From Steroidobacteraceae bacterium (GTDB lineage Bacteria; Pseudomonadota; Gammaproteobacteria; Steroidobacterales; Steroidobacteraceae): DNA of 64,000 bases. The notes beneath the pieces are model-generated. The model saw nothing but the letters and a program-made list of their open reading frames with translations, did not search any database and was not told the origin of the DNA. Position numbers and translations under genes: made by a program. Below, piece after piece: positions 1 to 64,000 of this stretch. Positions within the stretch are counted from its first letter, which is position 1, and each line of letters starts with the position of its first letter. The DNA lies in assembly GCA_019634915.1 (NCBI GenBank), contig JAHCAN010000011.1:1-64000 (forward strand), written 5' to 3'.

Positions 1-150
1 GGTCTCATGCACCTTGCGGCCAGGGGCCTGGCCCACGATCAGCAGGCGGGCGCCCTCTCCCGCCTGCACCACCGGCCGCGGGCCGCATGGCAAGTCGGCA
101 CAGCGCGCGCACGCGCGAATCTCGGTGACGAGCTCGGCAAGCGCGGTCAC
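1..150 (-). CDS. Uracil-DNA glycosylase family protein (C-terminus cut by window edge)
   Basis: The leftward frame starts with GTG at 150 and stays open to base 1, giving 50 residues. The visible part has the N-terminal cysteine pattern of the iron-sulfur uracil-DNA glycosylase family (RACARCADLPCGPRP) followed by the start of the core, LLIVGQAPGRKVHET, where GQAPG is the first active-site motif. Known members remove uracil from DNA. The start lies one base after the TAG of the upstream DUF488 gene, so the two are probably co-transcribed. It belongs to the sphingomonad-like left block. The family call rests on this short stretch only. Confidence 0.7.
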   Translation of the reverse strand, partial: MTALAELVTEIRACARCADLPCGPRPVVQAGEGARLLIVGQAPGRKVHET

Positions 151-151
151 G

Positions 152-718
152 CTAGAGCAGCCTCGGCTGTTCGGGCGGATAGGTGATCGTCTGGCCTTCG
201 ACATGGGCGAAGGGCGTCAGCGCGTGCATCCGCCAACTGGTCTCGGACAGGATCTCAACCACCGGCACGCCACGCACGCCGAGGGCATCTGCGACGAGCG
301 AGCGATGGCAGCGCCACGGCACCGCCTCGGCGCACATGATCGCGGTCCGCTTCTCGCGACCGCTGCGCGCCAGGGCGTCAACGGCATGCCGGAACGCTTC
401 GCTTTGCATATAATCGGCATAGCCGCGAAAGCTCTTGTTGCGCCAACCGCCATTGGGCGAGTCGCGATGCGGATGCCGCAATCCGCCGAGCGCCGGCATC
501 GGCACATATGCGATGTCCGCCTCGCTCAGGCTCGCGGCGAGCGCATCGGCGTTGAACTGCGGATTGTGCCGCGACTTCGGTACCGTGCGGACATCGCCTA
601 GCGTCTCGATGCCATACAGGCGCAGCAATGCCACGAAATCGCCGATCGGACGCGTCGAATGGCCGACGGTGAAGATCGTTCCCGCCGGCCAGCTCTCGTC
701 CTGCGGCGGCGTGCTCAA
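152..718 (-). CDS. DUF488 family protein
   Basis: A 188-residue protein of the DUF488 family. The N-terminus TIFTVGHSTRPIGDFVALL, the segment DVRTVPKSRHNPQFN and the late CAEAVPWRCHRSLVADAL are the three conserved blocks of this family. The biochemical function is not established, although the conserved cysteine and histidine residues suggest an enzyme. The start is a TTG whose last bases overlap the TGA of the KTSC gene upstream (TTGA), indicating translational coupling. It is followed one base later by the uracil-DNA glycosylase family gene. Codon use (frequent TAT and GAT) matches the sphingomonad-like block. Confidence 0.85.
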   Translation of the reverse strand: MSTPPQDESWPAGTIFTVGHSTRPIGDFVALLRLYGIETLGDVRTVPKSRHNPQFNADALAASLSEADIAYVPMPALGGLRHPHRDSPNGGWRNKSFRGYADYMQSEAFRHAVDALARSGREKRTAIMCAEAVPWRCHRSLVADALGVRGVPVVEILSETSWRMHALTPFAHVEGQTITYPPEQPRLL

Positions 719-918
719 GACGCCCGGCCATGAATGAAGGCGAAATGATCGCGGATGCGGCGGTTGAAATAGCCGCCCTTCGAGACGGCGGTTCGCATCC
801 CCTCCGCCACCGCTGCCGGCACCTCGTGATAGCTGTAACGCTCGCCGCTGACGAACTGCACGTCGAGCCTGTGCTCGGCCGCGTCATATTTCCAATGGCG
901 GATCACGGTGGAGGGCAT
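715..918 (-). CDS. KTSC domain protein
   Basis: A small protein of 67 residues that consists of a single KTSC domain. The pattern STVIRHWKYDAAEHRL, then a GERYSYHEVP turn, then SKGGYFNRRIRDHF is typical of the family. The domain is found alone or attached to lysyl-tRNA synthetases and other proteins; its role is unknown. The ATG at 918 fits the usual family start, and an ATG at 927 would add three residues. Neither has a clear Shine-Dalgarno site. Its 3' end overlaps the start of the DUF488 gene. It is transcribed divergently from, and close to, the adenine deaminase gene. Confidence 0.8.
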   Translation of the reverse strand: MPSTVIRHWKYDAAEHRLDVQFVSGERYSYHEVPAAVAEGMRTAVSKGGYFNRRIRDHFAFIHGRAS

Positions 919-979
919 GCAATCCATAACGCGCGAGGCCCGCTTGCGGCTCCGCTCCGCGCCTGACATGTTCCATCGC

Positions 980-1996
980 ATGAGCGATCTCGATACCTTC
1001 ATCACCGGCCTCCCGAAAGCCGAACTGCATCTCCATATCGAAGGCAGCCTCGAACCAGAACAGATGTTCGAATTCGCCCTGCGAAACGGGATCGAAATCC
1101 CGTTCAAGTCGGTCGAGGAAGTGCGCGCCGCGTATGAATTCTCGAATCTCCAGGATTTCCTAGATATTTATTATGCCGGCGCCAACGTGCTGCGCACCGA
1201 AGCCGATTTCCGTGATCTGGCGATGGCCTATTTCGATCGCGCCGCAGCGGACGGCGTCGTCCATGCCGAGATATTCTTCGATCCCCAGACGCACACCGAT
1301 CGCGGCATTCCCTTCGGCGTCGTCGCCAACGGATTGCTTCAGGGCATGGCCGACGCCGAGGCCAAGCACGGTCTCACCTCGAACCTGATCCTTTGCTTCC
1401 TGCGCCATCTCGACGAGGAAGCCGCGTTCAAGACGCTCAACCAGGCCCAGCCATGGATCGATCAAATCGCCGGTGTCGGCCTCGATTCGTCCGAGGTCGG
1501 CCATCCGCCCGCCAAGTTCGAGCGCGTCTTCGCCGCCGCGGCCGCGATGGGGCTCAAGCGCGTCGCCCATGCGGGCGAAGAGGGCCCGCCCGAATATGTC
1601 TATGAGGCGCTGGATATCCTTCACATCGATCGCCTCGACCATGGCAATCGCAGCCTCGAGGACCCGCGGCTCGTCGCCCGGCTGGCACGCTCGGGGATGA
1701 CGCTCACCGTCTGCCCCTTGTCCAACGTCAAGCTCTGCAACGTCGCCTCGATCGATGTGCATCCGATCGACCGGATGCTGGAACTCGGTCTGCGCGCGAC
1801 GGTGAACTCGGACGATCCGGCCTATTTCGGCGGCTATGTCGGCGACAATTACCGCGCGATCGCCGGCGGACGCGGACTGAACAAGGCCCAGCTCGTCACA
1901 CTCGCTCGCAATTCCTTCCTCGGCTCGTTCCTTGCGGACGAAGCGGTGGCGGACCATCTCGCCAGGCTCGATGCCTATGTGGAGGCGCATGCATGA
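980..1996 (+). CDS. Adenine deaminase (adenosine deaminase superfamily, type 2 adenine deaminase)
   Basis: A zinc-dependent amidohydrolase of 338 residues. Metal and catalytic motifs are all present: HLHIEGSLEPE near the N-terminus, AHAGEEGP in the middle, LDHGNR, and the C-terminal NSDDPAYFGG with the metal-binding aspartate. The block FLDIYYAGANVL followed by HAEIFFDPQTHTDRG is characteristic of the adenine deaminase (Aah1-like) branch rather than true adenosine deaminase, so the likely reaction is adenine to hypoxanthine and ammonia. The start MSDLDTFI at 980 was chosen because the family begins just before the HLHIEG strand. The stop overlaps the next gene (ATGA), pointing to a two-gene purine salvage operon. 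Confidence 0.85.
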   Translation: MSDLDTFITGLPKAELHLHIEGSLEPEQMFEFALRNGIEIPFKSVEEVRAAYEFSNLQDFLDIYYAGANVLRTEADFRDLAMAYFDRAAADGVVHAEIFFDPQTHTDRGIPFGVVANGLLQGMADAEAKHGLTSNLILCFLRHLDEEAAFKTLNQAQPWIDQIAGVGLDSSEVGHPPAKFERVFAAAAAMGLKRVAHAGEEGPPEYVYEALDILHIDRLDHGNRSLEDPRLVARLARSGMTLTVCPLSNVKLCNVASIDVHPIDRMLELGLRATVNSDDPAYFGGYVGDNYRAIAGGRGLNKAQLVTLARNSFLGSFLADEAVADHLARLDAYVEAHA

Positions 1997-2508
1997 CCGA
2001 TATCGTCTTCACCCCGTTCACCCATGAGGACATGGTCACGGGCGTCCATGCCATCGCCGATGCCGCCGCCGAATGGAATCCGACCTTGCTCGTCGGCGTC
2101 GGCCGCGGCGGGCTCACGCCGGCCGTGTTCCTGTCGCACCGGATGGGGCTGTCGATGGTGTCGGTCGACTATTCGACCAGGATCACCCAGTTCGGCGACG
2201 AGCTGATCGCGGTACTCGCCCAGCGCACCCGCGACGGCGACCGGCTGCTGTTCATCGAAGACATCAACGACAGCGGCAAGACCATCGGCGAGCTGCGCGC
2301 GGCGCTGGCCAGGGACGGCGCCGTGGCGGAGCAGATCCGTTTCGCGGTGCTGATGAACAACGTCCAGTCGTCGCAGATGGTCGAATATGGCTTTCGTGAC
2401 ATCGATCGCGCCGTGCAGAAAGACTGGTTCGTCTTCCCGTGGGAGGCGATGGCGCCGCGCGAGGCGCTGACCGAAGATGCGATGGAAGTGCCGGAGCGGA
2501 TCGCGTGA
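1993..2508 (+). CDS. Purine-type phosphoribosyltransferase
   Basis: A type I phosphoribosyltransferase of 171 residues. The PRPP loop is seen as LLFIEDINDSGKTI, and VGVGRGGLTPAVFLSHRM is the early pyrophosphate-binding loop. The ending WFVFPWE is common in hypoxanthine/xanthine-type enzymes. The start codon overlaps the adenine deaminase stop by four bases (ATGA). The pairing suggests that hypoxanthine made by the deaminase is converted to IMP here; that is inference, and guanine or xanthine could also be used. Codon use fits the sphingomonad-like block. Confidence 0.8.
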   Translation: MTDIVFTPFTHEDMVTGVHAIADAAAEWNPTLLVGVGRGGLTPAVFLSHRMGLSMVSVDYSTRITQFGDELIAVLAQRTRDGDRLLFIEDINDSGKTIGELRAALARDGAVAEQIRFAVLMNNVQSSQMVEYGFRDIDRAVQKDWFVFPWEAMAPREALTEDAMEVPERIA

Positions 2509-2600
2509 GGTGGCGCGCCGGACACAAATCACCCTTACACGCGTTGCAATCAGGTAAGAACAGAAACCCCTGTCCCGTTCGCCTAACCCTCGGAGGAACC

Positions 2601-3188
2601 ATGCGAATCAGCAATCTGAAGCGTCCGCGCACCATCGCGCTCGCCACTGCCCTGCTGGGCAGCGTCGCGCTCGGCGGCTGCATGACCGCGACGCCCTATC
2701 AGCCCGCCACTGCCAGTTCGGCCGGCGGCTATTCGGATCAACAGCTCGAAGCCAACCGTTTTCAGGTCAGCTTCCGCGGCAACAGCCTCACCTCGCGTGA
2801 GACGGTTGAGCGCTACCTGCTGTTCCGCGCCGCCGAACTTACCGTCCAGCACGGCTTCGATCACTTCATTCTGGTCTCGAAAGACACCGAGAAGCAAAGC
2901 GAGACCTATCGCACCCCCGGCATGTACGGCGGTGGCCCCTATGGCTATTGGAACCCCTATTGGCGCTTCTATCGCCCGCGCTTCGGCTGGCGCAGCTGGG
3001 ATCCGTTCTTCGACGATCCGTTCTGGCGCGACCGCGACTGGGACTACCGCACGGTCAATCGCTATGAAGCGATGGCCGAGATCGTTGTCGGCAGGGGTCC
3101 CAAGCCAGGTTCCAACGTTCGCGCCTTCGATGCGCGCGAAGTGATCGACCGGCTCGGCCCCTCGATCGTCACCCCCAGCGACCGCTAG
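2601..3188 (+). CDS. CC0125/CC1285-type outer membrane lipoprotein
   Basis: A lipoprotein of 195 residues. A basic N-terminus and hydrophobic stretch lead to the lipobox LGGC around residue 27. A short conserved domain follows, with FRGNSLTSRETVERYLLFRAAELT and HGFDHFIL. Then comes an aromatic, glycine- and arginine-rich stretch (GGGPYGYWNPYWRFY) and a final strand with YEAMAEIVVG. This layout is that of the CC0125/CC1285 lipoprotein family known from alphaproteobacteria; the function is unknown. A clear GGAGG lies five bases before the ATG. It ends just before a strong terminator shared with secA. Confidence 0.8.
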   Translation: MRISNLKRPRTIALATALLGSVALGGCMTATPYQPATASSAGGYSDQQLEANRFQVSFRGNSLTSRETVERYLLFRAAELTVQHGFDHFILVSKDTEKQSETYRTPGMYGGGPYGYWNPYWRFYRPRFGWRSWDPFFDDPFWRDRDWDYRTVNRYEAMAEIVVGRGPKPGSNVRAFDAREVIDRLGPSIVTPSDR

Positions 3189-3196
3189 CGGACACG

Positions 3197-3238
3197 AAAA
3201 AGGGGCCGCCCTCGCAATCCGCGAGGGCGGCCCCTTTT
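3197..3238. terminator. Bidirectional rho-independent terminator
   Basis: A perfect hairpin lies between two convergent genes. The arm at 3202-3215 pairs with 3221-3234 around a five-base loop, with A bases before it and T bases after it, so it can end both the lipoprotein transcript and the secA transcript. Confidence 0.92.
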
Positions 3239-3248
3239 CCTTGCGCCC

Positions 3249-5984
<2,736 letters not shown>

Positions 5985-6052
5985 GAAGAATCCTTGAAAA
6001 AATACTGCCCGATCAATGGCTTACAAGCACATTGGCCGGCCAAAGGGCGGAT

Positions 6053-6058
6053 ATTATA
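6053..6058 (-). promoter_or_regulatory. Possible -10 element for secA
   Basis: Read leftward, this is a consensus TATAAT about 70 bases before the secA start. No good -35 element is found 16-18 bases upstream, so the promoter is tentative. The interval 5985-6232 otherwise holds only the secA leader and the control region of the toxin-antitoxin pair. Confidence 0.35.
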
Positions 6059-6200
6059 CGGCTTCGTGGATAGACGGCGCGCGGAGAATAAGATTCCCCG
6101 GGCCTTGGGAGTCTGGGCGGCGAAAACGGCTCAGGCTATCGGCGCAACACGCGAACGGTTCAGTATCGCGGCAGGACTTCTGTGTAACGTATTATTGCAT

Positions 6201-6240
6201 GATAACAATAGCAGTGTTATCGTTCATATATTATGTTATC
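6201..6240 (+). promoter_or_regulatory. Operator-like repeats over the toxin-antitoxin start
   Basis: GATAACA at 6201-6207 and TGTTATC at 6215-6221 form a perfect inverted repeat with a seven-base spacer. A third copy, TGTTATC, lies at 6234-6240 and overlaps the start codon of the regulator gene. A TATTAT at 6190-6195 could serve as -10, placing transcription start on the first half-site. The arrangement fits autorepression by the first gene product, as known for AbiEi-type antitoxins. The region is AT-rich compared with its surroundings and has no Shine-Dalgarno site. Confidence 0.6.
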
Positions 6241-7246
6241 AAGAGCCGTTGCGGAACCCAGCACAGATGCGGCCATTCACGCGTATCTGAATGAGACCCT
6301 GGGAATCACGCCCAGGATTCGGACGTGGACGGCTGTCAGCGAGCTGCCTTACTTTCTCCAGAACACTTTCGAGGTTCGGGAACTGAAGCTCATGGATCGG
6401 CAGGTTCTCCTGGCGATCGACAAGCGGCCCGCGAGGCAGGGCTTGGCGAGCGTTCGAGGCCAACTGGACAAGCTGCGCCAACTGGCCGGGCTGCCCGTGG
6501 TTTACGTGACCGGCACCCTCGCATCGTACGAGCGCAAGCGCCTCATCGGACAGAAGGTACCGTTCCTGGTGCCGGGCAACCAACTCTATCTGCCAGACCT
6601 CGGAATCGACCTGCGCGAGTACTTTCGCAAGCCGCCCGTCGCTCCGGACACCGCACTGAGCCCGGCGACGCAAGCGATGCTGATTACCGTGCTGCTGCGA
6701 AAGCCCTGGCAGGCCGAGTGGCAGCCCGCCGGGGTGGTCAGCGAGCTGGGCTACACCGCCATGACACTGTCCCGAGCCGTCAAGGAACTCACGGCCGCCG
6801 GCCTTGCGACATTGCGCACCGACGGCAGGGCCCGATGGCTGCACACCGGGCGCACTGCCGCGGACACCTGGGAGCGGGCAAAGCCATTGCTGCGCAGCCC
6901 GATCAAGCGCCGGTTCTGGGTTCGTCCCGCTCCCAAGTGGAAGCCACCCCACGTGAGGCTGGCGGGGCTGAGCGCTCTGGCGCGCTATTCGATGCTTTCC
7001 GAGCCGCAGTGGCCGATCTACGCCGTCAGCCCGGCGCAGTGGAAGGCAGCGACACAGGCCGGCAACGAGACCCTGCCTGAGCCGCTGCCGGGCGCCTGCG
7101 AATGGGAGATCTGGCACTACGACCCCGCGCTCGTTCCGAACAGCGAAACCGTCGATCCGCTTTCCTTGACGCTCGGCCTGAAGGGCAACACCGACGAGCG
7201 CGTTCAGCTCGCACTCGATGAGTTGAAGGGGCACCTTCCGTGGTGA
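6233..7246 (+). CDS. Winged-helix regulator, putative antitoxin of an AbiE-like pair
   Basis: A protein of 337 residues. A predicted winged helix-turn-helix lies near residues 160-205 (WQPAGVVSELGYTAMTLSR, then AVKELTAAGLATLRTDGRARWLH). The N-terminal half, with LLAIDKRPARQGLASVRGQL and VVYVTGTLASYERKRLI, is not assigned to a named domain by me. The C-terminal half resembles the AbiEi/HTH partners of nucleotidyltransferase toxins. It overlaps the next gene by seven bases and has inverted repeats over its start, so a self-regulating antitoxin is likely. Its GC content is lower than both flanking blocks, which suggests acquisition. The antitoxin role is inferred mainly from context. Confidence 0.65.
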   Translation: MLSRAVAEPSTDAAIHAYLNETLGITPRIRTWTAVSELPYFLQNTFEVRELKLMDRQVLLAIDKRPARQGLASVRGQLDKLRQLAGLPVVYVTGTLASYERKRLIGQKVPFLVPGNQLYLPDLGIDLREYFRKPPVAPDTALSPATQAMLITVLLRKPWQAEWQPAGVVSELGYTAMTLSRAVKELTAAGLATLRTDGRARWLHTGRTAADTWERAKPLLRSPIKRRFWVRPAPKWKPPHVRLAGLSALARYSMLSEPQWPIYAVSPAQWKAATQAGNETLPEPLPGACEWEIWHYDPALVPNSETVDPLSLTLGLKGNTDERVQLALDELKGHLPW

Positions 7247-8016
7247 AGGGGCTCGATGTCTTTCGCGAGTACTTCGCCGGTCACACCGATCAGTTTGTGC
7301 TGATTGGCGGCACGGCCGCGACTCTTGCGATGGAAGAGGTGGGGCTCGAGTTTCGTGCCACGAAGGACCTCGACATCGTCCTGCACATCGAAGCGCTCAG
7401 CCGGTCCTTCGGCGAAGTGTTCTGGAGCTTCATCGAAGCGGGGTGCTACGAGATCCGGCAGGCAAGCGGTTCCGGTAAACCCGTTTACTATCGGTTCCAG
7501 AAGCCAGCCGACGAACACTTCCCTGTCATGCTGGAGTTGTTCTGCAGGGCCCCCAAAGGAATCGACCTCGCCGAAGGCAGCCACCTTACGCCAATCCCGA
7601 TCGACGAGGCTGCTGCGAGCCTGTCCGCCATCCTGCTCGATGATGGGTATTACGAGTTCATCCTTGCCGGCCGCAAGCAAGTCGCGGGATTGCCATGGAT
7701 CGGCGAGGACAGGCTGATTCCGCTCAAGGCAAGTGCCTGGTTGGACCTCGGCGAGCGGCAGGCGAAGGGCTGGCACGTGGACAGCAAGAACATCCGCAAA
7801 CACGCAAACGATGCGCTGCGTCTGTCGCAGTTGCTCGCGCCGGACGTTCGCATGCAGGTCGCCCCGAGGATCGAGCAGGATCTGCAGCGCTTTCTCGACG
7901 GCATCGAAGCGGATCGCTCGCTCGACCCGAAGTCCCTCGGGATCAACGGCAGTGTTGCCGAGTTGGTCCAGCGTATTGCGCAGGCCTATGGACTGATTCG
8001 ACGGCGCGCGACCTGA
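7240..8016 (+). CDS. AbiEii-like nucleotidyltransferase, putative type IV toxin
   Basis: A protein of 258 residues with a minimal nucleotidyltransferase fold. The loop LIGGTAATLAMEE and the acidic motif ATKDLDIVLHIE are the GG/S and DxD elements of the AbiEii/AbiGii and MNT families. A later segment, ILAGRKQVAGLPWIGEDRLIPLKASAWLDL, is the region where these proteins carry a conserved lysine. Known AbiEii toxins are GTP-binding nucleotidyltransferases that cause reversible growth arrest and phage resistance. Start GTG at 7240, or GTG at 7243 with a GTGA overlap. It ends only four bases from the end of the convergent M23 gene. Confidence 0.7.
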   Translation: MVKGLDVFREYFAGHTDQFVLIGGTAATLAMEEVGLEFRATKDLDIVLHIEALSRSFGEVFWSFIEAGCYEIRQASGSGKPVYYRFQKPADEHFPVMLELFCRAPKGIDLAEGSHLTPIPIDEAAASLSAILLDDGYYEFILAGRKQVAGLPWIGEDRLIPLKASAWLDLGERQAKGWHVDSKNIRKHANDALRLSQLLAPDVRMQVAPRIEQDLQRFLDGIEADRSLDPKSLGINGSVAELVQRIAQAYGLIRRRAT

Positions 8017-8020
8017 TCAC

Positions 8021-8941
8021 TCAGCGCCCGATGAAGGTCAGCGGATCGACCTGGCGGCCCTGGCGCAGCACCTCGAAGTGCACGTGCGGGCCGGTCGAGC
8101 GGCCCGTGGAGCCGATCTGCGCGATCGGATCGCCGCGCTGCACGGTCTGGCCGACGGAGACGAGATTGGCACGATTGTGCCCGTAGCGCGTCACGTAGCC
8201 GTTGCCGTGGTTGATCTCGACGAGCTTGCCGTAGCCGGCGCGCTCGCCCGACCAGGTGACGATGCCGGCGGCCACCGCGATGACCTCGGAGCCGGCCTGC
8301 GAGGCGAAATCGAGCCCGCGGTGGAACGCGCCGTGGCCCGTGAACGGGTCCTGGCGCGAGCCGAAATAAGAGGAGATGAAGCCCTGGCGCACAGGCCGGC
8401 CTTCGGGGTGGATCTGCTCGCGCAGCTGGCGCGCGATCAGCACGTTCTCGAGTGCCGCAAGCTGCGCGTCGCGCAGGTCGATGCGCGACTCGAGATCGTT
8501 CAGCATGCCGGTCAGGTCGGGGATCTGGGCCGCGACGCCGCCCTCGCCGTCTTCCGGGCCACCGGCCGGCGGCGGCGCATCGAAATTGAATTCGCGCGGA
8601 TCGATGTTCGCCATCTCGGTGAGGCGCTTGCCGAGCGCATCGAGGCGGATCATCTGGCCACTCACCTGGCCCATGCGCATCGACAGCGCATCGACGCGCT
8701 CCTGCAGCGCATTCTTCATTTCCGCGATTTCGGCCTGCTGCTGCTTCAGCGTCAGCGCCCAGTGCTGTGCATCGCCCGAGGCGAAGATCTTGCCGGAGCG
8801 CTGGCCGAGCTCGAGGCCGAGCACGAAGGCGATGCCAAGGACCCCGATGGCGAGCGCGCCGATGACCCCCAGGGTCGCCGGATGGGCCAGGTCGACGTGC
8901 CGCGCGCGTCCCTCGCGCCGGGAGAAGAAAATCAGGTTCAT
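8021..8941 (-). CDS. M23 family metallopeptidase (LytM domain), membrane anchored
   Basis: A protein of 306 residues with an N-terminal membrane helix (about residues 25-45), a coiled-coil-like stretch (about 60-115) and a C-terminal LytM domain. The zinc ligands are visible in HRGLDFAS and HVHFEV. Such proteins cut peptidoglycan cross-links or regulate amidases in the periplasm. In Pseudomonas-type genomes the same gene lies between the DciA gene and secA, as here. It is divergent from dciA by 31 bases. It lacks a signal cleavage site and is probably held in the inner membrane. Confidence 0.88.
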   Translation of the reverse strand: MNLIFFSRREGRARHVDLAHPATLGVIGALAIGVLGIAFVLGLELGQRSGKIFASGDAQHWALTLKQQQAEIAEMKNALQERVDALSMRMGQVSGQMIRLDALGKRLTEMANIDPREFNFDAPPPAGGPEDGEGGVAAQIPDLTGMLNDLESRIDLRDAQLAALENVLIARQLREQIHPEGRPVRQGFISSYFGSRQDPFTGHGAFHRGLDFASQAGSEVIAVAAGIVTWSGERAGYGKLVEINHGNGYVTRYGHNRANLVSVGQTVQRGDPIAQIGSTGRSTGPHVHFEVLRQGRQVDPLTFIGR

Positions 8942-8972
8942 CCGCTATGCTCGGTCCATTGGCGGGGGCAAT

Positions 8973-9356
8973 ATGCCGAAGACCCTGGGTCGACACAAGA
9001 AGACTGGCGCACAGACTGGAAAACCGGGGAAACCCCGATATGGTAAACCGGGCGCGCTGACCGACCTGCTGGCTCGACCTTCATCCGCTCTCCTCTCCGG
9101 CCTGCAGCGCAACGCCCGGGCCGCCCACGACTGGCTCAGGCTCGTGCGGGCCTCGCTGCCACCCGACTTGTCCCCCCATGTCACGTCCGCCGCGGAGCGT
9201 GGCCATATTCTGACGATTTATGTCGCCTCGGCGGCCTGGGCGGCGCGGCTGCAGTTCGCGGCGGAGGAAATCCTCACCCGTGCCCGCGAAACCGACCCGG
9301 CGCTGCGCGCAGTGCGCGTGAAGGTACTCCCTCCGGCGCCTGCCGGAAAGGGTTAG
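8973..9356 (+). CDS. dciA: DciA family protein (DUF721), replicative helicase loader-type
   Basis: A protein of 127 residues. The basic, disordered N-terminus (PKTLGRHKKTGAQTGKPGKP) is followed by the DUF721 core, ending with ILTIYVASAAWAARLQFAAEEIL. DciA is the ancestral bacterial partner that loads the DnaB helicase in organisms lacking DnaC. The ATG at 8973 has a G-rich Shine-Dalgarno-like stretch four bases before it. It stands alone on the rightward strand between lpxC and the M23 gene, both leftward, which is the usual placement. Confidence 0.85.
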   Translation: MPKTLGRHKKTGAQTGKPGKPRYGKPGALTDLLARPSSALLSGLQRNARAAHDWLRLVRASLPPDLSPHVTSAAERGHILTIYVASAAWAARLQFAAEEILTRARETDPALRAVRVKVLPPAPAGKG

Positions 9357-9368
9357 GCCGACCGCGGC

Positions 9369-10292
9369 TCAGGCGGCGGTGCTCGGCAGGGCCTGCGTGC
9401 CCACGTAGTGGATCGGCGTGTCCTTGTCGGACTCGAACACGACCTCTTCCCAGGCATCTGCATCGGCATGCAGCGCGCGCAACAGCCGGTTGTTCAGGCC
9501 GTGACCCGACTTGAAGCCGCTGAACTCGCCGATCAGGCTGTGCCCGAGCAGATAGAGGTCGCCGATCGCATCGAGGATCTTGTGCTTGACGAACTCGTCT
9601 TCGTAACGCAGGCCATCCTCGTTCATGATGCCCTCGTCGTCGAGCACGATCGCGTTGTCGAGATTGCCGCCGAGCGCGAGGTTGTGCGAGCGCATCGTTT
9701 CGAGATCGCGCATGAAACCGAAGGTGCGCGCGCGGCTCACTTCCTTCAGGAACGAGGTCGTCGAGAAATCCATCGACGCCGCCTGCGTGCGGCGCTTGAA
9801 GATCGGGTGGTTGAACTCGATGCGGAAATTGACCTTGAAGCCGTCGAACGGATCGAACTGCGCCCACTTGTCGCCGTCCTCGACCCGCACGGTCTTCAGG
9901 ATGCGCACGAAGCGCTTCGGCACCGGCTGTTCCTCGATGCCGGCCGACTGCAGCAGGAACACGAAGGGACCTGCGCTGCCGTCCATGATCGGCACCTCGG
10001 CGGCGTTCACTTCGACGATCGCGTTGTCGATGCCGAGGCCGGCGAACGCCGACATCAGGTGCTCGATCGTCGAGACGCGGGTCCCGCCGCTGACCAGCAC
10101 GGTGCCGAGCGTGGTCTCGCCGACGCATTCCGCGCAGGCGGGAATGTCGACCGGCGGCTCGAGATCGACGCGGCGGAAGACGATGCCGTGATCGGGCGGC
10201 GCGGGCCGCACGGTCATCAGCACTTTCGTGCCGGTGTGCAGGCCGACGCCGGAGGCGCGAATCGCATTCCTGAGAGTTCGTTGACCGACCAT
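9369..10292 (-). CDS. lpxC: UDP-3-O-acyl-N-acetylglucosamine deacetylase LpxC
   Basis: A protein of 307 residues, the committed zinc-dependent step of lipid A synthesis in the cytoplasm. Zinc and catalytic residues are seen in [31 protein letters not shown] and [13 protein letters not shown]. The start MVGQRTLRN matches the usual LpxC start; an in-frame extension upstream to 10400 has no support. It follows ftsZ by 122 bases, the standard end of the dcw cluster, and lies behind an inverted repeat that could shape its expression. Confidence 0.97.
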
Positions 10293-10309
10293 ATCCGGCA
10301 GTTGAGCAG

Positions 10310-10390
10310 GTAGCGCCCGGCCCCTTGCGGGAACCGGCTGGAGCGAGGCGCCGACGAGGCGCGCCGGCCCCGGGGAGAAACGGGCGCTAC
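10310..10390. repeat. Inverted repeat in the ftsZ-lpxC gap
   Basis: GTAGCGCCCG at 10310-10319 and its exact complement at 10381-10390 enclose about 60 GC-rich bases that contain further complementary blocks (CCGGCCCC and GCGCC runs). In the leftward ftsZ-lpxC transcript this would fold just before the lpxC start. There is no T tract, so it is not a classical terminator. It could pause transcription or set lpxC mRNA level. Confidence 0.5.
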
Positions 10391-10414
10391 CGTACCACAA
10401 GCCCGCCGCGGGCG

Positions 10415-11593
10415 TCAGTCGGCCTGGCGCCGCAGGAACGCCGGGATGTCGAGCACATCCTCGTCGCCCGCATCGGCGCGCAGGCCATCGCCGACCGCGC
10501 GCTGGCGCTGCACCGTCGGCCGATCGAGCGCGGCGTAGTCCGAGCTGCTGAGCGGCGAGCGGCGCACCACGCGCATCGGCGGTTCGGCCCGGACCGGCTC
10601 ACGCCCCATCTCGCGCGGGCGCGATGCCGGGAGGGCGACGCGGCCGAGGCCGGTCGCGACCACGGTCACGCGGATCTGGCTGGTCAGCTCCGGGTCGATC
10701 ACGGTGCCGACCACGACGGTCGCATCCTCCGACGCGTACTGCTTGACGATGTTGCCGACTTCCTGGAACTCGCCGATCGACAGGTCCATGCCCGCCGTGA
10801 CGTTGACCAGCACGCCGTGCGCGCCCGAGAGGTTGATGTCCTCGAGCAGCGGCGACGACACGGCGGCCTCGGCGGCCTCGCGCGCGCGGCTCTCGCCGCT
10901 CGCCGTGCCCGAGCCCATCATCGCCATGCCGGTCTCCGACATCACGGTGCGCACGTCGGCGAAGTCGACGTTGATCAGGCCGGGCCGCGTAATCAGCTCG
11001 GCGATGCCCTGCACGGCACCCTGCAACACCTCGTTCGCCGACTTGAACGCATCGAGCAGCGTGATCTGCGGGCCGAGCACCGTCAGCAGCTTCTGGTTCG
11101 GGATCGTGATCAGCGAGTCGACATACTTGCCGAGTTCGGCCATGCCGTGCTCGGCGATCAGCATGCGCTTGCCGCCTTCCATCTCGAACGGCTTGGTGAC
11201 GACCGCGACGGTCAGGATGCCGAGCTCCTTGGCCACCTGCGCAACGACCGGCGCGGCGCCGGTGCCGGTGCCGCCGCCCATGCCGGCGGTGATGAAGAGC
11301 ATGTCGCAGCCCTCGATCATCTCGATGATGCGGTCGCGATCCTCCATCGCGGCCTGCCGGCCGACTTCCGGGTCGGCGCCCGCGCCGAGACCCTTGGTCA
11401 TGTTGGCGCCGATCTGCAGCGCGGTCTTGACCTTCGAGTGCTTGAGCGCCTGCGCATCGGTGTTGATGCACAGGAACTCCACGCCCTCGATCCCGGCGGC
11501 GACCATGTGCGCGACGGCATTGCCGCCACCACCGCCCACGCCGAGCACCTTGATCACGGCGCTCTGGCTGTATGCGTCCATCAGTTCGAACAT
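10415..11593 (-). CDS. ftsZ: Cell division protein FtsZ
   Basis: A tubulin-like GTPase of 392 residues that forms the cytokinetic ring. The nucleotide-binding signature [13 protein letters not shown] and the early [11 protein letters not shown] loop are intact, as is the T7 loop region with [16 protein letters not shown] variable linker leads to the conserved tail [12 protein letters not shown], which binds FtsA and ZipA. A good AAGGAG precedes the ATG. It follows ftsA by 43 bases. Confidence 0.98.
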
Positions 11594-11636
11594 TGCAACG
11601 CTCCTTGGTGAAAAATCAGCAATACGGAAACCAGCT

Positions 11637-12872
11637 CTAGAAATTGCCCGCGAACCACGACTTCATCCGTTCGACCATCGACTTGGCACTGCCGCCGATC
11701 GAACGCCCGCGGCCGCCCGGCTGCGCGTTGTCCCGTGCGTAGAGCAGCAGGCCGACGGCCGTCGAATAGATCGGGTTCCTGACCACGTCGGTGAGCCCCT
11801 GCACCTGCTGCGGCAGGCCGAGACGCACCGGCACGTGAAAGACTTCCTCGGCGAGTTCGATCGCGCCTTCCATCTTGGCGCTGCCGCCGGTCAGCACGAT
11901 GCCGGCCGCAATCGCTTCCTCGAAGCCGCTGCGGCGCAGCTCGTCGCGCACCAGGCCGAACAGCTCCTCGTAGCGCGGCTCGACGACCTCGGCGAGCGTC
12001 TGGCGCGCGAGGCGGCGGGCCGGGCGGTCGCCGACGCTCGGCACCTCGATGCTCTCGTCCGGATTGGCGAGCTGCGAGAGCGCGCAGGCGTAGCGCACCT
12101 TGATGTCCTCGGCGTAGTGCGTCGGCGTGCGCATCGACACCGCGATGTCGTTCGTGACCTGGTCGCCGGCGATCGGAATCACTGCCGTGTGGCGGATCGC
12201 GCCGTTCGAGAACACCGCCAGATCGGTCGTGCCGCCGCCGATGTCGACGAGGCAGACGCCGAGTTCCTTCTCGTCCTCGGTCAGCGTCGCGAAGCTCGAC
12301 GCGAGCTGCTCGAGCACGACGTCGTCGACCTCGAGGCCGCAGCGCTGGATGCACTTCTCGACGTTCTGCGCCGCGCTGTCGGCGCCGGTGACGATGTGCA
12401 CCTTCGCCTCGAGGCGCACGCCCGACATGCCGATCGGGTCGCGGATGCCCTCCTGGCCGTCGATGATGAATTCCTGCGGCAGCACGTGCAGGATCTTCTG
12501 GTCGGCCGGGATCGCGACCGCCTTGGCAGCATCGATCACGTGCACGACGTCGTGCGAGGTGACTTCCTTGTCGCGGATCGCGACCACGCCGTGCGAGTTC
12601 AGGCTGCGCACGTGGCTGCCGGCGATGCCGGCGAACACCGAGTGGATCTCGCAGCCGGCCATCAGCTCGGCCTCCTCGACCGCGCGCTGGATCGACTGCA
12701 CGGTCGACTCGATGTTGACGACCACGCCTTTCTTGAGCCCGCGCGAGGGCTGCGAACCGAGGCCGATCACCTCGATGCTGCCGTCGGGCGCGATCTCGCC
12801 GACCAGCGCCACCACTTTCGAGGTGCCGATGTCGAGGCCGACGATCAGGGTCCTGTCTGCACGTTTCGCCAT
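11637..12872 (-). CDS. ftsA: Cell division protein FtsA
   Basis: An actin-like protein of 411 residues that anchors FtsZ to the inner membrane. Phosphate-binding loops are seen in LIVGLDIGTSKVVALVG and CLVDIGGGTTDLAVF, and the adenosine loop in AGIVLTGGSAKMEG. The C-terminus SMVERMKSWFAGNF is the amphipathic membrane-targeting helix. It starts six bases after the ftsQ stop and is followed by ftsZ, the standard order. Confidence 0.98.
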   Translation of the reverse strand: MAKRADRTLIVGLDIGTSKVVALVGEIAPDGSIEVIGLGSQPSRGLKKGVVVNIESTVQSIQRAVEEAELMAGCEIHSVFAGIAGSHVRSLNSHGVVAIRDKEVTSHDVVHVIDAAKAVAIPADQKILHVLPQEFIIDGQEGIRDPIGMSGVRLEAKVHIVTGADSAAQNVEKCIQRCGLEVDDVVLEQLASSFATLTEDEKELGVCLVDIGGGTTDLAVFSNGAIRHTAVIPIAGDQVTNDIAVSMRTPTHYAEDIKVRYACALSQLANPDESIEVPSVGDRPARRLARQTLAEVVEPRYEELFGLVRDELRRSGFEEAIAAGIVLTGGSAKMEGAIELAEEVFHVPVRLGLPQQVQGLTDVVRNPIYSTAVGLLLYARDNAQPGGRGRSIGGSAKSMVERMKSWFAGNF

Positions 12873-12878
12873 ATCTCC

Positions 12879-13679
12879 TCAGGCGTCCGGGTGGTCATCG
12901 GAAGAAGCGACACGGCCGGTCGCGAGCTGCACGCCGCGCGTGCGCCAGCCGATCGCGTAGCCATTCGAATAACGCATGTCGAGGTAGGTGATGTCGCCGG
13001 CGCGCTCGGTCACGAGCGGCAGCGCCGCGGCCATGAAGCGCTCGAAGCGCGCGTCGACGTCGCGCCGCCCGAGCCGCACGGTGATGCCGTTGTCGAGGTC
13101 GAACTCCCAGGCACCGCGCTCATCGAGGCGCATCGCGGTCAGGCGCATGCCGGCCTCCATCAGCCGGCCACGCGCGGCGAGGTAGCGTGTCGCGACGTCG
13201 TGCTCGGAGCCGACCGGTCCCGACAGCTGCGGCAGCTCGGGCGGGATGTGGCGCGTCTCGGAGATGAACAGCTCGCCGCGCGTGTTGAGCAGGCCGTTCG
13301 CGCCCCAGCGCGCCGCGGCGACCTGTTCGGTCACGTGCACGCGCAGGCCGCGCGGCCAGGCGCGCTGCACGCTCGCGCTGTCGAGCCACGGGATCGACTG
13401 CAGGCTGCGGCCCACCATCCCGAGGTTCACGCTGACGAGGCCGGTGCCGCGCACGCGCTGCTTGACCGCCTGCTCGACGTCGAGCGGCGAGACACGCTGG
13501 AAGCGACCCTCGACGATGATCGTCTCGATCGGCTGGTCGAGCGCCCAGGCGACGGCCACGACCGCGCCGCCGAGCGCGGCAAGGCTCGCCGCGGTCGCGG
13601 CGAAGCGGCGCCAGGCGATCGCCGGCAGGCGCCATGTGCGCTCGCTCTGCTTGCGTCGATTCCTGCCGCGCAGTCGCAT
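12879..13679 (-). CDS. ftsQ: Cell division protein FtsQ
   Basis: A bitopic inner membrane protein of 266 residues. A basic cytoplasmic tail ([17 protein letters not shown]) and one membrane helix (about residues 28-48) lead to a POTRA domain starting at PIETIIVEGRFQRVSPLDVEQAV and the FtsQ beta domain. It links early and late division proteins through FtsL and FtsB. The ATG overlaps the ddl stop by one base (TGATG). Confidence 0.96.
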   Translation of the reverse strand: MRLRGRNRRKQSERTWRLPAIAWRRFAATAASLAALGGAVVAVAWALDQPIETIIVEGRFQRVSPLDVEQAVKQRVRGTGLVSVNLGMVGRSLQSIPWLDSASVQRAWPRGLRVHVTEQVAAARWGANGLLNTRGELFISETRHIPPELPQLSGPVGSEHDVATRYLAARGRLMEAGMRLTAMRLDERGAWEFDLDNGITVRLGRRDVDARFERFMAAALPLVTERAGDITYLDMRYSNGYAIGWRTRGVQLATGRVASSDDHPDA

Positions 13680-14644
13680 CAGCGTGCTGTCCTCGCGAAG
13701 CTGGTTTCGAGCACGCGCCAGACGAGCTCGTCGAAGTCGAGGCCGATCGCCGCCGCCGCCTTCGGCGTGAGGCTGTGATCGGTCATCCCGGGGACCGTGT
13801 TGATCTCGAGGAACAGCGGCCGGCCCTCCCCGTCCATCATGAAATCGACGCGGCCCCAGCCGCTCGCCGCGCACGCGTCGAACGCGGCGAGCGCGAGTCG
13901 GCCGAGCTGCGCCTCGGCGGCACCGGAGAGGCCCGACGGGCAGAAGTAGCGCGTGTCGCTGCGCAGGTACTTCGCCTCGTAGTCGTAGAACACCTTCGGC
14001 GTCTCGATGCGGATCGACGGCAGCGCGCGCCCCTTCAGGATCGAGACCGTGTACTCCGCGCCGGTGACCCAGGGCTCGGCGAACACGGTCGGCTCGTGCA
14101 ACGCCGCGCTCTGCCAGGCGGCATCGAGATCGGCCGCGCGCTCGACCTTGGTCATGCCGACCGAGGAACCCTGCGTCGCGGGCTTGACGATCAGCGGCAG
14201 GCCGAGCCGCGACAGCGCCTCGGGAAAATCCGCCGGGCCGCGCAGCAGTGCGTAGTCGGGCGTGTCGACACCGACCGCGGCGACGAGGCGCTTGGTGCGC
14301 AGCTTGTCCATGCACACGGCCGAGCCGAGCACGCCGCTGCCGGTGTACGGCACGCCGAGGCATTCGAGCGCGCCCTGCACGGTGCCGTCCTCGCCGCCGG
14401 GGCCGTGCAGCGCGATCCACGCGCGATCGAAGCGCCCGGCGAGCAGCTCGGTGAGCGGCCGCTCGGCCGGATCGAAGGCGTGCGCATCGACGCCGCGCCG
14501 CTGCAATGCCGCGAGCACCGCGTTGCCGGAGAGCAGCGACACTTCACGCTCGGTGGAGGAGCCACCGAGCAGTACCGCGACGCGCCCGAACGCGACGGCG
14601 TCGGTGACTTCGGTGATGCGACCTGCGTGGTATGCGAGTTTCAT
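13679..14644 (-). CDS. ddl: D-alanine--D-alanine ligase
   Basis: An ATP-grasp enzyme of 321 residues that makes D-Ala-D-Ala for the peptidoglycan stem. Visible motifs are [45 protein letters not shown] and [14 protein letters not shown]. The start MKLAYHAGR at 14644 was chosen because it overlaps the murB stop as ATGA. It carries about 20 residues before the usual family start. It sits between murB and ftsQ, as in most gammaproteobacterial dcw clusters. Confidence 0.97.
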
Positions 14645-15542
14645 GCTGCTGCCTCGCCGACGATGCGTACTTCGGGCGTGAGCTCGATGCCGGTGCGGGC
14701 CTTGACGACCGCCTGCACGTGCCGGATCAGCGCTTCGATGTCCGCGGCGCTGGCGTCGCCGTGGTTGATCAGGAAATTGGCGTGCTTCGCCGACACCGAC
14801 GCCCCGCCGATGCGGTGACCCTTGAGGCCTGCCGCCTCGATCAGGCGCGCGGCGTGGTCGCCGGGCGGGTTCGTGAACGTCGAGCCGCCGCTCCACTCGC
14901 CGATCGGCTGGGTCTGGCGGCGCTTTTCGAGCAGATCGCGGATCTCGTTCGCCTGCGTCGCGGGGCGGCGCGTGAAGCGCAGCAGCGCGCCGAGGAAGCC
15001 CTCGTCGGACGCCGGCGGCTGCACGCTGCGATAGCCCACCACGTATTCGGCCGCGTCGCGCGTGTGCTCGACGCCGCCGCGGTCGATCACGTCGACCGAC
15101 ACGACGTGCCTCCAGGTCTCGCCGCCGAACGCGCCGGCGTTCATCGCGAGCGCGCCTCCGAGCGTGCCGGGAATGCCGGCGAAGAACTCGGCGGGGCCGA
15201 GGCCCCACTTGACGCATTGCCTCGCGATGCGCGCGCACGGCACGCCCGCCTCGCAGTACACGGTGGTCGCGTCGCGCCGCTCGAGAGCGGCGAGCGCGTG
15301 GTGCGTGACGATCACGACGCCGCGCAGGCCGCCGTCGCGCACCAGCAGGTTGCTGCCGAGGCCGAGCCACAGCACCGGCACCGTGCGCGGCAGCGCGGCG
15401 AGGAAGCGCGCGAGGTCGCGCCGGTCGCGCGGCGTGAAATACATCTGCGCCGGGCCGCCGACGTGCCAGGAGGTATGGCGCGACATCGGCTCATCCGTCT
15501 TCACGAGCGCGGCGAGATCGCCGGCGAGCGCGGGCGCGGCCA

Positions 15543-15546
<4 letters not shown>
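14641..15546 (-). CDS. murB: UDP-N-acetylenolpyruvoylglucosamine reductase MurB
   Basis: A type II-like (short) MurB of 301 residues that reduces enolpyruvyl-UDP-GlcNAc to UDP-MurNAc using FAD and NADPH. The FAD loop is [19 protein letters not shown], followed by [23 protein letters not shown]. The catalytic serine is in [18 protein letters not shown] and the C-terminal glutamate in [10 protein letters not shown]. It lies between murC and ddl with four-base overlaps at both ends. E. coli murB is elsewhere and longer; this placement is common in other proteobacteria. Confidence 0.97.
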
Positions 15547-16966
<1,420 letters not shown>

Positions 16967-16970
<4 letters not shown>

Positions 16971-18076
16971 GCCGCGGCCCCCGCGTCGATGCGCGCGACG
17001 GCGAGGCAGGCGTCGGCAAGGTCTTCGGTCGCGCGCGGCCGCGCCAGCGCGCGCGCGCGCGCGGCCATCGCCAGCAGCCGCTCGCGCCCGCCGCGCGCGA
17101 GCTCGAGCAGTTCACGCGCGAGCCGCTCGGCCGACAGCTCCCGGTCCGGGACCAGCAGCGCCGCGCCCTCACGCACGAGCCAGCGTGCGTTCGCGGTCTG
17201 GTGGTCGTCGACCGCGGCCGGAAACGGCACCAGGATAGACGCGACGCCGGCCGCCGCGAGCTCCGACACCGTCAGCGCACCGGCACGGCAGACCACGAGA
17301 TCGGCCCAGGCGTAGGCCTCGGCGATATCGTCGATGAACGGCAGCACCGTGGCCGACACGCCGGCGTCGGCATAGCTCTTGCGCGCCGCATCGATCCAGC
17401 GCGGCCCCGCCTGGTGGCGGATCTCGAAACGCGCGCTGCCGGCGAGGCGCGCCACGGCGAACGGCACGACCGCGTTCAGCCGGTTCGCGCCCTGGCTGCC
17501 GCCGACGACCAGCAGGCGCAGCACGGCGCCGCGACCGGCCGCGCGCGCGGCCGGCTCGGCCAGCGAGAAGAATTCCGCACGCACCGGATTGCCGATCACG
17601 CGCACCGGCTGCGAGGCGTCGAACGCTCCCGGGAACGCGGCCAGCACCTCGCGCGCGAAGCGTGCGAGCACGCGGTTCGTGAACCCGGCGATCGCGTTCT
17701 GCTCGTGCACGATCAGCGGCCGGCGCGTGAGCCAGGCGGCCAGCCCGCCGGGCCCGGTGACGAAGCCGCCGAGGCCAACGACGGCGATCGGCCGGTGGCG
17801 GCGCATCGCGCGCAGGCTCTCGTACAGCGCGCGCGCGAGCCGGAACGGCGCCGCGAGCAGGGTCGCGATGCCCTTGCCACGCAGGCCGCCGATCGATATC
17901 CACTCGACCGGCAGTCCCTCGGCCGGCACGAGCCGCGCCTCGATGCCCTGGCGCGTGCCGAGCCAGACGATCGCGCAGTCGCGCGCGCGCAGCGCGCGCG
18001 CGAGCGCGAGCGCCGGATAGACGTGACCGCCGGTGCCGCCGGCCATGATGACCACGGTGCCGCGCGAGCCGCTCAT
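16967..18076 (-). CDS. murG: UDP-GlcNAc:lipid I N-acetylglucosaminyltransferase MurG
   Basis: A GT28 family enzyme of 369 residues at the inner face of the inner membrane that converts lipid I to lipid II. The membrane-facing glycine loop is [17 protein letters not shown]. Other conserved blocks are [41 protein letters not shown] and the C-terminal [24 protein letters not shown]. The start [11 protein letters not shown] at 18076 overlaps the ftsW stop as ATGA. A longer in-frame extension upstream is only a shadow of ftsW. Confidence 0.97.
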
Positions 18077-19248
18077 GCCGTCACCGTCGCCGGGCCGCGC
18101 GTGCGCGACGCGGCCTCGTGGTACACACGCAGCAGGATGCCGACCCAGGCCACCGTCACGATCAGGCTCGAGCGGCCGTAGCTCATCAGCGGCAGCGTCA
18201 GCCCCTTGGTCGGCAGCGCGCCCATGTTCACGCCGATGTTGATGAAGGCCTGCAGGCCGATCCACAGGCCGAAGCCCGCGGCGAGGTAGGCCTGGAACTT
18301 GAGCCCCGCGTCGGCCGCGAGCTGTGCGATGTGGAAGGCGCGCCACGCGAGCGCGATGAACAGGCCGATCGTCACGACGACGCCCAGCAGCCCGAGCTCC
18401 TCAGCGAGCACCGCGAACAGGAAGTCGGTATGCGCTTCGGGCAGGTAGAACAGCTTCTGCACGCTCTCGCCGAGGCCGACGCCGAACCATTCGCCGCGGC
18501 CGATCGCGATCAGCGACTGCGTCAGCTGAAAGCCGCTGTTGTACGGATCGGCCCACGGATCGAGGAAGGCCGCGAGGCGGCGCATGCGATAGCCGGACAG
18601 CGCGATCAGCGCACCGAAGGCCGCCAGCGCGGCGAACACCATCGCGAGCACGTAGCGCAGGCGCGCGCCGGCGACGAACAGCACGCCGAAGCCGGTCGCG
18701 AACAGCACGGTCGCCGCGCCGAAGTCGGGTTCGGCGAGCAGCAGGATGCCGACCAGCGCGAGCAGCCCGAGCGGCCTGGCGAGGCCGGCAAAGCCCGAAC
18801 GCAGCTCGGTCTCGCGCCGCGCCGCGTAACTCGCGATGTAGATCAGCACGATCAGGCGCACGAGTTCGGAGGCCTGGAAGTTGAAGCCGGCGAGCCGGAT
18901 CCAGCGGCGGCTGCCGTTGACCATGTGGCCGAGGCCGGGGATCAGCACCGCGACCAGCAGCGCGATCGCGATCACGAGCAGCGGCAGCGCGAACCGCTCG
19001 AGCAGTTCGCTGCGCACGCGCGTCAGCACGAGCGCGCCGGTGCCGCCGATCAGCAGCAGCACGAGCTGGCGCTCGAGATAGAAGAACGGTTCGCCCGATT
19101 CCTTGTTCGCGATCGACACCGACGCCGAGGTGACCATCACGAGGCCGAGCAGCGAGATCGCGAGCACCAGCGCGAGCGTGACCCGGTCGAGGCGAAAGCC
19201 GCCGCCGCGGGCGCCCGAGCGGGCCCAGGTCATCGTGTCCGCCGTCAT
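18073..19248 (-). CDS. ftsW: Peptidoglycan glycosyltransferase FtsW
   Basis: A SEDS family membrane protein of 391 residues with about ten predicted helices, the septal peptidoglycan polymerase that works with FtsI. Characteristic motifs are VNGSRRWIRLAGFNFQASE, the catalytic-aspartate-containing LAEPDFGAATVL and QSLIAIGRGEWFGVGLGES, and the ending KGLTLPLMSYGRSSLI. Its stop overlaps murG and its start overlaps murD by four bases. Confidence 0.97.
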   Translation of the reverse strand: MTADTMTWARSGARGGGFRLDRVTLALVLAISLLGLVMVTSASVSIANKESGEPFFYLERQLVLLLIGGTGALVLTRVRSELLERFALPLLVIAIALLVAVLIPGLGHMVNGSRRWIRLAGFNFQASELVRLIVLIYIASYAARRETELRSGFAGLARPLGLLALVGILLLAEPDFGAATVLFATGFGVLFVAGARLRYVLAMVFAALAAFGALIALSGYRMRRLAAFLDPWADPYNSGFQLTQSLIAIGRGEWFGVGLGESVQKLFYLPEAHTDFLFAVLAEELGLLGVVVTIGLFIALAWRAFHIAQLAADAGLKFQAYLAAGFGLWIGLQAFINIGVNMGALPTKGLTLPLMSYGRSSLIVTVAWVGILLRVYHEAASRTRGPATVTA

Positions 19249-20621
19249 GCCGCGAGCTCCCGCACGGCCTGCTCGAACACGCGGCCGCGCTGCGCGTAGT
19301 CACGGAACATGTCGAGGCTCGCGCAGGCGGGCGACAGCAGCACGACGTCGCCGGCCCGCGCGACGCGCGCCGCCGTGTGCACCGCCGCCTCGAGCGTCGC
19401 CTCACGCGTGACCGGGCAGACGCCGGCGAGCACCGCGGCGATCGCCGGCGCGTCGCGGCCGATCAGCACGACGTGGCGCACCTTGCCGCGAAACGCGGCC
19501 GCGAGCGGCGTGAAGTCCTGGCCCTTGCCGTCACCGCCGGCGATGATCACGAGCGTGCCGGGCAGGCCCGACACGGCCGCGAGCGTCGCACCGACGTTCG
19601 TGCCCTTCGAATCGTTCACGTAGCGCACGCCGCCGACCTCGGCGACCCACTGCGTGCGGTGGTCGAGGCCACGGAACTCGCGCAGCACGGCGAGCATCGG
19701 TGGGCGCGCCAGCCCGAGTGCCTCGCCGAGCGCGAGCGCCGCGAGCGCGTTGGCGGCATTGTGGCGCCCGGGAATGCGCAGCTCATCGAGCGCGAGCAGC
19801 GGCTCGTCGCGGCGCACGAGCCACTCGCCGCCCGCGGCCGCGCCACGATCCGCGAGGCCGTAGTCGGCATCGGTGGCGCCGAGCACCGAGAAAGTGAGCG
19901 TCCGGCGCTCCGCCGCCGCGCCCTGCCCGCCCATGCCCGCGCGCATCGCCGCGACCAGCGGGTCATCGAGATTGATCACCGCCGCATGGCAGTGCGCGAA
20001 GATGCGCGCCTTCGCGGCGGCGTAGTCGGCGAGCGTCGCGTAGCGGTCCATGTGATCGGCGGTCACATTGAGCACGGTGGCCGCGGCGAGCTCGAGCGAG
20101 CGCGTCGCCTCGAGCTGGAAGCTCGACAGCTCGAGCACGTACAGTGCGGTTGCCGGATCGCCGAGCAGGTCGAGCGCCGGCTCGCCGAGATTGCCGCCGG
20201 CGCGCACCGCGAGGCCGGCACGGCCCGCCATCTGCGCGAGCAGCGTCGTCACCGTGCTCTTGCCATTGGTGCCGGTGATGCCGACGACCGGCGCGCGCGC
20301 CGCGCGCGCGAACAGCTCGATGTCGCCGACCACCTCGATGCCGCGCGCACGCGCGGCCGCGAAGAACGGCGCATCGAGCGCGAGCCCCGGCGAGGCGACG
20401 ACCAGCGCCGCCCCGTCGAGCAGGCCCGTGTCGAGGCCACCGGCACGCACGACGATATCGCCGGCGCGCGCGCGCAGCGCGCCGAGCTCGGGCGGCTGCG
20501 CGCGGCTGTCGGTGACCGCGATGCGCCAGCCCTGCGCGTGCAGATAGCGTGCGCTCGCGAGCCCGGTGCGGCCGAGCCCCGCGATCACGGCATGGCGTCG
20601 TGTTGTCGTCGCGGCGGTCAT
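19245..20621 (-). CDS. murD: UDP-N-acetylmuramoylalanine--D-glutamate ligase MurD
   Basis: A Mur ligase of 458 residues. An N-terminal Rossmann motif ([17 protein letters not shown]) is followed by the ATP loop [18 protein letters not shown], the LELSSFQLE segment and the C-terminal [19 protein letters not shown]. It adds D-glutamate to UDP-MurNAc-L-Ala. The start at 20621 overlaps the mraY stop (ATGA). Confidence 0.97.
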
Positions 20622-21703
20622 CGCAGCTTCAGGGTCGCGAGACCCGCCAGTACGAGCAGCAGCGACAGGATCCAGAAGCGCACGATCACCTTCGGCTCCG
20701 CCCAGCCCTTCAGCTCGAAGTGGTGGTGGATCGGCGCCATGCGGAAGATCCGCTTGCCGGTCAGCTTGAACGACGCGACCTGCAGGATCACCGAGGCCGT
20801 CTCGAGCACGAACACGCCACCCATCACGAGCACGACGACTTCCTGGCGCACGATCACCGCGATCACGCCGAGCGCGGCACCGAGCGCGAGCGCGCCGATG
20901 TCGCCCATGAATACCTGCGCGGGATAGGAGTTGAACCACAGGAAGCCGAGCCCCGCGCCGACGATCGCGGCACAGACGATCAGCACCTCGCCGGCCTGCT
21001 GCACGGCCGGGATGGTGAGGTAATTGGCGAACACGGCATTGCCGCTCGCGTAGGCGAACACGCCGAGCGCCGCGGCGACCATCGCGGCCGGCATGATCGC
21101 GAGCCCGTCGAGGCCGTCGGTGAGGTTCACCGCGTTGCTCATGCCGACGATCATCAGGTAGGTCAGGCCGATGAAGCCGGCCGCGGACAGCGGTATCGCG
21201 ACGTTCTTCAGCACCGGCAGATAGAGCGTCGTCTCGGTCTGCGAGCGCGCCATGTACCAGAGCACGGCGGCGGCGATCAGGCCGGCGACCGACTGCCAGA
21301 AATATTTCCAGCGCGGCGCGAGTCCCTTCGAGTTGCCGACGACGAGCTTCAGGTAATCGTCGTAGAAACCGATCGCGCCGAACGCGAGCGTCACGCCGAT
21401 CACGATCCACACGAAGCGGTTGGACAGGTCGGCCCACAGCAGCGTCGCGACCAGGATCGCGACGATGATCAGCGCACCGCCCATCGTCGGCGTGCCGGCC
21501 TTCGGCAGGTGGCTGCGCGGGCCGTCGTCGCGCACGACCTGGCCGACCTGGTAGCGCGACAGGCGCGAGATCATCGCCGGCCCGACGAGCAGCGAGATCG
21601 CGAGCGCCGACATCGTCGCGAGAATCGCGCGCAGCGTCAGGTAGGAGAAGACGTTGAAGCCCGAGTATTCGGCGGTCAGTTCCTTGGCGAGCCAGTACAG
21701 CAT
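20618..21703 (-). CDS. mraY: Phospho-N-acetylmuramoyl-pentapeptide transferase MraY
   Basis: An inner membrane enzyme of 361 residues with ten predicted helices. It transfers phospho-MurNAc-pentapeptide to undecaprenyl phosphate, giving lipid I. Catalytic aspartates are in [10 protein letters not shown] and [13 protein letters not shown], and the histidine-rich loop [17 protein letters not shown] is intact. It starts five bases after the murF stop. Confidence 0.98.
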
Positions 21704-21707
21704 TCGA

Positions 21708-23081
21708 CTACTGCGCCTTCACGTCGACGGTGAGTGCATCGACCACGCGCTCGAGCCGGTTCGAGCGCGAACCCTTGACGAGCAGGCGCACGTCCGCGGC
21801 GAGCGCCGCGTCGAGCTCGCGCGTCAGCGCCTCGGCATCGGGAAACCACTGCGCGCCGGCGCCGAAGGTCTCGACCGCGAGCGCGCTCAGCGGGCCGGTC
21901 GCGAACAGCCGCTCGATGCCGTGTTCGCGCGCATAGCGGCCGATGTCGGCGTGCGCAGCTCCGGCGTGCGCGCCGAGTTCGCCCATGTCGCCGATCGCGA
22001 GCCAGCGGCGCCCGCCGAGGGCGGCGAGCACGTCGATGCCGGCGCGCATCGAGCTCGGATTCGCGTTGTACGAATCGTCGACCAGCCACGCGCCCGCGCG
22101 CGTCGTGCGGAAATTGAGGCGGCCCTTGACCGCGCGCATCGCGGCGAGTCCGGCGGCCACGTGCGCGAGCGTGGCGCCCGCCGCGACCGCCGCCGCGGCC
22201 GCCGCCAGCGCATTCGCGACGTTGTGCCGGCCCGCGAGGCGCAACCGCACGGCCACCTCGCCGCCGGGCGAGCACAGCGTGAAGCGCGTCGCGAAGCCCT
22301 CCGCGCCGACCGCGGTCTCGATGTCGCGCGCATGGAAGTCCGCGCCGGGCGTCAGGCCGAAAGTCACGACGCGCGCGCGCGTCATGCCGTGCCACAGCCC
22401 GCAGTAGGTGTCGTCGTGGTTGACGACCGCGACGCCGTCCGCCGCGAGCGCGGCGAACAGTTCGCCCTCGGCGCGCGCGACGCCCTCGAGCGAGCCGAAG
22501 CCCTCGAGGTGTTCGGCACCGGCGTTGGTCACGAGGCCGATGCCGGGGCGCGCCAGCGCGGCGAGCGCGGCGACCTCGCCCGGGCGGTTCGCGCCGATCT
22601 CGATCACCGCGAACTCGTGCGTCGCATCGAGCCGCAGCAGCGTGACCGGCACGCCGATGTGGTTGTTGAGATTGCCCTGCGTCGCGAGGCAGTTGCCGGC
22701 CTCGCCGAGGATCGCCGCGGTCATCTCCTTGGCCGTCGTCTTGCCGTTGCTGCCGGCAACACCGATCAGCGGAATCGCGAAGCGGCCACGCCAGTCGGCC
22801 GCCGCGCGCGTCAGCGCAGCGAGCGTGTCGGGCACGATGATCTGCGCGACCTGCGCATCCCGCGCCGCGGTCACGACGACCGCGGCGGCGCCGGCGGCGG
22901 CGGCCGCGCCGACGAACTCGATCGCGTTGTAGCGCGGGCCCTGCAACGCGACGAACATTTCGCCGGCGCGCAGGCTGCGCGTGTCGGTCGACACGCCGGT
23001 GTAGGCCCGATCGGCGCCGACGAGCCGCCCGCCGCAGGCGCGCGCGAACTCGCCGAGCGTGCGCACGGCAGCCGCGCTCAT
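21708..23081 (-). CDS. murF: UDP-N-acetylmuramoyl-tripeptide--D-Ala-D-Ala ligase MurF
   Basis: A Mur ligase of 457 residues that adds the D-Ala-D-Ala dipeptide. Visible are [17 protein letters not shown] in the uracil-binding domain, the ATP loop [32 protein letters not shown] and the C-terminal [20 protein letters not shown]. The stretch around residues 60-75 is alanine-rich ([12 protein letters not shown]). The start overlaps the murE stop by four bases. Confidence 0.97.
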
Positions 23082-24571
23082 GCGCGCTCCCCGAGCACGG
23101 CGCGCACGATCGCCTGGTCGCTGAACGGCCGGCGCGTGCGCCCGACCTCCTGGTAGTCCTCGTGACCCTTGCCGGCGATCAGCACGACGTCGCCCGGCCC
23201 CGCCTCGGCGAGCGCGCCGCGGATCGCGGCGGCGCGGTCGTGCTCGATGCGCACCGGCAGGCCCGCCGGCACGCCGCGCGCGATGTCGGCCGTGATCGCC
23301 GCCGGCAGCTCGGTGCGCGGGTTGTCGTCGGTGATCCACACGCGGTCGGCACGCCGCGCCGCGATCTCGCCCATCAGCGGCCGCTTGCCCGGATCGCGAT
23401 CGCCGCCGCAGCCGAATACGACGCCGAGCCGCCCGGATGCGTGCGTGCGCGCCGCGGCGAGCGCCTTGTCGAGCGCGTCTGGCGTGTGCGCGTAGTCGAC
23501 GATCACGAGCGGCGCGCCGGCTTCGCCACCGAAGGACTCCATGCGCCCGGGCGGCGCGCCGCACTCGCCGAGTGCGCGCAGCGCGGTCGCGAACGGGATC
23601 TCCCACGCGAGCAGCACGGCGAGCACCGCGAGCACGTTGTCGGCGTTGAAGTCGCCGACCAGGCGCGTCGCGAGCTCGCCTGCCCCCCACTCGCTCTCGA
23701 CGTCCAGCTCGAGGCCGCGCGCGACGCGGCGCGTCGCGACCGCGCGCACGCTCGCGCGATCGCGGCGCGAGACGGTGACGAGACGCCCGGCGTCGCGCGC
23801 ATGCAGGTCGGCGAGCGAGCTGCCGAGCGGATCGTCGATGTTGATCACGCGCGCCGCGAGCGTCGGCCAGGCGAACAGCATCGACTTGGCGGCACCGTAC
23901 TCGCTCATCGTGTGGTGGTAATCGAGATGATCGCGCGTCAGGTTGGTGAACACCGCGGTGTGGAAGCGCACGCCGGCGACCCGGCCCTGGTCGAGCGCAT
24001 GCGAGGAGACTTCCATCGCGACACAATCGGCGCCGCTGTCGCGCAGCGCCGCGAGCTGGCGATGCACGGACACCGCGTCCGGCGTCGTGTGCGTCGCGGC
24101 CTGGAGCGCATCCGGCGTGCCGTAGCCGAGCGTGCCGCTGTAGCTCGCGCGCCGGCCGCAGGCGGTCAGTGCCTGCGCCGTGAGCCAGGCGGTCGTCGTC
24201 TTGCCGTTGGTGCCGGTGACGCCGACCAGCGTGATCGCCGCCGACGGCTCGCCGAAGAAGCGGTCGGCGATCGTGCCGAGCCGCGCGTGCAGCTGCGGCA
24301 CGGGGGCGACGAGGATCTGCGACGGAAAGGCCGGCACGCGCAGTCCCTCGACGGGCTCCCAGAAGATCGCGCGCGCGCCGCGCTCGATCGCCTCGGCCGC
24401 GTGCGCGAGACCGTGTGTCGTGCGGCCGGCGCAGGCGAGGAACGCGCCGCCGGGACGCACCTGGGCGCTCGACACCGTGATGTCGGTGACCTCGACATCC
24501 GCGGGTAGCGTCGCGAGATCGCCGAGCAGCTCGCCGAGGCGGCGTGGCGGCATGCGGTCCACGCCCGTCAT
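23078..24571 (-). CDS. murE: UDP-MurNAc-L-Ala-D-Glu:meso-diaminopimelate ligase MurE
   Basis: A Mur ligase of 497 residues. The ATP loop is LVGVTGTNGKTTTAWL, with the EVSSHALDQGRV segment and VDYAHTPDALDKAL further on. The substrate motif DDNPR in WITDDNPRTEL marks a meso-diaminopimelate-adding enzyme, which fits a Gram-negative cell wall. The start at 24571 overlaps the ftsI stop as ATGA, although MPPRR a few residues later would also be possible. Confidence 0.97.
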   Translation of the reverse strand: MTGVDRMPPRRLGELLGDLATLPADVEVTDITVSSAQVRPGGAFLACAGRTTHGLAHAAEAIERGARAIFWEPVEGLRVPAFPSQILVAPVPQLHARLGTIADRFFGEPSAAITLVGVTGTNGKTTTAWLTAQALTACGRRASYSGTLGYGTPDALQAATHTTPDAVSVHRQLAALRDSGADCVAMEVSSHALDQGRVAGVRFHTAVFTNLTRDHLDYHHTMSEYGAAKSMLFAWPTLAARVINIDDPLGSSLADLHARDAGRLVTVSRRDRASVRAVATRRVARGLELDVESEWGAGELATRLVGDFNADNVLAVLAVLLAWEIPFATALRALGECGAPPGRMESFGGEAGAPLVIVDYAHTPDALDKALAAARTHASGRLGVVFGCGGDRDPGKRPLMGEIAARRADRVWITDDNPRTELPAAITADIARGVPAGLPVRIEHDRAAAIRGALAEAGPGDVVLIAGKGHEDYQEVGRTRRPFSDQAIVRAVLGERA

Positions 24572-26358
24572 CGCAGCGCCACCTGGCGTCGCGACGGCGA
24601 CGGCACGCCCGGGTCCGCGCCTTCGCCGGGCTTGCCGATCCCGGCATCGGGCGCGACCGCCATCAGCCGCAGCGCGCCACCGACCACGCGCGAGAACACC
24701 GGCGCGGCAACGTCACCGGCGTAGTAACGGCCGGCGCCCGGCTCGTCGATGATCACGACGGCGGCGAGGCGCGGTTGCGTCGCAGGGGCGACGCCGCCGA
24801 ACACCGCCATGTAACGGTCGGTCGAATAACCACCCGCGTTCGCCTTCCAGGCCGTGCCGGTCTTGCCGGCGACGCGGTAGCCGGGGATCGCGGCGCGCAG
24901 CCCTGTGCCCTCCGGCGACACGACCGACTCGAGCATGTGCACGAGCTCGCGCGACACCCGCTCGTCGAGCACGCGGTCCGCGGGCGGGATCGCGTCGACG
25001 CGCAGGAACGACACCGGCCGCGAATTGCCGCCGGCGCCGATCGTCGCGTAGGCATGCGCGAGCTGCAGCGGCGTGACCGACAGGCCGTAGCCATAGGACA
25101 TCGTCGCGATGCCGATCGGCCGCCAGTGCGACCAGTGCGGCAGCAGGCCGGCGGACTCGCCCGGATAGCCGCTGGTCGTCACCTGGCCGAAGCCGAGGCG
25201 CGTCAGCGTGGTCCACATCTGCTCGGGATCGAGCGACAGCGCGATGTGCGTCATGCCGACGTTCGAGCTCTTCGCGAGCACCGTCGCGAGGTCGATGCGC
25301 CCGAGGTTGTGCTTGTCCTCGATCGGCTTGGCGCCGACGCGGATGAAGCCGGGCGAGGTGTCGACGATGCTGCGCTCGTCGTACTTGCCGGACGCGAGCG
25401 CCGCGGCGACCACGAACGGCTTGATCGACGAGCCCGGCTCGAGGATGTCGGTCGCCGCGCGGTTGCGATAGGTGCGCGCGTTGATCTGGTCGCGGTCGTT
25501 CGGGTTGTAGGCCGGCTGGTTGACCATCGCCAGCACTTCGCCGGTCGTCACGTCGAGCACGATCACCGAGCCCGACTTCGCGCGCTGCTCGCGGATCGCC
25601 GCCTTCAGCTCGCGATAGGCGAGGTACTGGATGCGCAGGTCAATCGACAGCACGAGATCCCGGCCCGGGTGCACCGGGCGGATGCTCTCGACGTCCTGCA
25701 CGACCCGTCCGTAGCGGTCCTGGATCACGCGCTTCGCGCCGTCCTCGCCGGCGAGCCAGTGATCGAACGCGAGCTCGATGCCCTCCTGGCCGGCATCGTC
25801 GATGTTCGTGAAACCGAGCAGATGGCCGACGACCTCGCCCGACGGGTAGTAGCGGCGGTATTCGCGCACGAGATACACGCCCGGCACGCCGAGCGCCTTG
25901 ACCTTCGCGGCCTCCTCCGGCTGCATGTGGCGGCGCAGGTAGAGGAATTCGCGGTCGAGGTTCGACGTGACGCGCCGCGCGAGCTCGTTCTTGTCGAGCT
26001 TCAGCGCGCCGGCGAGCCGCGGCAGCTGATCGGTCGCGAGCGCGAGCTCCTGCGGATTCGCCCACACCGAATCGACCGGCGTGCTGACCGCGATCGGCTC
26101 GCCGTAACGGTCGGTGATCGTGCCGCGGTGGGCGGCGATCGCGGTGACGCGCGAGAAGCGTGCGTTGCCCTCGCCGGCGAGGAACGCGTGATCCATCAGC
26201 TGCAGGTCGACCGCGCGCCACAGCAGGCCGGCGGCCGCAAGCACCAGCACGGCGAACACCACGCGGCTGCGCCAGCGGAACGACTTCGGCGTCGATTCGC
26301 CGCCGCCGAAACGGCTGCCGCCGCGCGTGCCGCCCCTGTCGCGACGATCGCGCATCAT
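24568..26358 (-). CDS. ftsI: Septal peptidoglycan transpeptidase FtsI (PBP3)
   Basis: A bitopic class B penicillin-binding protein of 596 residues. After a basic, glycine-rich cytoplasmic tail and one membrane helix (about residues 30-50) comes the dimerisation region with HRGTITDRYGEPIAVSTP. The transpeptidase domain has the serine motif EPGSSIKPF, then KSSNVGM and AGKTGTAWK. It cross-links septal peptidoglycan with FtsW. The start at 26358 gives an ATGA overlap with the ftsL stop; the adjacent ATG at 26355 is an alternative. Confidence 0.97.
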   Translation of the reverse strand: MMRDRRDRGGTRGGSRFGGGESTPKSFRWRSRVVFAVLVLAAAGLLWRAVDLQLMDHAFLAGEGNARFSRVTAIAAHRGTITDRYGEPIAVSTPVDSVWANPQELALATDQLPRLAGALKLDKNELARRVTSNLDREFLYLRRHMQPEEAAKVKALGVPGVYLVREYRRYYPSGEVVGHLLGFTNIDDAGQEGIELAFDHWLAGEDGAKRVIQDRYGRVVQDVESIRPVHPGRDLVLSIDLRIQYLAYRELKAAIREQRAKSGSVIVLDVTTGEVLAMVNQPAYNPNDRDQINARTYRNRAATDILEPGSSIKPFVVAAALASGKYDERSIVDTSPGFIRVGAKPIEDKHNLGRIDLATVLAKSSNVGMTHIALSLDPEQMWTTLTRLGFGQVTTSGYPGESAGLLPHWSHWRPIGIATMSYGYGLSVTPLQLAHAYATIGAGGNSRPVSFLRVDAIPPADRVLDERVSRELVHMLESVVSPEGTGLRAAIPGYRVAGKTGTAWKANAGGYSTDRYMAVFGGVAPATQPRLAAVVIIDEPGAGRYYAGDVAAPVFSRVVGGALRLMAVAPDAGIGKPGEGADPGVPSPSRRQVALR

Positions 26359-26639
26359 GGCCGCACGACCTCGATGTCCTGCGGCGCCGGGCTCGACATC
26401 TTCAGGCGTGCGCGCGCGACGTTCTCGACGAAGGCGTGCGTCGACCAGGCGCTCTGCTCGAGCTGCAGCCGGCCCCACTCGACCTCGAGGTTGTCACGCT
26501 GCGCGTTCAGGCGCTCGAGCTCGATGAACAGCTCGCGCGAGCGGTGCTTGGCCCAGATCGCACCCGCGGCCGAGCCGAGCGCGAGCAGCCACAGCAGCGG
26601 CACCGCGATCGCGAGTGTCCTGCGCGACAGCCCGATCAC
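26355..26639 (-). CDS. ftsL: Cell division protein FtsL
   Basis: A small bitopic protein of 94 residues with one membrane helix (about residues 8-28, TLAIAVPLLWLLALGSAAGAI) and a leucine-zipper-like periplasmic coiled coil (LFIELERLNAQRDNLEVEWG). It forms the FtsQLB complex that activates FtsWI. The start is a GTG that overlaps the rsmH stop (GTGA). Sequence similarity in this family is weak, so the call relies on size, layout and position between rsmH and ftsI. Confidence 0.93.
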   Translation of the reverse strand: MIGLSRRTLAIAVPLLWLLALGSAAGAIWAKHRSRELFIELERLNAQRDNLEVEWGRLQLEQSAWSTHAFVENVARARLKMSSPAPQDIEVVRP

Positions 26640-27559
26640 GCGACGCGCTCCGCGACGCGCAGCACGGCGCTGCGTGCGCGGGGATTGGCGGCCACCTCGG
26701 CCGCGCCGGCCTTGTGCTTGCCACCGACGAGCCGCAGGCGCGGTGCGGCATGCGGCGGCAGCACGGGCAGTTTCGCGAGCAGCGGATCGACGGCGGATTC
26801 GCGCTGCATGAAGCGCTTGACCGCGCGGTCCTCGAGCGAATGGAAGGCGATCACCGCGAGGCGCCCGCCGATCGCGAGGACGTCGAGCGCGGCGGCGAGG
26901 CCGCGCTCGAGCTGGCCGAGTTCGTCGTTGACGTGCATGCGCAGCGCCTGGAAGGTGCGCGTCGCCGGATGCTTGCCGTCGCGCGTGCGGACCGCACCGG
27001 CGACGATCGCGGCGAGTTCGCGCGTGCGCGTGAGCGGCGCACGCTCGCGCGCGGCGGCGATCGCCTGCGCGACGCGGCGCGCGTAGCGTTCCTCGCCGAG
27101 CGTCGCGATCACTTCGCGCATCTCGTCGACGCTCGCGCGCGCGAGCCACGCCGCGACAGGCTCACCGCGTGACGGATCCATGCGCATGTCGAGCGGACCG
27201 TCCTGCGTGAAACTGAAGCCGCGCGCGGCTTCGTCCAGCTGGGGCGAGGACACGCCGAGGTCGAACAGCACGCCCGCAACCGGCCGAGCGCCCGCATGCC
27301 CGGACACGACCTGCCGAAGATCGGCAAACGACGCGTGGACGAGCGCAAGCCGCACCTCGGCCGCAAAGCGCACGCGACCGGCCGCGATGGCCTCTGGATC
27401 GCGATCGAGCGCGAGCACGCGCCCTTCTCGACCCAGGGTTTCGAGTAACCGTGCCGTGTGTCCGCCGCGCCCGAACGTCGCATCGATGTAAAGACCGTCC
27501 GCTTTCGGAGCGAGGCCATGCAGCACTTCCTCGACAAGCACCGGTATGTGCTCATCCAT
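26636..27559 (-). CDS. rsmH: 16S rRNA (cytosine1402-N4)-methyltransferase RsmH
   Basis: A SAM-dependent methyltransferase of 307 residues (formerly MraW). The start HIPVLVEEVLHGLAPK, the SAM loop DATFGRGGHTARLLE, ALDRDPEA, and FDLGVSSPQLDEAARGFSF with DMRMDPSRG are all family hallmarks. It modifies C1402 of 16S rRNA together with RsmI, which is encoded on the other side of rnpB. It is the first gene after mraZ, with a 69-base gap. Confidence 0.97.
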   Translation of the reverse strand: MDEHIPVLVEEVLHGLAPKADGLYIDATFGRGGHTARLLETLGREGRVLALDRDPEAIAAGRVRFAAEVRLALVHASFADLRQVVSGHAGARPVAGVLFDLGVSSPQLDEAARGFSFTQDGPLDMRMDPSRGEPVAAWLARASVDEMREVIATLGEERYARRVAQAIAAARERAPLTRTRELAAIVAGAVRTRDGKHPATRTFQALRMHVNDELGQLERGLAAALDVLAIGGRLAVIAFHSLEDRAVKRFMQRESAVDPLLAKLPVLPPHAAPRLRLVGGKHKAGAAEVAANPRARSAVLRVAERVA

Positions 27560-27628
27560 CGCGCCTGGCCCTCACGAAGCGGTCCGACCGCCCCCTTCCC
27601 CGCAAAAATCCTTCGCCAATCCTTCGAG

Positions 27629-28081
27629 TCAGAGCGACAGCGATTCGAGTTCCGCCGGCAGATCCGTCGCGGTCTCTTCGTGCGCGAGCCACGCGTCGCG
27701 CCGCTCGCCCCATCGCGCTTCGTCCCACAGCTCGAAACGGTTGCCCTGACCCACCAGCATCACGTGCCGCGCGAGCGACGCGAATTCACGCAGCTCCGGC
27801 GGCAGCAGCAATCGCCCGTGCCCGTCGAGTTCGAGATCGGTGGCATGACCCACCATCAGCCGCTGCAGCCGGCGCGCCTGCGCATGCAGGCTCGGCAGGC
27901 TCATCAACTTGCGTTCGATCTGCTCCCAGTCGGGCAGCGGGTAGAGGAGCAGGCACTGGTCGCGGTCGACGGTGACGACGAGGTGACCGTCGCAACGCTC
28001 GGCCACGGCCGACCGGTAGCGGGTTGGCAGCGCCATCCGGCCCTTGTCGTCGAGCGTGACTTTTGTTGCACCGCGGAACAT
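27629..28081 (-). CDS. mraZ: Transcriptional regulator MraZ
   Basis: A protein of 150 residues with two SpoVT-AbrB-like swapped-hairpin domains: FRGATKVTLDDKGRMALPTRYR at the start and DLELDGHGRLLLPPELREFA in the second half. MraZ forms ring oligomers and represses its own dcw operon. The start at 28081 matches the family; an ATG at 28096 would add five residues. Three TGGG operator repeats lie directly upstream. This is the first gene of the dcw cluster. Confidence 0.96.
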   Translation of the reverse strand: MFRGATKVTLDDKGRMALPTRYRSAVAERCDGHLVVTVDRDQCLLLYPLPDWEQIERKLMSLPSLHAQARRLQRLMVGHATDLELDGHGRLLLPPELREFASLARHVMLVGQGNRFELWDEARWGERRDAWLAHEETATDLPAELESLSL

Positions 28082-28101
28082 GCCGGATGGGTCCATGTGG
28101 A

Positions 28102-28125
28102 CCCATTTCTCCCCACTTTTTCCCA
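28102..28125 (-). promoter_or_regulatory. MraZ operator, three TGGG repeats
   Basis: On the leftward strand TGGG occurs three times (plus-strand CCCA at 28102, 28112 and 28122) with exact ten-base periodicity and A-rich six-base spacers. This is the known arrangement of MraZ-binding repeats in front of mraZ. It lies at about +3 to +27 of the predicted transcript, so MraZ bound here would block the dcw promoter. Confidence 0.88.
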
Positions 28126-28134
28126 CTTGGCGCC

Positions 28135-28163
28135 ACTATAGAAACGCGCCGGTGCACTGTCAA
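28135..28163 (-). promoter_or_regulatory. Sigma-70 promoter of the dcw cluster
   Basis: Read leftward, TTGACA (28163-28158) and TATAGT (28140-28135) are separated by exactly 17 bases. The -35 is perfect and the -10 has five of six consensus bases. The predicted start is near 28128, immediately before the MraZ operator. No other promoter of this quality was seen in the cluster. Confidence 0.88.
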
Positions 28164-28296
28164 CGCGCGGCGAGGGAAAAAATTGCGGGCCGACAAGAAC
28201 TTACGCTCGATCCGGCCCGCCGTCGAGGGGATTTTTCCGGAGCGACCTCTTAGCTATCAGAGGCTTGGAAGACGAAGCTTATACAGTAGTGAAGAA

Positions 28297-28633
<337 letters not shown>

Positions 28634-28649
<16 letters not shown>

Positions 28650-29515
28650 AGCCGCGAGGATACACCACCGCTCCCCAGATTGACTGCGACGTCGTAGGCC
28701 TCGCTGCGGCGCGCGCCGGTGATCTGCGCGGCGAGCGCCGCGGCCTTGCTCGGCGGCAGTTCCTTCGCGAGCAGCGCGACCACGCGCCCGAGTTCGCCCG
28801 GGGCCACGGCGCTCGCGGCGACCTGCGGCGCGCCGGCGACGACCAGCGTGATTTCGCCGCGCGCGACATTGGCGTCTTCGCGCGCGCGCTGCGACAGCTC
28901 GCCGAGCGAGCCGCGATAGACGGTTTCATGCGCCTTGGTCAGCTCGCGGCCGAGCGCCGCCGCGCGCGCCGCGCCGAATGCAGCGGTGATGTCGGCCAGG
29001 CTGTCGACGATGCGGTGCGGCGCCTCGAAGAACACCAGCGTGCGCGGCTCGTGGGCGAGTTGCGAGAGCCGTTCGCGCCGCTCGCGGCCGCGCGCGGGCA
29101 GGAAGCCCTCGAAGCAGAAGCGCGTGGTCGGGACGCCGGCGATGCTGAGCGCCGCCGTGATCGCCGACGGGCCGGGCACCGCGCGCACGTCGTGGCCGGC
29201 GGCGCGCGCCGCGCGCACCAGTTCGTAGCCCGGATCCGACAGCAGCGGCGTGCCCGCGTCGCTGACCAGCGCGATCACCGCACCGGCGGCGAGCCGCGCC
29301 ATCAGCTCGTCGATGCGCGCCGCCTCGTTGTGCTCGTGCAGCGAAATGACCGGGCGCGACAGGCCCATCGCGTTCAGCAGCTGGCCGGTGCGGCGCGTGT
29401 CCTCGGCGGCAACCAGATCGGCCTGGGCAAGCGCATCGCGCGCGCGGGGCGAGAGATCGCCGAGGTTGCCGATCGGCGTGGCGATGACATCGATCCGGCC
29501 CGCACTTGCAGCCAC
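28634..29515 (-). CDS. rsmI: 16S rRNA (cytidine1402-2'-O)-methyltransferase RsmI
   Basis: A tetrapyrrole-methylase-fold enzyme of 293 residues. The N-terminal IDVIATPIGNLGDLSPRA, AAEDTRRTGQLL, ALVSDAGTPLLSDPGYELV and AVPGPSAITAALSIAG are family signatures. It methylates the ribose of C1402, the partner modification of RsmH. The GTG at 29515, with GGAGAG a few bases upstream, was chosen because the family starts just before IDVIATPIGN. Its end overlaps the 5' end of rnpB by 16 bases. Confidence 0.94.
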
Positions 29516-29594
29516 TATACTCTCCCCGATGCGTCGATCCGCTCTCGACAGCTCACCCCGGCATCGTGCCGCCCGGCGAAAGGCGAAGCAACAC

Positions 29595-31463
29595 ATGTGG
29601 ACATGGACTGAGGGACGCGCGCACTGGCCCGCACTGCTCGCGACGCTGCTGCTCGCCTCGTGCACGAGCATCGGTCCGCGTTCGGCGCCGGTGCCGACCG
29701 TCGAGCGTGCGGAGCAGGCGGCGCAGCAGGGCCGCCCGGCCGACGCCGCGCGCAGCTACGAAGCGCTGGCAGCGGCGCGCAGCGGCGCCGAAGTGCTCGA
29801 CATGCAGCTGCGCGCCGCGCGCGCCTGGCTCGCCGCGCGCGAGCCCGACGAAGCCGCGCGCGTGCTCGCCGCCGCCGCGCCCGCCGCGAACGCGCGACAG
29901 GCCCTCGAGGTGCAGCTGGTCGGCATCGAGATCCGCCTCGCGCGCGGCGACGCGCAGCGCGCGTGGGCCGAGCTTGCGGCGCTCACGCAGCCCGCACCCG
30001 GCCAGGGCCTCGCGCGCTACCTCGAAGTGCGCGAGCGCGCGGCCTTCGCGACCGCGCGTTACGCCGAGGGTGTGCGCGCCGAGATCGCGCGTGAACCGCT
30101 GCTCACGACACCCGAAGAGCGCCGCGCGAGCCGCAGCGCGCTGCTCGCCGCGCTGCGCGCCGCGCTCGAAGGCGGCGCGCGGATCTCCCCCGCCTCCGAG
30201 CGTGACCCGGTCGTGCGCGGCTGGCTCGAACTCGCGCCGATCGCGGTCACCGCCGCGACGATGCCGACGACGATCGGTCCGGCGCTGCAGCACTGGCGCG
30301 GCCGCTACCCGTCGCATCCGGCGAACGAGATCATCCGCAGTGACATCGAGATGCAGGGCAGCGGCCCGACGGCACGCCCGGCCGAGCGTGTCTCGCACAT
30401 CGCGCTGCTGCTGCCGGTCTCGGGCCGGCAGGCCGCGGCCGCCGCGCAGATCCGCGACGGCTTCTTCACGGCCTGGTACGCGATGCCGGTCGCCGAGCGA
30501 CCGCAGCTGCGCGTCTACGACACCTCGAGCGGCAACGTGGCTGACTCGATCTCGCGCGCGGCCGCCGCGGGCGCCACGGTGATCGTCGGCCCACTGCTGC
30601 GCGAGGAAGTCAGCGGCGCCGCGCACTACGCGGGCCCGCGCCCGCCGATCCTCGCGCTCAACTTCCTCGCCGCGGGCGAACCCGCGCCGGACAACTTCTA
30701 CCAGTACGCGCTGTCGCCGGAGAACGAAGCGCGCTCGATCGCCGAGCGGCTCACGGGCCAGGGCCTGCGGCGCGGCGTTGCACTGGTGCCGGCCGGCGAA
30801 TGGGGCACGCGCGTGCTGGCGGCGTTCACCGAGGCGCTGCGCGCATCCGGCGGCGAACTGGTCGGCACGGCGAGCTATTTCCCGGCGGAAGCAGATTACT
30901 CGGCGCCGATCACCGAGCTGCTGCGCATCGACGCGAGCCGGGCGCGCCACCGGCGCATCGAGCAGGTCACGGGCGTCAAGCTCGCCTTCGAGCCGCGCCG
31001 CCGCGGCGATGCGCAGTTCATCTTCGCGCCGGCCCAGGCGCAGACCGCGCGCCAGCTGCGCCCGCAGCTGCGTTTCCACTACGCCGGCGACCTGCCGACC
31101 TACTCCACGTCGGACGCCTACGAGCCGCATCCGACTGCCAACCAGGACCTCGACGGGCTCATCTTCCCGGACATGCCGTGGATGTTCGGCGTCGGCGCAC
31201 GCACCGGCAGCGTGCGCGAGGCGCTGCGCGGCGCCTGGGGCGAGAACGGCGCGGCGCGCGGTAAGCTGTTCGCCTTCGGCTACGACGCCTGCCTGCTGAG
31301 CGTCACGATCCCGGCCGGCACGCCGATCGACATCGATGGCCTCACCGGACGCCTGCGCATCGACGACGACCGGCGCGTGCGCCGCGAGCTCGAGTGGGCG
31401 CGCATCGTGAACGGCCAGCCGCGGCTACTCGATGCGGGCAGCGACACGGGCGCTGCCTACTGA
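29595..31463 (+). CDS. lpoA: Penicillin-binding protein activator LpoA
   Basis: An outer membrane lipoprotein of 622 residues with the lipobox LLLASC (cysteine 23). The N-terminal part (about 30-230) is a helical TPR-like domain very rich in alanine and arginine. The C-terminal part (about 260-600) is a periplasmic-binding-protein fold starting at HIALLLPVSGRQAAAAAQIRDG, with FVYDTSSGN-like and VIVGPLLREEV strands. In E. coli LpoA activates PBP1A from the outer membrane. The order rsmI (divergent)-lpoA-yraN is conserved in gammaproteobacteria. Confidence 0.93.
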   Translation: MWTWTEGRAHWPALLATLLLASCTSIGPRSAPVPTVERAEQAAQQGRPADAARSYEALAAARSGAEVLDMQLRAARAWLAAREPDEAARVLAAAAPAANARQALEVQLVGIEIRLARGDAQRAWAELAALTQPAPGQGLARYLEVRERAAFATARYAEGVRAEIAREPLLTTPEERRASRSALLAALRAALEGGARISPASERDPVVRGWLELAPIAVTAATMPTTIGPALQHWRGRYPSHPANEIIRSDIEMQGSGPTARPAERVSHIALLLPVSGRQAAAAAQIRDGFFTAWYAMPVAERPQLRVYDTSSGNVADSISRAAAAGATVIVGPLLREEVSGAAHYAGPRPPILALNFLAAGEPAPDNFYQYALSPENEARSIAERLTGQGLRRGVALVPAGEWGTRVLAAFTEALRASGGELVGTASYFPAEADYSAPITELLRIDASRARHRRIEQVTGVKLAFEPRRRGDAQFIFAPAQAQTARQLRPQLRFHYAGDLPTYSTSDAYEPHPTANQDLDGLIFPDMPWMFGVGARTGSVREALRGAWGENGAARGKLFAFGYDACLLSVTIPAGTPIDIDGLTGRLRIDDDRRVRRELEWARIVNGQPRLLDAGSDTGAAY

Positions 31464-31478
31464 GCGGCGGCGGCCGGC

Positions 31479-31850
31479 GTGGCGGCGGACAGGGACCGTC
31501 TGCAGCGGGGCCGCGATGCCGAGGAGCGCGCGGCGCGCTACCTCGAGGCGCAGGGCCTGACGATACTCGCGCGCAATTTCCGCCGGCGCGCCGGCGAGAT
31601 CGACATCGTCGCGCGCGACGGCGGCACGCTCGCGATCATCGAAGTGCGCTCGCGCGCAACCCGCAGCCACGGCGGTGCCGCGGCCAGTGTCGGCATGCGC
31701 AAGCAGCAACGCCTGATCCGCGCCGCACACCTGCTGCTCGCCGCGCATCCCGAGTGGCGGCGGCTCCCCGCGCGCTTCGACGTCGTGATCGAGGAAGGCG
31801 ACGGCGAAGCGGCAAGAATCGAATGGATACGGCACGCGTTCACGACCTAG
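31479..31850 (+). CDS. yraN: YraN family nuclease-fold protein
   Basis: A protein of 123 residues of the UPF0102/YraN family with a restriction-endonuclease-like core. GRDAEERAARYLEAQGLTILARNFR is followed by the catalytic-type motif GEIDIVARDGGTLAIIEVRSR, in which the D, E and following residues form the nuclease-like site. The physiological role is not known. Start GTG at 31479, fifteen bases after lpoA. In Pseudomonas it is followed by gmhA and a BON-domain gene; here a palindromic repeat follows instead. Confidence 0.9.
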   Translation: MAADRDRLQRGRDAEERAARYLEAQGLTILARNFRRRAGEIDIVARDGGTLAIIEVRSRATRSHGGAAASVGMRKQQRLIRAAHLLLAAHPEWRRLPARFDVVIEEGDGEAARIEWIRHAFTT

Positions 31851-31908
31851 CAAACGACGAATAGCGGACAGCCATGAGCGTTCGCGCAGGGTTCGCGCGC
31901 GGCCGTAC

Positions 31909-32108
31909 CGGGACGGTGGCGGTCGTCTTGCGGCCGACGACGAGCGTGGAGAGCGCCGAGGCGCGGCGAGCAGCGCGAGGCGTCGCGCAAAGGATTCTGC
32001 TGCCGCAGTTCAAATTCACGCCTCGCGCCGCCGCGCCGAGGGCACGGCGCCGCAGGCGCCGTGCTCGACCCGCGAGGAGTCGGCCGCAAGACGACCGCCA
32101 CCGTCCCG
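31909..32108. repeat. Palindromic dispersed element, copy A
   Basis: A 200-base element fills most of the 309-base gap between the convergent genes yraN and sspB. A perfect 30-base inverted repeat (31909-31938 with 32079-32108) encloses a core (31944-32076) nearly identical to copy B. Inside the core, 31973-31983 pairs with 32018-32028, extended by 31960-31968 with 32029-32037. A second hairpin pairs 32042-32051 with 32055-32064. The first hairpin has a loop of about 34 bases with TTCTGCT and TTCAAATTC. There is no open frame of note and no T tract. I do not recognise the family. No gene lies in this gap. Confidence 0.85.
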
Positions 32109-32159
32109 CGCGATACGCCCACAGCACCAGCCAGCGCCTCTGGCTGTCAGCTGCGCGCC

Positions 32160-32564
32160 CTACTTGACCACTTTGAGCTGCGGCCTGCGCCCGGTCTCGT
32201 CGGCCGGCGTCGGCTTGGTCGGCGGCGGCTCCGGCCCGCCTTCGTCGGCCGGGAACACCATGCCCTCGCCGCTCTCGCGCGCATAGATGCCGAGCACCGC
32301 GTTGACCGGCACCTTCACGTGGTGCACGACGCCGGCGAAGCGCGCGTCGAACTCGACCCAGTCGTTGCCGAGCACGAGCCGCTGCGTCGCGCTGATGCTG
32401 ACGTTCAGCACGATCTTGCCGTCCTTCACGTAGGCGCGCGGCACCTGCACGCCGGGCCGGCTGGCGTCGACGATCACGTGCGGCGTGCCGCCGCTGTCGC
32501 TGACCCAGCCGTGCATCGCGCGCAGCAGGTACGGGCGCCGCGAGAGCTTCGCCCCGCCGCTCAT
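32160..32564 (-). CDS. sspB: ClpXP protease specificity-enhancing factor SspB
   Basis: A protein of 134 residues. The N-terminal dimer domain has RRPYLLRAMHGWVSDSGGTPHVIVDA and LNVSISATQRLVLGNDWVEFDARFAG, both typical. A flexible acidic and proline-rich linker follows. The final RPQLKVVK is the XB peptide that docks on ClpX. It delivers ssrA-tagged peptides to ClpXP. It follows sspA by 13 bases, as in other gammaproteobacteria. Confidence 0.95.
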   Translation of the reverse strand: MSGGAKLSRRPYLLRAMHGWVSDSGGTPHVIVDASRPGVQVPRAYVKDGKIVLNVSISATQRLVLGNDWVEFDARFAGVVHHVKVPVNAVLGIYARESGEGMVFPADEGGPEPPPTKPTPADETGRRPQLKVVK

Positions 32565-32577
32565 GATCCGGCCCGCA

Positions 32578-33201
32578 TCAGGCGACCCTCATCTGCTCTT
32601 CGGCGCCGGTCAGGCTGGCGCGAAAGCCCGGTCGCGGGAACACGCTCGCCGCGTAGCGCGCGATCGGCTGCGCCTCGCGCGGCAGGTCGATGCCGTAGTG
32701 CGGCAGCCGCCACAGGATCGGCGCGGCGCAGGCGTCCGCCAGCGAGAACTCACCCGACAGGATGAACGGCCGGAGCTTGAAGATCCCGACGCTCGCGAGC
32801 ACGGCCTCGCGCAGCTGCCGGCACAGGCGCGCCGCTGTGGCGCTGCCGGGATCGGCGTCGATCTGCTGCGCGGGCTCGTACCAGTCGCGCTCGATGCGGC
32901 AGATCACGAGGCGCAGCTGCGCGCGATGCACCGGGTCGATCGGCATCAGCGGCGGATGCGGGAAACGCTCGTCGAGGTACTCGGTGATCACGCGCGCGTC
33001 GTACAGCACCAGCTCGCGATCGACCAGCGTCGGCACGCTGTGGTACGGGTTCAGGTCGAGCAGGTCCTCGGGGAACCGGCCCGCCTCGACGTTCACGATG
33101 TCGATCGCGATGCCCTTCTCGGCAAGCACGATCCGCACCCGGTGGCTCCACGGGTCGTGGGGCGCCGAGAACAGGATCATCGTGGATCGGCGGCTCGACA
33201 C
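32578..33201 (-). CDS. sspA: Stringent starvation protein A
   Basis: A glutathione-S-transferase-fold protein of 207 residues that binds RNA polymerase and alters transcription under stress. LFSAPHDPWSHRVRIVLAEKGI, the NPYHSVPTLVDRELVLYDARVITEYLDERFPHPPLMP block and a C-terminal helical domain are characteristic. Start GTG at 33201, giving a short N-terminal extension as in E. coli; ATG at 33180 is the alternative. It lies between the cytochrome bc1 operon and sspB, the usual order. Confidence 0.95.
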   Translation of the reverse strand: MSSRRSTMILFSAPHDPWSHRVRIVLAEKGIAIDIVNVEAGRFPEDLLDLNPYHSVPTLVDRELVLYDARVITEYLDERFPHPPLMPIDPVHRAQLRLVICRIERDWYEPAQQIDADPGSATAARLCRQLREAVLASVGIFKLRPFILSGEFSLADACAAPILWRLPHYGIDLPREAQPIARYAASVFPRPGFRASLTGAEEQMRVA

Positions 33202-33237
33202 CTCAGCCTCCTGGCCGGCCGGCCGATGGCCGGGCCA

Positions 33238-33969
33238 CTAACGGACGTCTTTCCAGTACTCCTGCTTCAGCAGCCACGCGATCGCGGTGAACAGCAACAG
33301 GAACAGCACGACCCAGACGCCAGTCGTCGCCCGCGACAGCTTGGATGGCTCGCCCGCGTAGTCGAGGAAATTGACCGTATCGCGCACGAAGGCGTCGTAC
33401 TCGGCGGCCGACAGATGCCCGGGCACGGCGCTCTCGAAGGACTGGAACGCACCGTGCTCGTCGAACACCGCGCGCTGCACGCCCTGCAGGTCGGACAGCA
33501 CGTGCGGCATCGCGGTGCCGGCGAGCACGAGATTGTTCGTGCCGGTGGCCGCGGCCGGATCGGCGTAGAAGGTCTTCAGGAACCGGAACACGTAGTCGGT
33601 GCCCTTCGAGCGCGTGATCAGCGACAGGTCGGGCGGCACGATGCCGAACCAGCTGTTGGCATCGGCCGGCGGCATCGCGGTGACCACGTAGTCGGTGATC
33701 TTCGCGCCCGGCGGCACGAGATGCTCCTTGACCAGCTCGTCGCTGATGCCGAGATCAACACCGATGCGCTGGTAGCGGACGTACTTCAGCGAGTGGCAGC
33801 CCGAGCAGTAGTTCATGAAATTGCGCGCACCGCGCTGCAGCGACGCGCGATCGCCGAGCTGGTTGCCTGCGTGCCAGGTCTGCCACGCGGCCGCGCCGCC
33901 GCCCTCTTCCGACGCGAAAGCCGCCGGCACGAGCGCCAGCGCGGCGGCGACGATCATCAGCTTACGCAT
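33238..33969 (-). CDS. petC: Cytochrome c1 of the bc1 complex
   Basis: A protein of 243 residues with a Sec signal peptide (cleavage near AFA-SEE). The haem c motif is CSGCH in NYCSGCHSLKYVRYQR, and the methionine axial ligand is probably in LAGTAMPHVLS. One C-terminal membrane anchor is at about residues 217-235. It passes electrons from the Rieske protein to soluble or membrane cytochrome c. Its start overlaps the end of the cytochrome b gene by eight bases. Confidence 0.96.
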   Translation of the reverse strand: MRKLMIVAAALALVPAAFASEEGGGAAAWQTWHAGNQLGDRASLQRGARNFMNYCSGCHSLKYVRYQRIGVDLGISDELVKEHLVPPGAKITDYVVTAMPPADANSWFGIVPPDLSLITRSKGTDYVFRFLKTFYADPAAATGTNNLVLAGTAMPHVLSDLQGVQRAVFDEHGAFQSFESAVPGHLSAAEYDAFVRDTVNFLDYAGEPSKLSRATTGVWVVLFLLLFTAIAWLLKQEYWKDVR

Positions 33970-35212
33970 GATAGGTGACCCTTTCCGGCACCGGCTTGAC
34001 CGGGTCGACGCGCGTGTAGAACGGCATCAGCACGAAGAACGCGAAATAGGCGATCGTGAAAATGCGCGCGAGCATCACGTAGGTGCCCTCGGCGGGCATC
34101 AGGCCGAGATACATCAGTGCGAGGAACGACACCGTGAACACGGCCACCGCGAGCTTCCAGATCCAGCCCCGGTAGCGGATCGACTTCACCGGACTCCTGT
34201 CGAGCCAGGGCAGGAACAGGAACACGAGCACCGACAGCCCCATCAGCAGCGCGCCGAGGCGCTGGTCGGGCACCGCGCGCAGGATCGCGTAGAACGGCGT
34301 GAAGTACCACACCGGTGCGATGTGCTCGGGCGTCGACAGCGCGTTCGCCGGCTCGAAGTTCGGCTTCTCGAGGAACAGCCCGCCGAAGGTCGGCACGAAG
34401 AACACGATGATCGCGAACGCCATCAGGAACACGCCGACGCCCACCACGTCCTTCAACGTGTAGTACGGGTGGAACGGGATGCCGTCGAGCGGCTTGCCGT
34501 CGGGGCCGAGCTTCGCCTTGATCTCGATGCCGTCGGGGTTGTTCGAGCCGGTCTGGCGCAGCGCGACCAGGTGCAGCACGACGAACAGCGCGAGCGCGAG
34601 CGGCAGCGCGATCACGTGCAGCGCGAAGAAGCGGTTCAGCGTCGAGTCGGCGATGCCGTAGTCGCCGCGGATCCACTCGACGAGCCCGGGACCGATGCCC
34701 GGGATCGTGCCGAACAGATTCACGATCACCTGCGCGCCCCAGAACGACATGTTGCCCCAGGGCAGCACGTAGCCGAAGAAGGCCTCCGCCATCAGCGCGA
34801 GGTACAGGCACATGCCGATCAGCCACAGCAGCTCGCGCGGCGCCTTGTACGACCCGTAGAGCAGCGCCCGGTACATGTGCAGGTAGACGACGACGAAGAA
34901 CAGCGATGCCCCGGTCGAGTGCATGTAGCGGATCAGCCAGCCCCACTCGACCTCGCGCATGATGTACTCGACCGAGTCGAACGCGGTCAGCTCGCCCGGC
35001 TTGTAGTTCATCGTCAGGAAGATGCCGGTAACGATCTGGATCACGAACACCAGCAGCGCGAGCGAACCGAAGAAATACCAGATGTTGAAATTCTTCGGCG
35101 CGTAATAGCCGACCAGCTGGCTCTGCACGAACTCGTCGACGGGCAGGCGCTTGTTCAGCCAGGCGCGAAAGCCGCCCTTGGTGGCGGCGCCTTCGGCGGC
35201 GTTGGCCATCAT
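33962..35212 (-). CDS. petB: Cytochrome b of the bc1 complex
   Basis: An integral membrane protein of 416 residues with about eight helices and the two b-type haems. Seen are GSLALLVFVIQIVTGIF, HSTGASLFFVVVYLHMYR, GYVLPWGNMSFWGAQV, RFFALHVIALPLAL and the quinol-oxidation-site motif PEW-like region near TPEHIAPVWYF. It carries the quinone sites of complex III. The start overlaps the Rieske stop (ATGA). Confidence 0.97.
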   Translation of the reverse strand: MMANAAEGAATKGGFRAWLNKRLPVDEFVQSQLVGYYAPKNFNIWYFFGSLALLVFVIQIVTGIFLTMNYKPGELTAFDSVEYIMREVEWGWLIRYMHSTGASLFFVVVYLHMYRALLYGSYKAPRELLWLIGMCLYLALMAEAFFGYVLPWGNMSFWGAQVIVNLFGTIPGIGPGLVEWIRGDYGIADSTLNRFFALHVIALPLALALFVVLHLVALRQTGSNNPDGIEIKAKLGPDGKPLDGIPFHPYYTLKDVVGVGVFLMAFAIIVFFVPTFGGLFLEKPNFEPANALSTPEHIAPVWYFTPFYAILRAVPDQRLGALLMGLSVLVFLFLPWLDRSPVKSIRYRGWIWKLAVAVFTVSFLALMYLGLMPAEGTYVMLARIFTIAYFAFFVLMPFYTRVDPVKPVPERVTYHA

Positions 35213-35826
35213 GCAACTCCTTCAGACTGCTGGTCGACACCGATCACGATCGTGTCGCCGCGGAACTCGTAGGGCGGCACGACCAGGTTCACCGAGGCCG
35301 GCGAGCCGGCCATCACGCGCCCCGCGAGATCGAACTTCGAGCCGTGGCAGGGGCAGAAGAAGCCGCCCGGCCAGTCGGCGCCGAGCGCCGCCTCGCCGCG
35401 CTCGAAGTGCTGCTTCGGCAGGCAGCCGAGGTGCGTGCAGATGCCGACCAGCACCAGGTACTCGGGCTTGATCGAGCGCATCTCGTTGTGCGCATAGTCC
35501 GGCTGCCGGGAGTCGGCCGACGACGGATCTTTCAGCTTCGAGTCGTTCTGAGTGAGCGCCGCGACCATCTCCGGCGTGCGGTGCACGACATAGATGGCCT
35601 GCTTGCGCCAGGTGACGATCACCATCTGCCCGGGCTCGATCTTGCTGACGTCCACCTCGGTGGGCGCACCGAGCGCGCGCGCGCGCTCCGACGGGTTCCA
35701 GGATTTGACGAACGGGGTGATCGCGAACACCGTGCCGACCGCGCCGGTCGCCACGGTCGCGGCGGTCAGGAAGCGCCGCCGGCTGTGGTCGACTTCGTCG
35801 TCGGCGGTAATCGAGGTCTCGGACAT
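35209..35826 (-). CDS. petA: Rieske iron-sulfur subunit of the bc1 complex
   Basis: A protein of 205 residues, first gene of the bc1 operon. The N-terminal SRRRFLTAATVATGAVGTVF is a twin-arginine signal that also acts as the membrane anchor. The 2Fe-2S ligands are in CTHLGC and CPCHGSKFD. The start MSETSITADD at 35826 is chosen over an upstream in-frame extension because it gives the usual spacing to the twin arginine. Confidence 0.97.
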   Translation of the reverse strand: MSETSITADDEVDHSRRRFLTAATVATGAVGTVFAITPFVKSWNPSERARALGAPTEVDVSKIEPGQMVIVTWRKQAIYVVHRTPEMVAALTQNDSKLKDPSSADSRQPDYAHNEMRSIKPEYLVLVGICTHLGCLPKQHFERGEAALGADWPGGFFCPCHGSKFDLAGRVMAGSPASVNLVVPPYEFRGDTIVIGVDQQSEGVA

Positions 35827-35907
35827 CGAAGCGTCTCCAAACATCCCTCCCGGGCCTTCGCGCGCCGTGCGCGGATCGAGCTTGTGACGTGCACCGGGAA
35901 GCGGCGC

Positions 35908-35913
35908 ATTATA
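35908..35913 (-). promoter_or_regulatory. Possible -10 element for the bc1 operon
   Basis: Leftward TATAAT about 80 bases before the Rieske start, in the 94-base gap between this operon and the divergent protease gene. No convincing -35 was found at the right spacing. Confidence 0.4.
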
Positions 35914-35920
35914 CACAGGC

Positions 35921-37072
35921 ATGAGCCAGCAGAGCCTTGGCCGCGCAGCGGTGTTCCTCGCCGGATCGATCGTCGGGGGCCTGGCGCTCGCCTTCGTGAT
36001 CGTTTTCCTGAGGCCCGAGCTGCTGCGCGCACCGCAGCCGCAGGCGGTCGCGGCCCCGGCCGCCGAAGCGCCACCAGCCGTCGTGACGCCGGCCGCAGCG
36101 GGCGTCGTCAGCTATGCCGACGCGGTCGCGCGCGCGGCGCCGGCGGTCGCCAACATCTATTCCGAACGCGTGGTCAAGGAGCGGCTGCCCCCGGCGACGC
36201 TCGGCGAGCTGTTCGGCGGCGTGATGCCGCGCTACCGGCAGCGCATCGAGCAGACGCTCGGCTCGGGCGTCGTCGTCGACGATGCCGGGCACATCGTCAC
36301 CAACCATCACGTCATCGACAATGCCGAGCGCGTCAGCGTGCAGCTCGCCGATGGCCGCCAGGCGGAAGCGCGCGTGGTCGGCCGCGATCCCGACACCGAC
36401 CTCGCGGTGCTGTATGTCGACCTCGCAGCGATGCCGGTGATGCCGCTCGGCCGCTCCGATCAGCTGCGGGTCGGCGACGTCGTGCTCGCGATCGGCAACC
36501 CGGTCGGTCTCACCCAGTCGGTCACGCAGGGCATCGTCAGCGGCACCGGCCGCGGCCAGCTCGGCGTCGCGACGTTCGAGAATTTCATCCAGACCGACGC
36601 GCCGATCAACTTCGGCAACTCGGGCGGCGCGCTCGTCAACAGCAACGGCGAGCTGGTCGGCATCAACACCGCGGTGCTCGCCAAGAGCCTCGGCGTCGAG
36701 GGCATCGGCTTTGCGATCCCGGTGAACCTCGTGCGCGGCGTGATGCAGGAGATCCTCGACCACGGGCGCGTGATCCGCGGCTCGATCGGCGTCGGCCTCG
36801 CCGAGGTCGACGACGCCCAGGCACAGCGCCTCGGCCTGCCGCGCGCCGGCGTCGTGATCACCAATGTGTTCCAGGGCAGCCCCGCCGCCGAAGCTGGCCT
36901 GCAGGCCGGCGACATCGTCCTGACGATCGCCGGCCACGCCGTGCGCGGCCAGCAGGACGCCCTGACGCGCATCGCCGCCTCGAAGCCGGGCGAGCTACTG
37001 GACGTAGCGGTCGTGCGACGCGACGGCGACCGCACGATCCAGGTCAAAGTGACCGAACGCCGGACAAGCTGA
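35921..37072 (+). CDS. DegS/AlgW-type membrane-anchored serine protease
   Basis: A trypsin-like HtrA family protease of 383 residues. One N-terminal membrane helix (about residues 9-30) and an alanine-proline linker precede the protease domain. The catalytic triad is in VTNHHVIDN (His), RDPDTDLAVLYV (Asp) and NFGNSGGALVN (Ser). A single PDZ domain follows (about 285-375, with GVVITNVFQGSPAAEAGLQAGD). One PDZ domain and an anchor are the DegS/AlgW layout, the site-1 protease that cuts the RseA/MucA anti-sigma factor in the envelope stress response. In Pseudomonas algW also lies between the bc1 region and murA. Confidence 0.92.
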   Translation: MSQQSLGRAAVFLAGSIVGGLALAFVIVFLRPELLRAPQPQAVAAPAAEAPPAVVTPAAAGVVSYADAVARAAPAVANIYSERVVKERLPPATLGELFGGVMPRYRQRIEQTLGSGVVVDDAGHIVTNHHVIDNAERVSVQLADGRQAEARVVGRDPDTDLAVLYVDLAAMPVMPLGRSDQLRVGDVVLAIGNPVGLTQSVTQGIVSGTGRGQLGVATFENFIQTDAPINFGNSGGALVNSNGELVGINTAVLAKSLGVEGIGFAIPVNLVRGVMQEILDHGRVIRGSIGVGLAEVDDAQAQRLGLPRAGVVITNVFQGSPAAEAGLQAGDIVLTIAGHAVRGQQDALTRIAASKPGELLDVAVVRRDGDRTIQVKVTERRTS

Positions 37073-37094
37073 CGCGAGGTCGCACCACGCCGAA

Positions 37095-37285
37095 GGCGCC
37101 GGCGGCGTCACGCAGCTTGCGCCTCGCGTGGAGAGCGCCGAGGCGCGGCGAGCAGCGCGAGGCGCCGCGCAAGGGTTCTGCTACCACAGTTCAAATTCAC
37201 GCCTCGCGCCGCCGCGCCGAGGGCACGGCGCCGCAGGCGCCGCGCTCGACCCGCGAGGCGCAAGGTGCGTGACGCCCCCGGCGCC
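37095..37285. repeat. Palindromic dispersed element, copy B
   Basis: A 191-base element in the 298-base gap between the convergent protease and murA genes. Its core (37126-37257) matches that of copy A except for a handful of substitutions and one single-base gap. The outer arms, 37095-37127 and 37253-37285, are complementary over 33 bases with two mismatches, but their sequence is unrelated to the arms of copy A. The inner hairpins are kept, each with one mismatch. The orientation of the core is the same as in copy A. Nothing coding was found here or in 37286-37370. Confidence 0.85.
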
Positions 37286-37370
37286 CGCGACGACGCCCGA
37301 CTGCGCGCCTGCGTGTCTGCGCAACCGCCGGACCGCGCGCCCAAGCTCGACCCCGCGATCGCGGCGGCGC

Positions 37371-39935
<2,565 letters not shown>

Positions 39936-39936
<1 letters not shown>

Positions 39937-40460
39937 TGGCGGCGCGCGCTGCCCGGCCGGCCGCGGCGATCCGCCTGCTGGTGCTCGATGTCGATGGCGT
40001 GCTCACCGACGGGCGGCTGTACTACGGGCCGCGCGGCGAGGAGCTGAAGGTCTTCCACGTGCTCGACGGCCACGGCATCCGCGAGCTGCAGCGGCTCGGC
40101 ATCCGCGTCGCGGTGATCTCCGGCCGCGATTCGGCCGCGGTGCGCCGCCGCTGCCGCGAGCTCGGCATCGCGCATCTGCACCAGGGCATCGCGGAGAAGC
40201 TCCCGGTGCTCGAGAAACTGTGCCGGCGGCTGCGCATCCGGCTCGCCGAATGCGCGGCGATCGGCGACGACCTGCCCGACGTGCCGCTGCTGCGCGCCGT
40301 CGGACTCGCGTTCGCGGTGCCCGGCGCGCACGCCAGCGCCCGGCGCGCCGCCGGGCGGACGACCCGCGCGGCCGGCGGCGAGGGCGCCGTGCGCGAGGTC
40401 TGCGACCTGCTCGTCGCGGCGGCCACCGGCGCGCGCCGCGCGCAGGATCGCGGCCGATGA
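39936..40460 (+). CDS. kdsC: 3-deoxy-D-manno-octulosonate 8-phosphate phosphatase
   Basis: A haloacid-dehalogenase family phosphatase of 174 residues. Motif I is LLVLDVDGVLTDGRLYY, motif II lies in VAVISGRDSAAVRRRC and motif III in AAIGDDLPDVPLLRAVG. It releases phosphate from Kdo-8-phosphate. The start GTG shares a base with the kdsD stop (TAGTG). The C-terminus is arginine- and alanine-rich. Its stop overlaps the lptC start by four bases. Confidence 0.94.
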
Positions 40461-41017
40461 CCCGCTGGCTGGTCGGCTTCGCGGTAATCGTGATGGTGAT
40501 CGCAACGATCCTGATCGGGCGTTCCGCCCGCGCGCCGGACGCCGCCACGGTGGACGCGGCGCCGGCGAACGATCCGGGGTATGCCGCGCGCGACGCCGAG
40601 GTGATCGAGACCGGCGACGATGGCCGGCCGCGCTACCGGCTGCGCGCCGAGCTGATCGAGCAGGCGCCAAACGACCTGACGATCACGCTGACGCACCCCG
40701 TGCTGAACTACACCGATGCGAAGGGCGGCGACTGGCGCGCCAGCGCGCGCACCGGTTCGGTGCCGCCCGACCGCGAACTGGTGCAGCTCGCCGGCGACGT
40801 CCAGCTCACCGGGCGGCTCGCGGGCGGCGCCGAGCCGGCGCAGGTCACGACCAGCCAGCTGTCGTTCGACACGCAGCGCGAAGTCGCGCTGACCGACGCC
40901 CCGGTAACGATCGACTGGTCGGGGCACCGGCTGGTCGCACGCGGCCTGCGCGCGGACCTCAAGGCCGAGACCCTTCGGCTAGAATCCGCGGTTCATGGCC
41001 GTTTCCTTCCACAATAG
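40457..41017 (+). CDS. lptC: LPS export protein LptC
   Basis: A bitopic protein of 186 residues with one N-terminal membrane helix (about residues 5-22) and a periplasmic beta-jellyroll. YRLRAELIEQAPNDLTITLTHPVLNY and LVQLAGDVQLTGRL are typical. It receives LPS from LptBFG and hands it to LptA. Start ATG overlaps the kdsC stop (ATGA), and the end overlaps lptA by 23 bases. Confidence 0.92.
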   Translation: MTRWLVGFAVIVMVIATILIGRSARAPDAATVDAAPANDPGYAARDAEVIETGDDGRPRYRLRAELIEQAPNDLTITLTHPVLNYTDAKGGDWRASARTGSVPPDRELVQLAGDVQLTGRLAGGAEPAQVTTSQLSFDTQREVALTDAPVTIDWSGHRLVARGLRADLKAETLRLESAVHGRFLPQ

Positions 41018-41657
41018 CCTGCGCCGCGCGGCCCCGCTGCTCGCGCTCGTTGCGCTCGAAGCCGCCGCACAGCCGGCGGTGCTGCGCGACCTGCCGATCA
41101 ACGTCGACGCGGCCTCGTCGGACGTCGACTACCGCAGCAGCACGGTCGTGTTCCGCGACGTCGTGATCACGCAGGGCACGGCGCGCGTGGCGGCCGAAAG
41201 CGCGCGCGCGACCGGCCTCGACTTCGTCGACTCGACCTGGGTGTTCAGCGGCCACGTGCGCATCGACAAGGACGGCGGCACGCTGCAGTCGGACGAGGCG
41301 CGCGTGCAGTTTCGCGACAACGAGCTGCGCACCGCGACGATCAACGGCTCGCCGGCGCAGTTCGAGCAGCAGCTCGAGCGCACGGCCGGCAAGGCACACG
41401 GCCGGGCGAGCACGATCGTCTACGACCTCGCCGCGGACCGCGTGACTTTCAGCGGCGACGCCTGGCTCACCGACGGGCGCAACGAGATCAGCGGCCAGCA
41501 CCTGGTCTACAGCGTGCGCGACCAGCGCGTGCTCGCCGAGGCGCAGCCCGGCAACGACGAGCGCGTGCGCATCACGATCCGCCCGGGCGAGGCGGCCGCC
41601 GCCCCCCCGCCGAACGATCCCCCGCGAAGCGATCCGCCGCGGGGCGACCCCCCGTGA
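40995..41657 (+). CDS. lptA: Periplasmic LPS-binding protein LptA
   Basis: A protein of 220 residues with a signal peptide (cleavage near AAA-QPA), then an OstA beta-jellyroll with [29 protein letters not shown] and [27 protein letters not shown]. It forms the bridge of the Lpt transport machine. The C-terminal tail has an unusual tandem repeat of the type xDPPR ([14 protein letters not shown]). The GTG of lptB overlaps its stop. Confidence 0.93.
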
Positions 41658-42379
41658 CGCGTCTGGTCGCCGAGGACCTCGCGAAGCGCTACGGCAAACG
41701 CCAGGTCATCTCGCGGCTCTCGCTCGACGTCGCCAGCGGCGAGGTGGTCGGCCTGCTCGGCCCGAACGGCGCCGGCAAGACCACCGCGTTCTACATGATC
41801 GTCGGCCTGGTGCCGGCCGACGCCGGCCACATCCTGCTCGACGGGCGCGACGTCACGCATCTGCCGATGCACAAGCGCGCGCGGCTCGGCATCGGCTACC
41901 TGCCGCAGGAAGCGTCGGTATTCCGCAAGCTGTCGGTGCAGGACAACGTGCTCGCGATCCTCGAGACGCGCGACGACCTCGATCGCGCCGGCCGCGAGAG
42001 CCGCCTCGAGGAGATCCTCGACGAGCTGCGCATCTCGCACGTGCGCGACAGTGCCGGCATGTCGCTGTCGGGCGGCGAGCGCCGGCGCGTCGAGATCGCG
42101 CGCGCGCTGGCCGCCGAACCGCGCTTCATGCTGCTCGACGAGCCGTTCGCGGGCGTCGATCCGCTCTCGGTGCTCGATATCCAGCGCATCATCCGCGAGC
42201 TGACCGCCAAGGGCATCGGCGTGCTGATCACCGACCATAATGTGCGCGAAACGCTCGGTGTCTGCGACCGCGCCTGCATCGTCAGCTCGGGCACCGTGAT
42301 CGCCGCCGGAAATGCCGAGGAAATCCTTGCCAACCCCCAAGTCCGTGAGGTGTACTTGGGCGAATCGTTCCGCATGTAA
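41654..42379 (+). CDS. lptB: LPS transport ATP-binding protein LptB
   Basis: An ABC ATPase of 241 residues that powers LPS extraction with LptFG. Walker A is [12 protein letters not shown], the Q-loop follows, the signature is [16 protein letters not shown], Walker B is [15 protein letters not shown], and the switch histidine is in [11 protein letters not shown]. Start GTG overlaps the lptA stop (GTGA). The genes for LptF and LptG are not in this window. Confidence 0.97.
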
Positions 42380-42417
42380 GCCGTGCCAGGGATCCTGAAA
42401 ATCCTCATCGAATCAAT

Positions 42418-43854
42418 ATGCTGAAGCCCTCCCTGCAGCTGAAGCTGGGTCAGTCGCTGACGATGACCCCGCAATTGCAGCAGGCCATCCGGTTGCTGCA
42501 GCTGCCCGCGCTCGAACTGCAGGCCCATATCCGCGAGCTGCTCGAATCGAACGTCATGCTCGAGGCCGTCGAGGAGACCGAGCCGACCGGCATCTTCGAG
42601 GCGATCCAGTCCCCCGCGGAGCGCGAAGCGCCGACGCCGCAGCGCGAGGCCGCGCAGGTCGACGTCGAGATCGTCGCCAACAACTGGTCGAGCGGGACGG
42701 CCGGCCCCGCCGACGCGCCGTGGTCGCCCGACGACGACGAGCGCCAGGAGGAATACGCCGATCACGCCGGGCCGTCGCTGCAGGAACACCTGCTCGCGCA
42801 GCTCGAGGTCGCCGATCTCGATGCGCGGCGGCTCGCGATCGCGCGCGCGATCGTCGATGCGATCGACGACAACGGCTACCTGATCGAACCGGTCGACGAG
42901 ATCGCCGCGACGCTGCGTCCCGACGTCGAATGCGACGATGCGGAAGTGCTGGCCGTGCTCGCGACCGTGCAGGCGCTCGACCCGGCGGGTGTCGGCGCGC
43001 GCTCGGTCGGCGAGTGCATCACGCTGCAGCTGAACCAGCTCGACCCCGACACGCCCGGGCGCGCGACCGCGCTCGAGATCGCCGCGCGGCACCTCGACAC
43101 GCTCGCGAAGAACGAGCTCGCGCTGCTGCGGCGCGAGCTGCGCGTCACCGACGAGGAGCTCGCCGAGGCACTCGCGCTCGTACGCACCTGCCAGCCGCGG
43201 CCCGGCTCGGCCGTCAGCGGCGGTTCACCCGAATACGTCGTGCCCGATGTGTTCGTGCGCCGCACCGAGCGCGGCTGGAGCGTCGAGATCAACCCGTCGA
43301 CGCTGCCGCGCGTGCGCCTGAACCAGGGCTACGCGAGCCTGCTCGGCCGCAATTCCTCGCATGCCACGCTGCGTGCGCAGCTGCAGGAGGCGCGCTGGCT
43401 GCTGAAGAGCCTCGAGATCAGGAACGACACGCTGCTGAAGGTCGCGCGCGCGATCGTCGAGCGCCAGAGCGAGTTCCTCGAGCTGGGCGACGAGCACATG
43501 CGGCCGATGATCCTCAAGGACATCGCCGCGGCGATCGAGATGCACGAATCGACGATCTCGCGCATCACGTCCGGCAAGTACATGCACACGCCGCGCGGCG
43601 TGTTCGAACTGCGCTATTTCTTCTCGAGCCACGTCGGCGGCGGCGACGCCGGCGAGACCTCCTCGACCGCGATCCGCGCCAAGATCAGGAAGCTGATCCG
43701 CGACGAGGACCCGGCCGCACCGCTGTCGGACAGCCGCATCGCCGAGCTGCTGTCCGCCGAGGGCATACCGGTCGCGCGCCGCACCGTCGCCAAGTACCGC
43801 GAGGCGATGCGGATCGCGCCGTCGAACGAGCGGCGCCGCGCGGCCGGCCGATGA
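42418..43854 (+). CDS. rpoN: RNA polymerase sigma-54 factor RpoN
   Basis: A protein of 478 residues. Region I is glutamine- and leucine-rich (QLKLGQSLTMTPQLQQAIRLLQL) and binds enhancer activators. An acidic region II follows, then the core-binding domain and a helix-turn-helix with DIAAAIEMHESTISRITSGKYM. The RpoN box, seen as ARRTVAKYRE, is near the C-terminus. It directs sigma-54 promoters such as nitrogen and flagellar genes. There is no clear Shine-Dalgarno site before the ATG; the start was chosen from family identity. Confidence 0.97.
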   Translation: MLKPSLQLKLGQSLTMTPQLQQAIRLLQLPALELQAHIRELLESNVMLEAVEETEPTGIFEAIQSPAEREAPTPQREAAQVDVEIVANNWSSGTAGPADAPWSPDDDERQEEYADHAGPSLQEHLLAQLEVADLDARRLAIARAIVDAIDDNGYLIEPVDEIAATLRPDVECDDAEVLAVLATVQALDPAGVGARSVGECITLQLNQLDPDTPGRATALEIAARHLDTLAKNELALLRRELRVTDEELAEALALVRTCQPRPGSAVSGGSPEYVVPDVFVRRTERGWSVEINPSTLPRVRLNQGYASLLGRNSSHATLRAQLQEARWLLKSLEIRNDTLLKVARAIVERQSEFLELGDEHMRPMILKDIAAAIEMHESTISRITSGKYMHTPRGVFELRYFFSSHVGGGDAGETSSTAIRAKIRKLIRDEDPAAPLSDSRIAELLSAEGIPVARRTVAKYREAMRIAPSNERRRAAGR

Positions 43855-43883
43855 ACGACGCACAGCACTGACAGGAGATCGCG

Positions 43884-44204
43884 ATGCAACTGACCGTCAC
43901 GGGACATCATGTCGAAGTGACCCCCCCGCTGCACAGCTACATCGAGAAGAAGCTCGGGCGCGTCGTGCGGCACTTCGACAACGTGATCGACGTGCACTGC
44001 GTGCTGACCGTCGAGAAGCTGCGCCAGAAGGCCGAGGCCACGCTGCACGTGCGCGGCGGCTCGATCCACGCCGATGCGATCGACGAGGACATGTACGCGG
44101 CGATCGACGCGCTCGCCGACCGGCTCGACCGCCTGGTGCGCAAGCACAAGGAGAAGGCGCAGGACCATCGCGCCGCCGAGGGGCGCAGGACCACGCGGCA
44201 ATAG
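43884..44204 (+). CDS. hpf: Ribosome hibernation promoting factor HPF (short form)
   Basis: A protein of 106 residues with the ribosome-binding fold: MQLTVTGHHVEVTPPLHSYIEKKLGRVVRHFDNVIDVHCVLTVEK in short segments and HADAIDEDMYAAIDALADRLDRLVRKHKEK. The C-terminus is basic. It stops translation in stationary phase by promoting 100S ribosomes. An AGGAG precedes the ATG. It follows rpoN by 29 bases, the conserved order. Confidence 0.95.
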   Translation: MQLTVTGHHVEVTPPLHSYIEKKLGRVVRHFDNVIDVHCVLTVEKLRQKAEATLHVRGGSIHADAIDEDMYAAIDALADRLDRLVRKHKEKAQDHRAAEGRRTTRQ

Positions 44205-44241
44205 CCGCCGCCCGCGATCGCGACCACGCAGCACCGCCACC

Positions 44242-45117
44242 ATGCGCATCGTCGTCGTCAGCGGCATTTCCGGTTCGGGCAAGAGCGTGGCGCTGCACAT
44301 GCTCGAGGACCTCGGCTATTACTGCATCGACAACATCCCGGCGGCGCTGCTGACGCCGCTGGTCGCGCACACCGTGCGCAGCGCCGAGACGGCCTACGAG
44401 CGCATCGCGGTCGGCCTCGATGCCCGCAACACCGCGGCCGAGATCGCCACGGTGCCGAAGCTGGTCCAGGAGCTGAAGAAGAGCGGCATCCAGTGCGAGG
44501 TGCTGTTCCTGACCGCGAACGACGACGAGCTGCTGCGCCGCTTCGCGGCGACGCGCCGCAAGCACCCGATGAGCCAGGGCAACGTCGGCCTGCGCGAGGC
44601 GATCGCGATCGAGCGTGACCTGCTCGAGCCGGTCATGTACGCGGCCGACCGCGTGATCGACACCTCGCGCATGGGCGTGCACGCACTGCGCGACGTGGTG
44701 CAGAAATCGGCCGAGGAGCGCGCGACGCCGCGGCTGTCGATCACGTTCGAGTCGTTCGGCTTCAAGCACGGCATCCCGGGCGACGCCGACTTCGTGTTCG
44801 ATGCGCGCTCGCTGCCGAATCCCTACTGGGAGCCGCAGCTGCGCCCGCTGACCGGGCGCGACCCGGAAGTGATCCGCTTCCTCGAGAGCGAGCCGGCCGT
44901 CGCGCGGCTGGTCGACGACATCACGACGTTCATCGAGGCGCGCATCCCCGAGCACACCGCGGCGAACCGCCGCTATCTGACGGTCGCGATCGGCTGCACC
45001 GGCGGGCAGCACCGCTCGGTCTACATCGCGAACCGGCTCGTCGAGCGCTTCGCCGCCCATCATCCGCACGTCTCGGCGCGTCACAACGAGCTGCGCGCGC
45101 GGATCGCACCGCCTTGA
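44242..45117 (+). CDS. rapZ: RNase adapter protein RapZ
   Basis: A protein of 291 residues. Walker A is VVSGISGSGKSVALHMLEDLGYYCIDNIP. The C-terminal domain has ITFESFGFKHGIPGDADFVFDARSLPNPYW and VAIGCTGGQHRSVYIA. In E. coli it guides RNase E to the GlmZ small RNA, linking amino sugar supply to the cell wall. In E. coli and Pseudomonas ptsN lies between hpf and rapZ; here it is absent and the gap is only 37 bases. Confidence 0.96.
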   Translation: MRIVVVSGISGSGKSVALHMLEDLGYYCIDNIPAALLTPLVAHTVRSAETAYERIAVGLDARNTAAEIATVPKLVQELKKSGIQCEVLFLTANDDELLRRFAATRRKHPMSQGNVGLREAIAIERDLLEPVMYAADRVIDTSRMGVHALRDVVQKSAEERATPRLSITFESFGFKHGIPGDADFVFDARSLPNPYWEPQLRPLTGRDPEVIRFLESEPAVARLVDDITTFIEARIPEHTAANRRYLTVAIGCTGGQHRSVYIANRLVERFAAHHPHVSARHNELRARIAPP

Positions 45118-45133
45118 ACAGGGAGGACGGGAC

Positions 45134-46219
45134 ATGGAACACCGGATCTTGCGCCACACTGCCGGCCCGCTCGCGCTTCTCGCGGCCACGCTGTCACTGA
45201 GCGCCTGCGGCACCGCGCCGGCACCGGACATGGCGAGCGTCTCGGGCACCGCCACTTTCCGCGAGCGCATCGCGCTGCCGCCCGCCGCCGTGTTCGAGGC
45301 GCGCATCGAGGACGTCTCGCGCGCCGATGCCGCGGCCACGGTGATCGCGAGCAGCCGCCTCGAGCCTGCGGGCAACCCGCCGTTCCGCTTCACGATCCAT
45401 TACGCGCCGGCATCGATCAGGCCGCAGGGCCGCTACGTGATTCGCACCAGGGTGATGCTGGGCGAGGAGCTGATGTTCACGTCCGACACCGCGACGCCGC
45501 TGCCGCCGGCCGGCGCCGATCTGCCGGACGAGATCCTGATGGTGCGCGCGCGGCCCGCCGCCGCGCCGGCAGCACCGGCCGCCGCCGCGCGACCGGGTGA
45601 GCTGCGCGGCATGTACAGCTACATGGCCGACGCCGGGCTGTTCACCGACTGCGCATCCGGCGAGCGGCTGCCGGTCGTGCAGGAAGGCGACAACGCGGCG
45701 CTCGAAGCCGCGTATTCGGCCGCGCGCAGCGGGCCGGCCGAGCCGCTGCTCGCCACCGTGGTCGGACGCATCGAGACGCGCGCGCCGATGGAAGGCCCGC
45801 CGCGACCGATGCTGGTCGTCGAGCAGTTCATCAGCGTCGCGCCGGGGCAATGCGGGAACCGCTCGACGGCGACGCTCGAGAACACCTACTGGAAACTCGT
45901 GCAGGTCGGCGGCCAGCCGGTCACGCTCGCGGAGAACCAGCGCGAGCCGTACTTCGTGCTGCATTCCACCGATCACCGCGTCGCCGGCTACGCCGGCTGC
46001 AACCGCATGACCGGCGGCTACGCGCTCGATGGCGGGCGGCTGTCGTTCACGCAGATGGCGGGCACGATGATGGCCTGCGCGCAGGGCATGGACGTCGAGC
46101 AGGCGTTCCACCAGGCGCTGACGCGGGTCGCCGGCTGGCGCATCGACGGCGAGACGCTCGAGCTGACCGATGCGGCGGGCGGCACGCTCGCGATGTTCGA
46201 GTCCCGCTACCTGCGCTAA
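45134..46219 (+). CDS. Composite envelope lipoprotein: YbaY-like, NlpE-like and META (HslJ) domains
   Basis: A lipoprotein of 361 residues with lipobox LSAC (cysteine 25). The first domain (about 35-138) has the YbaY-type pattern FRERIALPPAAVFEARIEDVSRAD and FTIHYAPASIRPQGRYVIRTR. A middle segment (about 158-250, GMYSYMADAGLFTDCASGERLPV) resembles the NlpE/COG3015 module. The last (about 258-361, NTYWKLVQVGGQPV, YAGCNRMTGGYALDGG and MAGTMMACAQGMDVEQAF) is a META domain as in HslJ. These domains are linked to envelope stress and outer membrane quality; the combined function is unknown. GGGAGG precedes the ATG. Confidence 0.85.
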   Translation: MEHRILRHTAGPLALLAATLSLSACGTAPAPDMASVSGTATFRERIALPPAAVFEARIEDVSRADAAATVIASSRLEPAGNPPFRFTIHYAPASIRPQGRYVIRTRVMLGEELMFTSDTATPLPPAGADLPDEILMVRARPAAAPAAPAAAARPGELRGMYSYMADAGLFTDCASGERLPVVQEGDNAALEAAYSAARSGPAEPLLATVVGRIETRAPMEGPPRPMLVVEQFISVAPGQCGNRSTATLENTYWKLVQVGGQPVTLAENQREPYFVLHSTDHRVAGYAGCNRMTGGYALDGGRLSFTQMAGTMMACAQGMDVEQAFHQALTRVAGWRIDGETLELTDAAGGTLAMFESRYLR

Positions 46220-46299
46220 CCAGCCGCGCGCCTGTCCGTCGCTCACCGTTCGCTGTTAGACTCCGCGCCCGCGCGGGGCCCGTTGGATTGCGGTCGGCA

Positions 46300-47658
46300 A
46301 TGAGCGACACCGAAATCACGCCACTGAAGTCAGGTCGCCTGTCGGCGCTGCGGGATGCGCTCGACCAGGGCACGCTGCGCACCGCGCATCGCATGGTCAA
46401 CGCGATGCATCCCGCCGACATCGCGCTGCTGCTCGAATCGCTGCCGCCCGCGCAGCGCGAGATCGTCTGGGAGATGGTCGATCCCGAGCTCGAGGGCGAC
46501 GTGCTCGTCGAGCTGAACGAGAACGTGCGCGCCGGTTTCATCGAGGAGATGGGTGCCGAGGAACTGGTCGCCGCGACCGAGGGCCTCGAGGTCGACGATC
46601 TCGCCGATCTGCTCGATGAGCTGCCCGAGACGGTCACGCAGCAGCTGCTGCACTCGATGGACCAGCGCGACCGGGAGCGGCTGCGCACGGTGCTGTCGTG
46701 GCCCGAGGACACGGCCGGCGGCCTGATGAACACCGACACGGTCAGCGTGCGCGCCGACGTGCCGATCGAAGTCGTGCTGCGCTACCTGCGCATGCGCGGC
46801 GAGCTGCCCGAGGGCACCGACAGCCTGTTCGTCGCCGACCGGCGCAACCGCTACCTCGGCACGGTGCCGCTGACGCGGCTGCTGACCGAGGATCCCGAGC
46901 ACCTGGTCGGCGACTGCCTCGACACCGAGGCGCCGCGCATCGACCCGTCGACGCCGGCACACGAGGTGTCGCTGCTGTTCGAGGACCGCGACCTCGTGTC
47001 GGCGGCGGTCGTCGGCCCCGAAGGCAAGCTGCTCGGGCGCATCACGGTCGACGACATCGTCGACGTGATCCGCGAGGAAGCCGAGCATTCGGTGATGTCG
47101 ATGGCCGGCCTCGACGAGGAGGAGGACGTGTTCGCGCCGGTCGTGCCGTCGGCGCGGCGACGCCTGGTCTGGCTCGGCACCAACATCATGACCGCCTTCC
47201 TCGGCGCCTTCGTCGTCTCGAACTTCGAGGGCACGATCGAGAAGGTGGCGGTGCTCGCCGCGTTGCTGCCGGTCGTCTCGAGCATGGGCGGCATCGCCGG
47301 CACGCAGACCGTCACGCTGCTGATCCGCGGCCTCGCGCTCGGCAAGGTCGAATGGGCCAATGCGCGCTGGCTGCTGTTCAAGGAAATCGCGGTCGGCGGC
47401 CTGAACGGCATCGTCGTCGCGACCGCCGTCGCGGCGATCACGCTCGTGCTGTTCGGCCGCTGGCAGATCGCCGCGATCATCGCGGCCGCGATGCTGATGA
47501 ACCTGCTGGCCGCCGCTGCCGTCGGCGTGCTGATCCCGCTCGCGCTGCGCCGCCTGCGCATCGATCCGGCGCTGTCGTCCGGCGTGATCCTGACCGCGTT
47601 CACCGACTGCATCGGCTTCGCGACGCTGCTCGGGCTCGGCACCCTCTTCCTGATGTGA
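46300..47658 (+). CDS. mgtE: Magnesium transporter MgtE
   Basis: A protein of 452 residues. An N-terminal helical MgtE domain (about 30-130), two CBS domains (about 135-255, with SWPEDTAGGLMNTDTVSV and LLGRITVDDIVDVI) and a membrane domain of five helices follow in order. The selectivity-type sequence near VSSMGGIAGTQTVTLLIRGLALG is conserved. Magnesium binding to the N-terminal and CBS domains gates the channel. It stands alone on the rightward strand and ends five bases before the convergent patatin-like gene. Confidence 0.94.
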   Translation: MSDTEITPLKSGRLSALRDALDQGTLRTAHRMVNAMHPADIALLLESLPPAQREIVWEMVDPELEGDVLVELNENVRAGFIEEMGAEELVAATEGLEVDDLADLLDELPETVTQQLLHSMDQRDRERLRTVLSWPEDTAGGLMNTDTVSVRADVPIEVVLRYLRMRGELPEGTDSLFVADRRNRYLGTVPLTRLLTEDPEHLVGDCLDTEAPRIDPSTPAHEVSLLFEDRDLVSAAVVGPEGKLLGRITVDDIVDVIREEAEHSVMSMAGLDEEEDVFAPVVPSARRRLVWLGTNIMTAFLGAFVVSNFEGTIEKVAVLAALLPVVSSMGGIAGTQTVTLLIRGLALGKVEWANARWLLFKEIAVGGLNGIVVATAVAAITLVLFGRWQIAAIIAAAMLMNLLAAAAVGVLIPLALRRLRIDPALSSGVILTAFTDCIGFATLLGLGTLFLM

Positions 47659-47662
47659 GCGT

Positions 47663-48805
47663 TCAGCCGAGCAGGAAGGCGCGCAGCCGCTCGCGCTGCG
47701 CGACGGCGTCGCGGTAGCCGAGCTCGATCAGCTCGCCCGTATAGCCCGACTCGAACATCAGGTAGCTCGCGAGCTGGTGGCCGGCGGGCCCGCGCGCGCC
47801 GATCACGCGCAGGAAGGCGCGCAGGCTGCGCGGCAGCTCGTGCAGATGGCGCGCGGCGACCTCGCGCGGATCGATGCTCGGCGAGACCGCCATGGCATCG
47901 ATGAGCCGCAGGCCCGGCATCGCGCCCGGCGCGGCGCGCACCAGCGTATTCAGGCGGATCATCTGCTCGAGGTCGGAGAAGATGCCGTCGGTGAACAGCG
48001 TGTCGAGCATGAAGCCGAACAGCTGGCCGGGGGTCGGCGAGCGCGGCAGCTGCGCCGTCTGGGTCAGGCCCGCGCCGTTCGCCGAGCGCACGCCGATCAC
48101 GAGCACGCGCTCGGCGCCGAGATGCACGGCCGGGCTCATCGGCGCGAGCTGGCGCATCGCGCCGTCGCCGAAATACTCGGCACCGAGCTGCACCGGCGGG
48201 AACAGGAACGGCACCGCGAGACTGCTCATCAGGTGCGACAGCGTCAGGTCGGTGCGGCGGCCCTCGCGGTGCGCGCGCACCCACTCCTCGATCTGCGGCG
48301 CGCCGTCGAAGAACGCGACCGAATGGGCGCTCGTGTAACCGGTCGAGCACAGCGCGACCGCATGCAGCATGCCCGAGCTGATGCTGTGGCGGATCGCGCC
48401 GAAATCGATATCGCGCCCGAGCAGCCGCGCGAGCGGCGAGTTGTCGAACATCGACCGCGGCGGCGTCGCGAGCATGCCGCCGCTGACCAGCGCTGCGAGC
48501 CAGCGCAGACCGGCGGCGAGCATGTGGCGCGAGCTGACCCGGAACACCTGGTCGCAATGGAAGTTCGACCAGACGTGCTCGAGCGAGGCCACCGCACCAC
48601 GCCAGCGGCGCGCCTCGGCGGCGAGCGCGGCGGTCGCGACCGCGCCGGCCGAGGTGCCGATCAGCACCGGGAACGGAATGCCGCGGCGTGGCAGCATTTC
48701 GGCGAGCGCCCGCAGCACGCCGACCTGGTAGGCCGAGCGTGCGCCGCCGCCCGTCAGGATCAGGCCGTGCATCGGCCGCCCGGCAATGAGGGTATCCTCG
48801 ACCAT
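47663..48805 (-). CDS. Patatin-like phospholipase family protein
   Basis: A protein of 380 residues. The oxyanion loop is [20 protein letters not shown], the nucleophile elbow is [14 protein letters not shown] and the catalytic aspartate is in [22 protein letters not shown]. The Ser-Asp dyad predicts a lipid acyl hydrolase; the substrate is unknown. There is no signal peptide, so it is probably cytoplasmic or membrane-associated. Start ATG at 48805; the ATG at 48772, directly before HGLILTGGG, is possible. Confidence 0.88.
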
Positions 48806-48895
48806 CAGGACCGCATTCTGGCCCAGGGCGGCGGGCTGGTAGAATCGACCAGTTCGCGCCCGCACCCCCGCGGCCCGCCAGTCGGAGAAACGCCC

Positions 48896-49444
48896 ATGCT
48901 GCCCGCCCGCACCCTGCTGTATGCCGCCGCCCTCGCGTTCGCCGCCGCCGCCACGCCCGCGCTCGCGGCCGATTCCCCCGCCGTCGGCGCCCCTGCCCCG
49001 GACTTCAAGCTACAGGACCAGAGCGGCAAGTGGCACACGCTCGACGAGCAGAAGGGCAAGTGGGTCGTACTGTACTTCTACCCGAAGGACAACACGCCCG
49101 GCTGCACGACCCAGGCCTGCGAATTCCGCGACAACATCTTCGCGTTCCGCTCGGCCGGCGCGGTGATCCTCGGCATCAGCGTCGATGACGTCGCCTCGCA
49201 CGAGGCGTTCGCGAAGGAGCATGGCCTGCCGTTCCCGATCCTCGCCGATTCGACCAAGGCGGTCGCGAAGAGCTACGGCGTGCTCTACAAGGCGATGGGC
49301 GTGATGGAAGTCGCGCGCCGCGACACCTTCATCATCGACCCGCAGGGACGCATCGCGAAGCATTACGAGAAGGTCGACCCGAAGGGCCACTCCGAATTCG
49401 TGCTCGCCGAGCTCAAGAGCCTGCAGGCGGCAGCGGCGAGCTGA
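48896..49444 (+). CDS. Exported PrxQ/Bcp-type peroxiredoxin
   Basis: A peroxiredoxin of 182 residues. Unlike cytoplasmic Bcp it begins with a clear Sec signal peptide (hydrophobic stretch about 5-22, cleavage after ALA near residue 24). The active site is [11 protein letters not shown] with the peroxidatic and resolving cysteines five apart, as in PrxQ. It would reduce peroxides in the periplasm using a thioredoxin-like partner. A weak promoter with TAGAAT at 48840 may serve it. Its 3' end overlaps the convergent vWA gene by 32 bases. Confidence 0.9.
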
Positions 49445-50651
49445 CCGCTTCCATCGGCGGCGGCGGTGCGACGCCACGCCGCCGCAGCTCGGCCGTCGCG
49501 CGGTCGAGCCCCTCGAGCGTCAGCGGGAACATCCGCTCCTCGACCAGTTCACGCGTGATCGCGATCGACGGCGTGTGGCCCCAGCGCGCGACCGGCTCGG
49601 GATTGAGCCAGACGAAATGGCGAAAGTGCGCCGTCAGGCGGCGCAGCCAGACCGCGCCGGCTTCGGCGTTCCAGTGCTCGACGCTGCCGCCCGGCATCGT
49701 GATCTCGTACGGGCTCATCGTCGCATCACCGACGAAAATCACGCGGTAGTCGGGCCCGTAGGTGCGGATCAGCTGATCGGTCGCGATGCGCTCGGTGTGC
49801 CGGCGCCGGTTGTCCTTCCACAGCGACTCGTACGGGAAGTTGTGGAAGTAGTAGTGCTCGAAATGGCGGAACTCGCTGCGCGCGGCCGAGAACAGCTCGT
49901 CGCAGACGCGCACGTGATCGTCCATCGAGCCGCCGATGTCGAGCAGCAGCAGCACCTTGACCGCGTTGCGCCGCTCGGGCACGAGCTTCAGGTCGAGGTA
50001 GCCGGCGTTCTTCGCGGTGGCCGCGATCGTGCCGTCGAGGTCGAGTTCCTCGGCCGCGCCCTCGCGCGCAAAGCGCCGCAGCCGGCGCAGGCCCATCTTG
50101 AAATTGCGCGTGCCGAGCTCGAGCGAGTCGTCGAGGTTGGCGAACTCGCGCCGCTCCCAGACCTTGACGGCGCGGCGCTGGCCCCCGCCCTTGCCGATGC
50201 GTATCCCCTCGGGGTTGTAGCCCAGCGTGCCGAACGGTGAGGTGCCGCCGGTGCCGATGTGGCGGCTGCCGCCCTCGTGGCGTTCGCGCTGCTGCTCGAG
50301 CCGCTCGCGCAGCGCCGCCATCAGCTCCGGCCAGCCGCCGAGCGATTCGATGCGCGCCTTTTCCTCGTCGCTGAAGGTCCGCGCGACGAGCGCGCGCAGC
50401 CACTCGGCCGGGACGTCGGCACTGAGCGCCTCGAAGAGCCGCTCGGCGCCCTTGAAGTGCGCCGCGAACAGCCGGTCGAAGCGATCGTAGTGGCGCTCGT
50501 CCTTGACGAGGCAGAGGCGCGCGAGATGGTAGAAATCCTCCGCCGACAGCCACGCGACGCGCGCGGCGAGCGCCTCGAGCAGCGTCAGGAATTCGGGCAC
50601 GGTGACCGGTATGCCGCCCGAGCGCAGGTCGTCGAAGAAGCGGGTCAGCAC
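49413..50651 (-). CDS. vWA domain protein (CoxE-like), partner of MoxR ATPase
   Basis: A protein of 412 residues. The N-terminal helical half (MLTRFFDDLRSGGIPVTVPEFLTLLEAL) and the LEQQRERHEGGSRHIGTGGTSPFG linker are typical of the family. The vWA domain carries a metal site seen as LLLLDIGGSMDDH, where the usual DxSxS is DxGGS. Such proteins act with MoxR AAA+ ATPases as chaperones for metal-centre insertion or complex assembly; targets are not known here. It follows moxR by three bases. Confidence 0.88.
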   Translation of the reverse strand: MLTRFFDDLRSGGIPVTVPEFLTLLEALAARVAWLSAEDFYHLARLCLVKDERHYDRFDRLFAAHFKGAERLFEALSADVPAEWLRALVARTFSDEEKARIESLGGWPELMAALRERLEQQRERHEGGSRHIGTGGTSPFGTLGYNPEGIRIGKGGGQRRAVKVWERREFANLDDSLELGTRNFKMGLRRLRRFAREGAAEELDLDGTIAATAKNAGYLDLKLVPERRNAVKVLLLLDIGGSMDDHVRVCDELFSAARSEFRHFEHYYFHNFPYESLWKDNRRRHTERIATDQLIRTYGPDYRVIFVGDATMSPYEITMPGGSVEHWNAEAGAVWLRRLTAHFRHFVWLNPEPVARWGHTPSIAITRELVEERMFPLTLEGLDRATAELRRRGVAPPPPMEAVSSPLPPAGS

Positions 50652-50654
50652 GCC

Positions 50655-51512
50655 TCAGCCCTGGCGTGAGCGCCGCGACAGGAACATCACCTGCTCGACG
50701 AGGTGCATGTCCTGCTCGTTCTTCAGCAGCGCGCCGTAGAGCGGCGGCAGCGTCTTCTTCGCGTCATCGCTGCGCAGGGCCTCGGCCGGAATGTCCTCGG
50801 CGAGGAGCAGCTTGATCCAGTCGAGCAGCTCCGAGGTCGAGGGCTTCTTCTTCAGGCCCGGCACTTCGCGCAGCCGGAAGAACGCCGCCAGCGCCTCGGC
50901 GAGCAGCTCGCGCTTCAGGCCCGGGAAATGCACGTCGACGATGCTGCGCATCGTCGCCTCGTCGGGAAAGCGGATGTAGTGGAAGAAGCAGCGGCGCAGG
51001 AACGCGTCGGGCAGCTCCTTCTCGTTGTTGCTGGTGATCAGGATGATCGGCCTGTGCTTCGCCCTGACCAGCTGGCGCGTCTCGTAGACGTAGAATTCCA
51101 TGCGGTCGAGCTCGCGCAGCAGGTCGTTCGGGAACTCGATGTCGGCCTTGTCGATCTCGTCGATCAGCAGCACCGGCTGCGTGTCGGACTCGAACGCCTC
51201 CCACAGCTTGCCCTTGACGATGTAGTTCGCGATATCGTGCACGCGGCCCTCGCCGAGCTGCGAATCGCGCAGCCGCGAGACCGCGTCGTACTCGTAGAGT
51301 CCCTGCTGCGCCTTGCTGGTCGACTTGATGTGCCACTCGTGGAGCGGCCGGCCGAGCGCGGCGGCGACCTCCTCGGCGAGCTGCGTCTTGCCGGTGCCGG
51401 GCTCGCCCTTGATCAGCAGCGGGCGCGCGAGCGTGACGGCGGCGTTGACGGCCAGCGCGAGTTCCGGAGTCGCGACGTAGCGCTCCGATCCGGCAAAGCG
51501 TGTCTGTGTCAT
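50655..51512 (-). CDS. MoxR family AAA+ ATPase
   Basis: An AAA+ ATPase of 285 residues. Walker A is IKGEPGTGKTQLAEEVAAAL, Walker B is VLLIDEIDKADIEF, sensor 1 is ILITSNNEKELPDAFLRRCFF. The family works with a vWA partner, here the next gene. The start overlaps the stop of the penicillin acylase gene (ATGA). Co-transcription with a glycolytic operon is suggested by spacing only. Confidence 0.92.
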   Translation of the reverse strand: MTQTRFAGSERYVATPELALAVNAAVTLARPLLIKGEPGTGKTQLAEEVAAALGRPLHEWHIKSTSKAQQGLYEYDAVSRLRDSQLGEGRVHDIANYIVKGKLWEAFESDTQPVLLIDEIDKADIEFPNDLLRELDRMEFYVYETRQLVRAKHRPIILITSNNEKELPDAFLRRCFFHYIRFPDEATMRSIVDVHFPGLKRELLAEALAAFFRLREVPGLKKKPSTSELLDWIKLLLAEDIPAEALRSDDAKKTLPPLYGALLKNEQDMHLVEQVMFLSRRSRQG

Positions 51513-53878
51513 TGCAGCGTCAGCTTATGCTGCGCGGGGCCGGGCAGGAAGGGTGTCGGCGCGCCCTGCGCCCAGTCGTCGAAGCCGCTGCGGTAAAACG
51601 GCGAGAGCGGATGGCCGCTCGGGCCGCCCGGCACCTCGAGATAAGCCTGCGCCTCGTGGCCGGGCGAGACTGCGAAACGCTCCGAGGCGCCGAAGTTCTC
51701 GCCCTGCACGCGCGGCATGTCCTGATCGCCGGGCAGCGGCGGCACGCGCATGTCGAGCCAGCGGCGCGCAAACGGCACCGCGCCCGACAGCGGATGCGCG
51801 ACCCGGACCGGCCGGGCGCGACTCCAGCTGCAGCGCGCGAGCGTGCCGCAGCGCTCGCGCAGCCCGGCCTCGGCGGCGTCGATCTGCGCGAGCAGGAACG
51901 GGCGCCATGCGGCGGGCTGCCCCTGCAGGATCTGCCACGCGGTGGCCGCGAACTGCGGCGGCGCGCCGTATGCGTCCGGTGCGAGCCCCTCCTGCTCGAG
52001 CACGAGCGACCAGAGCGCGGCCACACTCGCCCGCTGCGCGGTGCGCACCAGCGCGTAGGCGACCGAATCGGCCGACGCGCGCGCCATCGGCGCCGCGATC
52101 AGCCGGCGGAATTCCGCGCGCCGCGGCGCGTCCGCGAGCGCGACGTCATCGAGCAGCCCGAGGAACAGGTCGCGCCACGGCGCAAGGAAATGCGCGCGGT
52201 CATCGAGCTGGATCGCGAGCATGTCGGCGGGAGTCGCGGGGGTGATAAGCGCCGCGAGATCGTCGCGGATCTGGCCGGCGCGCGCGCCGAGGTCGTAGCC
52301 GACGCCGCTCGCCGTCTCGTCATCGCCGATCAGCGCGGCGGCACTGCCGCCGACGACGCGGGCATTGGCACTCCACAGACTGCCCGACGGCGGATCGACG
52401 ATGCGCGGCTGCTGCGCCGGATCGAGGTACGCGCCGCCGGCGGCGCGCAGCGGCCCGCGCGCGGCGGGGATGCGCCCGAGCAATGTCCAGGCGATGTGGC
52501 CGTCGCGATCGCCGACCACCATGTTCTGGTGCGGGATGCCGACCTGCGGGGCAACCGCGAGCGCCTCGGCGACCGACGTCGCGCGCTCGAGCGCGAGAAT
52601 GCCGAGTGAAGTCGCGCCGGGCGCCGCGGCGAGCCAGGTCGCGAGCTGGCATTCGACGGCGCCGCCGGCCTCGCGCGTCGCGAACACGATGCCCTCCTCG
52701 CCGCGCAGGATCCGCAGGCGCTCGGTGCGTGCATCGCGCACGCGGATGCGCGCGGTGTCCGCCTCGAACGCGAGCTCGCGCCCGTCGAGACCCTGGTATG
52801 TACCGGCATCGGGATCGCAACGGGTCCAGCGCAGGTCGAGCCAGTCGCCGTAGCTGTTGGTGAAGCCCCAGGCGATGTGGCCGTTCGAGCCCGCGACCAG
52901 CGCCGGCACGCCGGCGAGCGTCACGCCGTTGAGGTCGTAGGCACCGTCATCGGTGCGCAGCCGCGCGCGGTACCAGACCGGCGGGACATCGAGACCGAGA
53001 TGCATGTCGTTCGCGACCAGCGCCGCACCGCTCGCGCTGCGCGCGCCGGCCAGCACCCAGTTGTTGCTGCCGATGCCGCGCGGGTCGGGTGCATCGTCGA
53101 TGACGGCGGCGGTGGGCGGCGCCGTGCCGGCCGCCGGCGGCGCCAGCGACCACAGCTGCGGCGGCGGCAGGGCCGGCACCTCGGGCGGCGGCGCATCCGG
53201 GTCGGCTGGCGCATCCCACTCGCTGCCGGCCGGCAGCAGGAAGGCGAGCACGGTCGCCGCGTCCGCCTCGCCGAGGCGCCGCGTGAGCGCGCCGGCGAGC
53301 GCATCGCGACGCTGCTCGGTCGCGAAATCGTGGTACTGCAGCTGCCACCACATCGCGTGCACGACCAGCAGCGAGTCCTCGTCGCGCCAGATCTCCGGCG
53401 TCACGCGCAGCAGCCAGTACTCCCACGGCCGGCTGCGCAGGCTCGCGAGACCCTCGTTCACGCCGCGCACGTAGGCATCCATCAGCGCGTGCTCGGCCGG
53501 CGTGAAATTCGCGACGATCTCGCGCGCGACGCGCCGGAAGCGGAACAGGCGCGCCTTGCGGTCGTGATCGAGCGCGACCGCGCCGAACAGCTCGGCGAGT
53601 TCACCGGCGGCGAAGCGCCGCGACAGGTCCATCTGGAAATAGCGGTCCTGGCCGTGCGCGAAGCCGAGGCCATAGGCGAGCGCCGTGCGATCGGCACCGC
53701 TGACGGTCGGCGTGCCGCGTGCGTCGCGCTCTATCGTCACAGTGCCGGGCGCGCCTTCGGCGTGATACTCGCCGTCGAGCTGCGGCAGCGAGGCGCGCAG
53801 CAGCAGCCAGGCGCAGGCTGCCGCCGCGATGGCGGCGGCGAGCAGCGCGAGCACGAGACGGCGCAGCAAGCGCAGCAT
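51509..53878 (-). CDS. Penicillin acylase family protein (Ntn-hydrolase)
   Basis: A precursor of 789 residues with an N-terminal signal anchor (about 5-28). The alpha part contains YGLGFAHGQDRYFQMDLSRR. The beta part begins at the autocatalytic serine in GIGSNNWVLAGARSASGAALVANDMHLGL. The substrate could be an N-acyl homoserine lactone, a beta-lactam side chain or another amide; the sequence does not decide this. The linker before the serine is alanine- and proline-rich and is probably removed. Its start is directly adjacent to the pyruvate kinase stop. Confidence 0.9.
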   Translation of the reverse strand: MLRLLRRLVLALLAAAIAAAACAWLLLRASLPQLDGEYHAEGAPGTVTIERDARGTPTVSGADRTALAYGLGFAHGQDRYFQMDLSRRFAAGELAELFGAVALDHDRKARLFRFRRVAREIVANFTPAEHALMDAYVRGVNEGLASLRSRPWEYWLLRVTPEIWRDEDSLLVVHAMWWQLQYHDFATEQRRDALAGALTRRLGEADAATVLAFLLPAGSEWDAPADPDAPPPEVPALPPPQLWSLAPPAAGTAPPTAAVIDDAPDPRGIGSNNWVLAGARSASGAALVANDMHLGLDVPPVWYRARLRTDDGAYDLNGVTLAGVPALVAGSNGHIAWGFTNSYGDWLDLRWTRCDPDAGTYQGLDGRELAFEADTARIRVRDARTERLRILRGEEGIVFATREAGGAVECQLATWLAAAPGATSLGILALERATSVAEALAVAPQVGIPHQNMVVGDRDGHIAWTLLGRIPAARGPLRAAGGAYLDPAQQPRIVDPPSGSLWSANARVVGGSAAALIGDDETASGVGYDLGARAGQIRDDLAALITPATPADMLAIQLDDRAHFLAPWRDLFLGLLDDVALADAPRRAEFRRLIAAPMARASADSVAYALVRTAQRASVAALWSLVLEQEGLAPDAYGAPPQFAATAWQILQGQPAAWRPFLLAQIDAAEAGLRERCGTLARCSWSRARPVRVAHPLSGAVPFARRWLDMRVPPLPGDQDMPRVQGENFGASERFAVSPGHEAQAYLEVPGGPSGHPLSPFYRSGFDDWAQGAPTPFLPGPAQHKLTLQ

Positions 53879-55312
53879 CTAACCGCGCGTCACTTCGAGG
53901 ATGTGCATCGAATTGGTGCCGCCCGCGACGCCGGTCAGTGCGCCGGACGTGACGATCACGTGATCGCCCGGCTCGACGAGCCGCAGCTCGAGCAGCCGCG
54001 CGAAAATCGAAGCCTGCACGTGCGCGGTGTCCGACTGCGTGACGTCGAAGGCGACCGGGTACACGCCACGATAGAGCGTGACCCGCCGGCTGGTCGCCGC
54101 GTGGCGCGTGAAGGCGTAGATCGGGATGTCGGAACGGATGCGCGACATCCACAGCGCCGTCGAGCCCGACTCGGTGAGCGCGACGATCGCGCGCACACGC
54201 ATGTGGTTCGCGGTGTACATCACCGCCATCGCGATCGCCTCGTCGGTGCGGCTGAAGTGCCCGTCGTTGCGGTGGCGCGCGCGCGCATGCGCCAGCTGGT
54301 ACTTCTCGGCCCCGGCGATCACGTGCGCCATCGCCTCGACCGCCTTGACCGGATAGCGCCCGACCGCGGTTTCGGCCGAGAGCATCACGGCATCGGTGCC
54401 GTCCATCACGGCATTGGCGACGTCGCTGACCTCGGCGCGGGTCGGCACCGGGTTCTGGATCATCGACTCCATCATCTGCGTCGCGGTGATCGCGACACGG
54501 AACTTGTTGCGCGCCTGGTGCAGGATCGTCTTCTGCAGCCCGGTCAGCTCGGCGTAACCCATTTCGACGCCAAGGTCGCCACGCGCGACCATCACGACGT
54601 CGGTCTCGTCGAGGATGGCCGGCAGGTTCTGCACCGATTCGTGGCGCTCGATCTTCGCGACGATGCGCCCCTGCCCACCCGATTCGCGCAGCCGCGCGCG
54701 GGCCTCGCGGATGTCGTTTGCGTCGCGCGCGAAAGACACCGCGACATAGTCGATCTGCTGCGCGGCGGCGAAGCGGATGTCGTCGCGGTCCTTGTCGGAC
54801 AGCGCCGGCGCCGAGATGCCGCCGCCCTGGCGATTCAGGCCCTTGCGGTTCGACAGCTCGCCGCCGACCCGCACGACCGTCTCGACGCGCGGCCCGTCGA
54901 CCGAACGCACGTCGAGCAGGATCTGGCCGTCGGCGAGCAGCAGCGTGTCGCCCGGGCGCACGTCGCGGTGCAGGTTATCGTAGGCGATGCCGACTTCGCG
55001 GCTCGTGCCGGCGTCGGCGCCGAGCCGCGGGTCGAGGGCGAACGCGTCGCCCTCGGCGAGCTGCACGCTGCCGTCGCGGAAGCTCTCGATGCGGATCTTC
55101 GGCCCGCCGAGGTCGGCGAGCAGCCCGACGATCTTGCCGGCGCGGGCCGACGCGGCGCGCACCAGCTCGATGCGGCGCTCGTGGTCCTGCTGCGCGCCGT
55201 GCGAGAAGTTCAGCCGGGCGACGTCGAGCCCGGCCCTGATCATCTCGGTGAGGACCCCGAGGTCGTCGGTGGCGGGGCCGAGCGTGGCGACGATCTTGGT
55301 GCGGCGTTGCAT
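53879..55312 (-). CDS. pyk: Pyruvate kinase
   Basis: A protein of 477 residues, last glycolytic step (PEP + ADP to pyruvate + ATP). KIVATLGPATDDL, LNFSHGAQQDHERRIELVR, the active-site segment VMVARGDLGVEMGY and ATQMMESMIQNPVPTRAEVSDVANAVMDGTDAVMLSAET in short blocks are diagnostic. The E117-equivalent region suggests a classical K+- or K+-independent enzyme; I cannot tell which. It follows pgk by 53 bases. Confidence 0.97.
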   Translation of the reverse strand: MQRRTKIVATLGPATDDLGVLTEMIRAGLDVARLNFSHGAQQDHERRIELVRAASARAGKIVGLLADLGGPKIRIESFRDGSVQLAEGDAFALDPRLGADAGTSREVGIAYDNLHRDVRPGDTLLLADGQILLDVRSVDGPRVETVVRVGGELSNRKGLNRQGGGISAPALSDKDRDDIRFAAAQQIDYVAVSFARDANDIREARARLRESGGQGRIVAKIERHESVQNLPAILDETDVVMVARGDLGVEMGYAELTGLQKTILHQARNKFRVAITATQMMESMIQNPVPTRAEVSDVANAVMDGTDAVMLSAETAVGRYPVKAVEAMAHVIAGAEKYQLAHARARHRNDGHFSRTDEAIAMAVMYTANHMRVRAIVALTESGSTALWMSRIRSDIPIYAFTRHAATSRRVTLYRGVYPVAFDVTQSDTAHVQASIFARLLELRLVEPGDHVIVTSGALTGVAGGTNSMHILEVTRG

Positions 55313-55365
55313 AAGCCGGCAACGTTATCACGGCCGCCAGCCGGTCGTTAACGCCAGGCGGCGCG

Positions 55366-56547
55366 TCAGGCGGCGGCGCGCTCCTCGAGCACGGCGACCG
55401 CCGGTAATGTCCTGCCCTCGACGAACTCGAGGAACGCGCCGCCACCGGTCGAGATGTACGAGATGCCGTCGCCGACGCCGTACTTCTCGATCGCGGCCAG
55501 CGTATCGCCGCCGCCGGCGATCGAGAACGCCTTGCTGCGCGCGATCGCATTGGCGATCGTCCGCGTGCCCTCGCCGAACTGCGGGAACTCGAAGACGCCG
55601 ACCGGGCCGTTCCAGATCACCGTGCCCGCGGCCTCGAGGATCGCGGCGAAGCGCTCGGCCGTATCCGGGCCAATGTCGAGGATCAGCTCGTCGGCGCCGA
55701 CGTCGTGGACCCCACGCACGTCGGCGTGCGCGGTCGCGGCGAATTCGTGCGCGACGACCACGTCGGTCGGCAGCGGAATCTCGGCGCCGCGCGCGCGCGC
55801 CTGCCCGATCAGGCCGCGCGCGACGTCGAGCATCTCGGCCTCGTGCAGCGACTTGCCGACCGCGACGCCGGTCGCCGCGAGGAAGGTGTTGGCGATGCCG
55901 CCGCCGACGATCAGCCGGTCGACCTTCGCGAGCAGCGACTCGAGCACCTTCAGCTTGGAGGAGACCTTCGAGCCCGCGACGATCGCGACCAGCGGCCGCG
56001 CCGGCTGCTCGAGCGCGCGCTCGAGCGCCTCGAGCTCGGCGGTCAGCAGCGGCCCGGCGCAGGCGACCGGCGCGAAGCGCGCGATGCCGTGGGTGCTCGC
56101 CTCGGCGCGGTGCGCGGTGCCGAACGCGTCCATCACGAACACGTCGCACATCGCGGCCATGCGCCGCGCGAGCGCCTCGTCGTTGGTGCGCTCGCCCTTG
56201 TTGAAGCGCACGTTCTCGCACAGCACCGCCTCGCCGAAGCCGATGTCGACGCCGCCGCCGAGCCAGTTCTCGCGCAGCGGCACCGGCTTGCCGAGCAGCT
56301 CCGACAGGCGCACGGCCACCGGCGCGAGCGAGTTCTCCGCCGAGTAGTGGCCCTCGACCGGCCGGCCGAGATGCGACAGGATGATCACCTTCGCGCCGTG
56401 CTGCATCGCGTAGCGGATCGTCGGCAGCGCCGCACGGATGCGCGCATCGCTCGTGACCACGCCTTTGGCGACCGGCACGTTCAGGTCTTCGCGGATCATC
56501 ACGCGCTTGCCGGCGAGATCGACCTCGCTCATGCGCAGGACCTTCAC
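55366..56547 (-). CDS. pgk: Phosphoglycerate kinase
   Basis: A protein of 393 residues that makes ATP from 1,3-bisphosphoglycerate. [69 protein letters not shown] and [14 protein letters not shown] are conserved blocks. The GTG at 56547, with GGAG eight bases upstream, is preferred; an ATG at 56532 (MSEVDLAGK) is the alternative. It starts ten bases after the gap stop. Confidence 0.96.
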
Positions 56548-56557
56548 GACGCGCTCC

Positions 56558-57571
56558 TCACTTCGCGCGCGACCAGGCGGCGACGACATCGAGCAGGCGG
56601 TTCGAGAAGCCCCACTCGTTGTCGTACCACGAGCAGACCTTGACCAGCCTGCCCTCGATGACCTTGGTCATCGTGTCGTCGTAGGTGGAGGAATGCGGGT
56701 CGTGGTTGTAGTCGATCGACACGAGCGGCTCACTGGTATACGCGAGCACGCCCTTCAGCGGACCGTCGGCCGCCGCGCGCATCAGCGCATTGATCTCCTC
56801 GACCGTCGTGTCGCGGGCGGCCGTGAACGTCAGGTCGACCAGCGAGACGTTGATCGTCGGCACGCGCACCGCGTAACCGTCGAGCTTGCCCTTCAATGCC
56901 GGCAGCACGAGGCCGATCGCCGCGGCGGCACCGGTCTTGGTCGGGATCATCGACATGGTGGCCGAACGCGCGCGGCGCAGGTCCGAGTGGTAGACGTCGG
57001 TCAGCACCTGGTCGTTGGTGTAGGCGTGGATCGTCGTCATCAGGCCGCCGACGATGCCGATGCCCTCGTGCAGCACCTTCGCGACCGGCGCGAGGCAGTT
57101 GGTCGTGCAGGACGCGTTCGAAATCACCTGGTGGCTCGCCTTCAGCTCACCGTGGTTGACGCCGTAGACGACCGTCGCGTCGACGTCGTTGCCGCCCGGC
57201 GCCGAGATCAGCACCTTCTTCGCGCCGCCCGCGAGATGCGCGCTGGCCTTCGCCTTGCTGGTGAACAGGCCGGTGCTCTCGATCACGATGTCGACGCCGA
57301 GCTCGCCCCACGGCAGCTTCGCCGGGTCGCGCTCGGCGAGCACGCGCACGCGGTCGCCATCGACGATCATCGAGTCGCCGTCGACGCGCACTTCGCCCGG
57401 GAACCGGCCGTGCGCGGTGTCATGGCGGGTCAGGTGGGCGTTGGTCTGCGCGTTGCCGAGATCGTTCACCGCGACGATCGCGATTTCCTTCGTGCGCTTC
57501 GCCTCGTAGAGCGCGCGCAGCACGTTGCGGCCGATACGCCCGTAACCATTGATGCCGACCTTGATAGCCAT
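56558..57571 (-). CDS. gap: Glyceraldehyde-3-phosphate dehydrogenase
   Basis: A protein of 337 residues. The NAD loop is [18 protein letters not shown], the catalytic cysteine is in [17 protein letters not shown], and the C-terminal [14 protein letters not shown] is intact. The aspartate usually found after the second strand and specific for NAD cannot be judged safely here. It lies between tkt and pgk in a glycolysis or pentose phosphate operon. Confidence 0.97.
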
Positions 57572-57605
57572 GACCTTCGCTTCCTCCTGCCTGCTCCGTG
57601 TGATG

Positions 57606-59603
57606 TCAGCCCAATTGTGCGCTGACCGCGGCCACGACGTGCTCCGCCGTGAAACCGAAATGCCTGAACAGCGCGGCGCCCTTGCCCGAGGCGCCGAAAC
57701 GGTCGATGCCGATCACCTCGCCGTCCGTGCCGACATAGCGCCACCAGCTCTGGCGCGCCGCCGCCTCGACGGCGACGCGGCGCGTGACCGCGCGCGGCAG
57801 CACCGCCTCGCGCCACGCGGCATCCTGCGCATCGAACACGCCGGTCGAGGGCATCGACACGAGCCGTACGCGCCGGCCCTGGGCCTGCAGCGTGTGCACC
57901 GCCTCGGCCGCGATGCCGACCTCCGAGCCGCTCGCGATCACGATCGCCTCGGGCGCGCCGTCGCAGTCGAGCAGCACATAGCCGCCCCGCGCGATCGCGG
58001 CGACCTGCACCGGCGTGCGTGGCTGCTGCGGCAATGCCTGGCGCGTCAGCACCAAGGCCGTGGGCCCGTCGCCGCGCTCGAGCGCCGCGCGCCACGCGAC
58101 CGCGGTCTCGACGGCGTCGGCCGGCCGCCACAGCGCGAGGCCCGGCATCGCGCGCAGCGAGGCGAGCTGCTCGATGGGCTGGTGCGTCGGGCCGTCTTCG
58201 CCGAGGCCGATCGAGTCGTGCGTGTAGACGAGGATCACCGGCTGGTGCATCAGCGCGGCGAGGCGCACGGCGTTGCGCGCATAGTCGGAGAACACGAGGA
58301 AGGTGCCGCCGTACGGGCGGATCCCGCCGTGCAGCGTGAAACCGCTCATCATCGCGGTCATCGCGAATTCGCGCACGCCGTAGTGGATGTAGTCGCCGCC
58401 CGCATCGTCGGCGGTGAGCGTGCGCGAGGCCTTGCGCTGCGTGTTGACCGAGCCGGTGAGGTCCGCCGAGCCGCCGACCAGCTCGGGCAGGCCCGCTCCA
58501 ATCACCTCGAGCACGGCGCCGGAGGATGCGCGCGTGGCCTGCGGCGCGCCGAGCGACTGCGCGGCGGCGAGCGCCGCATCGAGCAGCGCACCGGCATTTT
58601 CCGGCAGCCTGCCCGCCATGCGCCGCTCGTACTCGGCCGCGAGTTCCGGGAACGCCTTGCGGTAGCGGCGAAAGCGCCGCTGCCAGCTCTTCTCGGCGGC
58701 ATCGCCCTTCGCGCGGCAGTCCCACTGCGCACGGATGTCTCCGGGCACATCGAACGGGGGCGCACTCCAGCCGAGCGCCTCGCGCGCCGCCGCGACCTCG
58801 GCCGCGCCGAGCGCCTCGCCGTGCGCGCTGCTGGTGCCCTGCCGGTTCGGCGCACCGAAGCCGATGATCGTGCGCGCGAGGATGATCGTCGGCTGCTTCT
58901 TGTGCGCCCGCGCCTTGCGCAGCGCCGAGGCGACCGCCGCCGAGTCGTGGCCGTCGACGTCGCGGATCACGTGCCAGCCGTAGGCGGCGAAGCGCTTGGC
59001 GACATCGTCGGTGCACCAGCCCTGCACCTTGCCGTCGATCGAGATGCCGTTGTCGTCGAACACCGCGACCAGCTTGCCGAGCTTCAGCGTGCCGGCGAGC
59101 GAGGCGGCCTCGTGCGAGATGCCTTCCATCAGACAACCGTCGCCGACGAACACCCAGGTGTGGTGATCGACGACCTCGTGCCCAGGGCGATTGAACGCCG
59201 CGGCGAGCATCTTCTCGGCGAGCGCCATGCCGACGGCGTTGGCGAGGCCCTGGCCGAGCGGACCGGTGGTCGTCTCGATGCCGATGTCGAGGTCGCGTTC
59301 CGGATGGCCCGCGGTGCGCGCGCCGAGCTGACGGAAGTTCCTGATCTCGTCGAGCCCGAGCGGATAGCCGGTCAGGTGCAGCAGTCCGTAGAGCAGCATC
59401 GATGCGTGCCCGTTCGAGAGCACGAAGCGGTCGCGATCGACCCAGCGCGGATTGCCCGGATTGTGCTTCAGCACGTCGCGCCACAGCACCTCGGCGATGT
59501 CCGCCATGCCCATCGGCGCGCCCGGATGGCCGGAGCCGGCGGCCTGGACGGCGTCCATGGCGAGTGCGCGCAGGGCATTGGCGAGATCGCGGCGTGTTGG
59601 CAT
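57606..59603 (-). CDS. tkt: Transketolase
   Basis: A thiamine diphosphate enzyme of 665 residues. Visible are [25 protein letters not shown], the TPP motif [19 protein letters not shown] to [34 protein letters not shown] and TVY-like [20 protein letters not shown]. It moves two-carbon units in the pentose phosphate pathway. The start [12 protein letters not shown] is the usual one; a longer in-frame extension across the metK region is not coding. First gene of the tkt-gap-pgk-pyk run. Confidence 0.97.
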
Positions 59604-59639
59604 GGTGACGGGCGGTACCGGGGGGCCAGGGGGGCGGGC

Positions 59640-59668
59640 ATTGTCCAATAGCGCAGCGCGGACGGCAA
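59640..59668 (-). promoter_or_regulatory. Possible promoter for the tkt-gap-pgk-pyk run
   Basis: Read leftward, TTGCCG (59668-59663) and GACAAT (59645-59640) are 17 bases apart, about 37 bases before the tkt start. The match is moderate. Confidence 0.4.
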
Positions 59669-59699
59669 ACGGAAGCTGGCCCGCACGCCGCGCCGAAAC

Positions 59700-59728
59700 T
59701 GCACCTGGCGCGCGCGGGCCCGTATAAT
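59700..59728 (+). promoter_or_regulatory. Promoter of metK
   Basis: A consensus TATAAT at 59723-59728 lies 31 bases before the metK start. The matching -35 position (around 59700) is TGCACC, a poor match, so activation or a strong -10 may carry the promoter. Confidence 0.5.
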
Positions 59729-59759
59729 GGGCGTTTTCGCCGACGAGCGCGCCCGGGAC

Positions 59760-60938
59760 ATGTCCAGCAGTTACCTCTTTACCTCCGAGTCGGTATCCGA
59801 AGGCCATCCCGACAAGATCGCCGACCAGATCTCCGACGCCGTGCTCGACGAGATCCTGACCCAGGATCCGCGCGGCCGCGTGGCCTGCGAGACACTGATC
59901 AAGACCGGCGTCGTGATCGTTGCCGGCGAAGTCACGACCAGCGCCTGGGTCGACCTCGAGGCGCTGGTGCGCAGGACCGTGCTCGGCATCGGCTACAACC
60001 ACTCCGACATGGGCTTCGACGGCGCGACCTGCGGCGTGCTGAACGTGATCGGCAAGCAGTCGCCCGACATCGCGCAGGGCGTCGACCGCAAGAACGAGCG
60101 CAAGCAGGGCGCGGGCGACCAGGGGCTGATGTTCGGCTACGCGAGCAACGAGACCGACGTGCTGATGCCCGCGCCGATCACGTATGCGCACCGGCTCGTG
60201 CAGCGCCAGGCCTGGGTGCGCAAGAAGGGCCGGCTCGAGTGGCTGCGTCCCGACGCCAAGAGCCAGGTGTCGCTGCGTTACGAGGACGACAAGCCGGTCG
60301 CGATCGACGCGGTCGTGCTGTCGACACAGCACTCGCCCGACGTGTCGACGAAGCGGCTGCGCGAAGCGGTGATGGACGAGGTGATCCTGCCGGTGCTGCC
60401 GAAGAAGTGGCTGCACAAGGGCACGAAGTTCCATATCAATCCGACCGGCCGTTTCGTGATCGGCGGGCCGGTCGGCGACTGCGGCCTGACCGGCCGCAAG
60501 ATCATCGTCGACACCTACGGCGGCTTCGCGCGCCACGGCGGCGGCGCGTTCTCGGGCAAGGACCCGTCGAAGGTCGATCGTTCGGCCGCATATGCGTGCC
60601 GCTACGTCGCGAAGAACATCGTCGCCGCGGGCCTCGCCGGGCGCTGCGAAGTGCAGGTGAGCTACGCGATCGGCGTCGCCGAGCCGACCTCGATCATGGT
60701 CGAGACCTTCGGCACCGGCAGGCTGGCGCGCGAGAAGCTGACGCAGCTCGTGCGCCACCACTTCGACCTGACGCCCTACGGCCTGCGCGAAATGCTCGAT
60801 CTCGCCCGGCCGATCTACTTCCGGACCGCCGCCTACGGCCACTTCGGCCGCGAGGACGCGGACTTCACCTGGGAGCGCACCGACAAGGCGGCGGCGCTCG
60901 CCGGAGAACTGCGCGGCGCGCGCACGCGCGCCGCCTGA
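59760..60938 (+). CDS. metK: S-adenosylmethionine synthetase
   Basis: A protein of 392 residues that makes SAM from methionine and [84 protein letters not shown] are all signature blocks. Start MSSSYLF at 59760 is the family start; an upstream in-frame ATG at 59727 overlaps the -10 element and is rejected. It is followed by a SAH riboswitch and ahcY, so the SAM-SAH cycle genes are adjacent. Confidence 0.98.
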
Positions 60939-60949
60939 GGGCCGCACCG

Positions 60950-61021
60950 GCCTGAGGAGCGCTGCGACAGGGGCAAGCCCTGCCAGGCTCAGGCGACGGT
61001 GCAAACATGACAACGGCGCTC
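60950..61021 (+). promoter_or_regulatory. S-adenosylhomocysteine (SAH) riboswitch
   Basis: The leader of ahcY matches the SAH riboswitch. P1 pairs CCTGAG (60951-60956) with CTCAGG (60988-60993). The conserved GAGGAGCGCTGCGAC is followed by a short CAGGG/CCCTG hairpin, then GCCAGGCTC. The pseudoknot pairs GAGCGC (60957-60962) with GCGCTC (61016-61021). This class switches on SAH hydrolase genes when toxic SAH accumulates. The Shine-Dalgarno GGAG of ahcY lies 15 bases after the pseudoknot. Confidence 0.93.
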
Positions 61022-61043
61022 GTCATGACATTCGGAGCACGAC

Positions 61044-62468
61044 ATGACCGCAGCAGCCATACCTTCCCCGGGCACGACGCCCGACCATTTCGTCCGCAAC
61101 ATCGACGATGCCGACTGGGGCCGCAAGGAGATGGCCATCGCCGAGACCGAGATGCCCGGTCTGATGGCGATCCGCCGTGAGTTCGGCCCATCGCAGCCGC
61201 TGAAGGGCGCGCGCATCGCCGGATCGCTGCACATGACGATCCAGACCGCGATGCTGATCGACACGCTGAAGGCGCTCGGCGCCGAAGTGCGCTGGGCCTC
61301 GTGCAACATCTACTCGACGCAGGACCACGCCGCCGCGGCAATCGCCGCCGCCGGCACGCCCGTGTTCGCCTACAAGGGTGAAACGCTCGACGAGTACTGG
61401 CAGTTCACGCACCGCATCTTCGATTGGCCGGGCAAGCAGTACGCCAACATGATCCTCGACGACGGTGGCGATGCGACGCTGCTGATGCTGCTCGGCGCGC
61501 AGGCCGAGCAGGACCCGGCGGTGATCGCGACGCCGACCAACGAGGAGGAGACCGCGCTCTACGGCGCGATCCGCCGCCAGCTGGCCGCGAGTCCGGGCTG
61601 GTACTCGAAGCGCCTCGCGCAGATCAGGGGCGTCACCGAGGAGACCACGACCGGCGTCAAGCGGCTCTACCAGCTGCAGCGCGAAGGCCGCCTGCCGTTC
61701 CCGGCGATCAACGTCAACGACTCGGTCACGAAGTCGAAGTTCGACAACCTCTACGGCTGCCGCGAGTCGCTGGTCGATGCGATCAAGCGGGCGACCGACG
61801 TGATGGTTGCCGGCAAGATCGCCGTGGTCGCCGGCTACGGTGACGTCGGCAAGGGCTCGGCCGAATCGCTGCGTGCGCTGTCCGCGCAGGTGTGGATCAC
61901 CGAGATCGATCCGATCTGCGCGCTGCAGGCCGCGATGGAAGGCTACCGGGTCGTCACGATGGAGGAGGCCTGCGACCAGGCCGACATCTTCGTCACCGCG
62001 ACCGGCAACCTGAACGTGATCACGCACGAGCACATGCGCCGCATGAAGCACCAGGCGATCGTGTGCAACATCGGCCACTTCGACAGCGAGATCGAGATCG
62101 CCGCGCTGAAGCAGTACCGCTGGGAGAACATCAAGCCGCAGGTCGACCACGTGATCTTCCCCGACGGCAAGCGCCTGATCGTGCTCGCCGAGGGGCGGCT
62201 GGTGAACCTCGGCTGCGGCACCGGGCATCCGTCGTTCGTGATGTCGAACTCGTTCACGAACCAGGTGCTCGCGCAGATCGAGCTGTTCGCGCACGGCGCG
62301 AACTACCGCAACGAGGTCTACGTGCTGCCGAAGCACCTCGACGAGAAGGTCGCGCAGCTGCACCTCGAGCGCATCGGCGCGAAACTGACCACGCTGACGC
62401 CACAGCAGTCGGCGTACATCGGCGTGCCGGCGCAGGGACCGTTCAAGCCCGACCACTACCGGTACTGA
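61044..62468 (+). CDS. ahcY: Adenosylhomocysteinase (SAH hydrolase)
   Basis: A protein of 474 residues that splits SAH into adenosine and homocysteine, using bound NAD. Visible are [33 protein letters not shown] in parts, the NAD motif [38 protein letters not shown] and the C-terminal KPDHYRY ending. The length and the inserted segment near residues 150-190 are usual for proteobacterial enzymes. GGAG precedes the ATG at good spacing. It is regulated by the SAH riboswitch upstream and ends before a strong terminator. Confidence 0.98.
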
Positions 62469-62474
62469 GCCGCG

Positions 62475-62519
62475 GCGGGCAGCCGCGCAGCCGGTCCCGG
62501 GCCGCGGCTGCCCGCTTTT
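62475..62519 (+). terminator. Rho-independent terminator after ahcY
   Basis: A perfect 13-base stem (62475-62487 with 62503-62515) with a 15-base loop is followed by TTTT, seven bases after the ahcY stop. The remaining gap 62520-62670 shows nothing else except the Shine-Dalgarno site of the next gene. Confidence 0.9.
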
Positions 62520-62670
62520 GTGTGATCGAGTTGGCAGCGCCGGAACACCGGTGGCCTGCCGCACATAATCCGGCCGCATTCCGTGAAATGGTTCGCGCCA
62601 CGTCGCGGGTCGGCGACGGAGTATCCCCGTTGGTCCGCCGCATGGCGGTCACCACGGAGGCGTTACCGGA

Positions 62671-64000
62671 ATGCAAAGTCCAGGGGCGGCCGCGCATACG
62701 CACTCCCACGTGGAGGGTTCGGGCGGTCAGGCGCGCGCGGCGCGCAAAGACGTCGTCATTTTCACTGCCGACGATGAATTCCTGCTGAGTCTCGGGCCGG
62801 CGATGGACGATCGCCACCGCTCGCGCACGACCGACGGCACCGGCGCCTGGACCGACACGGTCCGCGGCCGCGCGGGTGTCGCGCTCGTCGACGCGGCCAC
62901 GCTCGCGAATGCACCCGAGATCGTGCGCACGATGGAGGCGGAATTCCCCGCCCTCGCCCTCGTGGTCGTCGCACCGGCCGCCGCCCGCGCCCAGTGGTCG
63001 CTCGCGCTGACGCGCGGCTCGATCGCCCGGCTGCTCGATCGCGAGAGCCTGACGACCGAGGCGATCGCCGAGGCGCTCACCGTGGAGCCGCGCGCGCGTG
63101 CCGCGCAGGCCGCCGCAGGTGCGTCCGCGGCCGATGGCTCCCCGCCGGGCCGCGCCCGCGGCCTGCTGATTCCCGGCGCGATTCTCGCGGCCGTCGCACT
63201 CGCGGGCGTGCTGTGGTTCGCATTCGCCGGCAAGGACGACGCACCGCCTCCGCCAGCCGGACCTGCCGCCAGCGAAGACGGCGCTGCCACGACCGCCCCG
63301 CCGCCGCCCGTCGCGACGGCGCCGGCCACCGAGACGCTGTCGGTCCCCGAACTGCTGTCCGCCGCGCGCGTCGCGTTCGGCGAGCGCCGCTACGTCGAGC
63401 CGGCGGGCAACAGCGCGCTCGATCTCTATGCACGCGCGCTCGCGGCGGACGCGGACAACGCCGAAGCGGATAACGGCGTGCAGCGTGTGGTCGCGATCGC
63501 GGTCGCGCAGCTGCAGGCCACGATCAAGTCGGGCCAGTTCGACGACGCCACCAGCCTGCTCGAGCGTCTGCATGCCGTCGCACCGGACGACCCGGCACTC
63601 GCCACCGCCGCGCAGGAACTCGCGGCGGCGCGCCCGAAGTGGCTCGCCACGCGCGCGCGCGAGGCGATCGCCGCCGACCAGTTGCAGACCGCCGAGCGGC
63701 TGATCGGCGAGCTCGCCGCGCTCGGCGCCGACAAGGCCACGCTGCAGGAGCTGCGGCGCGGCGTGGACGCCCGGCGCCGTGACTCCGACCTGTCGCGCGC
63801 GCTGGCCGACGCACGCGCCTCGCTGACCGGCGCCTCGTTGCTCGACGGCTCGGCGTCGGGGCCGCGCGCGCGGCTCACAGCACTGCAGCAGATCGACCGC
63901 CGCAATGCGCAGGTCGTCGCATTCCAGCGCGACTACCAGGCAGCGCTGACGCGCGGCGGCCGCGAGGCCATCCGCGCGGGCAATTTCGACGGCGCCGAAA
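62671..64000 (+). CDS. Membrane protein with receiver-like N-terminus and TPR-like C-terminal part (cut by window edge)
   Basis: An open frame of 443 codons runs off the right end. GGAGG lies ten bases before the ATG. Residues 27-140 look like a degenerate response-regulator receiver: DVVIFTADDEFLLSLG, VALVDAATLAN with a possible acceptor aspartate, LALVVVAPAA and GSIARLLDRESL. A membrane helix is at about 165-187, then a proline- and alanine-rich linker, then alpha-helical repeats (LSAARVAFGERRYVEPAGNSALDLYARALAADADNAEA). Proteins with such repeats in Xanthomonadales relatives may end in a TonB domain, but the C-terminus is not visible. I cannot assign a function. Confidence 0.75.
   Translation, partial: MQSPGAAAHTHSHVEGSGGQARAARKDVVIFTADDEFLLSLGPAMDDRHRSRTTDGTGAWTDTVRGRAGVALVDAATLANAPEIVRTMEAEFPALALVVVAPAAARAQWSLALTRGSIARLLDRESLTTEAIAEALTVEPRARAAQAAAGASAADGSPPGRARGLLIPGAILAAVALAGVLWFAFAGKDDAPPPPAGPAASEDGAATTAPPPPVATAPATETLSVPELLSAARVAFGERRYVEPAGNSALDLYARALAADADNAEADNGVQRVVAIAVAQLQATIKSGQFDDATSLLERLHAVAPDDPALATAAQELAAARPKWLATRAREAIAADQLQTAERLIGELAALGADKATLQELRRGVDARRRDSDLSRALADARASLTGASLLDGSASGPRARLTALQQIDRRNAQVVAFQRDYQAALTRGGREAIRAGNFDGAE

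Follow-up and report, generated by a model that had tools for sequence, protein, structure and literature searches.

A probable foldback repeat with a long paired outer stem in gaps between convergent genes of Steroidobacteraceae

Two copies of the element in the window

The window considered here is a stretch of 64,000 nucleotides from contig JAHCAN010000011.1 of a Steroidobacteraceae bacterium, whose genome (G000) is a draft of 2,784,465 bases in 58 contigs. Two copies of a non-coding element, A and B, lie in the window in the same orientation and each occupies a gap between convergent genes (Table 1). Copy A is located between a UPF0102 gene, presumably YraN-like, and sspB. Copy B is located between a protease gene and a gene of the EPSP-synthase family that we take to be murA. 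The long outer stem of copy B is formed by nucleotides 37095–37128 and 37252–37285 and pairs over 34 nt with two mismatches, while its 129 nt core shares 95% identity with that of copy A. Stem, core and placement are as a sequence-only reading of the window had described them. The same reading held that the arms of the two copies share no sequence, which is correct beyond the innermost ∼12 nt and incorrect within them.

RNA folding gives z-scores of -8.1 for copy B and -11.2 for copy A, and 0/200 shuffles fold as well. The arm-pairing scores are 25 for copy B and 30 for copy A. In the null set, in which the left flank of one copy was paired with the right flank of another copy (338 pairings), the median is 7, the 95th percentile 10 and the maximum 19. 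The combination of stem and core seen in the window is not due to chance. Next to the core, the inner bases of the left arm of copy B read CCTC in place of the GACGA loop of the family and match the right side.

A known RNA family was rejected for the element, as Rfam 15 gave no match at the gathering score over the window element or in six further loci; a permissive scan of 221 nt returned sub-threshold matches only. Elsewhere in the window, an ordinary bacterial RNase P RNA (class A) is found at 28293–28649 and an ordinary SAH riboswitch at 60948–61028.

Table 1. Positions in the window of the two copies, their parts and the neighbouring genes.
Feature	Position	Strand	Basis or remark
Copy B, left outer-stem arm	37095..37125	+	Partner 37255-37285; 34-nt stem includes core-terminal GCG/CGC
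Copy B, core (junction strand, hairpin 1, hairpin 2)	37126..37254	+	Covariance-model match and consensus fold
Copy B, hairpin 1 (long, variable apical loop)	37139..37221	+	Alignment A1, columns 14-97
Copy B, hairpin 2 (short, strongly covarying)	37227..37241	+	Alignment A1, columns 103-118
Copy B, right outer-stem arm (ancestral GAGG kept beside core)	37255..37285	+	Stem pairing, loop state
Copy A, left outer-stem arm	31909..31938	+	30-nt perfect pairing with 32079-32108
Copy A, internal loop, left side GACGA (ancestral open state of the family)	31939..31943	+	Loop comparison
Copy A, core	31944..32073	+	95% identity to copy B core
Copy A, internal loop, right side GAGGA	32074..32078	+	Loop comparison
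Copy A, right outer-stem arm	32079..32108	+	Pairing with left arm
Trypsin/PDZ protease gene, left of copy B	35921..37072	+	Pfam PF13365, PF13180
EPSP-synthase-family gene, right of copy B, convergent	37371..38663	-	Pfam PF00275
UPF0102 gene, left of copy A	31479..31850	+	Pfam PF02021
sspB gene, right of copy A, convergent	32160..32564	-	Pfam PF04386

Architecture, spread and setting of the repeat family

The element is best explained as a dispersed non-coding foldback repeat of ∼190–200 bp with REP/BIME/ERIC-like behaviour. Its unit consists of a ∼130 nt core, a stem that opens into two hairpins, enclosed by an outer stem of ∼30 bp. In its consensus fold the core is a three-way junction: the closing stem opens into hairpin 1, which is long and varies freely in its apical region, and hairpin 2, which is short. 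Both sides have changed in 14 of the 27 predicted consensus pairs. In searches with a covariance model made from 38 cores, G000 gave 19 matches and G001–G006 gave 7, 1, 12, 3, 34 and 3, respectively, some of them partial, so that all seven searched genomes of the genus have matches. Among 120 genomes of the family nine have matches, namely the seven of the genus together with G074 (three matches) and G016 (one). With stricter filters, seven of 246 genomes drawn from the order have matches and these belong to the same three genera. The core with its long paired outer stem recurs across the genus, and in several gaps it is an insertion that is absent from relatives. The lone match in G016, which represents another genus, is a distant relative (L175, 1030–1255) with arms of ∼40–50 bp and an A/T-rich hairpin 2; a tRNA gene was rejected as the source of these arms because ARAGORN found none behind them (ten loci).

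For the comparison of copies, 65 of 87 HMM hits were kept as full copies; duplicates arising from overlapping loci, incomplete hits and those close to a contig end were removed. A 23-base pattern was found in 45 stretches of genome contigs. Full copies according to the HMM occur only in records of this genus, and the genome records from outside it match over the short stretch only. The pattern has no match in viral contigs, on which ground a phage origin of the repeat was rejected.

Of the 57 copies with callable neighbours on both sides, 35 lie in convergent-gene gaps, as counted with a crude gene caller and with each copy of a pair taken separately. The baseline in the window, obtained with slightly stricter settings of the gene caller, is 10 convergent pairs out of 48 neighbouring gene pairs. 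The preference for such gaps first suggested by copies A and B thus extends to the family. Inverted (divergent) pairs of copies are seen at many G005 loci and in G000 at C10, C18 and C22. The G005 loci L062, L063, L064, L066, L069, L070 and others hold divergent alpha/beta copies ∼170 nt apart, and the spacers of L062, L064 and L070 contain one more hairpin, which is of the TGAGGTGAG...CTCACCTCA type. At L081 (1069–2152; C25 of G001) two divergent copies with identical arms surround genes for a PIN-domain protein and a TacA1-like antitoxin, and this locus may be a composite carrying a toxin–antitoxin pair.

Pairing, inheritance and origin of the outer arms

The outer arms pair far beyond expectation in nearly all copies. 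The pairing score exceeds the 95th percentile of the null in 61 of the 65 full copies and its maximum in 48. In G000, 17/18 copies score above 19 and eight are perfectly paired over 30–34 nt. Weak pairing is seen in L071- (one copy), L072, L083 and L093, with scores of 6–10, and L006 scores 13. Stem length in G000 is 28–35 nt in 17/18 copies, L008 scoring longer with mismatches. Taken together, the arms of the 65 copies contain 1870 Watson–Crick pairs, 43 G·T, 35 A·C and 68 transversion mismatches.

Whether the arms travel with the core depends on the genome. G005 copies with more similar cores also have more similar arms (r = 0.65, 276 pairs), the arms being about 0.72 identical without gaps where the cores are 0.90–0.95 identical, and in G074 the three copies have common arms in which the differences are paired. 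In these two genomes the outer stem therefore belongs to the element. Homologous arms inherited with the core are what the sequence-only reading itself had named as refuting it, and they are seen in G005 and in the three G074 copies, and in G000 for the inner ∼12 nt only. In G001 and G003 the arms track the core weakly (r = 0.34 and 0.32, respectively). In G000 the correlation is 0.15 (153 pairs), and where the cores are at least 0.90 identical the arms are 0.37–0.45 identical, compared with 0.33 for shuffled arms. Four pairs of G000 copies have cores that are at least 95% identical and outer ∼20 bp of the arms that are unrelated. Nevertheless, the arms are not wholly unrelated even in G000. 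Among copies whose cores are at least 0.8 identical, agreement is 0.50–0.68 at the inner 12 arm positions and 0.27–0.47 in the bins further out, with similarity at the background level beyond 12 nt on both sides (14/18 copies compared; L010 (both), L014 and L015+ left out as degenerate). The motif TCCG occurs at the same inner arm position in 10/18 G000 copies and 23/26 G005 copies, with a chance expectation of 0.023. Alignment of the copies thus confirms that the outer ∼20 bp are unshared in G000 and corrects the sequence-only reading for the inner ∼12 nt, and the idea that all arms are unrelated was dropped in view of these positions and the G005 homology. The arm homology in G005 and G074 together with the shared inner arm in G000 indicates that the arms belong to the element. 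The confinement of homology to the inner ∼12 nt in G000 means that some decoupling of core and arm is real, and the outer parts of the G000 arms appear to have been replaced or to have drifted past recognition.

One way to obtain pairing without shared sequence would be for a mobile core to insert into the loops of long intergenic hairpins that already exist, for example bidirectional terminators, as the sequence-only reading proposed. Each G000 copy does have its own arms, paired right up to the end of the core, while the cores are alike, and there is a precedent in IS elements whose insertion targets are REP palindromes (PMC1525189, consulted in part). Orthologous gaps that lack the element, however, contain no empty stem. 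The longest perfect stem measures 4–10 nt in 22/22 such gaps, comprising nine at site A (G001, G002, G003, G005, G006, G007, G029, G014 and G012), four at site B (G006, G029, G012 and G014), three at L005 (G002, G004 and G006) and six from congeners at L008, for which the first ∼105–136 nt after the gene end were used. In addition, perfectly paired arms that reach 18 bp occur in 43 hairpins of the genus loci chosen around copies (176,322 bases, N-run artefacts removed), and all belong to the repeat family: 39 carry the core motif, two are diverged copies, one is a deletion derivative and one results from pairing of two copies with each other. Only at 3198–3238 does the window have a further perfect stem that reaches 18 bp. 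The homology of the arms between G005 copies also speaks against pre-existing hairpins. Stems that lack a core do occur in G005 and G003. In L179, L180, L183, L095 and L094 hairpin 1 or both hairpins are cleanly lost, as though skipped during replication, and the core's own ends are kept, for which reason these stems look like products of hairpin deletion and not like empty targets. Insertion into existing hairpins is largely refuted here and we regard it as very unlikely. Among the remaining gaps, the site A gap of G004 (L052) contains an unrelated ∼1.4 kb insertion with a longest perfect stem of 10 and was not counted, the site B gap contains a copy in G001, G003 and G004 and remnants in G002 and G005, and the L005 gap of G005 has its own pair of copies.

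Two further explanations are doubtful to different degrees. The mobile unit could be the core with ∼12 nt on each side (∼150 bp), the outer ∼20 bp being written anew at each site by reverse-copying of one flank, so that in G000 each insertion would build its own hairpin of near-constant length. The drop of arm similarity to background beyond 12 nt, the narrow range of stem lengths and the eight perfect stems in G000 are in agreement with this, but the outer arms of the G005 and G074 copies are inherited. Moreover, when the arm of the local copy was sought in 18 element-free gaps it ranked anywhere from 1 to 18 among 18 arms and came first in three. Derivation of the arms from the target site was set aside for want of a consistent signal in this search, which has low power because intergenic DNA has diverged. 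The arm of L008 resembles the end of the neighbouring gene, but equally high scores are obtained with other arms. We consider such rewriting of the flanks improbable. A slightly lower probability still is given to a functional RNA that processes, stabilizes or terminates convergent transcripts and in which selection alone keeps the stem paired. It would account for the enrichment in convergent gaps and for the covarying core, in which G·U outnumbers A·C mismatches by 12 to 2 when counted by cell (p = 0.013) and by 7 to 2 when counted by column (p = 0.18), one weak pair (columns 18/93) being excluded; this bias leans toward RNA on this strand, and the core may thus have an RNA role. The arms have no such preference (43 G·T to 35 A·C, p = 0.43). 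Near-equal numbers are predicted for pairing or copying at the DNA level, while a strand-specific RNA should tolerate G·U more, and the arm mismatches therefore give no sign of selection on the stem as RNA. Against a functional RNA are also the tolerated loss of one or both hairpins and the absence of the element from many gaps of relatives. In addition, neither an A-run nor a T-run was seen by eye beside the stem of copy B, unlike the hairpin at 3198–3238, which resembles a bidirectional terminator with an 18 bp perfect stem, an A-run and a T-run. A DNA repeat whose arms stay paired although their sequences differ between copies should not be taken for a functional RNA on that ground alone.

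A candidate mechanism and its relation to known repeats

The reading that we favour, with a probability of about 0.6, is that of a foldback repeat whose stem is kept paired by template switching from arm to arm and whose core is spread by recombination between copies. In single-stranded DNA the two arms would fold together, and replication would copy one arm from the other, so that a change in one arm is passed on to its partner. The arms could then drift quickly and yet stay complementary. Homologous recombination between resident copies would spread the core sequence, the exchange stopping where the homology of the arms ends, which would leave near-identical cores within unrelated arms as seen in G000. 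The repeat itself would be selfish or neutral and tolerated at the 3' ends of convergent genes, and a secondary effect on transcript ends is possible.

The internal loop next to the core provides a trace of such copying. In relatives GACGA stands opposite GAGGA. Scored with one mismatch allowed, this loop is open on both sides in 38/38 copies of G002–G005 and 5/6 of G001, and it is closed in 13/18 copies of G000 and 3/3 of G006. In five of the closed G000 loops (L001, L004+, L006, L007 and L015-) the right side is ancestral and the left side is its complement, the state seen in copy B. In another five (L002, L005, L008, L013 and L016) the left side is ancestral within one mismatch and the right side is the complement, and three further closed loops have no clear source side. 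L007 and L008 have cores that are 95% identical and identical apical loops, and are closed in opposite directions. According to published work, stems can arise and be maintained through template switching, the mark of which is the replacement of several adjacent bases by the exact complement of the other arm (PMC8794818, consulted in part). In G000 four to five neighbouring bases of one arm thus seem to have been overwritten by the complement of the other arm, in both directions. We infer these template-switch steps by comparing copies, in a set that holds no strain-level relatives.

Mosaic copies point to the second half of the mechanism. L090 (G003) has an alpha-type core inside beta arms, L074- (G005) is of beta type in its arms and hairpin 2 and of alpha type in hairpin 1, and in L004+, L004- and L006 (G000) the nearest neighbour differs by segment. 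Such mosaics probably reflect recombination between resident copies with an exchange that ends where arm homology ends.

Some observations count against arm-to-arm copying. The unrelated outer ∼20 bp at core identities of at least 95% in G000 need either very fast turnover of the arms or conversion of the core only. The weak tracking of core by arms in G003 and G001 and the RNA-like G·U excess of the core do not favour it either. Should this reading be correct, the dozens of copies would form a replicated natural record of how the arms of bacterial hairpins are copied from one another, in which the core serves as an internal clock and the loop reveals which arm was the template. The family would then offer a bacterial test of whether template switching, and not selection alone, maintains long stems.

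Mobility was considered as well. Mobilization by a RAYT was rejected, since no PF01797 protein (RAYT, Y1 transposase) is present in 7/7 genomes of the genus, the control being detected in 5/14 genomes. A target-site duplication, as expected of a MITE, is not evident in the 60 copies compared (of 65), whose fuzzy ends weaken the test: the longest direct match beside the arms is 3.77, compared with 3.72 (sd 0.12) in shuffled pairings. Nor did any other sign of a mobility mechanism emerge, and this, too, counts against the favoured reading. In E. coli, SbcD belongs to an enzyme that cleaves long palindromes. It has no match (TIGR00619) in 12/12 family genomes, with the control detected in 13/14 and over the cut-off in eight. 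This absence may permit long palindromes. It does not explain the repeat family, because SbcD is also absent from G007, G023 and G012, family genomes without model matches to the element.

Our literature search, mostly outside subscription journals, found no description of this repeat family, and the comparisons that follow rest on parts of the cited papers. REP, BIME and REPIN elements are short intergenic palindromes that share the preference for convergent-gene gaps (PMC3733652, PMC1525189), and they often form inverted pairs with a structured spacer (PMC3733652) similar to the pairs of G005; inverted intergenic pairs are also found in G000, as given above. REP stems, however, are described as 5–13 bp long with GTAG or CGTC tags and a total of 20–40 bp, whereas the present unit of ∼190–200 bp has a ∼30 bp outer stem and a three-way core and thus falls outside this definition. 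One of these tags, CGTC, does appear on the opposite strand where GACG lies beside the left arm, although it is not accompanied by a stem of 8–9 bp with a 4–5 nt loop. REP elements are also mobilized by RAYT (TnpA-REP), for which the genus has no PF01797 candidate. ERIC, YPAL and Bcr1 come closer in being intergenic, hairpin-forming, ∼115–168 bp long and of moderate copy number (PMC2267715). A variable, nearly perfect outer stem is not among the features described for them in the part consulted, and it is by description that they are set apart. IS1397, ISPpu9 and other IS elements that target REP sequences likewise link insertion to intergenic palindromes (PMC1525189), but the repeat studied here has no coding sequence and no prior palindrome at the tested sites. 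Quasipalindrome correction also produces changes of several bases after which the two arms are exactly complementary (PMC8794818). It is a mutation process, while here it would act on a dispersed repeat and in opposite directions in different copies. The family is a variant of structured intergenic repeats, notable mainly as a natural test of arm-to-arm copying.
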